Shown here: piece by piece, positions 1 through 64,000 of the stretch
Numbering within the stretch: position 1 is the first letter of the stretch
Layout of the letters: each line of letters opens with the position of its first letter
Assembly: GCF_029784155.1 (NCBI RefSeq)
Contig: NC_073691.1
Coordinates: 63,046,822 to 63,110,821 of the forward strand
Direction: 5' to 3'
Origin: Uranotaenia lowii
Lineage: Eukaryota > Arthropoda > Insecta > Diptera > Culicidae
Length of the DNA stretch: 64,000 bases
The notes under the pieces: model-generated
What the model saw: the letters and a program-made list of their open reading frames with translations, nothing else
Databases searched by the model: none
Told to the model about the DNA's origin: nothing
Translations under genes and position numbers: made by a program

Positions 1-2850
1 GATCCGCTGTTGGATGAATTTGTGAATCCTGTTGATCGTGGATAGCCGCATCTCCTGCGCGACCTTTGGATCGTCCGACACGTTTAAGTCCTGCAGAGTG
101 TAGAGGTCCGTGTGCAACAGAAGTTCCCTGCCGAAGTTGGCGAAGTGCGGGCTGACTCCGGTTGATTCGTGCTTCGCACTGTTGATAGCTGCGGTGATGG
201 CGGCCAGGTTCTTGTCCCACTCTCGATGATCTTCCTCCAACAACGATCGAACACAAGTGATAAGAACTCTGTTCACTCGCTCGGCGTTGTTGACCTGCGG
301 TGCGTAGAAAGCGGTCTTCATGTGGATGATGTTGTGACGGCTTAGCAGCGCCCGAAACACCTGCGACTCGAACTGCTTGCCGTTATCTGATAAAATAATC
401 CTTGGTCTGGAGAACTTGAGGAACACCTTTTCTTCCAAAAACTCGACCATCTTGCTCGAATCAGCGGCTCGCATCGGGTGAGCGATGACGTATTTCGTGA
501 TCCAGTCGACAATTACTAGCAGCACAGTGTTGCCTTTTTTGGATCTGGTTAACGGTCCGACGAAATCGATAGAAATTAGCTCCCACGGGACCTTCGCTGG
601 CTTGAGCTTCCCCATCTGCGGCATCATTCTTATGTTGGGCGCTTTACTAGCCTTGCACGTAGTGCATGCTTTGACGTAACGGGCGACGTTGTCCTGCATC
701 TTCGGCCAGTAATAGTGCTGCTGTAGTTTGTGCCACGTCTTCTGGAAGCCTAGATGCGCTGCTGATGGTGCGTCGTGGTATCGACGAATGAGTTCTGCTC
801 GGTGGTTTTCCGGAACTACTTTCTTCCATCGATGCGTGATTAAACCAGCCTCATCATTGCAATGACAATTTTTGTAGAGCTCGTTGTTTGCGATACGAAA
901 GTCGGGATACTTATCGCCTTTCCGTTCCACCTGCTTGACGATGTTCTTGTACCATGGATCATTCTCCTCGGATATCGAAAACACTAGCGAACAGACTACT
1001 CTGGATAGCGCATCTGGTACGGTGTTGCAGCTGCCCTTCCGGTACCTGATTTCGAAGTCGAACGCGTTGAGTCTCAAGAGCCATCTGCTCATCAAAGCTG
1101 TGGGGTTCTTTAAAGTTTTCAGGTAGCTGAGGGCGGAATGGTCACAGTAGACGACGAAACGTACCCCTTCTATATACCCACGAAACTTTTCTATCGCACG
1201 AATAACTGCTAAGCACTCTTTTTCTGTAACTGTGTATTTTCGCTCCGACGAAGATAGCTTCTGGGAAAAATAACTGATCGGGTGTTCTTCTCCCTCGATG
1301 TCCTGCGTCAATACAGCACCAATCGCGACATCGCTAGCGTCGCATGCTATCGAGAACGGTTTTGTATAGTCCGGCATCGCAAGTACTGGAGCGGTAACTA
1401 AAGCTGACTTGAGTTTGAGAAAAGCTTCTTCTGCTGCTGTACTCCATCGAAATTTGATCTTGGCTTTCGTGAGCTCCGTGATTGGTGCGGCGATTCGTGA
1501 GAATTCTGGAATGAAGCGTCGATACCATCCGCATAAGCCTAGGAATCTTTGAACCTCCTTTCGTGTGTTTGGAACTGGAAATTTGACGATGCTCTCCACC
1601 TTTTCCTCGTCGACCCTCCATCCTCCTTCACTGAGAACGTAGCCCAAATATTTTATGCGTTGGCGACAGAACTTGGATTTTTCCGGAGAGATGGTGAGAT
1701 TCGCCTGACGTAGTCTGGTTGCCACTTCTTGAAGAACTGCTACGTGTTCGTCAAACGTTTTGGAGCAGATAATAATGTCGTCCAAATAATGAAAGACGAA
1801 TGGCTCCATGTCCGCGAAAAGATGTGTCATTAGTCTTGCGAGTCCTTGACTTGCCGTACAGATACCAAAAGGAACAACCTTAAATTGGTAGTGACCACGG
1901 GATGGTACAGTGAAAGCTGTTAAGGGTCGTGACTTTTGTTGGAGCGGCATCTGCCAGAAGGCATCCTTCAAGTCAATTGATGATATGTACGAGCATCCTC
2001 CGAGGTTATTGATGATTGCGGAGATCTGCGGTATCGGATAACCTTCGTTCACCATGATTGAGTTCAGGTGTCTTGCGTCTAAACATACCCGGTATCTGCC
2101 ATCTTTCTTCTTAACCGCTACCAGTGGATTGTTCCACGGCGAGAACACTGCTTCTTCGATCACGTCTAGGGATAGCATTCGGTCGACTTCCTTGTTAACT
2201 TCCGCTAGGACGTACTGCGACATTGGGTAGTACCGTTGTTTCCTTGGTGGCGCATTTCCGACGTCGATTTGATGTTCGTAGATTTGCGTCCTACCTAGTT
2301 TACCATCTTCTGCCTTCGGAAATGTGTGTACCACTTGGTCTAGTCGCTTTTGCTGTTCTGGTGAAAGCTCCTTCATCGGTTCTGCATCTTCTTCTAGTTC
2401 ACTGCTCATCATCGAGAAGCACACTGCCTTGACGCCAAACGTTTGCCAGAAGTTCATGCCCATGATAGCGCAATCTGGCAGGCTAGGCACGAGTAGAACC
2501 GGCAATATCTCGCTTCGATTGTTGTACGATATTGGCAGACGTGTGAAGTGATTGATCTGGTGTGGCGTTCCATCCGCTGTCTTGATCCCACCGTTCAGTG
2601 CTTCTTTTCGCAGTCCCAGCTCTTCTACAATCTGTGCTTTATTGCCACCTAACAACGAACAGTTTGCGCCACTGTCCAACAAAGCTGTAACTTTCTTTCC
2701 AAGAACGTCCAAAACGGCGTGTGGACGATTGTCATGTCCGGGATTGATAATGATAGAGTTGATGTCTAGTAAATCGGGAGGTATTGAAGGTTGATAGCTG
2801 TGTTGCGAAGAATCTGGCCCTCCATCTACCACCTCCTCGCTGCGGCGTTT
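1..2850 (-). CDS. pol: Pol polyprotein (protease, reverse transcriptase, RNase H, integrase), partial
   Basis: This frame is open throughout on the minus strand and reaches base 1 without a stop. It lies in the -1 frame relative to gag and overlaps the gag end, so a frameshift near 2843-2853 would be needed to make a Gag-Pol fusion. Domains in order: aspartic protease with LLDSGA (about 2680); reverse transcriptase with FHYLDD at about 1780 and a typical SSIDLKDAFWQ box at about 1960; RNase H with ACDASD at about 1345 and EKECLAVI at about 1210; integrase with an HHCC zinc-binding segment at about 770-650 (CTTC visible) and the central DFVGP, LSDNGKQF and NNAERVN motifs between about 560 and 270. 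All expected catalytic motifs are seen. The C-terminal end of integrase is outside the window. Confidence 0.92.
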
Positions 2851-4994
2851 TCCGCTTCACTGTTACAAACAAGACAGCTGCGTAACGTGTAACCTTTTCG
2901 ACCGCATCTGTAGCAAAAGAGAATTGCCTGTGCCTTCGTGCAATCCGGAAACCTATGCCCCTCCTCATCGCAGTTCCAGCAAAGCGCTGGGCGGTACGCT
3001 GTATGCTGAACAGGATCTAGATCGTACATGTTGTTGCCTGCTTGCTGAAGCTGCTGGTTCTGGAGCTGTGGTTGATAGTGCTGTTGGAATTGCCGTTGAG
3101 GCTGCTGTTGTTGAAGCTGCTGCCGTTGAGGCTGCTGTCGCGGAGCCCATTTAGCTTGCTGTTGCAACGGATGTTGTATTCGATGGTTCTCCGCTTGACT
3201 GCCTTGCCGATTCACCAAATTGTTCTGACCTGCCGAAGTTGTAGGCGGTTGCTGACGCTGTTCCGGTCGTTGTAGAGAGTGTTGCTGCTGTAGTCCTGTA
3301 TTGAAACGATTCGATCTGCGCTCTAGTTGAAGCTTCATGGCACAAACTTGCTCGTACAGCTGGTTGAAGTCCCCTTGCAAACCGTTTGCTTCTTCTGGAT
3401 CCACTAGATCTGCTTCAGTTTGGATAGCTGACGTTGAAGCCGCACCTTGCTGGCTCTCGTTCTCCACCGTATAAACTCTGTTGAAGCGTGGCTGTTGTAT
3501 TGGAAGCCTATGCGATGGTGCTGAGCATGAGGTGGCTCCGTACAACTGCTCGTCCGCCTCTACTGCTTGCAATCTCCCGAAACGCTGCTGCTGGTGTTGC
3601 TGAGATCGACTTGTTGTTGCTGGTGTTGCGAAGTTCGGTTCTAGTAAGCTGTTGTGCGGAATTGGAATCCTGCGCTGCTGGTTCAGTAATAGCCTTGTCT
3701 CGTCGAAGTTGCTGCAGACGTTGACCAGGTCCATCAGTGTCTTTGGCTGAGCGGCTGTTACTATTGTTGCATAGTCCATGTTCATATTTTTCTTGACTAT
3801 GAACAACTTCTCCTCTTCCGTAAGTGGTGGATCGATGAAGCGGAATAGTGTAGAGATGTCACGGAAGAACTTATCGAACGTTTCGTTGGCACCTTGAAAA
3901 CGGAAGCTGGCTTCCAACCTCAGGATCTGAGCATACCCGCTAGGCAGGAATTCCCGTCGAATTTCTTGCTTGAATGCTTGCCAGGAATATAGGCGACGTT
4001 GGGCAAGTGCTCTTGAGTACCAGTCGAGGGCGTCTTCAAGCAACAGGTGCTTGATGGAAGCCAGAAGTGTCTGATCGTCGATTCCCTCTGATCTGGCAAA
4101 CGTCTCCACCCGGTCCAAGAAAATGTTGAGGGACGTGGTGTCCTTTTCGCCTCGGAACTTGAAAGGCCAATTGTGAATCGCCTTCTGCATCCGCCTGTCG
4201 TAGTTGCTACCACTTCGGTTTGTAAAGCTGTCGTTCAACTGCTGCTGCCTCCTCTGTCGTTGTTGAATGTCGAACCGCAGTTCGTCCAGAACGTTCACAG
4301 CAGCCAGACCAGCCGAACTACCCGACCTCCGGATGATTACTTCCTCCGAGTCCCTCTGTCCTTGTCTGCCTCCTTGGAATGGAAGAGAAGACGGCTCGAC
4401 ATCCGCTTCTTGCATCCGTGCTCGTGCTCCTTCATCATTTCCGGCTGCTTGTGGCCTCGGTTGAATCGTCAACGCATCGCAGGCATCCCTACTGCTACTG
4501 TTCTCTGCCTGGATGGTTGGGACACTAGTTGAAAGGCTAGTGTTTTCTGTTTCACTTAGCACCATATTGACTGCACTGTTCACGCACTCTATCTGAGCTA
4601 GCAGCGTCTCTACAAGCTCGCACACGACCCTACGCGTTTCCTCTAAACTCGCGACCACTGGAATCAGTGATAATCTTTGCCGGTAATGAAGCAATCTCGA
4701 TTTCGCGCAAGCCATTTGATCGGCGTTTCTATTCTGCGTGGCTAAATCAACATGATTCCTCAATTCTACAACTGCCCTCTGGCAGACCTCGATGTTCAAC
4801 TCCGGCGACATTACGTGTTCTGAATTAACATAAATGGTGTCTCTAAGGGTGTCCTCTTGGACAAGGGCTTTTAACTTGACCACCCTAGCTCTTCTAGAGC
4901 ATGGGGCTAGATTCGTAACATGGCGCAAGGCCAATTCATATTCCATCTCCTCATCATTAAGATGATATAATTCAATTTGTTTATTCATCATCAT
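2826..4994 (-). CDS. gag: Gag protein, 722 aa
   Basis: Structural protein of the gypsy element. The first third is hydrophilic; residues about 245-430 hold a retrotransposon gag (capsid) domain with WPFKF, W(Y/Q) and a FRDI segment typical of insect Ty3/gypsy gags; residues about 560-680 are a low-complexity Q-rich linker. The C-terminus has one good CCHC zinc knuckle (CWNCDEEGHRFPDC) and a second cysteine-rich motif where the histidine is replaced by tyrosine (CYRCGRKGYTLRSC), so the second knuckle may not fold as usual. The start codon lies 215 bp downstream of the primer-binding site, and the stop at 2826-2828 overlaps the pol frame. The length is large for a gypsy gag because of the Q-rich insert. 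Confidence 0.92.
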   Translation of the reverse strand: MMMNKQIELYHLNDEEMEYELALRHVTNLAPCSRRARVVKLKALVQEDTLRDTIYVNSEHVMSPELNIEVCQRAVVELRNHVDLATQNRNADQMACAKSRLLHYRQRLSLIPVVASLEETRRVVCELVETLLAQIECVNSAVNMVLSETENTSLSTSVPTIQAENSSSRDACDALTIQPRPQAAGNDEGARARMQEADVEPSSLPFQGGRQGQRDSEEVIIRRSGSSAGLAAVNVLDELRFDIQQRQRRQQQLNDSFTNRSGSNYDRRMQKAIHNWPFKFRGEKDTTSLNIFLDRVETFARSEGIDDQTLLASIKHLLLEDALDWYSRALAQRRLYSWQAFKQEIRREFLPSGYAQILRLEASFRFQGANETFDKFFRDISTLFRFIDPPLTEEEKLFIVKKNMNMDYATIVTAAQPKTLMDLVNVCSNFDETRLLLNQQRRIPIPHNSLLEPNFATPATTSRSQQHQQQRFGRLQAVEADEQLYGATSCSAPSHRLPIQQPRFNRVYTVENESQQGAASTSAIQTEADLVDPEEANGLQGDFNQLYEQVCAMKLQLERRSNRFNTGLQQQHSLQRPEQRQQPPTTSAGQNNLVNRQGSQAENHRIQHPLQQQAKWAPRQQPQRQQLQQQQPQRQFQQHYQPQLQNQQLQQAGNNMYDLDPVQHTAYRPALCWNCDEEGHRFPDCTKAQAILFCYRCGRKGYTLRSCLVCNSEAENAAARRW

Positions 4995-5208
4995 TTATTT
5001 TGGATCAAAAACCAGATATTTTCAGTGGACTTACAGATTAAAATAACAACTTGATACGATACAAAAACTTGAGCAAAAATCAAAATAAGCCTAACAGTTG
5101 CTTTCGCAAATCAACTGTTTTAATAATCATAATAATATCATTTCATATAAATACTAATGATATTCAAAATATTCAAAATTATCGAACAAAATTATGCGGT
5201 TCGATTTA

Positions 5209-5219
5209 GTTGGGCGCCA
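5209..5219 (-). promoter_or_regulatory. Primer-binding site, tRNA-Lys type
   Basis: The minus strand reads TGGCGCCCAAC, the start of the common lysine-tRNA primer site of retroviruses and gypsy elements. It is two bases inside the putative LTR end (minus strand ...TTACA, plus strand TGTAACGG from 5222). This fixes the orientation and gives the inner boundary of the 5' LTR. Confidence 0.85.
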
Positions 5220-5221
5220 TT

Positions 5222-6660
5222 TGTAACGGAGGCTGATCGTGGTCGGTGCCACAAATAAAAGAATTAAGATTGCGAAATTGCGAGAGATAATTTTGCGTGT
5301 ATTGGGCAACATTTTTGTAACTCATCCCTCCCATTATCCCCAAAATAGCGTGTACTCACTCTTTTCACAAGCTTCCAATGTGCTTCCTCCTCGGCCTAAA
5401 TTGCTCCCGCCTCGGGAGCGGCGTTTTGCTGTACACGGATGCGGCGATCGAAGACAGTCGGTTTCGGCGGCTGATCCACCGATTGCTCTTCGCCTGCTGC
5501 GGCGATCAGAATTTGGTCCGACTTGACGGTTGTGCCACAGGATTTCTGCCGCTGGCGCGGCGGTCACTGGCGAACGGATTCGGCGCCGGAACCACCAAGA
5601 TCTCCCGCCTCGGTGCGGCTATCTGCTGTGCACGGACTCGGAACTTGTGCGCCGGATGTCCGCCCCTGATGCGGCGATGGAATTCGGTCCGGATTGTCAG
5701 CTGTTCCTCCGGATATTCGCCACCGATGCGGCGACGCGCTACCAACGAATTCGGCGGCTGTGCCACCGAGATTTCGCCACGGGTGCGGCGATCTGCTGCC
5801 GGCTATTTGCCACTGACGCGGCCCACAGGATATTCGCCACCTATGCGACGATTGAACGCCCTCGGATTCGGCGGATGTTCGCCCCTGATGAGCCAAGGAA
5901 CTTCGGTCCGGATTGACCGCGGTACCCCAGGATTCTTTCGCCACTGGTGCGGCGACGACGAGCGAAACTTGTCGGCGGCTGTGCCACCCAATGCTTGCCC
6001 CTGCTGCGGCGATAGAACTTGGTCCTGCTCGGCAGCAGTGCCCCAGGAATCTTCGCCACCGGCGCGGCGACGAAAGCGAATGAATTTGGCCCTGATTCGC
6101 CGGGATTTCTTCGTCACCAGTGCGGCGTCGACGTTGGCCCCTGCCACAGCGACGATATTCGCTTCGGTTCGGCTGCAGTACCGCCGGTATTCTTTCGCCA
6201 CTAGTGCGGCGACGAAAGCGAATGATCCACCAGATGATCCTCGCCTCGGATGCGGCGATGAAAAGCGATCCTAATCGCACCGATTCGCCGCGATTTTCCA
6301 CCGGATCGACGATCGATGGCAGGTGAATTCGGCAATCGTCTCCGGGCTTACTCGCCACTGGTGCGGCGACCTGAAGCGCTTGGTTTCGGCGGAGGTTCCA
6401 CCGGATTTCACGCCACTGGTGCGGCGTTCGGGATTCTATCAGATCCGGTCGTTGAATTGCCGGACTTCCACCACGGATGCGGTGATCGGATTCGGCAGAC
6501 TTGGCGGGATTCTTACCTCACGTTCAGCGATCTGCTGCGCTTGGATTCGGCAGACTGAATCACTGAGAATCCGCAACTTAAGCGGCGAATGAACCCGCTC
6601 GAATTCGGCTGCTGTTTCCCGGAATTCGTCGCCACTGAAGTAGCGAGACGGAAGTGACCG
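5222..6660 (-). repeat. Putative 5' LTR / upstream flank of the gypsy element, outer end unknown
   Basis: The segment begins with TGTAACGG on the plus strand next to the primer-binding site, as an LTR should (TG...CA). Its outer CA end cannot be placed because the partner LTR is outside the window. Most of it is the GC-rich 57-bp array listed separately. If the array is inside the LTR, the LTR is well over 1 kb. Confidence 0.5.
5430..6560. repeat. GC-rich tandem array, 57-bp period, with a hairpin in each unit
   Basis: A motif like TCGCCACTGGTGCGGCGA recurs near 5440, 5497, 5553, 5613, 5667, 5727, 5783, 5842, 5889, 5946, 6003, 6060, 6117 and less regularly to 6417. The step is close to 57 bp, with about 18-20 diverged units. 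Most units hold a TCGCC/GGCGA inverted repeat around a 7-8-nt loop. Because 57 is a multiple of three, long open frames (up to 298 codons plus, 264 minus) run through it on both strands. These look like a by-product of the repeat and are not called as genes. Confidence 0.85.
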
Positions 6661-7639
6661 GAATCTTGAATGCGGCCCTCGTAGCTGTGCAGCCTGTTCC
6701 GGTGAAGATGTTGTGCAGCTGGGCTCGCCAGATGAATGGTGGTTGATGTGTGGAAGGTGTGGAGGCCACGTGGCGAAGGCTTTACCACCTGCTAGGCCCT
6801 GTAGAGTTGGCCAAAAGAAGAAGAATTTGCCAAAAAGGAAAAAAGGGGTCCTGGGGACAAACCATCTCATTAGTTTTTCCTGCTGGAATTCTTTCGATCT
6901 TGCTTGGGTACTTACGGATTTCCGACCCCTTCTCCGTTATCTCGATTTTGCAGAACGTGGCTGCGACCCGGACGAGCGCTTGGCTTTAGTATTCTGAGGG
7001 GAAAAGGAACTTTTAGTTTCCTCCCACATTCTACTTTTGGAGAGACTTACCGGAGACTGTGTGGTCGTTTGGCCTTTCTATTGACCCGTCTCGTTGTCCT
7101 GAGCTACTAGCCTAGCCGCTTTTGGTCGGATTTCCAGCCGGGATGCCTGTTGGAGCAAGATTCTCCTTAATAAGCTGTTTGCTGTGATTCTTTTTTCACT
7201 CGCTTACCTCTTGACTCCGTGGAGCACCGAGTTCCCCTTTTTGGGACTTTGAAGACGGCCCACACTTTTAACTGGCCACTTTTTAAATTTATTGCGAAAC
7301 TCTTCGCGCAGCGTCCACCACCTTTTTCACCGGAACTTTGAATGACGTCTTGTCAAACTTTTCCGTTGAGATTGCTGCCAACTTTTTCATATCAAAAAGG
7401 CAAAACCCCCAGGCCCAGTCGGAAATTCCATCCGAATGTGGTCCGATTCCGTAAGATTTCGGCTCGTCGAGCAGATACTTTCGATGATTGTTTTTCCAGT
7501 CAGGGATTTTTCCTGCTTATCCGATGCACGCTAATAAAATGTTGAGGAAGGATGGGTTCTTATTGAAAAATGTTGCCAGATCGCTAGAATCGTATCAAAT
7601 TAACAGATTTGTTGTTACAGAAAAAGTCAAATGCAACAC
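6661..7639. other. No gene seen
   Basis: Moderate GC, T-rich patches. Several short open frames on both strands have no recognisable domain. It may include more of the gypsy LTR or its flank. Confidence 0.5.
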
Positions 7640-7680
7640 AATTCAGTCTGTAGAAGCCTATACCGGCTAAGACCATCTTT
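7640..7680 (+). repeat. 3' fragment of a tRNA-derived SINE
   Basis: This stretch (ATTCAGTCTGTAGAAGCC...GGCTAAGACCATC) matches, with a few changes, the tail of the SINE at 29784-29965 (ATTCAGTCTGTAAAGCC...GGCTAAGACGGTG). Only the tail is present; no A or B box precedes it. Confidence 0.6.
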
Positions 7681-7710
7681 TGTTAAAATTAATTTTCATT
7701 CGAAAATGAG

Positions 7711-7903
7711 GGCTTGTGATATAGCTCAGTTGGCAAATCTGTTGCTTCCTGAGCCGATGTCCGCGAGTTCGAGCCCAAGAGTAAATATCGAACACAGTTG
7801 TACCGGATAAGTTTTCAATATTTGTCCGCCAACTGGAACGTTGATAAAGTCGTGAATGCCACAAAGATGGTAAAACGACTATAATCGAAACAAAAAAAAA
7901 AAA
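7711..7903 (+). mobile_element. tRNA-derived SINE, complete, 13-bp target-site duplication
   Basis: The 5' part carries a Pol III A box (TAGCTCAGTTGGC, about 7723-7735) and a B box (GCGAGTTCGAGCCC, about 7761-7774) in the spacing of a tRNA gene. It is followed by about 120 bp of tRNA-unrelated body and an A-rich tail (7891-7904). The 13-bp duplication ATTCGAAAATGAG flanks it at 7698-7710 and 7904-7916. The anticodon region is decayed, so it is not a functional tRNA gene. Mosquito SINEs such as Feilai have the same build; I do not claim the family. Confidence 0.88.
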
Positions 7904-7916
7904 ATTCGAAAATGAG

Positions 7917-10229
7917 TTGGTTTTGTAATGCGATCAATTATTCCGATTTAATTGAAAACAACATTACATGGTGATGATTTGATATCATTCATTTAGTTCC
8001 TCTGGATAAATTTAAGATCGCATGTTTTCGAAAAAAAAAACACTTTAGAATGACGTGAAAGTTGACCTGCTAGATGAATTGATCTGAGAAAGAAGGTAAT
8101 TTCAATAACAAATCAACTCATTAGGAAGATATCCATTTTCGGTTGAATAAGAATCTAAACAAAGAATAATAGGATATCGATAAGAGAAGAGATAGAATTT
8201 GTTAATCTTAATTAAAGTCGCGAAATGGTATTTGGGTTATTGGGAGTTTTTGGACACGTGTTTAACAGAACAGAGAAAAATTGAGATTGTCAGATAAGTT
8301 TCAAACTTCAAAACTTGTTTTAAATTGAATAGAAAGCCAATTTACAATCCGAAATAAATTTATTCATAAATAACTTTTGTCAAGCTTTTTACCGAACTCA
8401 GTTATTTTAATATAATAATTCAGATTCAAAATGTAAGATTTCAGATTCAGAATCTAGAATTAAGAGTTCAGATTAGAAATTCCGAATTCAAATGTAAAGT
8501 TAGAACAACAGATTCAACATCGGAAAGCGAAGTTTAGATTTTGAAATTATAAATAATATTTCTTAATTCAGATTTCGTAATTAAAAGCATAAAACACAAC
8601 TTAGATTTCATTTTCATGATTCCGAATTCGCGATTAAAAATGCAGTATTTTTATTAAAGCTTTCATAAAAAATGCTTTCAACAAACGTGAATCAAACGGT
8701 GATAAGATCATCGGAAAAAGCCTTATAAAAAAGTGATATATGCATCAAATAAAGCTATTATACAATAACCAAGAGCGACGGAAAGGAAAAATGCGTTTCG
8801 CCTTCTTTCTGAGCTCATACGACACTTCGAAACATTGCTCTTGAGAACCCCCGCGAAGCATGATTCGTTTTCCAGATCGATATTTTAAGATGTTTGACGT
8901 TTTTATTTCGTCACAAACAGTTCGATCGCTAAATTATCTTGATTGTCTTTTATTCAGAACTTTTTTTTTTTTGCGTTCTTCTTCTCGACTTTTTTATGCT
9001 GAACATCGAACTGCATCGGATCAAATAATCAACGGTACATTAGACTGGCCCATGAAAATAAAAATCCTTATTTTCAACGCGGCACCTTCCAGATTGATGT
9101 CATTATGTGAAAAAAATTATTTTCTGAAAGTTTCAGGGAAGTCAAGTCTCATACCAGCATTTTTAATTTTGATTAAGCGAAAAACTAAGGGTTGATCTCG
9201 CTGAAATGTCCAAAAATTACAGCTGTATCCACTAAATTGCCCTCAGTTTCTTTTAAAAGAGAAGTGTTGGACCGAAAAGTATCAGAAATTAAAGGAGGAG
9301 GATGTAGCCACCTAAAATACAGATTAGACGAAGTATAAGTTGGAAAAACTGATCAATATCATGACTGAAAAAAGTGTCTGCCGGCCGATGGGAGATACCA
9401 AGAGTGAAGTAGAAATTTTTCTAACAAAAAAAAAAACGACAAATTATTTTTTAAATTTTTTTTTTATGAATTATTATAAGATTACCTTCATTTCCTTCAT
9501 ATAAAGTATTTCGATCAAACGAATGGTTTTTAAGATACACGCATTCGTAACTGTCCCATTTCTAAAAGAACTAAGCTTTAAGTAAACGATATGCCTCACC
9601 GTAAACCGTTAAAACATTTAAAGCCTTTTTACAATTTTTCATGTTAAAGGTCATTATCTACTTAGGTAATTTTTTTCAATACTTTATTTGAACAGCTGGT
9701 AAATTTTTAATGCGTTTTGATGTGCTATTTTATGATTTTCGTTGAAAAATAACAGAGTTATGGAGCTTTGAAATATGGTTTATTTTATTTACAAAAAAAT
9801 ATAGCTCAATCTTACTCGAAAAATAAAAATGTAAGAAATCTGGAAAAATAAATGTGTTAAAAAGTCGTAAAAATGAACCCAATTATCAATTTTAGGGACA
9901 ATCTGAAGACCCCTGGCGCAAATTGTCAGATAATAGAAAAACATTCCGTGTGACAGAGAAGAGGTGATTGACATCACACTTTGTTCTAGAACAATTTCTC
10001 AGGAAATTTCAAATTGACATGTTCCTGACGAAGAATCGATTTCTGACTACAGGTTTATCTATTTTGAACACTCAGGTGAATTGTTAGAAACAATTTCATT
10101 CCGATAACCCACGATCAACTGATTGGGATCTATATTTGGAGCAGCTTACTACTTAATTTCATGGACATAAACCTGAAATATGTAACTACTCCTCTTGAGC
10201 TGGATGAAGTGGTTGAAAAACCACCCAAA
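7917..10229. other. AT-rich non-coding stretch
   Basis: No supported gene. Open frames such as 8860-9195 have no recognisable domain. A short motif near 9897-9935 (AGACCCCTGGCGCAAATT) recurs at about 37690-37725, and so marks a dispersed repeat. Confidence 0.6.
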
Positions 10230-10237
10230 TTAATTTG

Positions 10238-11406
10238 TAGAGATGTACCGAATATTCGGTCGGCCGAATATTTGGCGTCGAATACCGCCAAAAAACCGTT
10301 AAGCCGGATATTCGGCTCACCGAATAGTTGAGCTAAGTATTCGACCGAATATTAATTTTTTTTTAAATTTTATACAATAACAAACTTGTCAATTTCTTCA
10401 ACAGATGTTAGATAATTTATGAAATATCCAAAATTAATGTTGCAAAGCTTTAGTAGCTCAAAGATTTATGGTTTCAGTGAATTATTGTAGGTGTTTTCGT
10501 GTATCTTTCACTGTAGTTAGTTTATAGTTTGTTTATCGTTTAATCCAGTTTTTCTTCATATATCCAGGCTTGCCCATAAATAAAAGAATTCGAGAAAAGT
10601 CAAATCTGACCGGGATGCCCAGATATTTTTTAAAATTTTCCGGATTTTACCCGGATTTAAGATTATTTGCCAAATCAAATAAAAAACTCAAATTTCTCTT
10701 TAAAAATTTTTAGAATTTGTGTTCACAAATGATATTTGGAGTAAATTTAAGAATGATCACCATTTTTTGTTTAATATTTTGTTACGATTATAGCACATTT
10801 CTGCAGCAGCTTTAATTCGATGAAAACTTTTCCAATAATTTTCTTTCTTTTTTATCTTGTTTATTTGAGAACAATGCCTAGTTTCTGTTCAGGTTTGTAC
10901 TTTATTTCTACAAATATTTCAAAAAATCAACCAGAGTTGCCCAGCTGTGTGGCTACGTATGGTATAAAGTATGGTATGCTCTTTTTAATTAATTTGAAGA
11001 CATGTTGCTTAAATTCGACATTCATCTAATCCGATATTTAATAGGCAAATTGGAATAGTTTGGCAACTGTTTAGATGTGTTTTGTCCTAGATTTCACTGG
11101 AACCCAATCTTTTTGGTGAAAAACGCACTGGAAGCGACAAGTCATCTGATATCATTTCAGTTATTGGTGACATTTTGAAAATCGAAGAGACCCCTTCTTG
11201 AAAAAGGACCTCTCTGGTTGAAAATAATCGACTCAAAAACATGAGGGAATAGATGTAATATGAGAAAAACGAAATAATTGCTTTTATATTTATATAAAGC
11301 TCAACAGAATATTTGACCGAATATTCGTTTTGCCGAATACATAGTTGAAAAGGTCAATTTTCAGTATTCGGCCGTTCGCCGAATACCACTATTCGGTACA
11401 TTTCTA
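10238..11406. mobile_element. hAT-like non-autonomous DNA element with foldback ends
   Basis: The ends are inverted: TAGAGATGTACCGAATATTCGG at the left answers TAGAAATGTACCGAATAGTGG read inward from the right, and both ends continue with more CCGAATA-type repeats. The flanking octamers are TTAATTTG (10230-10237) and TAAATTTG (11407-11414), an 8-bp duplication with one mismatch, which fits hAT. No transposase is visible in 1.17 kb. A 10555-10690 internal part resembles 37360-37500. Confidence 0.7.
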
Positions 11407-11439
11407 TAAATTTGAATACTTATGAAGAAGCATGTTACG

Positions 11440-12728
11440 CACATTGAAATTCAACAAAAACAGTACACCATGGTGGAACTAAAATCTCAGTAAATTACGA
11501 AAGAACTGCATACGCTCTTGGAAACGATGACGCACGGATGGTTTTGATGCTTTCAAGTTGGCTCGCCGAGCCTTCCGAAAAGTAGTAAGAGCTGCCGACG
11601 CCCAAGTTGGCACTCACATTTCGGACTTGCACGAAGCAAGTAGGTTAAATAAAGTCTTAGCGAAATCAAAAGATTAGCAGGTTCCATACTTTAAAACCCC
11701 CAGCGGTTATTATACTTTAAACGACGAAGAAACATTAAGTTGTCTGTTCAATAATCACTTTCCAGGATGTGTTGATAAAGATTCATCGATAGGGCCTGAG
11801 TTATTTTTTGGAAGTCTAGATTCCTTGCATTTGGCTCGGAAAATAGTTACTACAGAATCGATCAAATGGGCAATTGATGGTTTTGCTCAACACAAATCTC
11901 CTGGAAGTGGCGGTTAAATTTCAAGTTTTGCTTAAGAATAAGGATAAGCAGTTTTGCTCATGGATATATAAACTTCAGCGGCAGATAGCCGTGAAATTAA
12001 TCCCTAAAGGGGGAAGATCATCATACGACGAAGCCAACAGCTTTCGTCCTATTAGTCTTAAGTTCATTTTTATTAAAAGCACTCGGATGTTTAATTGATC
12101 ATCATCATCAGAATGCCTTGTCCAACATCCGCTTAATGCGACACAACATGCATCCCAAACAGGAAAATTAACATTAACTCTTCTTCACAACGTAGTGTTA
12201 TAGACACTATAATTTCATATAGTCTGGCAAAGAGAATGACGGGAGCCAATCGAACTGTCATTCGCGGGAGCCAATCGAGCAAACTTTCTAAATATTGGAA
12301 AATCATGGTGGAAGTATTGTGATTCACAAAGCTTTTTTGGCTTTTAAGTAACAATAACTTAAGGTATTTCGTATAATTTTCACTATTTATTCACCTCTAG
12401 ATTATATCATATTTTTCAAAAACGATTTTGAGGTCAATTGACAAGAAAAACGTTTATTTTACGAATCTAAAAAACTATTTTATATTTTGCAACTGGAAAG
12501 AGTTATGAAGAGCTTGAACATTATCATAGAATGCTCGATTGGCTCCGCGCGAATGACAGTTCGATTGGCTCCCGTCATTCTCTTTGCCAGACTATATGAA
12601 ATTATAGTGTCTATACGTAGTGTGTAAAAAATGAAAATGGTTTTCCACAGGAACAAACATGCAGCATGGAGCATTCTTTGACATAGAAGGAGCATTTGAT
12701 AATGTCTCGTTTACATCAATATTGAATG
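11440..12728 (+). pseudogene. LINE reverse transcriptase, first remnant (endonuclease-RT linker and fingers/palm)
   Basis: Conceptual translation across frames gives a decayed LINE ORF2: a TPWWN-like start (about 11470), a linker ending near DLHEASRLNK (about 11640), the WAI..F..HKSPGSGG block (about 11870-11910), KLIPKGG...FRPISLK (about 11995-12063), and the D-containing FFDIEGAFDNVSF block (about 12670-12710). The reading continues at 19552 after a large insertion, and further at 20750 and 22472. The last pieces are RNase-H-like, so the source is a LOA/R1/I-type LINE. Frameshifts and stops are frequent; this copy is dead. Confidence 0.8.
12199..12615. mobile_element. 417-bp MITE with ~85-bp inverted ends and 8-bp TSD
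   Basis: The first ~68 bases (starting TATAGACACTATAATTTC) are an exact inverted copy of the last ~68; similarity continues for about 17 more with one indel. The octamer CGTAGTGT flanks it at 12191-12198 and 12616-12623. Taking it out rejoins the LINE reading frame region around LLHNVV. An 8-bp duplication fits hAT, P or Merlin superfamilies; the ends do not start with the usual CA of hAT. Confidence 0.88.
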
Positions 12729-13257
12729 GGAGCGCACGTGTTTTTTTCTTCATGTCGCGAAAAATTTTAATGTTTTAACTTTAAAAAGTGAAAAACTAGG
12801 TTCTTTTTGCAGTGCAGTAAAGAAAAACGGAGATTAAAAAAATGGCGACGGTTGGCAGTGAAAACACAATGCGAATGTATTTAGAAAAAGAGGTAAAAAA
12901 GCCTAATAGAGAATTTGTTTTCGTGTGGTGGTGCTCCGGGGCACTACCGGTAGTGCACTTTTTGCTGTTTTCATGCTCGTTTTCACGATGAGTAGTCCAC
13001 TGGTAGTGCACCATAAAGTGGACGGTGGAACACTCTGAAAATATTCGGTGTTGCTTGCGCTCTCACCAATACTATCACGAATTTTGACAGCACATGCTTC
13101 CCGTTGTAAACAAATATCAGCTGGTTGGTTTATTTCTATACCGCAAAAATTGCGTTCGAGCTGTTTTTTTCTCTTCATTATCCCGAAGAACGGAAACTTG
13201 TTCCGGATTCAATACCAGTGCCGTTTCCAACAGAGGCGGAGAATTTCACCTGGATGG

Positions 13258-13623
13258 TGTCGTGTCCGGTGGATTTTTCCTTCCTTCGTAGTCAGTCCGG
13301 GCGATTCAGGATGTCTTTCGAAGAAACTTACTTCACGTCCGTCCGTCGCAACAATATTCTATCAACTGGCTCGGCTCGTTCGTTTTTTTTCACTCGGAGA
13401 AGCCGTTGGGAATTGCACCAATCCACCCTCTCCACATCGTGCAGATTCATTAGTGGTAGTAAATCCTGATCAAATTTGTCGGACTATCTCTTCTCGTCGG
13501 TTCACAGACAACGTAGATACTAGTTGTGTTAATTAGACTTCATTATTCTCAAACCACCCAAAATTATATTTTGAACTGTCATTTTTTTTAATAATTTTAT
13601 TCTCATTGTTCCTATTCTCTACA
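13258..13623 (-). repeat. 3' LTR of the non-autonomous LTR element
   Basis: 366 bp, starts TGTCGTGTCC and ends CTCTACA on the plus strand. It appears identical to 17108-17473. On the element's own strand the LTR opens with TGTAGAGAATAGG and has an AATAAA about 25 bases in. Confidence 0.95.
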
Positions 13624-13637
13624 TCCCTCTCCTCGCC
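13624..13637 (-). other. Polypurine tract
   Basis: Minus strand GGCGAGGAGAGGGA, directly abutting the LTR, as needed for plus-strand priming. It decides the orientation of the element. Confidence 0.7.
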
Positions 13638-14924
13638 TACTCTTCATTCTAAATTTTTGCCAAAAAACATAAATCAATTAAATAGAAAAAAATATTGTTT
13701 GATATATATTTTATTTCAAACATTGACATTGAATGTATATCAGAAACTCCTTTAAATTAAAATCTAGTCGTAAATATCCGATTTTAAAATCAGTTACATT
13801 GTCTTTTCTATTGTGGTTTATCGCATCATTTTTTATTTATCATGTCATATTCATTCGTCATCAATTAATATAATTTTCTTTCTGTTTTTCACTTCTGTCT
13901 TTCTGTTTTAACCATTATTATTTTTTTTTTACCTTTTCACTATGAATCGTGACTTCTATTTCTGCTCAACAGCACTTATAAAAATTAAAGGACATTAAAG
14001 TTGGTTTTTCCTATTGGCTAACATTATTCGTTTCTTTTATTTTAACTTTTCAATTAGCAAATTACAATTTTTGGTAGACTTTTTCCTTATTTTTCCTTTT
14101 TTTTTAAACATTTACTAGATCAAAATACTTTCATCCTTAAGTACACTTTTTCTTATCACTTTAAAAAAAACTGAATCAATGAAAAACGCGATTTTATAAT
14201 TCTTCTCTATCATTTCCCCTTCAAATCAGTTTACTCTTCTTTTTTTCCGTCTCTTCTTCTTATATATATCTTTAAATTATATACTTTTTCTTTATTTTCT
14301 TATCTTACAATCTCCCTCTTCTCATTTTTTCATTACCTTAACAAAGCCAACGAATAATGCAATTTAATACCATATCAATTTCTGATCTTATTATTTTCCT
14401 CACGTCTAATCTATTCAGCTTCTTAACCCAAACGTCCATCATCTTCTCAACTTATTATTGACTACATTTCTTTCTTTTTCTCATCCGATTATTTCGTTTC
14501 TGCTCATCTTTTTATCTTTTTTGTTTCTGCTGTTACAACCTCTCTGTCTATTTGTTTCTAGTCACTTTTTTGTATCGTTTTATCTTTCGTCCCTCATTTC
14601 TCATTTTCTCTTCTTATTATTTTATAATCATTTCTGCCATTGTCCTCGCCAGCCTCTCATCTTGTTATTTGAATCTCCCCCTTGTCTCATCACTTAGATT
14701 CTTACTATCGTGGCCGAAAGATCCTTCTTCGGAGTTGCCTATAATTAATTTTTCCAGCAGCTTTTGATTTTCTCAAAAAAAAATTTACACTAACGAACAC
14801 ATTTTTTTCTCGTTAAGAACTCTCCTCTATCCTTAAAAGATTTTTCTTCCTCAAATATATAATAAATCTCGTATATAATTTTCTTTTTCTTTACTATTCT
14901 TTTTTTTTATCTATCTTATTTTTG

Positions 14925-15970
14925 TAATCGTTTGATTTGTTTTTTTTTGTCTTTTTTTATTGGGCCAAACTCTTTTCACATAAAATTTTACATTTCATAT
15001 TCTCGTTGTTTCATCTAACCCATTTCATTTATTATTTTCTCATCTATCTTATTTTGTAATCGTTTGATTTGTTTTTTTTGTATTTTTCTGGATCAAACTC
15101 TCCTTTTCTCATAAACTTTTCCATTTCATATTCTCGTTGTTTCATCTGTCCCATTTTATTTTTCATTTTTTTTTTTATCTTCCCATTCTCTCATCTTTTG
15201 ATTCCATGTTTATCTTGTCTCCAAAAATATCTAATGTTCCATAACTTTTTTATTTATTTTTTGTTATACTTTTTCTAGCTCAAAATACTTTCATTCTAAA
15301 GTGCATTTTTTTTATCAACGCAACTTTTGCTCTATCATCCTCTTTTTACTCATTTTTTTTATAACAAGAATTCATCTATCATCTACTCATCTTTTTTTTT
15401 ATACCTTTTCTTTCTCCTTCGCATCTGATTATCTTAACTTATTCAATAATTTTATTAATACATCTTTCAATTTTCTAGTCGTCTGGTTTTTCCTGAATAT
15501 CATTTTCTTTTTCACTACTATTTTTTTTCTCATCTATCTTATTTTGTAATCGTTTGATTTGTTTTTTTTTTTGTATTTTTCTGGTTCAAACTCTCCTTTT
15601 CTCATAAACTTTTCCATTTCATATTCTCGTTGTTTCATCTGTCCCATTTTATTTTTCTTTTTTTTTCCCATTCTCTCATCTTTTGATTCCATGTTTATCT
15701 TGTCTCCAAAAATATCTGATGTTCCATAACTTTTTTATTTATTTTTTGTTATACTTTTTCTAGCTCAAAATACTTTCATTCTAAAGTGCATTTTTTTTAT
15801 CAACGCAACTTTTGCTCTATCATCCTCATTTTACTCATTTTATTTATAACAAGAATTCATCTATCATCTACTCATCTTTTTTTTTTTATACCTTTTCTTT
15901 CTCCTTCGCATCTGATTATCTTAACTTATTCAATAATTTTATTAATACATCTTTCAATTTTCTAGTTTAT
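14925..15970. repeat. Pyrimidine-rich tandem duplication, ~490-bp period
   Basis: About 435 bp from 15044 to 15478 recurs at 15532-15966 with small differences (for example CGTTTGATTTG at 15061 and 15551). A shorter third copy of the first part starts near 14925. The segment lies in the interior of the LTR element and is almost purely T/C on the plus strand, so the element RNA would be A/G-rich here. No coding potential. Confidence 0.85.
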
Positions 15971-16149
15971 ACTGCTATAACCTTTCAAATTTTTTTCTAG
16001 TCTTTTTTTTTCGTTTTATATTCGCATCTGATTTCTCATCTTTTTCATCTTTTCTCATCTATTTTTCTTATCTTCTAATGTTATCATCGTTTTTTCATTT
16101 TTCTGTCAATCCTCTTATTACGAATTGTTATATTTCATAATTAATTTGG

Positions 16150-16860
16150 ACTTTATGCCACTCAGAGCACAAATGAAGTCACTCGTAGCCAATCATGGTG
16201 ATAGTTTTACTTTTTCTTTAATCCAAGAATCGCTCTAGATTCTTGATACTAGAAATAGAACAAGTATACGATTACCCAAAGCCGTGAAAAGGCCACTCAG
16301 AGCCAGGGGCCACTCAGAGCCAAATATGGACCACTCGAAGCCACTTAAACCAAGAATCGCTCGAGATTCTCTATACTTGCCACTCGGAGCAAGTATACGA
16401 CCACTCAGAGTCGTGAAAAGGCCACTCAAAGCCAGAGACTAAGACCACTCAGAGCCAAAGTCGGGCCACTCGAGGCCACCACAACAAAGAATCGCTCGAG
16501 ATTCTCTATACTTGCCACTCGGAGCAAGTAAACGACCACTCAAAGTCGTGAAAAGGCCACTCAAAGCCAGAGACTAAGACCACTCAGAGCCAAAGTCGGG
16601 CCACTCGAGGCCACCTCAACAAAGAATCGCTCGAGATTCTCTATACTTGCCACTCGGAGCAAGTAAACGACCACTCAAAGTCGTGAAAAGGCCACTCAGA
16701 GCCAATTGCGGGTCACTTGGAGCCGCCCAAACCAAGAATCGCTCGAGATTCTTGATACTTGCCACTCGGAGCAAGTAAACGACCACTCAGAGTCGTGAAT
16801 AGGCCACCCAAAGCCGAAGTCGGGCCGCTCGAGGCCAATAAGGATCGCTAGGTATCATGA
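16150..16860 (-). repeat. Hairpin array with constant loop and changing stems
   Basis: A higher-order repeat of about 105-136 bp (AGAATCGCTC at 16226, 16353, 16489, 16623, 16735, with a decayed sixth near 16840). Each unit holds small inverted repeats around the plus-strand loop CACTCRRA: TATACTTGC/GCAAGTATA, ACGAC/GTCGT and several GGC/GCC. A second hairpin type, AGAATC/GATTCT around GCTCGA, opens each unit. On the element strand the loop reads TYYGAGTG. The stems differ between hairpins but stay paired. Confidence 0.88.
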
Positions 16861-17089
16861 AAGTTAAAAGAATTGAGAACAATCACGTCGAAACAATATT
16901 CAGCATCCAGTCTCGTTCATTTGCTTAAAAAAACACTTCATACCGTTTTTGAAAAACTTCAAAATGGCCTCTCAGATGCCGCTCCAAATCACGCCACACT
17001 TCACTTTCCAACACAAAAAGCAGCACTCAGACCTCCAGCTAATTCGTTTGGATAAAAGATCTTTTCACATCATCAACTACTCGCCTCGA

Positions 17090-17106
17090 GAGCGTAGACC
17101 GCGCCA
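17090..17106 (-). promoter_or_regulatory. Putative primer-binding site of the LTR element
   Basis: One base after the minus-strand 5' LTR the sequence reads TGGCGCGGTCTACGCTC. TGG is the required start. I could not match it to a known tRNA 3' end, so the primer is unknown. Confidence 0.5.
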
Positions 17107-17107
17107 T

Positions 17108-17473
17108 TGTCGTGTCCGGTGGATTTTTCCTTCCTTCGTAGTCAGTCCGGGCGATTCAGGATGTCTTTCGAAGAAACTTACTTCACGTCCGTCCGTCGCA
17201 ACAATATTCTATCAACTGGCTCGGCTCGTTCGTTTTTTTTCACTCGGAGAAGCCGTTGGGAATTGCACCAATCCACCCTCTCCACATCGTGCAGATTCAT
17301 TAGTGGTAGTAAATCCTGATCAAATTTGTCGGACTATCTCTTCTCGTCGGTTCACAGACAACGTAGATACTAGTTGTGTTAATTAGACTTCATTATTCTC
17401 AAACCACCCAAAATTATATTTTGAACTGTCATTTTTTTTAATAATTTTATTCTCATTGTTCCTATTCTCTACA
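17108..17473 (-). repeat. 5' LTR of the non-autonomous LTR element
   Basis: The same 366 bp as 13258-13623, followed by GATGG, the right-hand target-site duplication. Confidence 0.95.
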
Positions 17474-17474
17474 G

Positions 17475-17651
17475 ATGGCACGTTCCAAAGCAAACAACGC
17501 TCCCAAGAAGAAATGTGCCCAGAAGGTTTTCTGCAATCGGTTCCAGGCGATGCCGAAAAAGAGCAGCAAATCCGAGTGCAAAAAGGCCAACCCAAAGATC
17601 TGGTGGAATCGCCCAAACCGAAAAGTTTTCTTGTTCGGGAGGGTCCTATAA
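17475..17651 (+). CDS. Open frame of unknown function, cut by the LTR element
   Basis: An ATG-to-stop frame of 58 codons, very lysine-rich (KKK, PKKSSKS), starts inside the right GATGG duplication. Without the LTR element and one TSD copy, the frame joins the open frame that ends at 13257, giving a longer basic protein with its start upstream of 13200. It lies in the 5' part of the ORF1-only LINE, so it may be a 5' part of that element or a captured fragment. I do not recognise the protein. Confidence 0.35.
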   Translation: MARSKANNAPKKKCAQKVFCNRFQAMPKKSSKSECKKANPKIWWNRPNRKVFLFGRVL

Positions 17652-18419
17652 GTTGATCTCCACAGCAAGAAGCGTTCAGCTGCATCGAAGCTACTCTGCT
17701 TTGAGCTGTGCCTTAGGGTGACGATGCTCGGTTGCGCCAAGTCCCGGATTCCCACCTGTTGCCCTTCAAAAACGGTAGTTCGAGACTACACCCGCATTGG
17801 GAGCGTGAATTTCGTTCGTTTCGGTCTGTTAGCAAAATTTTCTCCCCCGATTTCCGCGATCTGAGTTCGCCAATTTGATTTCCAAGAATTTTTCTTTTGT
17901 CATCTGAAAACGGAAATAGGTACTCGAGGTATTTGCGAGGAATAAACGTTCAAAATACTGGAACCTTCAAGCTGGGGTAACTACAGTCTAGCAGCAGCAA
18001 ACATAGACCACCCAGAATCAGCCGGTATTGCAGTTATCATCAGAGCCAGAGGCGAATCTACCAAGCAAAATAAATCTGAAATCTTCACAATTCAACATAG
18101 TATATATATTCATGCTAAAATTTTCATATTATTTAAAAGAAAATGATCAACTAAAGTAAATTTCATTTCAATTTTCGAAGTCAAACGAAAACAAATACCA
18201 GCTGTTATGGATTTTTGATAGCTTGATGTTTTCTGTTGACACTGCCGATTTCACGTACACCAACAAAGGTGGGTGCAAAACTCGATTCATGCTCGTTTTC
18301 AGCCTGGAAGGTGCAACACTTTCGGGTGGTGAAAACAAATACGGTATAAGGATTTTGAAGTTTTCAATTTTTTTTTTCGTGATAATTGTATTACAAGTGA
18401 TATGTTGCTAGGCATGTAT

Positions 18420-19291
18420 CAATGCCAAGGAATGTTCAGTTTTCGTGAAGTTCCAGGACCAAAAAATGCTACAAGAAGTTCTCCAGAAGCTACCTCGCTA
18501 CTTGTCTTTCGACTATGATGATGGCACCAGAATCCAGATCACGCCTGTAGGAAGCAGGCCATTTGTTCCGTTACGTTAGAGATTTCAAAGGAACTTGAAA
18601 AATACGGGACAATACATCAGATAGTTCGTGAAAGATACGCCGTTGAAACAGGATTTCCGATATGGTCTGGTGTGCGAGGCATCCATATGGAGATTGTCCG
18701 AGAAATTCCAGCGAGGCTCCACATCAATCACGTTCAAGTGAAGATTTACTACGATGGGTTGCAGGTCAAATGTTTTGGTTGCGGATCGACAGATCATCTC
18801 AAGGCATCGTGTACTAAGCAATCGTCGGTTAACAAACGTTTGTCGAGAGGTGGCGTTGTTGGATCGCATTCTCTCCCTCCAACATCCGAAGGTGGGGTGA
18901 GAGCGATCTTTCGTGACACCTTGTTAGGAAAAGGTTTGCGCAGTAACGAAGGGGTGCTCAAGGGTATTCCCATCCCACAGAGGAAAAAGCTTCGATGGAA
19001 GGCACCCGGAATCAGTTGACTAGTCGCTCCGATCGTATTGCTGCTAATGATAACACAGATGAAGGCGATGGTGAAGCTGGTGCTATTGCCGTCGAGGAAA
19101 AAGATGAAACCGATCAACAGGAAACGAGGAAACGTGGTTCAAGTGTAAATAATAGTAACAAAAAAGGAACGGAATCTGAAAACTCATCAACCGAAACAGA
19201 GCATGAGAGAGCAATGGCCGTGCCACCAGCACCAAGCATTTTGGGGAGACAAATACCCGATCGAAGAAAAAGCAAATCAAGCTCAATCTAG
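18420..19291 (+). pseudogene. LINE ORF1 (gag-like, CCHC zinc knuckle), frameshifted
   Basis: The recoverable protein has a fold-like N-terminal block (KFQDQKMLQEVL...), then after a frameshift near 18580 a block similar to the 42540-42962 protein (ELEKYG.I...VRGIHMEIVREIPA), a zinc knuckle CFGCGSTDHLKASC at about 18775, and a basic, low-complexity C-terminus ending at 19291 after another frameshift near 19000. Such ORF1 proteins bind element RNA and travel with it in a ribonucleoprotein. Here it is followed only by a 3' UTR and A-tail. Confidence 0.8.
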
Positions 19292-19563
19292 GTTAGGCTT
19301 AGAGTGGGAATGGGCATCCTCATTTCTTCCTTTGTTTGTGTAGTTTAGATTACTAATTTGTGAAAAAAAGATTAGCAAATAGTTTTTCAAAGATTTCAAG
19401 AATACGAATGGATGTACAGAACAGCTTAAATTTCTCTTCAAAAAGTGACAATCTCAACCTAAGGAAACAATTTTAATCATACAAAACAAGTTTGGCTCCT
19501 TAAAACCTGGAGGTATGAGCCGTTTCAAACAAAGAAATTACAAAAAAAAAACAATATTGAATG

Positions 19564-19660
19564 CGGCATTATACTTCATGGGGTGCCTAGTGTTATAACT
19601 AACTGGATTAGCGCAATGCTAAGTAACAGGAATCTTCATTCGTCTTTAGGGCATCCGCAG
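19564..19660 (+). pseudogene. LINE reverse transcriptase, second remnant
   Basis: Directly after the right TSD of the ORF1 LINE the old LINE resumes: a frame reads CGIILHGVPSVITNWISAMLSNRNLHSSLG, the RT thumb-side block that should follow the FDNVSF block at 12710. The match of the two halves confirms that 12729-19551 is one insertion. Confidence 0.75.
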
Positions 19661-20745
19661 CAATCGCGAGCAAAGTGAAAATGCTCACGAGTTTAATCAC
19701 TTCCATACCGCACCGGGGGTTAGTATGAAGGTGAGCAAAATAGGGCCGTTGCCGTCGGGACCGACAAAATCACCAAATTTGCTCACTAGAAAGGGGCGAG
19801 ATCAAACATGCACTGAAAAAATTCTACCGTTTTAAGCAGAATTAAACAAACGAACGGAAAGCGGAAACTTTTTTTATTGCGCAAAAACTAATTCCATGAA
19901 ATATTTCCGAAAAGCCCTTCAAGTCCGACGATTGCTTTCTGAAAGTTTTGATTGTGCATTCCGTGTAGTAAACATTTTACTGACTTTCACAACCTTGAGT
20001 GAAGCTTCAAGGATTTTTCTCGGAGTAAGAATAATCGAGACCAGTGCGCTGTGCAGGATTTTTGTATCCAACCGTATGGGTGGCATTCCATTACTGTCCC
20101 TACCAATTCGGCTTTCGAAACGAGGTCTCTCAATAAGTTTGCAACTAATGGGACCCAGTTTTTCGGAACAGCAACTATTTCAGTCAGCACGTTGGTTGGA
20201 AAAAGAAGTTAAAGATTTAAGCAGAATTAAACAAACGACGTCGCAGCGTGTGTATGTTTGTTGATATTCATTTTAAGAAAAAATGTGTATGAGATTAAAA
20301 TTGTGGATGGATTTTTTTTTAATAACCAGTTGAATTCGCAATTTCGTTACATTTTTTCGGGTTTATCCAGGAATTGAACGAGAAAGTGCAATTGCTGGTT
20401 CTGATGGTGAGTTATTTATTTTGTATTTTATATTGTTCAGGACTCTCTCACTCAATTTCAGATAAACAAACTCGAAGCATCGTATTTTATGACCAAAAAT
20501 GATCATGTAACATAAGAAGAGCCGTTTGGTGGACGACTCCGAAAATTTACTCGGTCCGTATTAATTTAAGATTAAGATTTTCTTCAAAAGTTTTCTCAGT
20601 GCAATGCTAAATTTAAAAATAATTATGCTACCGCCCGGTGCGCGAAAGAGTGTGTATCCCAAAACCGGTCCGCTGAAATGAGCAAAACCGGGCCGCGTAT
20701 ACTCACTTATTGGTGCGTTTGCTCTTATGGCAGGCTTCAATTACA
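19661..20745. mobile_element. Unresolved insertion in the LINE
   Basis: The LINE RT frame stops near 19650 and resumes near 20750 (VAHRH...LVADGLLRKLND), so about 1.1 kb is foreign. The ends share loosely inverted motifs (CCGCACCGGGGGTTAGTA near 19712 and GCTACCGCCCGGTGCGC near 20628), suggesting a DNA element, but no clean TIR or TSD was found. Inside, a 23-bp direct repeat (19831-19853 and 20216-20238) flanks a 362-bp segment. Confidence 0.45.
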
Positions 20746-20749
20746 AAAG

Positions 20750-21350
20750 TTGGCACACGTGGTTGCCCACAGGCACAGGGTGTACTAAATATCACCTCTT
20801 TGATGGAACCTAGTTGCAGACGGCTTGTTGAGAAAACTCAATGACCTATGGATTCACATGTTCATCTTCCGCTGGTAAAAGGTTGGTGCATAAATAGTGT
20901 TCTTATGTAGAACTTTCAGTTAATCCTCTAAAAACAAATATTGTTTTATTCACTAGCTAACTTATTACGAATCAGACGTGGTGTGCGCACTCTGATGTTT
21001 TATGGTTCAGAAATCAACGTGTCTGATCAAGTTAAATATTTGGGTGTCATTCTTGACTCCAAATTAAAATGGTTAGACCACATCGAATTCAGAATCACAA
21101 TAGTATACATGGCCGTCGGACAATGCCGATGTGCAATCGAGAAAAACTGGGGACTCAAACCCAATCATATTCACTGGATAGACTCCACAATAAAGTAAGA
21201 CCAATTCCGGCCTATGGGTGTCTAGTGTGGAGGCAGAAAGGAGAAGTTGCAACAGTTCGGAGAAAACTAAATCACCTTCAAAGAATGTGTCTTTTAGGAT
21301 CGTTCACAATAACTGCTACTGCAGCACTAGAGGCTCCTCTTTTTGTTCTA
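20750..21350 (+). pseudogene. LINE reverse transcriptase C-terminal region, third remnant
   Basis: The frame shows LVADGLLRKLND (about 20815), NPLKTNIVLF (about 20930), INVSDQVKYLGVILDSKLKW (about 21015-21070), LKPNHIHWI and PI.AYGCLVW (about 21155-21230), then LNHLQRMCLLG and ITATAALEAPLFV up to 21348. That is the RT thumb and the tether before RNase H. A one-base shift lies near 21070-21200. An ITmD37E element interrupts it at a TA, and the frame resumes at 22472. Confidence 0.8.
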
Positions 21351-22469
21351 AAGTCTGCTTCATTTAATATTGGAACAAATTCTTTTGCTCATTGTGGCGC
21401 TCCTAGTGGACGGATTTGGAAACTTTTTTCACCCACGTGTTATCAAGCAGTACAAGGAAACATTGACGACGGCTCGGAAGCCGCATTCGAAGCGTCGGAG
21501 TGGAACTGTCGACCGGAAACTGCGTGGGAAAGTCATCAAGGCCGTCAAGAGGAATCCCAATCTTTCAGACCGCGATTTGGCCAATAAGTTCCAGGCCGCT
21601 CACAGTACGGTGCGACGAATTCGTCTCCGGGAAGGAATAAGGTCATTCCGAGCCAACAAACAGCCAAATCGGACGCTGAAGCAGAAAAATGTGGCCAGAA
21701 TCCGTGCTCGAAAGCTGTACGACCAAGTGCTGACCAAGTTCGACGGATGTATTCTGATGGACGATGAGACCTACGTGAAGGCGGACTTTGGGCAAATCCC
21801 AGGTCAAAAATATTATTTGGCGACGGCTCGGGGGGATGTACCTGCAAAATTTAAGTTCGTGTTTGCGGATAAATTCGCCCGCAAGAACATGATTTGGCAG
21901 GGGATATGCAGTTGTGGACAGAAAACCAAAGTCTTTCTCACTGACAAGACAATGACATCAGAAGAATACAAAAAAGAGTGCCTACAGAAACGGATTCTGC
22001 CGTTTATTCGTGCCCACGACCGTCCAGTAATGTTTTGGCTGGACCTCGCAAGCTGCCATTACAGCAAAACGGTTATGGAATGGTACGCAACGAACGGGGT
22101 CAGCGTAATACCGAAGGACCTCAACCCCCCAAACTGCCCCCAGTTCCGGCCGATAGAGAAATACTGGGCAATCACGAAGCGGAGGCTTAAGGCAAAAAGA
22201 AAACTTGTTAGGAACATGACTCAAATGAAGAACTGGTGGAATCAAATCACCAAAACGGTGGACGAAAAGGGTGTGCGCCGCCTAATGTGCCGTATTACGG
22301 GAAAAGTACGAGAATTTCTTCGAAACAGCAATGAATAATTTTTTTATTTTTTTTTTATGAAAGAGTAAAGAAAATGCTACATTTGTATGAAAAACAAATT
22401 ATGAATTCGTTAATAAATGACTGAACTACACGCAATTGTTTGTGTTCCAATATTAAATGAAGCAGACTT
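21351..22469 (+). mobile_element. ITmD37E (IS630-Tc1-mariner, DD37E) transposon, near-intact
   Basis: A 1119-bp element with inverted ends AAGTCTGCTTCATTTAATAT at both termini, continuing TTGGAACA, flanked by TA at 21349-21350 and 22470-22471. Most of it is the transposase frame. With both ends, a 2-bp TA duplication and an unbroken ORF, this is the best candidate for a mobilisable DNA transposon in the window. Confidence 0.92.
21370..22338 (+). CDS. DD37E transposase, 322 aa
   Basis: The N-terminal third carries a helix-turn-helix domain (residues about 45-90; VKRNPNLSDRDLANKFQAA then STVRRIR) for TIR binding. The catalytic triad is visible: first D in LMDDETYVKAD (about residue 136-139), second D in FWLDLASCHY, and E in RPIEKYW, with 37 residues between second D and E. 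That spacing defines the mosquito DD37E family and is unlike DD34D mariner or DD34E Tc1. The frame is intact. The first ATG is only 19 bp inside the element, within the TIR zone, so the true start is uncertain; no other upstream ATG fits. Confidence 0.92.
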   Translation: MEQILLLIVALLVDGFGNFFHPRVIKQYKETLTTARKPHSKRRSGTVDRKLRGKVIKAVKRNPNLSDRDLANKFQAAHSTVRRIRLREGIRSFRANKQPNRTLKQKNVARIRARKLYDQVLTKFDGCILMDDETYVKADFGQIPGQKYYLATARGDVPAKFKFVFADKFARKNMIWQGICSCGQKTKVFLTDKTMTSEEYKKECLQKRILPFIRAHDRPVMFWLDLASCHYSKTVMEWYATNGVSVIPKDLNPPNCPQFRPIEKYWAITKRRLKAKRKLVRNMTQMKNWWNQITKTVDEKGVRRLMCRITGKVREFLRNSNE

Positions 22470-22471
22470 TA

Positions 22472-22829
22472 TCAAACCTCTACACTTGTTCCTAAAACAG
22501 GAAGCCTTCTGATGTGCATTTCGTCTACAGGCAGTTGGTCAAACTTGATCGTGGAATAGTTGGACACTTGTCGACTAACCAAATTGTTTTTAGAAAAACC
22601 ATCTCCAATCATATCGAGTAACTTTTTAACTTTGAGTAAATCGCATTGCAGCATCCTGAACAGAGCACTCTCTGGTAATTGTAAATTCAACTATCATAGG
22701 CACAACATCCAGCGTGCTGAATCTCCTGTATGTGGTAGTTGTGAATCAGATGTGGAAGATCCCTTCCATCTTATATGTAACTGTCTCTCATTTAGACTAC
22801 GTTTTCGTACTCTGGGATATCACGCTTTA
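22472..22829 (+). pseudogene. LINE RNase H / C-terminal end, fourth remnant
   Basis: After the TA duplication the LINE frame resumes (NRKPSDVHFVYRQL) and continues to a zinc-finger-like end with CGSCESDVEDPFHLICNC, a pattern usual at the C-terminus of LOA/R1/I-type LINE ORF2 proteins. It is cut at 22829 by a MITE. Confidence 0.75.
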
Positions 22830-23156
22830 AGCACTGACCATACTGACTGGACACTCGATTTTGTTTGTTCGATAATTTTTCCAACAGTACGCAATATCGA
22901 TTCCAGAGTGCGCATCGATCGATTTGAAGAAATGTTATCCCAGTTAGAAATTGCCAACCAACTTTCGAAAAATTAGGCAATTTCGGCGATAAAATCAGGC
23001 TAAACAGGTACATTTTTCCTACTGGGTATTTGAATCGGCAAAATGGTAGGTCCGCCACCTACCGGTGGTATTGCGAACCTACTAAATTTGACGAAGAAAT
23101 TAGCCAGAAAATGATCGAATTTTTGTGCTAAGTGTACTGTCAGTATGATCAGTGCT
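22830..23156. mobile_element. 327-bp MITE, copy 1, 3-bp TSD
   Basis: Inverted ends AGCACTGACCATACTGAC (left) and GTCAGTATGATCAGTGCT (right), flanked by TTA at 22827-22829 and 23157-23159. A second copy in the opposite orientation is at 28720-29079. A 3-bp duplication suggests a PIF/Harbinger-like mechanism. No coding capacity of its own; the frame through its left part is chance extension of the LINE frame. Confidence 0.8.
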
Positions 23157-23159
23157 TTA

Positions 23160-26100
23160 AGCTAGACTGAGTTTAAGAAATTCAACTTAAAGGACATTTT
23201 TTCGAGTTCAACCGTTCTGATTATCTCTGATTGAGTTGGTGGAAAGACTGCTTTGCAAATTGTTTTCATTCAGTTACCAAACAGATATTTGACATTTCGC
23301 GCTAACTCAACCTTCAGAGCACTCATTACGCCTAGATTGATGCTGTTCTTCCACCTTAAGTGACCAACGGTAATTTATGAGCCAGTTTCAGATTCTCAAA
23401 CGTGTTGACAATGTATGGCCGAAAATATGATCTTTTTCTTCCTATTCTGCGGAGTCACCGCGTTTCCAAACCTGTCGCGCATATCAAATATCGACGGTAT
23501 GACCTCCAGTAAGAGCACAAATATTAATCGGATGGGGCCATCGCATTGGAGGCAATGAATACCTAATGTAAATTTGGCAGAGAGCACGATGCTCCACCCA
23601 GAAGCCGCGATACTATTCGGCGCGGTCCCACGCCATTCCGGGATCGTGTCAATGATCCATCTCGGATCGGCCACCAACATTAGGCTGTCTGTCTGTCATG
23701 ACACAGCGTGAATGGCTAATGTCTCATAATGGGTGCTTTTTTTCTTCTTTTTACCGGCAGCTATGGAGTTTCCAAATATGTTTAATTTCCATTTGAGTTT
23801 TGGAAAATATCTTTCATTGAAGGAGTAACTATATTCAATTTAAATGTAATAGATTTTTGTAGAGCTACGCTAACACAAAATAACGTCATGAAACGTTTTG
23901 GTAACCCTAGAAAATCCCTAAAAAAATACTGCACGTTCTTTCAGAACCTAGCCTAGAGGGATAACAGTTCACGTAAAGCTGGAACCCAAGTGACGAAAGA
24001 GTGTCGGAAGTTTTCTCTTTCTTCTTTAAATTATTTAATACCGTATTTGTTTATGCCGAGTGTTGCACTAGTGTTGCACTGGTGCACCACTAGGTGCTGT
24101 CAAACTGTTTGTTTATTCGGACGGTGTTGCACTGGTTTTGACCTGTCGGAGTTCTGCTTACGGACGGTGGCCCACCGATAATTTTGCCAGTGTCGCGAGA
24201 GAGCGTGTGAGTGAGTGAGATAGCAATACACTGGCGACGATTTGTGTTTGTTTTTATCGGGTACGGTGGAACACTCCACGAGTGGAGAAAACAAATACAG
24301 TATAAGTTTACCTAATGGCCAATAAGGCATGTTTCGGGTAAAACTCTTTAGGATTATGCCGAGCTCCGTTTTATTTTTCCTCCAAATCGCAAAGCTTCAA
24401 ACAAACTAATTTCTAGTCAAAACAGGCTTTGAATGTAAATGCGCCTCAACGCGGAATATGGTGATTTATTTTAGAAGTTCTTTGTGGTAGCAGTACGGCA
24501 AATCCTGGTCAGAAAAGAGAAGATGTTGTTCTTCAATGCGTTAGATAAACAATCTACCGAATTATAGATTTTATGGCACATTTCTCCCTTATGATGGTTT
24601 TCAATTTGTGAAGGTTATTATTTTAGTGTGTGCAATTCATGTCGAATAAACGGGATTTAAATGTCTTAAGACACGAAAAGAAAAAATAATCACCATAAAA
24701 CAGGATTACTTCATCAATACGGAGCCTTTTTTCCTAAATTCAGATTTTTCAACGAAACTCTTTCCTCAATGAGCGCGGGATCATTTGAGACAGGTTGCCT
24801 GAGAACCGGTTCTTCCGAATGATGCAAGTTCGGGACAGCCTTTTTCCGTTTGTCTGCTGCGGGAAAAATGGACCTACCAGTCAGACCGGCGGCATGTTTG
24901 GACAATCAAATGTAAATTTTTTTTTCCAATTTTATACAAATTTACTTCTTCCCTATCCCCGCAAATTATCACAAGTTGAGCAGTACCAAAAATACGAAGA
25001 ACATTGCCTTTAATTAATCTATGGGCTTCTGTCATCAATTGTTGTTTTCTTCTTCCTCGAAAGCGAAAGCCAATCTGTACTACCTTCGAAATGCACCAAA
25101 TCCGAATTGGGTGATAAATGTCAGTTAGTTAACATTAAGAAAATATCGAACTCGTTATTGCCCACATGTGAGAAAAATCGGAAGAAACAAATTTATGCGC
25201 AGCAATAAAAATGGTTCGCCATATAAAAGATTTGAATAAAAGCTGTAAAACTAGATTCCTCTTTGTTTTGCAAAGAAGTTCTGGCTGGCTGTGTATCAGG
25301 TTTCGTCAATCGTTCTGGAAAGGAAAAGTCTTCCAACTGTGCGAAGCATTACCTCGATAGATTTAGTCATTGAAATTTAAAAACGAAATTATCGGTGGTT
25401 TGCTTAGAACGAATTATTGTTTCGACGTTGAATGGAGATATTAATTTTAATGGTGATGTCTCTTTTTAGAAGAACTAACTCAAGATATTAGAATTTCAAG
25501 AAAAATAATGGAAAAATTCCAAATTTTGCCAGGAATTATCCATTTTTTACAATAATACAAACAGCTTAAATTGAGTTATGATATTTTTCTTGCGTTGAAA
25601 AACAAAATTTTTTATGCAAGTTTTATCAAAAAATTCATGAACGAATTTTAGGAAACCTTGGCTTTAATTTTCGTAGCGTCTGAAATTGAACCAAGAGAAA
25701 AATGGGTCGTTTTCAAACATAGACCGTAATCATCCCTGTTCGAATAATGAAATTTAACTGTCAGTTAAATTTAAGCTGATTGAAAGATGTATAGTTAAAA
25801 AGTGTATGTAGTTTTCAAGATCGTATAATACCTGCTTTAAAAGGTTGGACTGGAGTCGAATATTTTCCCGTCTCATGTGCAACCATTATTCTTCAGACGC
25901 GGTACTCTACCGTTTTGATATTGCTGGCATATTGTTTGATCGTGTAAGATCCATCTTTTCGTCAGAACGAATTAAATAGACTCCCTTCGGGCCCGAAGAA
26001 GACCACCTAACGTTCCAGTGAGAGATATACCAGTTGTGCTAGATTTGGACTACGTGTTCGAAATTTACCTTTTTTTCTAAAAGCTATCGATCTTCGTTTA

Positions 26101-26170
26101 TAGTTCTTTTTTATTTTTATATTTCCCTTTATATCTTCTTTATCTATATACTAAAAGAGTAAAGCTAAGC
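23160..26170. other. Intergenic, no supported gene
   Basis: AT-rich with scattered old repeats. 24040-24320 has GTTGCACTRG..GTGCACCACTAGG-type repeats and GGTGGAACACTCCACGAGTGGAGAAAAC. This resembles 12905-13060 and 18255-18350, both in the 5' part of the ORF1-only LINE, so it may be a decayed 5' end of that family. A more GC-rich patch at 23450-23690 is unassigned. Confidence 0.5.
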
Positions 26171-26175
26171 AAAAG

Positions 26176-26212
26176 TATGGGCCGTTTCAAATAAAGAATT
26201 ACAAAAAAAAGA
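26176..26212 (+). repeat. 3' end of the ORF1-only LINE family
   Basis: GTATGGGCCGTTTCAAATAAAGAATTAC plus an A-run matches 19513-19551 (GTATGAGCCGTTTCAAACAAAGAAATTAC). Only the tail is recognisable; the preceding 200 bp look unrelated. Confidence 0.6.
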
Positions 26213-26800
26213 TCGTAAAACTGAAAAAAAACCAAAAACTGAAAAAATCATATTTTTTCTTCTTTAAAAACCATTGTTTTTTGTTTATACTGTATCATTA
26301 GCACAAATTTTAATACTGTGGTGATTTATGATTCTTATTTATAAAACCAATCAGGTCAATTAAAACTAACTAAATTTAATATTTTTGTGTTTTTTTAATC
26401 ACATTAAGAACCGCGAAAAACATTCCAAGTAACCAAAAGTCCCATAAAACAGGTACGAAAAAGCCCAATCATTGATCTGAAGTACGTTCTTTGCAGCTCA
26501 AAATTTAAGTTCATATTGATACTTTCAAGTTCCAAAACAAGTCACTTAGACTTTCTATTCAGGTTTCAGCAGCCTTTTAATTCAGCTTCCGACAAATCGT
26601 ACAAAATCCCCTTCTATCTCAATTTCACCCTAGGCATTACTTCAAATAAATTTCTCTCGGTGGATTTAAGATTCGTTCAAATTGAGGTTTGTTGAGATTT
26701 GTTCAATTTGCTGCTCGATTGCTTCTTTCCTACATTTCCTATTTATATTTTCTTATATCGCGCATCAGAAAGGTCACTCAAGTAATCAAATTACTTATTG
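26213..26800. other. AT-rich, nothing seen
   Basis: No open frame of interest and no clear repeat ends. Confidence 0.5.
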
Positions 26801-26804
26801 AAAA

Positions 26805-26885
26805 AAAACTTGCCCGGGTTGGAGATTGAACCCTGACCTTCGTGGTGACAATCGAACACGCTACCACAAGGCCACGCCTAAATAG
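26805..26885 (-). repeat. tRNA-like (SINE head) sequence
   Basis: Minus strand has an A-box-like GTGGCCTTGTGGTAGCG and a B box GGGTTCAATCTCC about 35 bp apart. A GATTGTCACCACG anticodon-arm region could present GTC (Asp). The acceptor stem does not close (GGCGTGG against AACCCGGG), so a tRNA-derived SINE head is more likely than a working tRNA gene. Confidence 0.6.
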
Positions 26886-26952
26886 ATGTTGTTCTAACTG
26901 AAACTAAAACTTAAAGTGCTTGTTATATGATTTTAATCGCCGTAATTTTTAT

Positions 26953-27640
26953 GATTATAATTTTAATGGCATGTTCGGCGAAATGAAAACTAGAGAGAAT
27001 TTTATTTTTTATAGAAATTTTAAAGAAAGGTGGATAGACAGGCAGTGCGCCAATAGGAGAAAACTTGATAGGTGTTGAAATTTTAGGCTAGAGGGCATGT
27101 TGATGAAAAGCTCCCATGAATTGTCCCGCCTTTGCTCTACAACTAGCTAACTATACATGAGAAACTGAGAAAGAGAATTCCCATGTATAGCGAGCCCAGT
27201 GGTTTGAGAGCGTGGTTTAAGCGGCCCATAGACTACACAAATGGCTTGTGCCAATTCGATGATTCCACGACAATATGGTTTGATTCTATGCTCGCTCACA
27301 CACGATACAAACGTATTTCGTGCGAACACAAACGATTTCCGGCGAAAAAAACAACAGCAACAAAAAAACCGGTCTCCTCCCCGGCTGGGTCTGAGTAAAT
27401 GGCCTGGATTTTGTACAAACAGCACCATACACATTGTACAAAATATTTCGATCCGGACCGATTTTACTCAAACCGTTTGCGCGATCATTCAAGCAGTGCC
27501 ATACACGATGCTAATCGTGTTCACAGCGACAAAATTTCATCGAATTTCATCGCATTTGTACACATGTTGTGTAGTCTGTGGCCCGCTTCAAACGAGTCTC
27601 TAGTTTTCATTCCGCCGAACATGCCATTAAAATTATAATC
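26953..27640. mobile_element. 688-bp inverted-repeat (MITE-like) element
   Basis: The left end GATTATAATTTTAATGGCAT (26953 on, continuing GTTCGGCGAAATGAAAACTAGAG) is repeated in inverted form at 27598-27640 with one mismatch over about 43 bp. The interior is more GC-rich than its surroundings and has no protein domain. No unambiguous target-site duplication was found at the ends. Confidence 0.8.
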
Positions 27641-27664
27641 AACTCAAAGTGGTGATATGATTTT

Positions 27665-28680
27665 TTAGTATACCTGCAGGCGCAACCGCCCTACCAGACA
27701 GCCTGCTCTGCGACGTAGTTCCACCTCCCCGTGGTGCAGAGTGGAAACGTGTCTACAGACTTGTCATCTGTAGATGTACGGCCAAGAGAACTACACGTCA
27801 CACTTGGTATAGTCAGCTACCGACGGGCTGCGTGCCGAGTGTGACAAAAACGTGGTGCGACTGGGCACCTTGGTACCAGTGCTCAGTTGCAAGAGGGGTC
27901 GTAACGTGTATCGGGTAGTCGCGACCCCGATAAGCGGGACGACCAAATGTTCGAGCGGGTGTTGGTCGAATTCGCGCGTCGGGTGGTCCTAGCCCTGATT
28001 TGCGGATATGACCGACTCACGACGGGCAGAGGGGCCTTGTGCCGTAATATGTGGCGCCCATTGGATTGGCCTCAGGATGAGTCTCGAAGAGTCGAGACGG
28101 AGAAATTGTGGGATGTGTGGATATCTCCAGACCCGAGGAGAGGCGAGTCGTCCTCGTCTTGAATTGGGTCAAGAGACGTACCGAACGAGGGCCCTCGAGA
28201 CACGAGGAGAGGTGGGTAGAGTCGCCTCGAATTGTGACAAGAGGATGGATGTGAGAGGGTCTCGAGTCACGAGGAGAGACGGGTCATGACGTCTCGAGCT
28301 GTGACAAGATACCGAATGTGTGGGACTCGAGTCACGAGTAGCGGCGAACGGACTGCCAATCCGTGAGTCGTGAATCGTGACAAAGAGTAGTTGAAGATTG
28401 CTGGTGTAGCACGTACAAAAACGAGTATTTGCCGTGGAGCGCATTGCGCGAGTATGGTCTCCCATGTCAGGTATAGCCTTCGTTGCAGGTCCGGATGGGA
28501 ATTATGGCCAGAGGCCCCAGGTGGATTTTATGGCGTAGGGGTACATAGTATCATGAGTCGTCCAATTGCACCCATGGACCCAGAGTAGCAAACTGGGAGG
28601 ACGCGGTGGCTCGCCGTGACTTGGAATGCAATCCGTAAAAAGGATTTACCACCTGGGTGATCAACTAATAAAAAAAAAGA
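27665..28680 (+). mobile_element. GC-rich non-LTR 3' region with A-tail
   Basis: A sharp GC rise from 27675 to 28660, ending in an A-run (28669-28679). Between 28081 and 28345 a motif CGAGTCACGAGGAGAGACGG-like recurs at about 28131, 28198, 28266 and 28331 (step about 67 bp). No RT motif is present; it looks like the 3' UTR of an R1-type or other LINE, but the source is not proven. Confidence 0.5.
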
Positions 28681-28719
28681 CAGCCAGTCAGCCAGCCAAG
28701 ATGACCTAAATGCACTTAT

Positions 28720-29079
28720 AGCACTGACCACACTGACTTGACTCTTAGAACAAAAATTCAACCATTTTCTGTCTAATTTTTTGTTGTCAGATTTTGCAGG
28801 TTCGCAATACCGACGGCAGGTGGCGAACCTCAAAAAATTGACAAAAAATGCCCTGTAGGAAAAATGGTCCTGTTTAGTCCGATTTTATCGTAGAAATTGC
28901 GTGTTTTATTTTTAAAGTTGGGTGGCATTTCCTAACTGGGATAGCATTTCTTCAAACCGATCGATGCGCACTCTGGAATCGACATTGCGTACTGTCGGAA
29001 AAAATATTTTTTTTTGTTTTGTTTCTGGAAAAATTATCCAGAAAACGAAATCGAGTGTCCAGTCAGTATGGTCAGTGCT
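28720..29079. mobile_element. 360-bp MITE, copy 2 (inverted relative to copy 1), 3-bp TSD
   Basis: AGCACTGACCACACTGACTT at the left and GTCAGTATGGTCAGTGCT at the right, flanked by TAT at 28717-28719 and 29080-29082. The interior is the reverse complement of 22830-23156 with extra bases, including an added T-run near 29010. Confidence 0.82.
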
Positions 29080-29307
29080 TATAGTGATCAAGTAAATCCC
29101 GTTTATGATACTTCTGTGCACTTTGGTGACCTTTCGGTGACTTAAGTCACTTACAACGTACATATAAATCACTTTTGCTACTTTCAAGTTCATTGACGAG
29201 TACACACATTTTACTCATAGGAATTGGATAAAATAAGTCTCCAACAACTCTACGGCGTGACTCTACGGCGAACTCAGTGTCCAGAAGGTGGTGAAGGCTG
29301 GCCGGAA

Positions 29308-30205
29308 TAAGACCAAGACTCTGTTTTGCTGGTGTTCGATGATTTCGAAAAAGCATTTGACCGACTGAACCAAGAAAAAATCTGGACGGCTCTAAGGCGA
29401 CAATTAGTCCCAGAGAAACTAGTACACCTCATCGAAGCACAGTAAGGCATTGCCGTGGAATCCTTTGACAGTGGAGCAGCTGAACGACCTTGACCTGGCA
29501 GACGATATAGTTTTGCTCGCCCAAAGACAACAAGACATGCAGAGCAAACTCGGCGATCTCACCGAAAGCTCTTAGGCAGTAGGTCTCAAAATCAATGTCG
29601 GAAAGGCCAAGTCGATGGAAATCAACACAAAAAATCGTTCCAATTTCGAGGTAGCTGGACAACAGGTTGAGAAAGTGGAGTGCTTCCAGTATCTTGGTAG
29701 CCAGATAACGCCTGATGGTGGTACCAAGAAAGACAGCGAAACCAGGATCAGAAAACCCGATTTGCGTTTGCGAGTCTCCGAAAGTCTTGTACGTCTCGGT
29801 GGTCGAGTGGTTAGCGTGGTAAGACGGTAATCGCTGGTCCACTGATGGCATGGGTTCGATTCCCATTTCGGTACTGGGTGTTCAATGTTAATCTTAAGTT
29901 GTCCACGTCATTTATTCAGTCTGTAAAGCCTAAATCGGCTAAGACGGTGTGTGTCTTTTTTTTAAGAAACATCTGGTGCTCACGACAGATCTCCCTACGA
30001 ACTAAAATCCGAATCTTCAACTCAATCGTCAAATCCGTTTTGCTGTACGGGTGCGAAACTTGGTGCACATATGCAGTGACGTCTCGAAAACTGCAAGTTT
30101 TTGTGAATCGCTGCCTGCGGAACATCCTCCGCGCTTGGTAGCCTTTCAATTTGATATCAAACGTGGAACTTCATCGCCGGTGTCATCAAAAAACGCTAGA
30201 TTCCT
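29308..30205 (+). pseudogene. RTE reverse transcriptase fragment, deleted and SINE-interrupted
   Basis: High similarity to 53140-54000 of the full RTE element: FEKAFDRLNQ, LADDIVLLA, GLKINVGKAKSMEINT, VECFQYLGSQITPDGGTKK and LLYGCETWCTYAVTSRKLQVFVNRCLRNI are readable. About 150 bp between CACAGTA and GGCATTGCCGTGG (near 29442) is missing compared with the full copy, removing the VRQGC box. A SINE splits it at 29784, and there are in-frame stops. Not functional. Confidence 0.9.
29784..29965 (+). mobile_element. tRNA-derived SINE inside the RTE fragment
   Basis: A box GGTCGAGTGGTTAGCG (about 29798) and a perfect B box GGGTTCGATTCCC (about 29850), then a tRNA-unrelated tail ending in a T-run. 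Comparison with the uninterrupted RTE copy at about 53750 fixes the insertion point between CTCCGAAA and CATCTGG; GAAA is duplicated (29780-29783, 29966-29969). The tail matches the fragment at 7640-7680. Confidence 0.85.
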
Positions 30206-32640
30206 TTTAAGAGATCCACTTAATCCACCGTTAACAACAATAAAAAATGACTCAAAAGTTACATGGGACACTTTTGGGTAGAATGGCAGAGTACAGTCTT
30301 TCAATTTTCTGGAGCATTGATTGATTATTTGAACTAAAGTCTGTGAAAATTTCATGAAAAAATTTTTTTTGAGAGAGTATTTAATGCTCCAGTGGTTGGC
30401 AAGTTAAAGCAGTTGGAACTTTTAGGATTCACTTTTTTAGACCATAGGCATTTAAGTTTTAAAAAGCGGTTCCCTTCTTTAAAAACTCACAATTTTAAAA
30501 AAATGTTATTTGTTGAAAATTTTCGCTAATCGAAACAACTTTAACAAATTTGTCCATTTTTCAATGACTAAACCTACATATAAATAGCTGAACCATTCCA
30601 CATTATCTCCAATAAATGTTAACATTATGTAAACACTGGATAATTTCCCTGGGAACTGCCGTTCCCGAAAATGTGCTGACAAACTACGAAAAGAAAACAG
30701 AAAACAGTGATTTTAACAGATGTCACATATTAGCTTGTTATGATAATGAGCAATTAACATCGACTGCCGGTTTGTTGACTGACCGTCGAATTTTGGTTAT
30801 GGCATGAATGGCTCACGACGACGCGTGACTTATCGTCGTTTGACGATCGAACCGTTTGGTTGTGGTATATGATTAATCGATCAAGAGCAGCATCAATATT
30901 GAAAGAAGCGGTTTGCCACCTGCACGGTGCCCAATTTGGCCTGACCGCTCCGATTCCGGAACACGACATAGTTAGCGCGAGTCCTCAGGCGGCGTGGTGG
31001 GAAACGATAAAGGAACTTCGCATCCAGCTGTGCGGAGTTTCGAAAGCCGGTTTTTCGGTGGCGTAGAAGAAGCTGGCAGCAGGCATAATTTTGAAGCAAC
31101 CTGTGAGCGTCCGAAAGCGCTTCAGCCATCAGGATACGAGTCGGAAAACCCGAAAAGATTTCGGTATAAAGTAGTTTCCTTGCCATCGATCTGGTTTAGT
31201 TTGATAGCGGATTTGATCATTACCGCATCTGGCACGGGAATCTGCAAGGTGTCGCCAGCCTTGACGTCGTGATAGCTGTCCGATTGTTTCCTTGGGATAT
31301 CTGTTTAGCGCGAATTCGTCACATTCGAGAGGTCCAAAAAATGAAAATTGTAAGTGCAGAGATGAAGAAAAACTATTAAAGCTTTAAGTGACTGTGATTA
31401 GTGGGAATTCGAGCCGGCCGAAAATTCGAACGATGAACATATTGAATGACAAATTATCATTATCTTATCATAAGAACAGTGATTTATGCTAAGTATAGCC
31501 AGGCGGTGACGGTGGATGATTTGTATGGAAATTAATGTACCATTCTTGGGCACTTGGAATCGACAAAGGTGATCAGCAACTGTCGTTTTGTTGATTGTTG
31601 TCTGGATTTATTTTCGAAGAAATGTGATGAAGTTATGTGATGCTTTGGAAGGCTTTGAATTATGGCGGATCTTATATCTTCACACATTAAAAATTTACAT
31701 TAATTTTGTGTTTATAAACGGAGTGATTTAGAAACAATGTTATAGTCATAAGATTTGTGCAATATTTTAGTAGAAAATATTAAGTTTTCAGAATCATGAG
31801 TATGTTTAAAATTTAACACATTCTGTCTTTTAATGGTCATGATTAAAATCACTAGAAAGTGGTTAGCGTGTCCCAATCTTCCCAATGAACCGTATTGTAA
31901 TAGTCTACAAACATCAACAACATACATGTTGAAGTGAGAAAATATAAATGAAATGTTTGCAATCAATTTATTTATCATTTTATACAAGAAGTACTAAGGG
32001 ACGAAAATACCTAAGCTTTGATGAAAATTTGGAGAAAATTTGGCACCCTCCACTCTGGCAAAAAAAATGCTCCCATTTTCCCATCGGCTGATGTTAAAAT
32101 TTAAACTCAGGTTAATGCCGATACCGTGATTTGAAACCAATATGTCTGGCGACCTGATCTCCGAACCAGCCTAGCAGTGGTATTTTTCCCCATACTACAA
32201 TCAGCCAGATTGCGGTGTTGCTAAAGCACGTCATTTTAAATTGATTGTTGAAATTTTTCATCTGATAGTTGATGAAATCATTCCGGCCTCGTTCAAGATA
32301 TAAAAATTTAGGCCGGGACATGTGCCAATATGACTCCGGCAAGATGCTTGGTAGTAAACTTGAATTTCACATTCTCTGGAACATCCTTAGCCTTCATGGG
32401 TGAAATTTAGCGACCCGTACGTTAATTGGACACGCAATCAATTGAAAAAAAATTTCTCGTCTAAGAACACGATGATCAGCTGCTTATCCTTCAACATATA
32501 CAGAAATCGCTTCGAGCGCGTTTTAATTCGTTCTGTTACCAAATGGCGCTTAGCTCTTCGCCATTGATGATGTATTTAAGTCATTTTTGACCATCGTTGC
32601 ATGGAGCAATTCGAGAGATTCGCTTCCTTAGCCAGCCTCT
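30206..32640. other. No supported gene
   Basis: A GC-richer block at 30860-31290 is open in several frames on both strands (for example 30893-31186 minus) but shows no domain I recognise. The rest is AT-rich and featureless. The block could be a decayed gene or element. Confidence 0.45.
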
Positions 32641-34562
32641 GGATTCATTTGTTTATTTATTGTTCATCAACAGATCACATATTGATCCAAATGATAAGTT
32701 AAAAATTGAAGACAAACTACAATTACACGGAATTCATCCTACACTATACTTAAAGCACTAAGGATTCTTCTTCGGAATAATTTCCTGGAAACGTTCGAAT
32801 CAAAAAGATCGGAGAGCTGAAGATCACGATTCCTCAGGCCTCGAGAACGTACGCTGAGTTGGAGTGCTTCTAACAGTGCGGGGCAGTCGAAAGCAGATCG
32901 GCGTCGATAGAGGCCCGTGTTGCGGTCCGGCAGGCCTGCAGCGTGTCGATGTCGATTAGGCGGTAGCGAATTTCGTAGCTGGGAAGTTGGAACGGGTCTT
33001 GCAAGGTCAGGTTCCTGAGAGCGAAACGTAAAAAAGGCCTCTGGATGACCTCGATACGCTCCGAGCCATTTTGGTAGTAGGGGCACCATACAGCCGAGGC
33101 ATATTCGAGGGACGATCGAACCAAGTTGCAATAAAGACTATTGAGACAATAAATATCCTTAAAGTTTTTTGTCATGCGGAATAGAAGACCCAGGCATTTG
33201 GAAACTTTATCAATGATGTAATCTAGAAATCTAGCCGTTTGTCCAGGATAACACCAAGGTCTTTCACATGCTCAACTCGTGCATCCGCCTCATATCCAAG
33301 AAAATAATCAGCCGACAGCGGGAGCCGCTTGCGTGAAAATGAAACTACCGTGCATTTGTAGCGATTCAAGGGAAGGCATCACACCAGGCGGCGAAGATAC
33401 TAAACTGGTTCTGCAAGACGTTCGCATCTTCGGGGCCGTTGATAAGTTGAAACAATTTCAAGTCGTCGGCATACATCAGTTTTGGTCCATCGAGAAGCAA
33501 CAGCACGTCGTTGAAGTAGATCAGGAATATTATGGGTCCTAGGTGGCTGCCTTGAGGTACTCCAGAAGAGTCAGGGAATTGATTGGAAAATTATTCACCA
33601 GTTCGTACGATAAGTTTCCGTCTTATCAGATAGCTGTGGAACCATTCCAGTAGAGCCGCAAATACCTTGTGGTTTACCTTGTCGAAAGCCGCGAACAGGT
33701 CGGTGTAGATGACGTCAGTTTGAGATCCTCTGGCAGAGCTGTCTTGCACGGAAGAGGTTTGTTGCCGTTGAATGCATGAATCCATGTTGTTCGTTAGAGA
33801 AATAAAATTTGCAATACGAGAAAAATGGATCGTATACAACCAGCTCAAACAGTTTGGCAATCGCACATAAGGCAGAGATACCGCGATAGTTGTTAACATT
33901 ATTCCTGTCACATTTTTATTTGTCGGAAACATGAAAGCCTCTTTCCGAATGAAAGAGAACGAGGTTTCCGTGAGCGATGCTTGGAAGATTCGTTTTAAAG
34001 AAGTCAGCATATGTGGTATATATCGCTTAAGGAAAGTTGCTGCATAGAAACTGGATTTCAACTTCGCAGTCGTCTTCAAGATGGTATCGTCATCGATTAC
34101 GATGTGATGAAAGGAAGTACTCTGACGTGGGATGTTACTAGCCGCAAAAGTCAACCTGCCCGAAGATATTGAACCAGAATCAAAAGAACTACTGAATTTG
34201 TCAGTGAAAAGGTTACAAATATCACGGTCCGAAGTTGCCGACTTGTCTTCCAAACCATGTAGGACGGTAAGACGGATTCTTTTCGTTGGTCCTTAATGTA
34301 CTTCCAAAACGATTTGGGTCTAGTTTTAAAACTACGCTGTATCCGGATAAGGTAGCCCTGGTAACAACGCGTGCATGCTTTTTTATAAACTGAGTTAATT
34401 TTGCGATATTGGTTTTTGGCGTGAAGAGACTTGTGCCTCATATAGTAGCGGAGGGCTTTGTTGTTGGGAGCTTTCATTTGTCGCAACTCTTTCGTGATCC
34501 AGGGAGTTCGTAGGTGAGTGGCTGCTGAGCGTTTTGGTACGTGATGATCGATGATCGATGAT

Positions 34563-35100
34563 GTAGTTGAGTGATATGAGAGAACTTCAAAGCAGCCGCG
34601 TTTGGGTCGGAAGATTCGAGTTCAGAATCTCAGTCGATGGCGTCAAGCGTGTAACAATCCCTTGTGTTACGCCCGCTCAGTCACAAGGACTCTCACTCAG
34701 GGTCGGCTTGCAAGAACAATAACAAGAACTGTAATGATTTTGGCCAAATGCAAATCATTGTATTTAAATGTCGAGACTGTTAATTTGGCACTTTCCCTAG
34801 TTCCCTAACTGTCCTTAGTTCCCTATTCTCAAATTTTTACAGAGGTACTTACGAAACCTACGGTGTGTGGTGTGACGTGTCCAACGATGTTCGCTCCGCT
34901 TCTAGGATCCGTCTTCTAGCCAAGCCACCGTGCTCGTGGCCACCCAGGGAACCGTGCTTGGATCGTCGTTCGTACCAATCCTGGAAACCGCTCTACCGTC
35001 TTGTACCGTGGGAGCAGTTCCCGCCCGTAATTAACACTAGCTGGCCCAGGGATGTTGCGGAAAATCCTTCCGTTCAACGATTGCCTTCCTCCTTAACCAG
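34563..35100. repeat. Unassigned insertion with a shared 68-bp motif
   Basis: The LINE frame is lost between the VPKR...WITKEL block and the endonuclease end. 34565-34632 matches 61466-61532 almost exactly (GAGAACTTCAAAGCAGCCGC and on). A TGTTACGCC...TTAACA stretch (34664-35036) could be a solo LTR, but no duplication flanks it. Confidence 0.4.
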
Positions 35101-35523
35101 AAACCACGACCATGTGAACGGTCACAAGCGTTTGTGAAATAGCGACAAAATCAGCGTTCTTGAAATCGAAAAACAGGGACGCCGGCTTGTTGATAGGAGA
35201 CACAACTTCAGAAATTTCAAGTGAAAGCAACAGTGCCGGGTGATGAGGAACAGGCTTAACCAGAGGCGCAGGAGCTAGTTCAATCGTAGCCAATTGGGAT
35301 CCGTCGTTAACAAAACAACCTTCAAGCAAGCGTCTATTCTCATTCTCGACGCTGTTAATTTGGCGGAGAGTTGCTGTTGAGTTGAGTTAGTCGAGATTCA
35401 AACTGGAGGGTGTAGTAAATGAGGATCTCGCTGGATCAGCATACACAAAACCGCACTGGAAGGAACACCATTCAAGTCCGAGCAGGTTGAAGTCGCCAAT
35501 AATGAGAATGTCGTCCTCAAGAA

Positions 35524-36086
35524 TCCTCAAGATCTGGGCGTTATCCTAGACCATCGGCTGGAGTTTAAGACTCATACGAATTACATCGTCGATAAAGCGT
35601 CTAGAAGTTTTGGCTTCTTATTTCGCGTAACAAAGGAGTTTAGAGATGTGTACTGCCTAAAAAGTCTGTAGTGCAGCATAGTTCGCTCAACGCTTGAATA
35701 TGCATCTGCAGTTTGGTGCCCATTTTACCAGAACGGAGCTGAACGAATAGAGGCTATCCAGCGGCGTTTCATACGGTATGCCCTGCGACACACTGTTTAC
35801 CCAGTTACGAAAACCGTTGCCGCCTAATTGATTTAGAAAATCTACAGCTCTATGTTACCATCCGGCTGAATAACTACGGAACGAACAGCGCTCTAATTGG
35901 AATTTTGAGAACTTTCAACCGCTTCGCCTAGTACTTCGACTTCGACGCTTCCAGGGCTACTTTCCGAACAAAAATTTTAATGGTTTCGAGAACTGTATAG
36001 ATTTAACTAGTTTAAACTCATTATTTTATTAAGTTATCATTAGAATCAACATGTGATCCGTTGATGTTTTTACACAAATAAACAAA
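35524..36086 (+). mobile_element. 5'-truncated copy of the same LINE family, opposite orientation
   Basis: A plus-strand frame reads DLGVILDHRLEF, FRDVYCLKSL, RSTLEYASAVWCPFYQNGAERIEAIQRRF, homologous to the minus-strand copy at 33250-32900. It ends in a 3' UTR with AATAAACAAA. AAGAA flanks it (35519-35523 and 36087-36091). Taking it out restores the minus-strand endonuclease frame around CSLTVLEDDILIIGDFN. It is 563 bp, so heavily 5'-truncated. Confidence 0.85.
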
Positions 36087-36900
36087 AAGAACAGTGAGGG
36101 AACACAATTGAGAAAGGCCGCGGGAAGAAGACTCTGCGAAGGTCGCGCTTTTGGCACGATTATCCCGACGAAGAGCTTTCGAGTACCCAGATCGATACGG
36201 ATCCAAACTAATTCCTGATCGTTCTATGACTCGTCGTCGATTGGAGTTGCTGAAAGACCGGATCAGATGGCAATCAGAACTCCGCCGCCGGTGGATTTAG
36301 TACTGTTTTGAGGTCCTCGGTCACGCCAGAACACTGTGTAGTCGAAGCTTAAAACCTGACTAGTAAGGGTTCTGTCGTTCTGCCAGGTTTCGGTGAAAGC
36401 CACAATATCGTAGCTGGAGCATGAGGCGGGTAGCAGATACTCGTTGACGCAGGAGTTGATACCGCCAACATTCTGGTAATAGAGATTTAGTTGATCTCGT
36501 GACCTAGCAGACACACTGGATCGTCGTTCACTGGAACGGAAAAATCCATCACGAAGGGGAAGGTCGATGAAAGTTGAGTACTTGCCTGTCAGTGCAGGCT
36601 GGAGAACCTCATCGCCGCAATCGAACTCAGGGCCGGGACGACTGATGCCGCTGGCTGGAACCAGCGCGACTAAGTCGAAGGGCTCCGAGGTCTCCGTAAA
36701 ACCTGGATCGTTGCGTCCCAGTGAAGAAGCCCGTGAGGAAGCGAGGATTTGAGGATGCCCGTGAAAGACTAGATGATGTAGGTCGGAATGGTTGGAATCG
36801 GAAATGTCGTCACGCAAAGGAAAAGTTCCGAAACGAAAAATGTACTTGCCTGTTAGTGTAGGCTGGAGAACCTCATCGCCACAATCGAACTCAGGGCCGG

Positions 36901-39860
36901 GGATCCACAGATGAAATTGATCTTACAAGATTCCGCTGCAATTTGTCTTGACCAATTTTACCACTTTTACAGTGCGTACAGACCGTGGCCTTCCAATACC
37001 GGGATCCCGTGGACATGGTCCATCAATTAAAAAACGTTTCACCCGGTAAATAAGCAGTCGCTAGGGCATCCTACAGCACCGCAATTTGCTTAAGAGATTT
37101 TTGAGCGACAAGCAAACTGGTCTTTCTCTCTTTTGTCACAAGGCTTTGTGTACATCTTGCCGATATTGCGTATACTGTACAACTGCAATATTTACGTTAG
37201 TTGACAGATGAAGATCAGAGCTAATATACCCACAAAAAATATCCAAAAAATTCGTCATAAACAATCCAAAAAAGACCCCTAGAAATTTTCGCATGTCAGC
37301 ATTCGCTTAAGAATGCTGACAAGTATTGTTTTATGATATGATTGGTCGTCCATTCCAGATTTTCTTCGATATATCCGGGCTTGCCGATAAATTTAATAAT
37401 GAATTCGAAATTAATCAAATCTGGTCAGGATGCGCAGGTGTTGTTAAAAACTTCTCGGATTTTCGCGGGTTTATTCACATTATTTGCTAAATCAGTAGTT
37501 CAGTATTGGCATAATAAAATAACTCATGGGACTTATAAAAACAAAGAAAAAAAATTAGATCTTGAAAAACAAATTTAAAGATCAAGTTTCACTAATTAAG
37601 ATGAAATCATCTTTGGGGATTTTTTCTATTATCTGACGGGTTTGAGTCGGGGGTCTACATATAAAAATACTAAATTTTCAATTTTGAGGAAAATTTAAAG
37701 ACCCCTGGCGCAAATTTACAGATAATAAAAAAAATCCTCCTTGGTACTATAATTCGAAACTCCAGTTTCAGTTCTCATTTAAAAATGTTAAAATTGATCT
37801 AAAATAATGCCTACAAAAAAATCAAATAAAACACGGGATCAGCTAGTTATGAAATAAAAAATTGTTATGAAAATGATCTTGAAATTACCAGCTTTTCAAT
37901 AAACTCACCGAAAGTGGAGAAGGTTTTAAAAAACTGGAAATCTTGGCATTTTAGGATTTTAAAGAGATGTGGATTTTTTTGTACCGTCCATTGTATATTG
38001 ATTGGAAACATGAAATGTAACTAAGAAAACCTCAATCGAAAACGCTCACTGAAGAAGATAGTATATAGCTATCGAAATACCGGTATCTGAACTTTTATTA
38101 TACCGTGGTTGAATTGAAGGGTTGTTTTGATTCAGAAGAAAATCTTAACTACAAATGTTTTATCATTCCTGACACCTATTGGACAGCCTCTGTTAGTTTT
38201 CAGAATCAAAAAGAATTCTGAAAACTTCACGGATTCAAAATCTTTATCAAAGAACGGCAGAGGTCAACGCGCTTTCGTTATCTTAATGTGTCGATAATCA
38301 TTAGTATGTGAAATTTTATGATCACCATAGGCAGAGATGAGTCTCTCAGCCGGGCGTTTTATGGACCTTTCCAGCCTGAAGATTTCGTTAACTATTTTCG
38401 CCCAAAAATGGCTTTGCCGGGTGTCCAATTCGTCAACGAACGTCGACGATGGGCCATAATTCATCCGGTTCTATTCTCACCTACTAAACCGAGTAACAAG
38501 TTTGTGGCTAGGTTAGACACGCGGAAATCAGCTTCCGTGGCTTTGGAGCGACCGGGTTATACGATATTCCACGGTTATTGATTCTGTCTATTTGCATTGA
38601 AAAAGCGTGTTCACATTCGTTGAATATGTCGGTAGGTATCTGCAAACCGCTCGTATCCAAAGCTGATTAAGTATAACGATTCGCTTCGCTTTTTTTCTTC
38701 TCTAGTTTGCTTTTGTTGAACTCTCAGCTGCATATTAGATGAATGGCAGTAAATCAGTTCTGACATGGTCACACCTCGATTTGCTCGGTCTCGAATAATC
38801 GTGGTTCTTGAAGATGTTCATCTGACCAACTGTTCTTGAAGCTTGTCGAAAAAAAGTCATCTCAGAACGTTCCTGTTCGAGCAACCACAGAACAACATCG
38901 GGTGAAGAATTATGCTGATGTTGACCTCGGGTTAATGATGATTTGATTTGCATGTTGAGAAATTAAGATGTTAATTTAATTTAGTTTTATTTTAAATTCT
39001 TAGATAGGACAATTTTTCCTGATAACTTACCTTCTGAAGAAGTTTTACTTTTTGGTTCAACTAAAATATCCTAACCTTTTAAGGTTGGAAATTTATGGAA
39101 AGTTCAATAAATTATTAGTGACAATTAAAATTTTAACTCAACCATAAATTAAGTGAGAAATTATCAGCGTTGAGCTGTTTTCGCTCCAAATTATTGTTTC
39201 TTGGCTATACAATTCTGAAGAAGCATTTCATACTTATGTTGAATGATTCGTTTCGAAAAATATTTGAGAAACTTGTAAATTTCGTGGACGGCTGACTTTT
39301 AACCCTTCATTTCATGATTTTTTTTAATATTTCCTTAAAAATCATTTTAAACATTTGGAAATGATGAGTACATCAAGAAAAAAATTAAAATAAAATACGA
39401 TTTTTCCCTTTTTCTTTACATTTATTGTTGCAAATTTGTTACTCTATGAAACTAAGGATTAAGATTAACTGAATTTGAAAATTTTCATCTACATTTCTTA
39501 AAAAAAACATTTTTGATGAAATTATTTTATCGGCTATATCGGTGAAATTTATATTCTTCGAGAAAGAATATTTAAGAATTGAAAGATTATAGACGGATAG
39601 AAGATTAGAATAAGATAAAAGATGTTGAAATTGAGCGGAAGGGTAATTTTAATTTGAAAACTTTTCATCACATTTCATCGATTTGTTCCTCACATTTTTG
39701 ATTTTAGAAGAAGACTGCCAACGTACACTAAAATCTTTTTTGCGCGGAGGATACGTATTGGGCAAACGTGTAAAATCTAATATGGCAGTTTACACATTAC
39801 TTTTAAAACTTTCAATGACCGAATATCACATGAAACTCTCTCAATATGGTTTAAGGACTT
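36901..39860. other. AT-rich, old repeats only
   Basis: 37360-37500 resembles 10555-10690, and 37690-37725 resembles 9897-9935, so the same unnamed repeat family occurs twice. No gene found; 38318-38581 is open but shows no domain. Confidence 0.5.
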
Positions 39861-39989
39861 CAACAAGTTGACACTTTAGTACCATTGGACCCTGGTTAGC
39901 TTCAAGCTTCAAGTCAAAGAAATATTGGCAAATTTGGAACCTTGTCGCAGAATAATTCCTCAATGTTCCTGAAACCGTCTAACACAAAC

Positions 39990-40794
39990 GAGGTTATTTT
40001 ACAAATAAAAGAGCTTGATTCGAAAAAAAAGTTGTGGCTCTGATGAAATTCCAGCATATTTTGTTTAAATGCACCATGAGCTCTTCGCAAACATTTTGAA
40101 TGATGTTTTTCACGAAATGGTCATAACTGGATCCTACCCCAATTACCTGAAAATGGCAAAAGTTATTCCAGTATACAAAACTGGCTGTAAATCTGATGTG
40201 AACAACTACCGACCGATATCTGTTTTATCAGTTTTAAGTGAAATTCTGGAAAAAATGCTAGCTTCTAGGCTGCTAGATTTTCTTAAAGTTCACAGAATTT
40301 TATACACTCATCAATACGGGTTCAGAAGTGGCTCGAGTACATTGACGGCAGCATGTGAGCTAGTGGATGAAATCCTACTGGATATAGATGCTAAAAAGAC
40401 TGTTGGTATCCTTTATTTGGATCTGAAAAAGGCCTTCGACACAATTGATCACTCTGTGTTACTGGATAAATTACATATTTATGGAATCAGAGGAACAGCT
40501 AATAAACTATTTCAAGATTACCTAAGCGGACGGGAACAATATGTTGCAGTCAACGGAAAAAAGAGTGTGCATCTGCCTCTGACAGTTGGCGTACCACAAG
40601 GGAGTAATCTGGGACCTTTGCTTTTTCTTCTGTATATAAATGACCTACCAAAGCTAGGCCTGAAGGGGAAACCACGACTCTTCGCAGACGACACGTCCTT
40701 GTTGTACACCACGAATGATCCAAGCGAAATCGTTGCTCAGATGAAGCTAGATCTACAACTGCTCCAGGATTATTTTTTGGAAAATTTGCTGTCT
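39990..40794 (+). pseudogene. L2/CR1-like LINE reverse transcriptase, 5' part
   Basis: A 242-codon frame (40069-40797) with RT blocks in order: KVIPVYKTGCK, NNYRPISVLSVLSEILEK, QYGFRSGSST, LYLDLKKAFDTIDH, VPQGSNLGPLLFLLYINDLP and the catalytic FADDTSLLY (about 40680). A one-base loss near 40794 stops the frame just before LNLSKTK; the frame is picked up again in the duplicate at 43315. Endonuclease is missing upstream. Confidence 0.9.
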
Positions 40795-40887
40795 TAAATC
40801 TTTCCAAAACAAAATAAACAATTTTCAACTCTCGGAGGTCGCCTCAAATTCAACATAGGAATGAGCTGATAGTACAATCCACAACTA
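40795..40887 (+). repeat. Left half of a 122-bp target-site duplication
   Basis: 40795-40887 plus 41918-41946 equals 43315-43436 with about two differences. It codes the LNLSKTK... part of the L2-like RT. Confidence 0.85.
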
Positions 40888-41915
40888 CACCCATAGAAGA
40901 GGTTGCAAAAATCCAATGCCTATTTAGCACATCTCTGTGCCGATAATGCGCTGAAATGTGCACTGTGCCGAAGATGATATGTTTGAAAAACCGTAACTGG
41001 CATAAGGACTCGCCTCCCAACTAAAATGATGCATGACCACTACATTCAAGCAAAACAAGAAAAACATTTTATGGGATTTCGTTCCTATTGGATAATTCAT
41101 CCCAGAAACAAGAAAATAAAATCATAAACCACAGCGCCCGTAGGGAGAATCGAACTCAAATCACCACCCAAATGGTCTTGGCAGACCGACATCTTAACCA
41201 GTGTACTATATGAGCTTCATGCAGGAAGAGGGATATTTGTCATAGGCATTCTGCCACCGATCAATCACAAAAGAAACGCACGACAGTGGCTTCCCGGCGT
41301 TTGGCCTCCTTTCAAGGTATTCATTTGTCTTGCGATGGAAACGGGAAAGGGAACTGGAGTGGATGAAACGGGAAACCCATTGAATGAGAACTGTGCTTTG
41401 CTTACTGCCTGCTATTACATACACACGCTACATATACACAGCTGCTAAAGCCGGGCAGCTTGGCCGGTGCTTGTTTGCCGGTGAATTGAAGGAATATATT
41501 CTTGTTGCTTTTGCTACATACACACGCACAGCTTAGCCGTGGTTGAAGGAATGTTTTTTTTTGTTGTTGCTTTTACTGCATACACACGCACAGCTCGGCC
41601 GTGGTTGTTTGCGGGATTGAATTAGAAGGATGTTTTTGTTGTTGCTTTTGCTACATTCACACGCACAGTGCTCGGTTCGCTGGCTGCCTGGTGTTGGCCG
41701 GTATTTATTTCCATCCTTCTTCGTCTTGTGATGCGATAGGGAGGGACGTGAAAGCGTTTTTATTTTGTTTCTTTCAGACATACGCAATTCGGTTAACTTG
41801 GGAGATTAATGCCGGTGGGAGCAAATCGAATCAGCACCGATCGCGTTATCTTCTTGTACCAATGATGCTATGTAATTGACTACACGCCATTGGCACAGAG
41901 GCTGAATTTTGGGTG
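40888..41915. mobile_element. TA-flanked DNA element, 1028 bp
   Basis: Inserted in the left copy of the 122-bp duplication: CAAC-TA, then CACCCAT... to ...TTTTGGGTG, then TA-TAGAAAAAGC, so the TA is duplicated. The right copy of the duplication gives the empty site. Inverted ends are short (CACCCA/TGGGTG) with looser inner similarity. No transposase; a tRNA-like SINE head lies within (41135-41215). Confidence 0.8.
41135..41215 (-). repeat. tRNA-like (SINE head) sequence
   Basis: Minus strand: TAGTACACTGGTTAAGATG as A box, GAGTTCGATTCTCC as B box, about 45 bp apart. The CTGCCAA loop could present GCC (Gly), but the acceptor stem does not pair. It is inside the TA-flanked element. Confidence 0.6.
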
Positions 41916-41946
41916 TATAGAAAAAGCGCAGAGTTACAAATATCTT

Positions 41947-43314
41947 TTTTTTAATACTTTAATTCTTTATTCTTTAAAATCACAATATTTCTTACAATCT
42001 AAACAAATTCATACAACAATGTTTCTTGCTTCAAGGCTATTGTTCTTCTAAACCATTTTATTATTTGAAAGCTACCTTCACTCTTTCAACAAATTTCAAT
42101 AAAAATCTATTAGAACCATTGAAACATTATCAAGTGTGAAAAAGAAACCTATCATGAATGCACTTATTTACTTCTTGAACGAATGAAATTAGCCGGCATA
42201 ACATTAGGTACTGTTGCTACCATATTCAGCGTCCCTTTTTTAGCTCTACGCGTACGCCTTAAAATCAGCTGATTGGAGCTATCTTCATCAGTAGCGGTTT
42301 CCGAAGGGAGAGATTGATGCCGTTTTACCCCACTCTCCTTTTGGACCTCTTCTACATCTTCTTCCATCCGTTCATGTCCTGCAAAACCTCTGAGCACCTT
42401 GGTGAAACTGCTAATCGTCTTTTAAGATTTAGTCTGTCGCTTGTCTAATTTTGTTGATGTCGAGTTGCAAATTTCCGTTTGCACCTCCGGTTCAGTTCTT
42501 TTGATAACAGGAGATTGAACCTCTCCAGAGTAGCTCACTCTAGTTTGCTGCTCTAAATACCCTGCTAGCAGAACTAGCTGGGAGAACCACGCCGTCGAAT
42601 TGGTGAACATCTTTATCTGCTTGTGTTCTTCTGTTTCTACTTTGCGGGCAGGAAGCCTTTAGGTGGCCCTCTTGCTTACAAAGATAGCACTTTTGTTTGA
42701 GCCCCTCGTAGTAAACTCTCCCTTTACGATTACAAAATAACAAATAACTTGGGATCTCACTAGTCATTTCCATGAATACACCTCTTATACCAGTAAACAG
42801 GTCCAACTCCAGTTCTGCTGGAAATTTTTCCTTTACCAGCCGTTTTACCCTGCCATACTTTCCCAATACAGCTGCTATATTTGCATCCGGAATTTCCGGA
42901 GGCAAATCAAAAACTCTGACATACCGGGTAAAGCAACTTGCTATTGTCATTATAACATTCACCGTTGTTCACTTCGAATACCTAAACTGAAGAGTCTCCG
43001 CATTCTGTGCAATTACATACATCCTTCATGGCCTCATTAGTTCTAAACTTTATGAACAGGTGCTTCTCCTCGGCCACCTTGTAAGAGGTTTCCATTTGTG
43101 ACCTGTCCGCATCTAAATCCTTAATAAATCGAGCCGTTTCTACCAAAGTTGGACTGAGAGCACCATCTGGGAACCTAAAGGTTATTGTATTCTTCAACAG
43201 CTCGTCGGCCATTTTAAAAAAACACTCACTGCTGGAACTCTGAAATTTTCACTTATGAAGCTTGAATCGAAATACATCTGTCCTCTACGAAGTCTGATCG
43301 TCAACTGATGTCTT
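41947..43314 (-). mobile_element. ORF1-only non-LTR retrotransposon, 1.37 kb
   Basis: On the minus strand: about 100 bp 5' UTR, an ORF1 remnant (43212-42164), about 215 bp 3' UTR and an A-tail (T-run at 41945-41952 on plus). It has both 5' end and tail but no endonuclease or RT. It is flanked by a 122-bp direct repeat of L2-like sequence. Same plan as the 12729-19551 element. Confidence 0.82.
42164..43212 (-). pseudogene. LINE ORF1 (RRM-like + CCHC), few breaks
   Basis: Starts with MADELLKNTITFRF at 43212; a first stop near 42982 is followed in another frame by 42962-42540, with YVRVFDLPPEIPDANI, YGRVKRLVKEKF, IRGVFMEM and a zinc knuckle CYLCKQEGHLKASC at about 42690. The C-terminal basic part continues in other frames to 42164. 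Homologous to 18420-19291. Role: RNA binding and ribonucleoprotein assembly for retrotransposition. Two or three frameshifts inactivate it. Confidence 0.85.
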
Positions 43315-44043
43315 TAAATCTTTCCAAAACAAAATACACAATTTTCAACTCTCGGAGGTCGCCTCAAATTCAACCTAGGAATGAGCTGATAGTACAATCC
43401 ACAACTATAGAAAAAGCGCAGAGTTACAAATATCTTGGACTGTCCATTGATGCCGATCTTAAATGGACAACCCATATCGAAAACATTAAAAAGGAAATAA
43501 CTAAGCTCAACATGTGGCCTTCTCTGGAGGATAAAAAAATACATTCCCATGAAGCAACGTTTATCAATGTACCATGCTTTTGTTCAATCAAAACTTCAGT
43601 ACATGGTAGCAACTTGGGGAAGTGCCAGCAAAAGCGCATTGAAGCCGCTGCAAGCCGTACAGAATAGGTGCTTGAAAATAGTATTTTGAAAACCGCGATT
43701 ATACCCAACAAACGACTTGTATCGAGAATCTCCGCCGTCAGTTTTTCCTGTCGAAGCCCTGCGAGAACTACAAGTTCTTATACAAATGAAAAACTTCCTC
43801 CAGAACCCCCAGACTCACCGGAATCTGCAAATCCCTCTCGCAATCCATAGGTATGGCACTCGAAGACCCAACTACTTGTCGACACGTCGAATGAACACTG
43901 AAAGGGGAAAAGCTACCTTCTCATATTACGGTAGCCAAATGTTTAACGCTCTACCATCGCACGTACGACTTGAGAACAACCTTACGAAGTTTAAGCTTAA
44001 GCTCAAAACTTTTATAAGAAGTAATCTAAATCTACATTTATAA
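43315..44043 (+). pseudogene. L2/CR1-like LINE reverse transcriptase, 3' part
   Basis: Begins with LNLSKTKYTIFNSRR, AQSYKYLGLSIDADLKW (to 43475), then after a frameshift a C-terminal block YGTRRPNYLSTRRMNTERGKATFSYYGSQMFNALPSHVR ending at 44043, a typical L2/CR1 C-terminus. Its first 122 bp (43315-43436) are the right copy of the target-site duplication. Confidence 0.88.
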
Positions 44044-44960
44044 AAACTTAATGTCGCCTAATCTGGAGAAACTGGAAGTCTACTGCACCCTCTAAACAGA
44101 TATTCAAATCTCACTGAGGGTGCAAAATCGTCCTAAAAATCTCATCATATGTCCACCGCCACCATTAGCCTAGTGAACTGGCAACAAAACACAGACTTCC
44201 GACAATCTAGTACTTCACTTTACTCTGTCGGAAGTAAAATTTAGTGCTGGCGCTATTATAAATGTCTATACCGAAGTGATAAATTATAATCTATTTTACA
44301 GTTTTAAGATGAAAAACATCCTCAATATCATGAAGTTTTAAAGTTTCGCTTGATCGAGAACCCAAAATTTAAGGATAATTTTTTTTCGATTTACATACTC
44401 TATTTATTTTTCGGTAGCAAAAATATAGCTTGCGCTGACGATCGCCCCGTGGTAAATTATATACCGTTGAATAGGTGAAAGCCTTATCAAGATGATATGT
44501 ATGCAACTTCACCATAAAACATCAGTTTTAGTATTAATACAACAAACCTAGAGAAATTTCGGAGCCCATACTTGATTTAAACAAAAATATTCATGAATAA
44601 TTGCAAAATATTCAATTCTAAGCTCAAACCCCGTTTTGGTAATCATGAAAAAAATAGCAAACTTTGAAAAAACCAACACGATTTGGCTAAACACATTTTA
44701 CGAGAAAACAGTTTATTCATCTCTTACCTTACAATTAGAACTATTTTATTAAAAATACTAACTATAGGGTAATCCATGATGCCGAAGCACGATTTTGATG
44801 CAACCCTTCTCATTCCGGATGACGTTGAAACAGCTGATTCCTGCTGGTTGTTGTTGTTCACAATTTAACTTAAAACTCTGTGTTCGTAAGCTCCACTTTT
44901 CATTATTTTAGCGAAAATGAGCAGAATTTCCAAAAAAAAAAAGTGCAAAACAAATGGTGT
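44044..44960. other. AT-rich, no gene
   Basis: The first 200 bp may be the L2-like 3' UTR. Nothing else recognised. Confidence 0.5.
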
Positions 44961-45398
44961 ACTATGCCCAACATTTCGCTGATTCAGTTGGCGCAAATAG
45001 AAGAGGTAAGCATTGACGAGGCCTGAAATTCGATTCGGAAGAATGGAGAAGAAAGCAGCTTCGTGGGGAAAAAAATGGGCGGAAATCGAATCCGGTGGAC
45101 AAAACTTTGAACCGGAAAGTCATGCGTGCTTACGCCAGTAAGCCTCGTAAGAAAACTGCCTCGATTTAAAATGTGGCCAAAAACGTGGATCCCCTCTCAG
45201 CACTGTCCATAGCACCACGTTAGATTGGGTTTAAAGACAATCAAGAAGCAGAAGAAGCCGAAGCCAAGTCAAAACAAGCTGCTTCCGTTAAACTAAGAGC
45301 TCTTAAATATCAACTGCGGTGTGGAAAATCGGTGTGCGTAATCATCAACAACGGATCCTATTAAAGTTTGATAACAAAACGCTTCCGGGTAACCAATA

Positions 45399-46676
45399 AA
45401 GGGTGATACGGTCAAAATTTGGTCAATATCAACTTGACGTATTTCTTTCAATTTTGCATTTAAAAAACCTGAACACCCCTCATTTTGAAGGTGTGTAGAA
45501 TGTTGCTCATATTTTGATTTTGGAATTCACTCTTCAGTTGTCAAAATGCCGTCCAAGGAAGAAGAGCAGCGTATCAAAATTTTGCTCGCCCATCGCGAAA
45601 ATCCGAGCTACTCGAACGCAAAGCTGGAAAAATCGCTAAAAGTTGCCAAATCAAGCGTTACAAATGTAATTAAAGTGTTTGGGGAACGTTTGTCGACAGC
45701 CAGGAAGTCTGGATCGGGGGGAAATCGAAAACCGGAAGCCGCTGAGACGACAAAGAGAGTTGCCGGTAGTTTCAAGCGAAACCCTAACCTCTCTCTCTGA
45801 GATGCCGCAAATAAGCTGGGTGTAACGTCTACAACCGTGCATCGAGCCAAAAAAACGAGCCGGACTATCGACTTACAAGAAGGTAGTGATTCCAAATCAC
45901 GATGATAAACAAAATACGAAGGCCAAAGCGCGATCCCGGAGGCTGTACACGACGATGCTGACGAAGTTTGACTGCGTGGTAATGGACGACGAAACCTACG
46001 TCAAAGCCGACTACAAGCAGCTTGCGGGACAGGAGTTTTATACGGCAAAAGGAAGGGGAAAGGTAGCAGATATTTTGAAGCACATGAAACTGTCAAAGTT
46101 CGCGAAGAAATATCTGGTTTGGCAAGCCATCTGTACCTGTGGCTTGAAAAGCAGCGTTTTCATAGCTTCCGGGACTGTAAACCAAGAAATTTACGTGAAA
46201 GTCTGCGTTCTTTCCTGAAGAAACACGGTTGTTCCGTACTGTTTTGGCCGGATTTGGCATCTTGCCATTACGGTTAAAAGGCCATGGAGTGGTACGCCGC
46301 CAACAACGTGCAGGTGGTTCCCAAGGACAAGAACCCTCCCAACACGCCAGAGCTCCACCCAATTGAGAAATACTGGGCTATTGTCAAGCGGAACCTAGAG
46401 AAAACAAAAAAAACTGCTAAGGGCGAGCAGCAGTTCAAGGCAAACTGGTTTTCTGCGGCGAAGTAGGTGGACAAGGTGTCTGTACAAAATCTGATGGAGG
46501 GGTTAGGGGTAAGGCCCGGCAATTCGGATTTGGAAAAGCGGAAGCATAACTGAATATTTTTCCTGAATTTTATACTAATGAAACTTGAAAAGGAAATTAT
46601 ATTTGATTTTTAAAATAAACGATTTCACCGATTTACACGCGTTTCCCCTTGACCAAATTTTGACCGTTTCACCCTT
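45399..46676 (+). mobile_element. ITmD37E-type transposon, second family, inactivated
   Basis: Inverted ends AAGGGTGATACGGTCAAAAT and AAGGGTGAAACGGTCAAAAT, both continuing TTGGTCAA, flanked by TA (45397-45398, 46677-46678), inserted into the mariner-like pseudogene. 1278 bp. Transposase remnants lie at 45546-46466: MPSKEEEQRIKILLAHREN, VMDDETYVKAD, then FWPDLASCHYG followed by a stop, and HPIEKYW; second D to E is 37. At least one frameshift and two stops. Confidence 0.92.
45546..46550 (+). pseudogene. DD37E transposase, broken
   Basis: Domains in order: N-terminal helix-turn-helix (LEKSLKVAKSSVTNVIKVFG), catalytic first D (about 45985), second D (about 46255) and E (about 46360). A TGA after NPNLSL (45798), a frameshift near 45885, another near 46200 and a TAA in CHYG*KAMEW disrupt it. 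The intact relative at 21370-22338 belongs to a different family by its ends. Confidence 0.88.
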
Positions 46677-47581
46677 TATTACCCTGTTCGGGATGGCCAA
46701 AGTATTGACGGAGACATACATTTTTATAAAAAAAAAAAAATCGGTAAAAAGGCAATAGTTTGGCAAGCCATATGTGAGTGAGACATGCTTTCCGAGTTGT
46801 TCGTGACTACTGACGCAATGAATACAGCTGTTTACATCGGAGAGTGCCTCAACCGTAACCTTCTCCCCATGATCCGCAAGCATGATCTCCTAGTACTGTT
46901 TTGGCCGGATTTGGCATCAGTTCACCACTCAAAAAACACGATGGCTTGGTTCAAAACCAATAACAACGTTCAGATTGTACCAAAGGAGATGATTCCGCAA
47001 ATTGTAAATACTCAAACGAGACCGATTGAAACTGTTTGGGTCCTTACCAAATCGTGGATGAGAAAACATGTGAAGCCTGCAGATTCTATCGAAAACTTTG
47101 CAAAAGACTGGATAAAACCATCGCAAATCAATCTGTGCTTAAGATAATGAGTAGTCTTCGATCAAAAATTCAATCACTGGCTTACACGTTTGACCGGAAT
47201 GTAATTTTTTTTATTGATTCACTGTAGAATTTGTGGATCAAAATTGTTTTTTTTTCTCTAATTATAGACACTTTACCACGTTTGTGGCGTTCGTGTATTT
47301 GGATCAAAAAAGTGAAAAAAAGTATTTGCTCCTAAATTGTGTTTTTACTTTTTCTTCAAAATCGAGCTTAGACTTAAAAGGACACCCTAAAGGTATAGTA
47401 ATCAATATTGTTGTGTCAAAACATGCTAGTTATAAAATTTTTAGTCCAAAAAGCTTTCGAATTCCAATTTTTAATTCGTTTATTTGTGATGGTGTTAAAA
47501 AGAAAACACCTCATTTTATAATATGTTTGTTCAAAATAATCTGGAAAATCATTATTTTACTTTTTTCTTCCAATAATCCAG

Positions 47582-48372
47582 CTGCTTGTCGTTTGCCTGC
47601 TGGGAGCTGTGCAGCTCACGTTGGCAGCCAAAATAAAAATTCCTTCGAAAAACCGCAACGAAGACCTGTTCTCGGATGACGAGTTTACCTTTCCGGTGGA
47701 GGACAACAAGGATCCAACCAACTTTACCGGTGACGTCATGAAGGCCACTATCCTCATGGCGGAAGTCAAAAACACGGGCAAAGGCAAATTCAAATATGCG
47801 TAAGTGAATGAGGGAGAGTTTTGGGATATTTTTGATGCTAATAAACTGTTTACAGGGTAGAAACGCAGAATGGCATCGAAATCGAACAGATTGGAAAGTT
47901 GCGAAACGATAACAAAACGTTCGTCGTGATGGGTTCCTATACCTACACCGGAGCCAATGGAAAACGGTATCGTGTCCGATACACTGCCGACGAATTCGGC
48001 TATCATCCGATCACTGAACTGGATTTGGACATCCCTGAGTATGATTATCAAATTGCTAACTCCCTTTCCAAATAATCATTAAAACCTCCAATCCTTCTAC
48101 CCAGGCTTGAGGGTCAACAACCTGCTACGCGACCTCCACTACAGCCATTCACGTTTGCACCGCGGACAACAACGACGACTACCACGACAACTACGGAGCA
48201 TCCCGGATACAACTACGAACGGCCTTCCAATGCTTATCTGCCCCCAACGAATGGGTACCTGCCGCCTTCGAATGAATATCTACCCGCCAAAAATGTGAAC
48301 GAGCCACCACAACAACAGCTGCCGCCTTTTTTCGATCCTCCGTTCCGAGGTCGGAACAACAATTTCATCTAG
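47582..48372 (+). CDS. Cuticular protein, CPR family, RR-1 type (three exons seen, first exon missing)
   Basis: Exons 47582-47799, 47856-48038 and 48105-48372 join in frame through GT-AG introns of 56 and 66 bp and give 222 residues. They start with a hydrophobic signal-peptide core (LLVVCLLGAVQLTLAA), then a Rebers-Riddiford chitin-binding block (GSYTYTGANGKRYRVRYTADEFGYHP), and end with a proline/threonine-rich tail with YLPP repeats. It should be secreted by epidermis and bind chitin in the cuticle. The frame has no ATG before the signal core; an acceptor (TTTTTTCTTCCAATAATCCAG) ends at 47581, so a short first exon with the ATG lies upstream, as is usual in this family. An AATAAA lies at 48575-48580. 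If the second intron is retained, the frame stops 15 codons later. Confidence 0.9.
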
Positions 48373-48599
48373 GCTAACTTCATTCACATCCGGAACTCCT
48401 ACCTAGTGAAGCTATGAAGTACAAACTTCAAATCCTACATATGTGAGAGGTCGACGATCATCTGTCACTCGCATAGCTAGAAAAGTTTCACCGAGATGGT
48501 CAACTACCATTTAGTTTCTAGATTTTAGTTTTTGTAAATATTTCTTCAACGCAGTATTTTAAGTTATTTATAATAATAAAAAATCAATCGTACATCTTT

Positions 48600-50597
48600 T
48601 GAAATTAGATTGTTTCATATTTTCAAAGCATTTTTTCACCTTAAGCAACGTTATACAGTGAACAATTGGCTTATTGGTTCATGACTCGATTTTAAGGTTT
48701 TGCAAACTTCTATCAAACAATTTTCATTGAGTACAGAGAGTTGTTTGTGATTTATTAATACTATAAACCCTGTTATTATCCTAACATCAGACCATGCATT
48801 TGCGATATATTTCGATCTTAGATTTGTGATGTGAATTTGAAAAAAGAAAAAAAAAGTAGCTCCCTGTTGTATTTCCGTGTGAGTTCGTCCTTCCGTGGAT
48901 GGGAATGAAGGTTTTCTGCACAGAAATAAAAAAAATAAATTTTTGATTTATAAACATGACAATACATGTATATTAATTGTCTCAATAGTAAGTTATTTTA
49001 TGTCTTAATATACTATTGAAAATAATTGTTTCATAAAATTTTTTTGTGAATGTTGAAACTCCTTATTTCGAATTTCTGTGCACCACTATTGAGAACCCTT
49101 CTAAATGATTTCGTGGGAAAACGAGAAAGAACCAAATGGTATTAATTTTTTTCCAGATAACTGTTTAATTGCATTTTTATGTGACTTGTGGAACACTATT
49201 TTAAACACACGCGACCTAAATATTTAAACACATCACTTTATGAAATCTCCAGAATGGTTCTTAATAAAAAGAAAAACAAATATTTGTTGAAGTACCCCCA
49301 AATAAAAAAAATGTAACTGTAGTAGAATGATGTCTTATTCTATTACAGTTCTTCAAAGTCCGGGCGTTGCTGGTGGCTCCAGAGAGTCCTTCATTCGATC
49401 CAACAAAAGTTACACATAATGAATTAATGAATACAAAATATATATAAAATTCAAAATATATATAGTATCTCAAAAAGTTGATTGTACACCCAATTTTTTC
49501 CTTTTTTCTCGAAATATTGTGTTCTCGCAGTCACGAGAATTTCTCATTGAAATTTTCAATTCATCAGTTGGATAAATCATACAGTTGATAAACTATCAGC
49601 ATTATTTTTTTTTCGCCTATCAATTGACTCGGTAAATGAACAAATAAAAAACGTAAATTTTTCGAGCGTGCCAAAATTTAATGTGTACACTTATGAACCT
49701 TTTTATTATTTAATGATCGGGACTCGATCAGACTGAACTGAATGCCTTCCACATTTTTTCGAGACACTTGAACTTTAAGTGCACATATTTTCATCTAGAG
49801 ACGAAATGTTGGGCACTTATGAATCAAAAGAGATAGCTTTTAACACAAAGAATTCTTTTTAGTCAATCATATTTGCCTTTTGATCTAGAATATGAATTAC
49901 ACGAGATCCGAAATTATATTTTAATTTTTTTTTGAAAATATTTCAAAAAGTCATCAGCAGCGAATAGAATACGTACTTTCTTATAAAGTTGATCGGTTGT
50001 TTTTTGGGATGAAATTTAAAAAAAAATCTTGAAGGTATGGCATTTTCTCTGTAATTTCGTGAAAATAATAATTGAAAATTCCATAGAAAATCAATGATCG
50101 ATTTTATATGCAAAAGCTGTGTTAAATAACACTTATTTTTGATAGGCCTACACAGCTGCTAATACTCCTTTTATTTTGAAGTTTTATACACCAATCGATA
50201 CCTTTTAAATTCAACTAAAATTTAATTGTGGGATTCGAAGAAAAATATTGCTATCTGATTTTCTGCTGAAATTTTTATTGTTATTTTCTCGAAATTACAG
50301 CAAAATTGCTATACCTATATATTTTTTTTCAATTTCATTACAAAATATCAACGGATCAACTTTTTAAGAATGTAAGTAGTACAGTATTCGCTGCTGCTAA
50401 CATTTTTGAAAACAGTTTGACAAGAAAAAAAATCTTTAAAATATTTTTTACTATGATTGAATCACATAAACTTCAGACGTGTACCCTAGACTGTGTCGCT
50501 TTGGGGTCATTTTTGAATTTCTCAAGTCCTGGGGTCTATAAGCTTTGTTTTGGTTCAGAACTCATCCATAATTTTTTTTCCAAAATTTTAAAGTAAC
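48600..50597. other. AT-rich intergenic region
   Basis: No supported gene. Several short frames without domains. A poly-A/T-rich patch at 49920-50350. Confidence 0.55.
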
Positions 50598-51048
50598 TTT
50601 TATATTAGTTGGCTGGTAAACGGTGGATAATGTGCAACTCGAGACCCCATAGTGGTCATATCACCTCTTATTCACAACTCCTATCTCTACCTCCCCGCGG
50701 TGCCGGCTGGGGTGCGAGTAACCTAAGCGGAGATCGGGTACCCAACCCCGGTGGATGCTTTGGTCGCATGCAGACTGAGAAGGTGGCCGCACGCGTCCCC
50801 AGGTCGGGGGCGGCGTGCAACAACAACCGAGCGTCTGTTCTACAGGTCAGGGGCGGCTCAAGCAGCGTCTGTCTCGCAGCGAGCGGCTGAATTTATGAAA
50901 TGCGGCTCCCGCCAGCTAAGTCCAAGATGGCAGCCCCATCGCGGGATAGGGACTTTAGGCTAACAACCTACTGCTCCTGATATCTTGTATTGTTACAGAA
51001 ACTGAGAGAAGAAATAACCGAATTGGAACTTTGGCAACGACTTTTAGC

Positions 51049-52077
51049 ATGAAAACACGGACTAGAATTGGAACTTGGAATGTTTTGACCCTTGCCCAGC
51101 CAGGAAAGCTGGCTCAACTTGCTAGAGAAGCTAGCCGCCTCAAGCTAGAGATATTGGGACTGAGCGAAGTCCGTTGGCCTAACACTGGAGAACACAAGAC
51201 ACAGTCCGGGCAAGTACTGCTTTACTCTGGCATACGAGGAGAACATGCTACTCGGGAACGAGGAGTTGGTTTCCTTTTAAGCCCGCAGGCCCATGCGGCC
51301 CTCATAAGATGGGAACCGATAAACGAAAGAATAATCGTAGCCAGATTCAGAACACGGGTTAGAAACCTTACAATGGTCCAGTGTTATGCGCCAACTGACG
51401 TTGCCGATTTGCAGGAGAAAGAGCAGTTTTACAGTCAATTGAACAGCGTGGTTGAGAGAATTCCGAAGGGTGACATTCAAATCCACTTAGGCGACTTCAA
51501 CGCAAAGATTGACTCCGACAATCAGGACTTTGAGCGCATCATGGGGCGCCATGGCCTAGGACAGATGAGCGAAAACGGAGAGCTGTTTGTAGAATTTTGT
51601 GGCAACAACAACATGGTGATCGGTGGATCGCTCTTCCCCCATCGACCAGCACATAAGGTCACTTGGGTATCCCGAGATGGCCGAACAGAAAATCAAATTG
51701 ACCACATCTGCATCAGTCGAAAATGGAGAAGGAGCCTTCTTGATGTCCGCAACAAACGAAGCGCAGACATTGCATCTGACCATCACCTCGTCCTTGGCGA
51801 GATACGACTGAGAGTTGCGCGTGTCCAACGGCGCGAGGAGAAAGTCGGGTGTCGATACGACGTCCGCCGGTTGGAGAATCCAGAGGTGAAAAGGGCATAC
51901 GTTGAACAGCTAGAATCCCGAGCCTTGGAGTTGCCGACAGACGGAACAGTCGAAGAACAGTGGTGTGGAATCAAGAATGCTTTTATCACGACGAGCCATG
52001 GTACTCTCGGTAAAGTTCGTGGAAGAAGAAGTGATTTTATTTATTTACATAGTATTCCGTCTCACGACATAACTTGA
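51049..52077 (+). CDS. RTE ORF2, endonuclease half (interrupted)
   Basis: From MKTRTRIGTWNVLTL: an APE-type endonuclease with the catalytic signature residues visible (N in GTWNV, E in LSEVRW, D/N in GDFNAK at about 51490, and SDHH at about 51778). It nicks target DNA for target-primed reverse transcription. The last ~14 codons before the stop at 52075-52077 come from the nested insertion. Without the insertion and one TSD copy (253 bp removed), the frame continues into 52288 and makes a protein of about 987 residues. Confidence 0.9.
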   Translation: MKTRTRIGTWNVLTLAQPGKLAQLAREASRLKLEILGLSEVRWPNTGEHKTQSGQVLLYSGIRGEHATRERGVGFLLSPQAHAALIRWEPINERIIVARFRTRVRNLTMVQCYAPTDVADLQEKEQFYSQLNSVVERIPKGDIQIHLGDFNAKIDSDNQDFERIMGRHGLGQMSENGELFVEFCGNNNMVIGGSLFPHRPAHKVTWVSRDGRTENQIDHICISRKWRRSLLDVRNKRSADIASDHHLVLGEIRLRVARVQRREEKVGCRYDVRRLENPEVKRAYVEQLESRALELPTDGTVEEQWCGIKNAFITTSHGTLGKVRGRRSDFIYLHSIPSHDIT

Positions 52078-52276
52078 CGAACATAATTCCTGAAATTCAC
52101 TCGGTTCATAGCAACCGTTCTCCAATTTCTCGGGCACCCCACGTTCGCCAGATCACGCTCCACTTGGTCTAACCATCTCGCTCGTTGCGCCCCCGCTCGT
52201 CTTGTTCCTACCGGATTCGTAGCGAACACCTGTTTTGCAGGACAGTCGTCCGGCATTCTCGCAACATGTCCCGCCC
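52035..52276 (-). mobile_element. 5'-truncated RTE-like tail nested in the RTE element
   Basis: Flanked by AGAAGAAGTGA (52024-52034 and 52277-52287). On the minus strand it encodes only the C-terminal end of another RTE-type protein (WAGHVARMPDD, RRAGAQRARWLDQVERD, ending VRQVMS at 52074) and ends in an AAAT-like tail. A 242-bp, strongly 5'-truncated insertion of a different RTE family. Confidence 0.92.
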
Positions 52277-52287
52277 AGAAGAAGTGA

Positions 52288-54265
52288 ATGGATGTCGGAT
52301 GAAACCTGGAGGATGATCGATGATCGGAGAAAGGCGAAAGTCGGAATTGAGCAGGCATGTACCGGGTCAGCCAAAGCAGCCGCCCGCTTACGATATGCGG
52401 AGCTGGAGAAGGCAGTTAAACGAGCTTGTAGACGAGACAAGAGAGCCTGGACAAACTCCCTAGCCGAAGAGGGAGAAAGAGCCGCCGCCATTGGAGATAT
52501 CCGATTATTATATGATATTTCTCGCCGCCTTAGTGGTGCAAGGACTAATGCAAGAATGCCGCTGAAAGACCGAGCAGGTCAGCTGCTGACAGATCGAACA
52601 GATCAGCTTAAGCGTTGGACTGAGCATTTTGATCAACTTTTCCGAGTTACAAATAGCAATGGCCAACAGAACCCGCAGCTCGAGGCGCCCACAGTAAGTC
52701 GCATTAATGGCGTCAACTCGGAAGCGCCCTCGCTGGCTGAAATAGAAACGGCAATCAAAAACATGAAATCCAACAAAGCGCCTGGAATCGATTGCATTCC
52801 TGCTGAAATACTCAAAGCCGACCCTGCCTTGTCAGCACAAATGTTGCACCGTCTTTTCGCTGACATTTGGGATACTGCAACATTCCCGGCCGACTGGATG
52901 CAGGGTATCCTCGTAAAGGTCCCAAAGAAAGGAGACCTAACAGAGTGCGGTAACTGGCGTGGCATAACTTTGATCTGTACAACCCTCAAAGTACTCTGCA
53001 AAGTGATCCTGAACAGGATCCAGGAGAAAATCGACGCTACACTCCGACGGCAACAAGCTGGATTCCGATCCGGACGATCATGTGTGGACCACATCACAAC
53101 GCTACGAATAATACTGGAACAAATCAACGAATTCCAGGACTCTCTTCTGCTGGTGTTCGTTGATTTCGAAAAAGCATTTGACCGACTGAACCACGAAAAC
53201 ATCTGGGCTGCTCTTAGACGACGAGGGGTCCCAGAGAAACTAGTCCATCTCATCGAAGCACAGTACGAGGCATTTTCGTGCAAGGTCTTGCACGACGGTG
53301 TCTTGTCCGAACCAATCCCGGTAACTGCTGGAGTGAGACAAGGATGTATTTTGTCACCGCTGCTTTTTCTCATCGTAATGGATGAGATCTTGACTGGATC
53401 GATTGACTGTAGACCAAACCGAGGATTGCCGTGGAATCCTTCAACCATGGAGCAACTGAACGACCTTGACCTGGCAGACGATATTTTTTTGCTCGCCCAA
53501 ACACAACAAGACATGCAGAGCAAACTCGACGACCTCACCGAAAGCTCCAAGGCAGCAGGTCTCAAAATCAATGTCGGAAAGACCAAGTCGATGGAAATCA
53601 ATACAGAAAATCGTTCCAATTTCGTGGTAGCTGGACAACAGGTTGAGACAGTGGAGTGCTTCCAGTATCTTGGTAGCCAGATTACGCCTGATGGTGGTAC
53701 CAAGAAGGACATCGAAACCCGGATCAGAAAAGCCCGATTTGCGTTTGCGAGTCTCCGAAACATCTGGCGGTCACGCCAGATCTCTCTACGAACTAAGATC
53801 CGAATCTTCAACTCAAACGTCAAATCCGTATTGCTGTACGGGTGTGAAACTTGGTGCACATATGCGGTGACGACGCGAAAACTGCAAGTTTTTGTGAATC
53901 GCTGCCTGCGGAACATCATCCGCGCTTGGTGGCCTGGCAACTGGATCTCAAACGTTGAACTTCATCGCCGGTGTCATCAAAAGGCGCTAGAAATCGAGAT
54001 TCGGGAACGTAAGTGGAGATGGATTGGGCACACGCTGCGAAGAGATGAAAACGAGATTGGCAGAGAGGCGCTCGACTGGAATCCAGATGGGCATCGAAGA
54101 AGAGGCAGGCCCAAAAGCTCGTGGCGGCGAAGTCTAGCCGCTGAAATCCGCACAGTTGACGAGAACCTTGGCTGGCAGCAAGTGAAGACGCTGGCTCCGG
54201 ATCGCCAGCAGTGGAGATCTTTTATCTCAGCCCTATGCGCCGGTCAATCGGCGCTGGACCCTTAG
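52288..54265 (+). CDS. RTE ORF2, reverse transcriptase half (downstream of the interruption)
   Basis: The frame is open from before 52288 to the TAG at 54263-54265. RT blocks: KSNKAPGIDCIPAEIL (about 52770), GNWRGITLICTTLKVLCKV, QAGFRSGRSCVDHI, VFVDFEKAFDRLN (about 53155), VRQGCILSPLLFL (about 53335) and the catalytic LADDIFLLA (about 53475). Then the RTE-type C-terminus WIGHTLRRDENEI...EALDWNPDGHRRRGRPK. No stops. Apart from the nested insertion it looks functional, so the family was recently active. Confidence 0.92.
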
Positions 54266-54290
54266 GTTAGGTAGGTAGGTTTTATATTAG

Positions 54291-57200
54291 TAAATTTTAA
54301 CTTTAATGTTCGTGGGAAAAAAAATTTAAAATTATGTACTGAAAAAGCAATTTCATTTTTGTTTCTTTTGTGGCACCGAGCTTGTAAATGGTTTTTGTTC
54401 CAATTTATAAATTTTCTAAAGGAAATTTTCCGCTCAAAAACTTTGTTAAAAGCCGCAATTTCGTATCTAATTAGGCAGAAAAGTTATTAGTTGTTTAATA
54501 GGGGCATGACTTTTGGCATTGAAAAATATAAATAATTTTCTAGTATTTTAAACATTTTTTTAAATTAATAACTATTGGCCAGTAAATTAAGTTTCAAAAA
54601 CTAGTGTTTCTACTGCCATTTAAATCTCACCTAAATATTTTAGAAGTTGTTGAATGAAATAGTAATATTTTCACATAAACTTACATTAAAATAAATGTGA
54701 AAGATATGTATGTGTTAGCTAAAATTATGAAAGTTCTGTTTCAGAGAGCATTCTCACTCACTGGTTGAGAGAATAGGAATTTTATCCTGTTTTCTGTTAA
54801 CCAAAGTTTTTGTTACTGAAGGTTTTGTTTAGAATCCACAAGGTGTTTGAGCCGTTAATTTTACTGTCATGATTGTGTCATTGATTTTCAGAATAATCTG
54901 ATACCCTTGATGCAGAACCTGAGTAACAGGCCTTCTTCTCCAGTGTTGGACAATTTCACAATTTGAATAACAACAAAGCATCGATTATCTTATAGCGTTC
55001 TCTTTGATTTATTTCTTTCAGTTTCTGTTATTACCGCCATAATTTCAAGCGGTTTTCCAGTTTTCATTCGTTTTCGGTACCATATACTTATCGTCTCGTC
55101 AATGTGTGTGTTTGTTTTTTTTTGGTCGGTTTTCACCGCGGTCATTCTCCAAAACATTCTGCCCGATACTCCTAAAATACTTTTCTACCATTAAGAAGTT
55201 CTAACAGAGTCAGCTGTTGTCGGAGGGGCACGCATCCTTACATACTCTTCTGATGATCAACCGCCAATCAGTTGTTCGGTCTTTAACGCTCAATTTCATT
55301 CTCTTGGGTTAGTGCACTTTTCATCAGATAGAGTTTTTTTTTCATCATTTTCTGGTAAAAATATCGCTAGCTTTTCGTAATAGACTAGAAAATGAAGAAA
55401 AAACATTTCTCGTCCCACTTTACGTTCAATGAATTTCAACAATTTTTCTTTTTAATGCTTCAGTGTTTTATTTGTTTTTCCCAAGCGGTTCTTTTTGCTG
55501 ACGTTACAGTTTGGTTTTCAGTACGAAAATATATACGTTAATGTTTTTTCTTTATTTTTCTTATTCTTGTTTTGTAGTAAATATGATCTTAATTTTCATT
55601 TGCATTCTTAAATAGAGTTTTTCTCGATAATCGTTCTCTCTCTCTTGCTTCGGTACTCATTTGCTAATAGTGAGAGGTTGACTCGAAATTGCGCCCGAAG
55701 GTGATCTGAAATCCGATCGTTTTTTTTTTTTAAGTTGTTCATCAATCGTTTCCGGCTCAGCCATGAATGTCTTTCTCTCGGATCACCTTGAGTTCTGCTC
55801 GTGTTTCTCGGATGAAACGTGAAAAGAGAGTTTTTAACTACTAGCAATACCAATTTTTGCTTTTGTTTACACTATTTTGTCGTTTTTGTAGATGGTTTAA
55901 CTGTTATTTTATTGTATCATTGTAAGTATTAGTATTTGTTTTAGTACCAAATCGGAGATTGCGTGTAATTTTGCCGCTTGTGTAGATGGCAAAGAGAAGT
56001 CGAATCGACTCTCCAACGAACGTTTTTCGATTAAACCTACGAGCATATAAGCCCCCAATGCAATGTTTTTAGCGTTTTAAATGGATAGGGTGAAGGGCTA
56101 CTTGAAATGATTATATTTAAGAGTTGAAGCAATAACGATGAATAGACTAGAATTTAGAACGTTAAGGTGAGTCTCGGATTTTTCGATGAAAAAATTCCAT
56201 GATGATGATTATTACGAAGACATAGATATTGTGAGTCAATATTTTGAAAAAAAAAATCGTCGTTGGAAAGTGTCATCTATCTCTGATATTCACTTTCGGA
56301 GAGCGAGGCAGCGTGCGATCGCGTGAAGAACCGCAGACTATTTTGGATAAGAGTTTGACATTCTGCAACATGTTTCGTATGTTTATTGAATTACTTTTTT
56401 GTTGTATTGATTCGGTGTACAAGCACATCCAAGCATGCTGTTTAAGATTTCGATTTAAACTATTTCGACAATATAAACAATTAATAGTTGTTTTTTTCTG
56501 TTTGATAATGTTTCAACTAACAATCACGTGGTCTCTTCTGGATGTTTTATCAGCGATGCCTACTAAATGTAGGAGAAAAGTGTACACGAGTTTGGCCCAC
56601 ATAGAGTGGAGTATCTGACGTACAGAAATTCGGCGCCTGCTGTGTTTATAGTCATCTCGAGTGTAAGTGCGAATGATCTACTACTAGAGCACATATAGCG
56701 CATATTCAACACCATTTACAGTCATATTTGATGGGTTAATTTTGGCACCAATAGGCGCCTTTAATAAATGTGTCAACATGTTCGATTTGAATCGATAGAT
56801 GGTAATTCAATCAAGGAATTAAACGGTACGCGTTACAATAAATCAACGCTATTAGTTTGTTTTCACTTCCTGCCCCTTTCCTATACGATCGAATATAAAA
56901 CCTTAATGCTTCTCGCGTACGGCTCTTTTTCGACTTTTCAGAAACACGAATTCGATCCCAAATTCTGCTCGGTTCAACCCATTTTCAACATAGTTATATT
57001 GATGTTTTCCTTTCTTCTGTTCTGTATCTACAAATTATAGCAATAGAGAAACTACGCTTAGAAAACAAAATTAAACAAACTTCAGCACCAAATACGAAAA
57101 AGATTTATTCGATCCCTTACGGTCTTTGCTAGTTATACCACGAATACTCCACAAGGTGTTTCGAGGTTTCCAATCGGATAAGTCTTTTCCTGCATAAATT

Positions 57201-58387
57201 GCTGATAAAAATCATTCTACCCCGCATTTGTATTTAATGCGTTTGATTCATCTGAAGTAAGGCAGTATTACAAAAAGCCACATGCGTGTACACATGCTCA
57301 AACACGTTATATTGAATCCTTGACGTGTCAAAATATAGCACCTCTCGTTCTATAAAATCCGCAAAAATGGAAAATAAAACAAAAAAAGTTCAGCCGAAGA
57401 AAAATGCAACTGAATCAAGTTCTGCTAACAGAGAAAGGCCACGTTGCGGTTTAATTTTTTTTTTTTCAGGTTAAGAAAAAAAGGATATCTGCCGTCCAAA
57501 AGTATAACCCTAAGTGTGAGTACCACAAATGGCTTCACGCATTCTGCCCTACCGCTGACTGCACGATTTACGCAACCATTCTCATCACTCTTAGCTGCTC
57601 AGTGCAACCCAAGATGATCGGGAGACGATTATTTTCTGTAGTACCTTTCCAAACAAATGACCGGAAGTCACTAAACATTATTTGCTCTAAATTACAATTA
57701 ATTGTTACACAAGTTGCCTACAGTGTTACACAGAGTTACATAATCCGTTACTGTTGATTTTCGGCGCTCATTCCATCTTATCAAAACCCGCACGTGCACA
57801 CGTCTAACTTTGTCCGATTCATACTTCTTCACCGTTCATACGAATATCAGCAAGCTTTACATGTTTTGTTTTGTTACCTCCTAGTAAAATAATTTAGATA
57901 TACACACTTTGCAGTATAAAATAATGAAATACATTTACTCGCGTTTACCGCTCATCCGGGTATAGTCCTCTCGTTTGCCTGCCATGCTTTCTGTATCCCC
58001 TAACTATACCTAGCGCCCTCTCTGTAAACGTGTCAACTAATGAGAATGTTTGTCAAAAAACGAGTTCAAGTTTCCAATTTCAAAATGGAACCCATTCTAT
58101 CGCTATTGTTTATGCTTAGAAAACGGAAAAAAAATTGTTGTTTGTTTTGTTTTTTGTTTTGGACAAAATATAAAATAACAACATTCGCACTTTTGTAAAC
58201 CCCTTCTTATCAATCGTGTGTCTCTCTTACTTTTTTTTTTAACTCAATCAGTATTGTTGATTGTTTGTATGTAAAAGTGTATGTGTGTGTGACTGTGTTG
58301 TATACGTGTATATGTGAGTGTTGCCTTCCTTCCACACACGATGTCAAAGATCCTCAAACCTTACAACACACTAAGAGGGTAGCTGTA
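54291..58387. other. Non-coding, may include the 3' UTR of the CAAX-protein gene
   Basis: No protein domain found in any open frame (56244-56618, 56768-57040 are the longest). TE content is low compared with the rest. On the minus strand AATAAA occurs (for example 57104-57109), so a long 3' UTR for the gene ending at 58388 is possible but not proven. Confidence 0.45.
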
Positions 58388-58809
58388 TTACTGTATCACA
58401 CAGCAGGCGCACTTCTTTTTCTTCTTTTCGTCTATGATCACGTGAGATGCTGATTGGGGTCCCGGTATCACTTGGTTGCTGATCTGAGTTTGACTCGAGG
58501 GTTGCTGCTGCTGACTGGAGGAACCGTTCTTCTGCGGTGACGCCAGGGAGGTCGGTTCGCCGCCCTTTTGGGGCGATTTGGACGTTCCATTGGGCTGCTG
58601 GTTTTGTTGCGATGCCTGAAAAGGGCGGAAGGGGAAAATATGAATTCGAAGTATTCGTCCATTTGAGTAATAGATGTAGCTTACTTCGAGCTTCGTTACA
58701 CCGCCGTCTACCACTGTGCTGCCACCGTTTTCCGCTGGATGGCTGCTGTCCTTTGGTGCGCTGCCGTTCAGCAGGCTCGCATCACCGGTCGGGGTTATGG
58801 GTTTGCCAC
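58388..58809 (-). CDS. C-terminal exons of a CAAX-box (prenylated) protein, function unknown
   Basis: Two exons on the minus strand, 58809-58685 and 58615-58388, joined by a 69-bp intron (donor GTAAGC, acceptor TTTTCAG), keep frame and give 41 + 75 residues. The sequence is hydrophilic and low-complexity (N/S/G, then Q/S/P-rich), ending KKKKKCACCVIQ: a polybasic run, extra cysteines and a CVIQ CAAX box. That end predicts farnesylation, probable palmitoylation and attachment to the inner face of a membrane. An acceptor (CTTCCACAG) precedes the first seen exon, so more exons lie upstream. The CVVQ-type end of type I inositol polyphosphate 5-phosphatase is a possible parallel, but nothing of a catalytic domain is visible, so I leave it unnamed. 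Confidence 0.75.
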
Positions 58810-58812
58810 CTG

Positions 58813-59035
58813 TGGAAGGAAAGACATATAATACGTTTTAGAATACTTCCATTGATAGGGCGATCTATTACACGAGAGCAAAATTTTTGTTGAAAACGGA
58901 GGTTTCAGAGGTGGAATAGAGTTATCTTTATTCAGGTTCAATCGTCAAGTCACTCAAATATTACTTATTACGTTAGCGATAGCTATTGTCTCACTTTTGT
59001 CCACTTATATTCAATTCTTGGAACATGGCCGATCT
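58813..59035. other. Intron or flank of the CAAX-protein gene
   Basis: AT-rich, no open frame with a domain. On the minus strand it directly precedes the acceptor at 58810-58812. Confidence 0.4.
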
Positions 59036-61466
59036 CTAAATTTCATGGGCAGTATCCACGTGCTCTTTAACGAATTGAAGAGCCTCAAACTCGACATCGT
59101 AGCGCTTAAGGAGGTATGCGGGAAGAGATCCAGGGTATGTGTGTTCCGAGATGGTCATACCAGATGATAATAATAAAGCATTTATAGTGATGGAGAAGAC
59201 CGACCGAATGTGCCGGTTGAAGATCAAGGGCTGGTTCTCCAGCATCAGCATCATAAACGTGCATAACCCTCAACCTTGGAAGTACCGATGGCGACAAAAA
59301 CGAATTCGACGCTAATACGGCCGCTGTCTAAAACATGATATCAAGATCATCATCGGGAATTTTAACACTCAGGTCGACCAAGAAGAGGAATTGGAAGGTT
59401 CAGTGCGCACCAGCTGACCAACGAAAACGGCCTCAGACTTGTATAGATTTTTCCGCATCTAAACGAATGGCCGTACGTAGTATTTTTTCCCCTCACTGCC
59501 CTCAACTCAAGTACGCCTGGAGATCACCATAGCAAACGCAATCACAGATCGACCATGTTTTGATAGACAGCCGGCACTTCTAGGACATCATCGACATTAG
59601 ATCCTGTCGAGAAGCCGACATTGAGTCAGATCTGGTAATGGTGAAGATGCGCCCAAAACTCTCCGTAGTGAACAATGTACGAAACCGACGCATGTCTCGG
59701 TTAAATATCGCATGACTGAAGCAACCTGAGGTCGCGACAGACTCAGGGGACTGAGATAAACGGAGAATCATCGTCAATGATCAAACAAATTTTGCTGCCA
59801 GTGATTGAATTTGTGGTAATTTGTGGCAATTTGTTAGAGAGAATCAGAAGGTTTAAGTTAAAATGAAAGAAACCGGTGCTCAGAGAGAGTGAAAATGTGC
59901 TAATTGTTGCAAATTGTTGCAATTTGTTAAGCAGTTGAGGAATTTCAATCATTACCATTCCAAATGCAAAGAATTCTCTCTCCACTGCAATCCCTCGGAC
60001 AGACAACGCTGCCGGCAGAGAGCGAGCTGGACGAAGCCCCTCTCAGTCATCAACAGCGTTGCGGAGAACGTCATCGGGCATGTGGAACGAACTCGACGGA
60101 ACGACTGGTGCGATGAGAAATGATGGACGAAGAGAACGTCGCGCGGGCGGCAATAGTACAAAGAAGCACCCGTCGAAATGTTGAAAACACCGACAGCGGA
60201 AGAGGCAGACAGTCCGAATTTTCCAGGAGAAATAGTGCCGCCTGGAGGAGGAGAATCTCGAGGAGCTGGAACAGCTGCATCATTCCAACATGAACGTTCT
60301 GTCAGAAACTCAACGCATCCCTCAAAGACTTCATGCCGCAAGCCGAAATGTGCCGGAATAAGGACGTGACGGACAATCGTGATGTGAACAAAGGTGGAAG
60401 CAGCACTTCGTTGAACACCAGAACGGCGCACATACTGAAGATCAAGACGGTGGAAGAAGGTACATCGCCGGCGTAGCCAACGACGTAGAGGAGCCACTCC
60501 CAACGATGAATGAAGTAAAGGAAGCCATTCGCCAGCTGAATATAAACAAGTCGGCTGGGAAGGATGGCATCGCAGCTGAACTCATCAAAATGGGCCCGGA
60601 CAAGTTGGCTGTTTGCGTACACCGGTTGATGATCCGGATCTGGGACACACAACAATAATATGCCCCATCTACAATAAGGGCGACAAATTGGACTGAGATC
60701 CACCGAGCGATCACTGTCCTCAATGCCGCCTAGAAAGTATTGATTCGTGGGAAGTCATTGTGGCATCCCGAATTTGGTAACATCTAAGCTGCACAGGTGA
60801 CTCCCAGGTCAGTGTGTAAAAGAAGAGCAGAAACTTTAGGTGCATTTTACGGAGTGAAGTAAACACGGTTTATAGTTCTGTTGCGTAGTGGCGTATATTG
60901 CAGTCATCAGGCCGGCTTCGTGGAGGGACGATCAACGATGGACCAGATCTTTATACTACGGCAAATCCTCCAAAAATACAGTGAACAGTGAACATCAAGT
61001 CTCTACGTATCATCTATTTATCGACTTCAAAGTCGCATACGACACGATCGACCGTAACGAGCTATGGAAAATCTTGGGCGAGAATGGCATTTCCGGGAAG
61101 CTGACCAGACATAACAAAGCGACAATGGATGGAACGCAGTGCTGTGTGCGGATTTTGAGTGAATTGTCGAATTCATTCGAATCACGTAGGGGGTTTCGAC
61201 AAGGCGATGGTCTATCCTGCATGATGTTCAACCTAGCGCTAGAAGGTGTTATTCAACGAACAGTGGGCGAAATACGGTACACGACTTTCAACAGATCCGG
61301 TAAACTTATCTGCTCTGTCGACGACACTGACATAGTCGGCAGATCATCTGCGGCGGTGGAGGAGATCTACCGCAAACTGAAACGCAAAGCAGGAAGGATT
61401 GGGTTGATGATAAATACGTCTAAGACAAAGTATATGCTGGCCTGTGGATTCGAGACCAACCGATAG
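59036..61466 (+). pseudogene. RTE-like LINE, heavily decayed
   Basis: Endonuclease traces run in several frames from 59090 to 59730 (KIIIGNFNTQV at about 59345; SDLVMVKMRPKLSV near 59630). Linker traces lie to about 60640 (AIRQLNINKSAGKDGIAAELIKMG at about 60520). The reverse transcriptase part 60888-61466 has FIDFKVAYDTIDRNELW, RRGFRQGDGLSCMMFNLALEG and SVDDTDIVGRS where the usual FADD is changed to SVDD. Many stops and frameshifts. An old copy. Confidence 0.85.
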
Positions 61467-61532
61467 TTGATGATATGGGAGAACTTCAAAGCAGCCGCGT
61501 TTGGGTCGGAAGATTCGAGTTCAGAATCCCAG
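61466..61532 (+). repeat. 68-bp motif shared with 34565-34632
   Basis: GTTGATGATATGGGAGAACT... to ...CAGAATCCCAG, about 93 per cent alike between the two loci by eye. Its nature is unknown. Confidence 0.6.
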
Positions 61533-61624
61533 TAAAGGGTGATACGGTCAAAATTTGGTCAATATCAATTGGACGTATTTCTTTCAATTTTGCATTTAAA
61601 AAACCTTAACACCCCTCATTTTGA

Positions 61625-61883
<259 letters not shown>

Positions 61884-62221
61884 TGTGTGAATTCACTCTT
61901 CAGTTGTCAAAATACCGTCCAAGAAAGAAGAGCAGCGTATCAAAATTTTGCTCGCGCATCGCGAAAATCCGAGTTACTCGCACGCTAATCTGGCAAAATC
62001 GCTAAAAGTTGCAAAATCAACCGTTACGAATGTAATTAAAGTGCTTGGGGAACGTTTGTCGACAGCCAGGAAGTCTGGATCGGGGGAAATCGAAAACCGG
62101 AAGCTGCTGAGACGACAAAGAGAGAGACACATGAAACTGTCAAAGTTCGCGAAGAAATATCTGGTTTGGCAAGCCATCTGTACCTGTGGCTTGAAAAGCA
62201 GCATTTTCATAGCTTCCGGGA

Positions 62222-62533
62222 ATGTTTTGGCCGGATTTGGCATCTTGCCATTACGATAAAAAGGCCATGGAGTGGTACGCCGCCAACAACGTGCAGGTGG
62301 TTCCCAAGGACAAGAACCCTCCCAACACGCCAGAGCTCCGCCCAATTGAGAAATACTGGGCTAATGTCAAGCGGAACCTAAAAATGACCAAAAAAACTGC
62401 TAAGGACGAGCAGCAGTTCAAGGCAAACTGGCTTTCTGCGGCGAAGAAAGTGGACAAGGTGACTGTACAAAATCTGACGGCAGGGGTTAAGCGTAAGGCC
62501 CGGCAATTCGGATTTGGAAAAACGGAAGCCTAA
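62222..62533 (+). pseudogene. DD37E transposase C-terminal remnant
   Basis: 103 codons open to a TAA at 62531-62533, with the second D (FWPDLASCHY) and E (PIEKYW). The preceding transposase part is in another frame (61948-62150) after an internal deletion. Non-functional because the first D is gone. Confidence 0.85.
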
Positions 62534-62658
62534 CTGATTTTTTCCCTGAATTTTGTACTAATTAAACTTGAAAAAGAAATTTAATTTGATTTAAAAAAAA
62601 TATGTCACCGATTTACACGCGTTTTCCCTTGACCAAATTTTGGCCGCATCACCCTTTA

Positions 62659-63330
62659 ATATACGTTTTTCTTAAATTGTTCATTCGTAATTAACTTATG
62701 AATCTGAAAGAGCATGGCGAAGGATAAAACTTTTTCACCATAATGAAAATGAATTGATCCAATTCTGAGAATTATTTCAAGGTATAAATTTCAAATCTTA
62801 ATTTTAATAATGGTTTGTAATTCTGAATATTTTCTTTTCATGTTCTGAAATGATGAGTACGAATATGAAAATTGCATCTAATTTAAATTAGAAATACAAA
62901 ATAAAGATAGGAGTCAGGACCCGAGATTTTTGTTTCAAAATTTTCCCCAAAATCTGGCCAATATTCAGGAAAATTTAGAAATTTTTCAACAAAAATCATA
63001 CAGAAAAACACTTAAAAAGTGTTTTCAAAATTCATAATTATAAAGACTCAATTGAAATTATCATTTGATTATGCAAATAAAGTGAAAAAATTCTGACAAA
63101 ATTCTTTTGAAAATTGATATTCGGGACTAAATTTTTTATCAACAAGTGAGAATATTTTTGAAAAACTGTAGTAGAATTATTCACTTGGGAAAATATTTCG
63201 AAGGTTTGGCTTTAGCCCTGAGTCGAGATTGTTACTCTTGAATCGTTTTAGTGTTTTTTTTAAAATTTGATTGGGAAATTTAAATTATGAGTTTGGAGAA
63301 GAAACCTTTTTCGTTGTTTAATAGGTTGTA
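62659..63330. other. AT-rich, nothing seen
   Basis: No gene or clear repeat boundary. Confidence 0.55.
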
Positions 63331-63339
63331 CTCCATTTA

Positions 63340-63545
63340 CCCGAAAACCATTGCCCAGAACGAAAAATTCCCAGAATTTCAATCGCCAGAAAGAACCATT
63401 CCCCAGAATTTTTTTCCCCAGACGATCCATTCCCCAGAAAAATTTTCGCCAGAATGTACCATTTCCCAGAAATTTTTTCACCAGAATGAACCATTTACCA
63501 GAAATTTTTTCGCCGGAAGAACCATTTCCCAGAAAATTGAAACCA
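63340..63545. repeat. Tandem array, ~31-bp period
   Basis: Motif ACCATTCCCCAGAATTTTTT recurs at 63347, 63395, 63426, 63458, 63490 and 63520, with CGCCAGAA between. Open frames through it (PERTIPQNFF-like) are repeat artefacts. Confidence 0.85.
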
Positions 63546-63614
63546 TTTATCCTTACTAGAAATTAATAAAAAAAAAAGGAATTGTTAGAAAAAAATGGGT
63601 TTTCATAACTCAAT

Positions 63615-63860
63615 TCTTTTGCGGCAAAGCCGCAACCAACGAGGATGAAGGGGCTGAGGCGGCACAAAGCCGCCGTAGCTCCCAAATCCGAGGTGGCCGC
63701 CGACCCGCCGTCGGAAGCGGCGGCCCCATTACATTGGTCTAGGTCTGCCGGGGCTTCCTAGGTCTGCGTGAAAGCTAGGGGTGATCCCTTAGCCCCGTCC
63801 GCCACGCGATAGCGTGAAGCACAAAACGTCTTTCAAGTTCGAACGCGCAGCGTGAGGAGT
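63615..63860. repeat. GC-rich hairpin cluster
   Basis: Three perfect hairpins in a row: GCGGC/GCCGC (63621-63633), GGCGGC/GCCGCC (63658-63674) and GGCCGCC/GGCGGCC (63695-63725, with an inner CCGAC/GTCGG). AGGTCTGC is repeated downstream. It is a GC island in AT-rich DNA; possibly an end of a mobile element. Confidence 0.7.
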
Positions 63861-64000
63861 CGGATACCAAAACGGGTTTTTAAAGGAGCATGGTAAGCAT
63901 TGAATCAATTAAAGTACCATAAACCATAAACAAAGCAGGATATTGGTTCTAAAATAAATTTAGTTGGAAAATTTCAAAGTTGTAGTTTCATTTAAAAAAA

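Follow-up and report, generated by a model that had tools for sequence, protein, structure and literature searches.

How the RNA of an LTR element that codes for no protein enters the particles of other elements is largely an open question. It is raised by a locus of the frog-biting mosquito Uranotaenia lowii, where such an element carries an array of small hairpins with a constant loop in its leader. The locus lies in a stretch of 64,000 nucleotides (C1:63046822-63110821 of the 1.08 Gb assembly), the whole of which is referred to as the window.

A young non-coding LTR element

The element spans 4216 bp on the minus strand (13258..17473). Its LTRs (5′ LTR 17108..17473, TGTAGA...CGACA in RNA sense; 3′ LTR 13258..13623) are identical in all 366 positions, and it is flanked by the TSD GATGG (13253..13257 and 17474..17478). 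On the minus strand, a single base separates the 5′ LTR from TGGCGCGGTCTACGCTC, the likely primer-binding site (PBS), which is annotated as TGGCGCGGTCTACGCTCT (RNA sense) at 17089..17106. The polypurine tract (PPT) GAGTAGGCGAGGAGAGGGA directly precedes the 3′ LTR (13624..13642). Because the PBS follows the 5′ LTR and the PPT precedes the 3′ LTR on this strand, the RNA of the element is the minus strand, as had been predicted. A plus-strand RNA is ruled out by PBS, PPT and the ratio of G-U to A-C pairs given below.

The LTRs enclose 3484 bp. The array, 24 hairpins with the loop YYYGAGYG and stems of 3-9 pairs (16152..16836, minus strand), has its hairpins 275-942 nt past the 5′ LTR, i.e. between the PBS and a purine-rich non-coding body (13643..16149; 70% A+G and 50% A in RNA sense) in which 485 bp are tandemly duplicated (15035-15966). 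The longest sense stop-to-stop frame has 67 aa, so that there is neither gag nor pol between the LTRs. The element thus has the LTR pair, TG...CA ends, TSD, PBS and PPT of an LTR retrotransposon and, on the coding criterion, belongs to the non-autonomous elements of the LARD/TRIM type, which agrees with the original prediction. It is a young, non-coding LTR element. In 16 other elements that carry the array, the purine share of the whole interior is 52-67%; purine bias is therefore pronounced in certain families and close to nil in others.

The window contains further repeats. A drz-agam-1 ribozyme (39.4 bits) just upstream of endonuclease and RVT_1 frames marks a non-LTR element that begins with a ribozyme (50668-54265, plus strand). 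A 328-aa frame with a DDE_3 domain (21352-22338, plus strand) codes for a Tc1/mariner-like transposase. Just outside the LTR element there are 68-nt perfect inverted repeats that are 281 nt apart (12199-12266 and 12548-12615), a possible MITE, and a nearly perfect GT repeat of about 131 units occupies 61627-61889.

The hairpins of the window array

Where about twenty constant loops within inverted repeats had been predicted, 24 YYYGAGYG loops are found on the RNA-sense strand in 16152-16836, each on a stem of three or more standard pairs. The first and last loop positions can pair (U-G or C-G), which leaves a hexaloop YYGAGY with an invariant GAG. All stems that had been named as examples are present, including the 7-bp versions of the longest one with the common loop, the 9-pair hairpin tatacttgc-TCCGAGTG-gcaagtata (16372..16397, minus strand). 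A second type of hairpin, AGAATC/GATTCT, is present but is not a separate motif: it belongs to the hairpin atcaagaat-CTCGAGCG-attcttggt (16731..16756, minus strand; pairing probability 1.0), which has a loop of the same class. We therefore reject two separate hairpin classes in favour of one. With up to one mismatch, CCACTCRRAGNC occurs at 22 places in the window, 20 of them inside the array (shuffle mean 2.63).

In a local partition fold, only 10 of the 24 hairpins reach a pairing probability of at least 0.5; most of the short GGC/GCC stems compete with other pairings and are not dominant when the single sequence is folded. The 711-nt array region folds better than shuffles on the sense (z -2.9) and on the antisense strand (z -3.7; 20 shuffles each), and folding energy cannot pick the strand because both strands beat their shuffles. 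The array is built from tandem units of about 135 and 112 bp.

A search of the window against Rfam at gathering score left the array unmatched and found only the drz-agam-1 ribozyme elsewhere, and a tRNA search of the window found nothing in the array. Mimicry of a T-loop or tRNA was set aside, since position 1 is C in many loops. The octamer CACTCGGA in the LTRs (13391-13398 and 17241-17248) was rejected as a further hairpin, having C-A as closing pair in RNA sense. The stem around it is weak and pairs better on the plus strand than it does in the RNA; the octamer occurs at a similar place in several other loci.

Copies of the array in the genome

A genome search with the array gave at least 104 matches at E-values up to 0.001, with 68-100% identity, and thirty loci around array matches were taken for analysis. 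In 34 array stretches from 33 loci, there are 597 YYYGAGYG hairpin loops (near-identical copies included), 287 of which are unique; common loops are TCTGAGTG and TCCGAGTG. Grouping 18 LTRs, one of which is the 5′ LTR region of L033, at 80% identity over 70% of the length gives 9 families.

Twenty loci, the window included, have an LTR pair around the array. In 18 of these 20 pairs the LTR starts with TGTAGAG, and equally often a PBS of the type TGGCRYRGTY and a related PPT are found. The misses come from L019, L025 and L031, whose LTRs matched only in part; when these are left out, 17 elements remain, among them the window element and its near-identical copy L009. An exact 5-bp TSD was found by script for 14 of the 17, those of L012 (ATTAT) and L013 (GTGAC) were read by eye, and that of L036 differs. 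The two LTRs are identical in 8 of the 17 elements. The array starts 52-342 nt past the 5′ LTR in these elements, and the longest sense stop-to-stop frames of the 16 others have 58-160 aa. The non-coding copies have thus transposed recently. One non-coding element, L029, holds a 624-aa antisense frame (1913 onward, minus strand).

LTR end and PBS occur together at 160 places of the genome when one mismatch is allowed (38 exact; reversed control 0), a count that includes other families with other leader repeats. The combination of PPT and LTR start occurs at 57 places (up to one mismatch; control 0), and two tandem loops at 449 (control 0), counting overlapping places as well. At C2:391.12 Mb there is an element that carries the array (L041), and its frames, read by eye, include none that is gag- or pol-like (L044); the array is absent from L040.

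The loop was also searched in IMG/VR viral contigs, where 20 stretches were obtained; in 19 of them the paired loops do not exceed one per 250 bases. One phage-like contig (L062, 6695-6790) has six identical 16-bp tandem copies that hold ggcTCCGAGTGgcc, with invariant stems. In the absence of stem variation we take these copies to be unrelated to the array and probably a coincidence.

Compensated stems and the selected strand

The stem accompanies the loop where loops are clustered. In 30 sources (the window and L010-L038), stems of three or more pairs enclose 369 of 399 clustered YYYGAGTG loops but only 17 of 108 isolated copies; this set omits L001-L009, which are parts of other loci or, in one case, a near-identical copy, as well as loops with N and loops at locus ends. 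When stems were counted first, with no loop required, the 34 array stretches yielded 487 hairpins of at least five Watson-Crick (WC) pairs, near-identical copies included, and 277 of them enclose the motif loop. Ten dinucleotide shuffles gave on average 223 hairpins and 0.1 motif loops.

The pairing itself exceeds expectation. Across 174 unique hairpins, stem positions 1-5 have 163, 145, 155, 97 and 90 WC pairs, and 1000 shuffles reach at most 133, 108, 83, 65 and 72; the counts for position 6 and beyond are inside the shuffle range. At position 3 the pairs are of all four kinds (G-C 78, T-A 36, A-T 34, C-G 7). When the inner 4+4 arm pairs are reduced to the 75 distinct ones, irrespective of whether they pair, 64, 53, 56 and 34 are WC, and the maxima of 2000 shuffles are 61, 48, 40 and 35. 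Positions 1-3 exceed all shuffles, and position 4 is above the shuffle mean of 19 but just below the maximum. If the 3′ arm is slid by 1-3 bases, WC pairing drops from 64% (555/870) to 21-34%, so that there is a peak only in register.

It has to be asked if the array could be a neutral tandem repeat, in which unequal exchange has spread a few stem variants. The array does consist of tandem copies, with units of about 135 and 112 bp, and many hairpins are duplicates (597 reduce to 287 unique ones). However, there are 9, 15 and 19 distinct, fully WC-paired stems over the inner 3, 4 and 5 bp, which is more than a few duplicated units would give. Together with a pairing that surpasses shuffles in register only, this makes neutral expansion hardly credible.

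Departures from WC pairing bear on the strand. Among those flanked by WC pairs in the 287 unique hairpins, a strict count gives 31 G-U, 7 A-C and 28 other mismatches, and a loose count 53, 15 and 82, respectively; a smaller first set of hairpins had 19, 7 and 18. As a G-U pair on one strand is an A-C mismatch on the other, selection seems to act on the sense RNA. The p-values of 1e-4 and 4e-6 are nominal, because the hairpins are related by descent and the statistics ignore this kinship. As had been predicted, and now for stem pairing across the copies of the genome, a constant loop with compensated stems points to selection on RNA structure, apparently that of the sense strand.

Repeated units in the 5′ leader are also known from the Drosophila gypsy element, where they form an insulator. 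To our knowledge, no covariation of paired stems has been described for that array. A DNA-level array of protein sites (an insulator or enhancer), with the inverted repeats as a by-product, would be expected to keep its sequence, and not to keep its pairing while the sequence is free. It would also leave unexplained the excess of G-U over A-C (31:7) and the single orientation of the loops: the 17 elements with both LTRs hold just one antisense octamer, which has no stem. According to the available text of PMC3286476, the 5′ UTR tandem repeats of gypsy are an insulator and as such work as DNA, which is the precedent for this explanation; for the U. lowii array we regard it as very improbable.

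The loop composition allows for another function, kissing-loop dimerisation, in which YYYGAG would pair with itself and join two genomic RNAs. CTCGAG is a perfect palindrome, CTCGAGYG represents 70 of the 287 unique loops, and a T at position 2 (167 of 287) permits full self-pairing with wobbles. However, in 120 of the 287 loops a C at position 2 is opposite the invariant A and breaks self-pairing mid-way, and a pairing constraint should have removed such loops. We give dimerisation a small chance.

The array in gag-pol elements

The search of gag leaders in the same genome, which had been proposed along with the original prediction, was positive: the array occurs between the PBS and the gag pieces of a Ty3/gypsy element, and also in a second pol element that lacks gag. 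The latter (L045, C2:267350230-267356330) has an LTR end and the PBS TGGCACAGTC at its start, followed by the array and by an open frame of 721 aa that has RNase H and integrase domains; gag, protease and the main RT domain were not seen in this frame. Compared with the genome, the frame is 92% identical to the C-terminal pol part at C1:98581445-98583586 (minus strand), among the best 62 of 5910 candidates.

In this C1 relative, the array (C1:98590739-98591799, minus strand) is located between a PBS at C1:98592286 and a PPT at C1:98580006, and its leader, contained in L033, has the same array. Downstream there follow a possible gag start, a nested copia element, a gag piece and then RT. The nested element has a copia-type gag and an RVT_2 pol, and it splits the gag of its host element. 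Read by eye, the gag piece contains CWRCTSRNHSEDKC and CRNCKRDGHIERAC, two CCHC knuckles of the form CX2CX4HX4C. A Pfam search of the gag pieces found no gag family, and a protease match near the RT is weak and under the curated cut-off. The Ty3/gypsy order of RT, RNase H and integrase, with Ty3 Gag-Pol as the best PDB match, applies to L045 and to the L046 copy only, and the assignment does not extend to the window element. 'K02A2.6-like' protein names among the matches are a mere lead toward the Mag lineage.

A search with the L033 array gave at least 62 matches; the best non-self match among those listed is that of L045 (84%), and the rest have 65-90% identity over shorter stretches. At least two array places coincide with pol matches, among the best 40 of 42 array and the best 62 of 5910 pol candidates. 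No such loop occurs in L047, a stretch of 1001 bases whose position at the leader of a pol relative with 70% identity was guessed. The gag-pol relative and the window element have array, PBS type and PPT in common, and their LTR interiors give no long alignment. The array is thus common to coding and non-coding elements of the genome.

A probable packaging signal

The array is structured, lies between PBS and gag and is shared by RNAs that are supposed to be packaged. On balance, we favour the reading that it is a multi-copy RNA recognition signal in the leader of one Ty3/gypsy lineage, most likely a packaging (Psi) signal that is read by Gag and has been kept by non-coding derivatives. Each hairpin would present the invariant G-A-G in a loop of 6-8 nt, and a Gag with two zinc knuckles would gather its RNA through many such loops. 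The stem would merely hold the loop open, and could drift by compensatory changes while the loop stays fixed. With LTR ends, PBS, PPT and array, the non-coding derivatives would retain what is needed for transcription, packaging, reverse transcription and integration, and the gag-pol relative would supply the proteins for the last three. We infer that Gag is the reader and packaging the outcome, and that the window element has been mobilised by the gag-pol relative. Many hairpin copies could act by avidity, which the available text of PMC6281560 argues for the dispersed packaging signals of RNA viruses.

Some observations count against packaging: the gag-bearing relative is split by a copia element, coincidences of array and pol are few among the matches listed, and most of the short stems are not dominant. 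The failure of the LTR interiors of gag-pol relative and window element to align at length, and the loop-free stretch L047 at a guessed leader position, point the same way.

Known packaging signals offer a parallel. Retroviral Psi, such as the GGAG loop of HIV-1 or the hairpins of MoMuLV, likewise lies in the leader between PBS and gag and has loops that expose guanosines, and its reader in HIV-1 is a two-knuckle NC; the gag piece of the U. lowii relative also has two knuckles. Psi consists of few unique hairpins, whereas the U. lowii array has about two dozen copies of one hairpin class. The spacing of GAG in the array loops resembles that of the HIV-1 GGAG loop, in which G7 and G9 are held by the NC knuckles according to the accessible part of PMC7599994. 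The same source reports that packaging was not significantly affected when this loop was replaced, and therefore the parallel is only a lead. The multiple dispersed packaging signals of the MS2 type, as far as described in the available text of PMC6281560, also consist of many stem-loops with a common short loop motif; they differ in being spread over the genome and read by a capsid protein, whereas the U. lowii hairpins are clustered in the leader of an LTR element.

Other leader repeats

Two more elements with a similar PBS have other repeats in their leaders. In L043 a 39-bp unit with CCCC-UGAGA-GGGG is present in 18 copies; the repeats of L042 hold CUGACGCAAGGGCAG. Allowing one mismatch, the L043-type repeat CCCCTGAGAGGGGCAGTAC occurs at 2111 genome places (control 0), which are largely clustered in the places listed, and the L042-type repeat CTGACGCAAGGGCAGAGC at 234 (control 1). 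In several copies of the L042 repeats (GCTCTGACGCAAGGGCAGAGC) only the inner 3-4 pairs are kept, and the L043 stems hardly vary; because of this partial loss and near-constancy, neither permits a covariation test. About 3.6 kb downstream of an L042-type cluster (C3:204754098-204754268, plus strand) lies a pol match (C3:204757894, plus strand) that is 56% identical to that of L045, and the cluster seems to sit about where a leader would be. These repeats suggest lineage-specific signals.

This bears on the question of the reader. The hairpins may be read not by Gag but by a host RNA-binding protein that serves nuclear export of unspliced RNA, localisation to germline or oocyte, or stability. 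Such a factor likewise predicts a leader array common to coding and non-coding elements and selection on the sense RNA. However, one factor would favour one motif, and the differing leader repeats of other LTR lineages are left unexplained, so that we consider a host reader unlikely.

If Gag is the reader, as we prefer, a more general proposal can be put forward tentatively, as a possibility that we ourselves view with some doubt: each mosquito Ty3/gypsy lineage might have its own multi-copy leader hairpin as an RNA barcode for its own Gag, and non-coding elements might survive by keeping and amplifying the barcode of their helper. The CCCCTGAGAGGGGCAGTAC and CTGACGCAAGGGCAGAGC repeats would then be other barcodes.

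The window itself has another gag frame of 722 aa (2829-4994, minus strand; Ty3_capsid/Retrotrans_gag, under the curated Pfam cut-offs) with a likely PBS, TGGCGCCCAAC, near 5218. Upstream of this PBS, about a dozen copies of TCGCCGCAYYRGTGGCGA occur at 5400-6650 (minus strand), apparently within a long LTR. This repeat is hairpin-like, with a mostly constant stem and a variable loop.

Relation to known non-coding elements and implications

Non-coding mosquito LTR elements with tandem repeats are already known. For Culex quinquefasciatus, the accessible text of PMC3286476 describes 38 non-coding LTR families with tandem repeats for which no master copy was found, as well as three gag-pol elements of the Mag lineage with tandem repeats in the 5′ UTR. 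These cqUNK families resemble the U. lowii elements in their mosquito host, LTRs, PBS, PPT, TSDs of mostly 5 bp, tandem repeats and lack of coding capacity. The U. lowii repeats differ, in a comparison of the repeat sets by description only, in that they are hairpins with one loop across families and have an array-bearing gag-pol relative. The word 'hairpin' does not occur in PMC3286476, and its available text reports no covariation in the Culex tandem repeats. What is added here is thus the hairpin structure and a candidate master.

The LARD/TRIM elements of plants, an ant and cestodes have similarly kept LTR, PBS and PPT while coding regions are absent, and are supposed to move in trans. In the available text of the TRIM study PMC4558846, a packaging signal is supposed and not identified, whereas U. 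lowii offers a defined, repeated structural candidate. It adds that the packaging signal, conserved in structure alone, is difficult to identify and that proposals of helper pairs are few. A search of titles and abstracts, with subscription papers mostly outside its range, found no comparable hairpin array in an LTR leader.

A single genome provides hundreds of hairpin variants, a gag-pol relative that matches them and, as natural controls, leaders with other motifs; binding and packaging are therefore directly testable. The hairpins may also help to interpret the Culex tandem repeats in structural terms. If the barcode proposal is true, the loop sequence would predict which helper moves which parasite.
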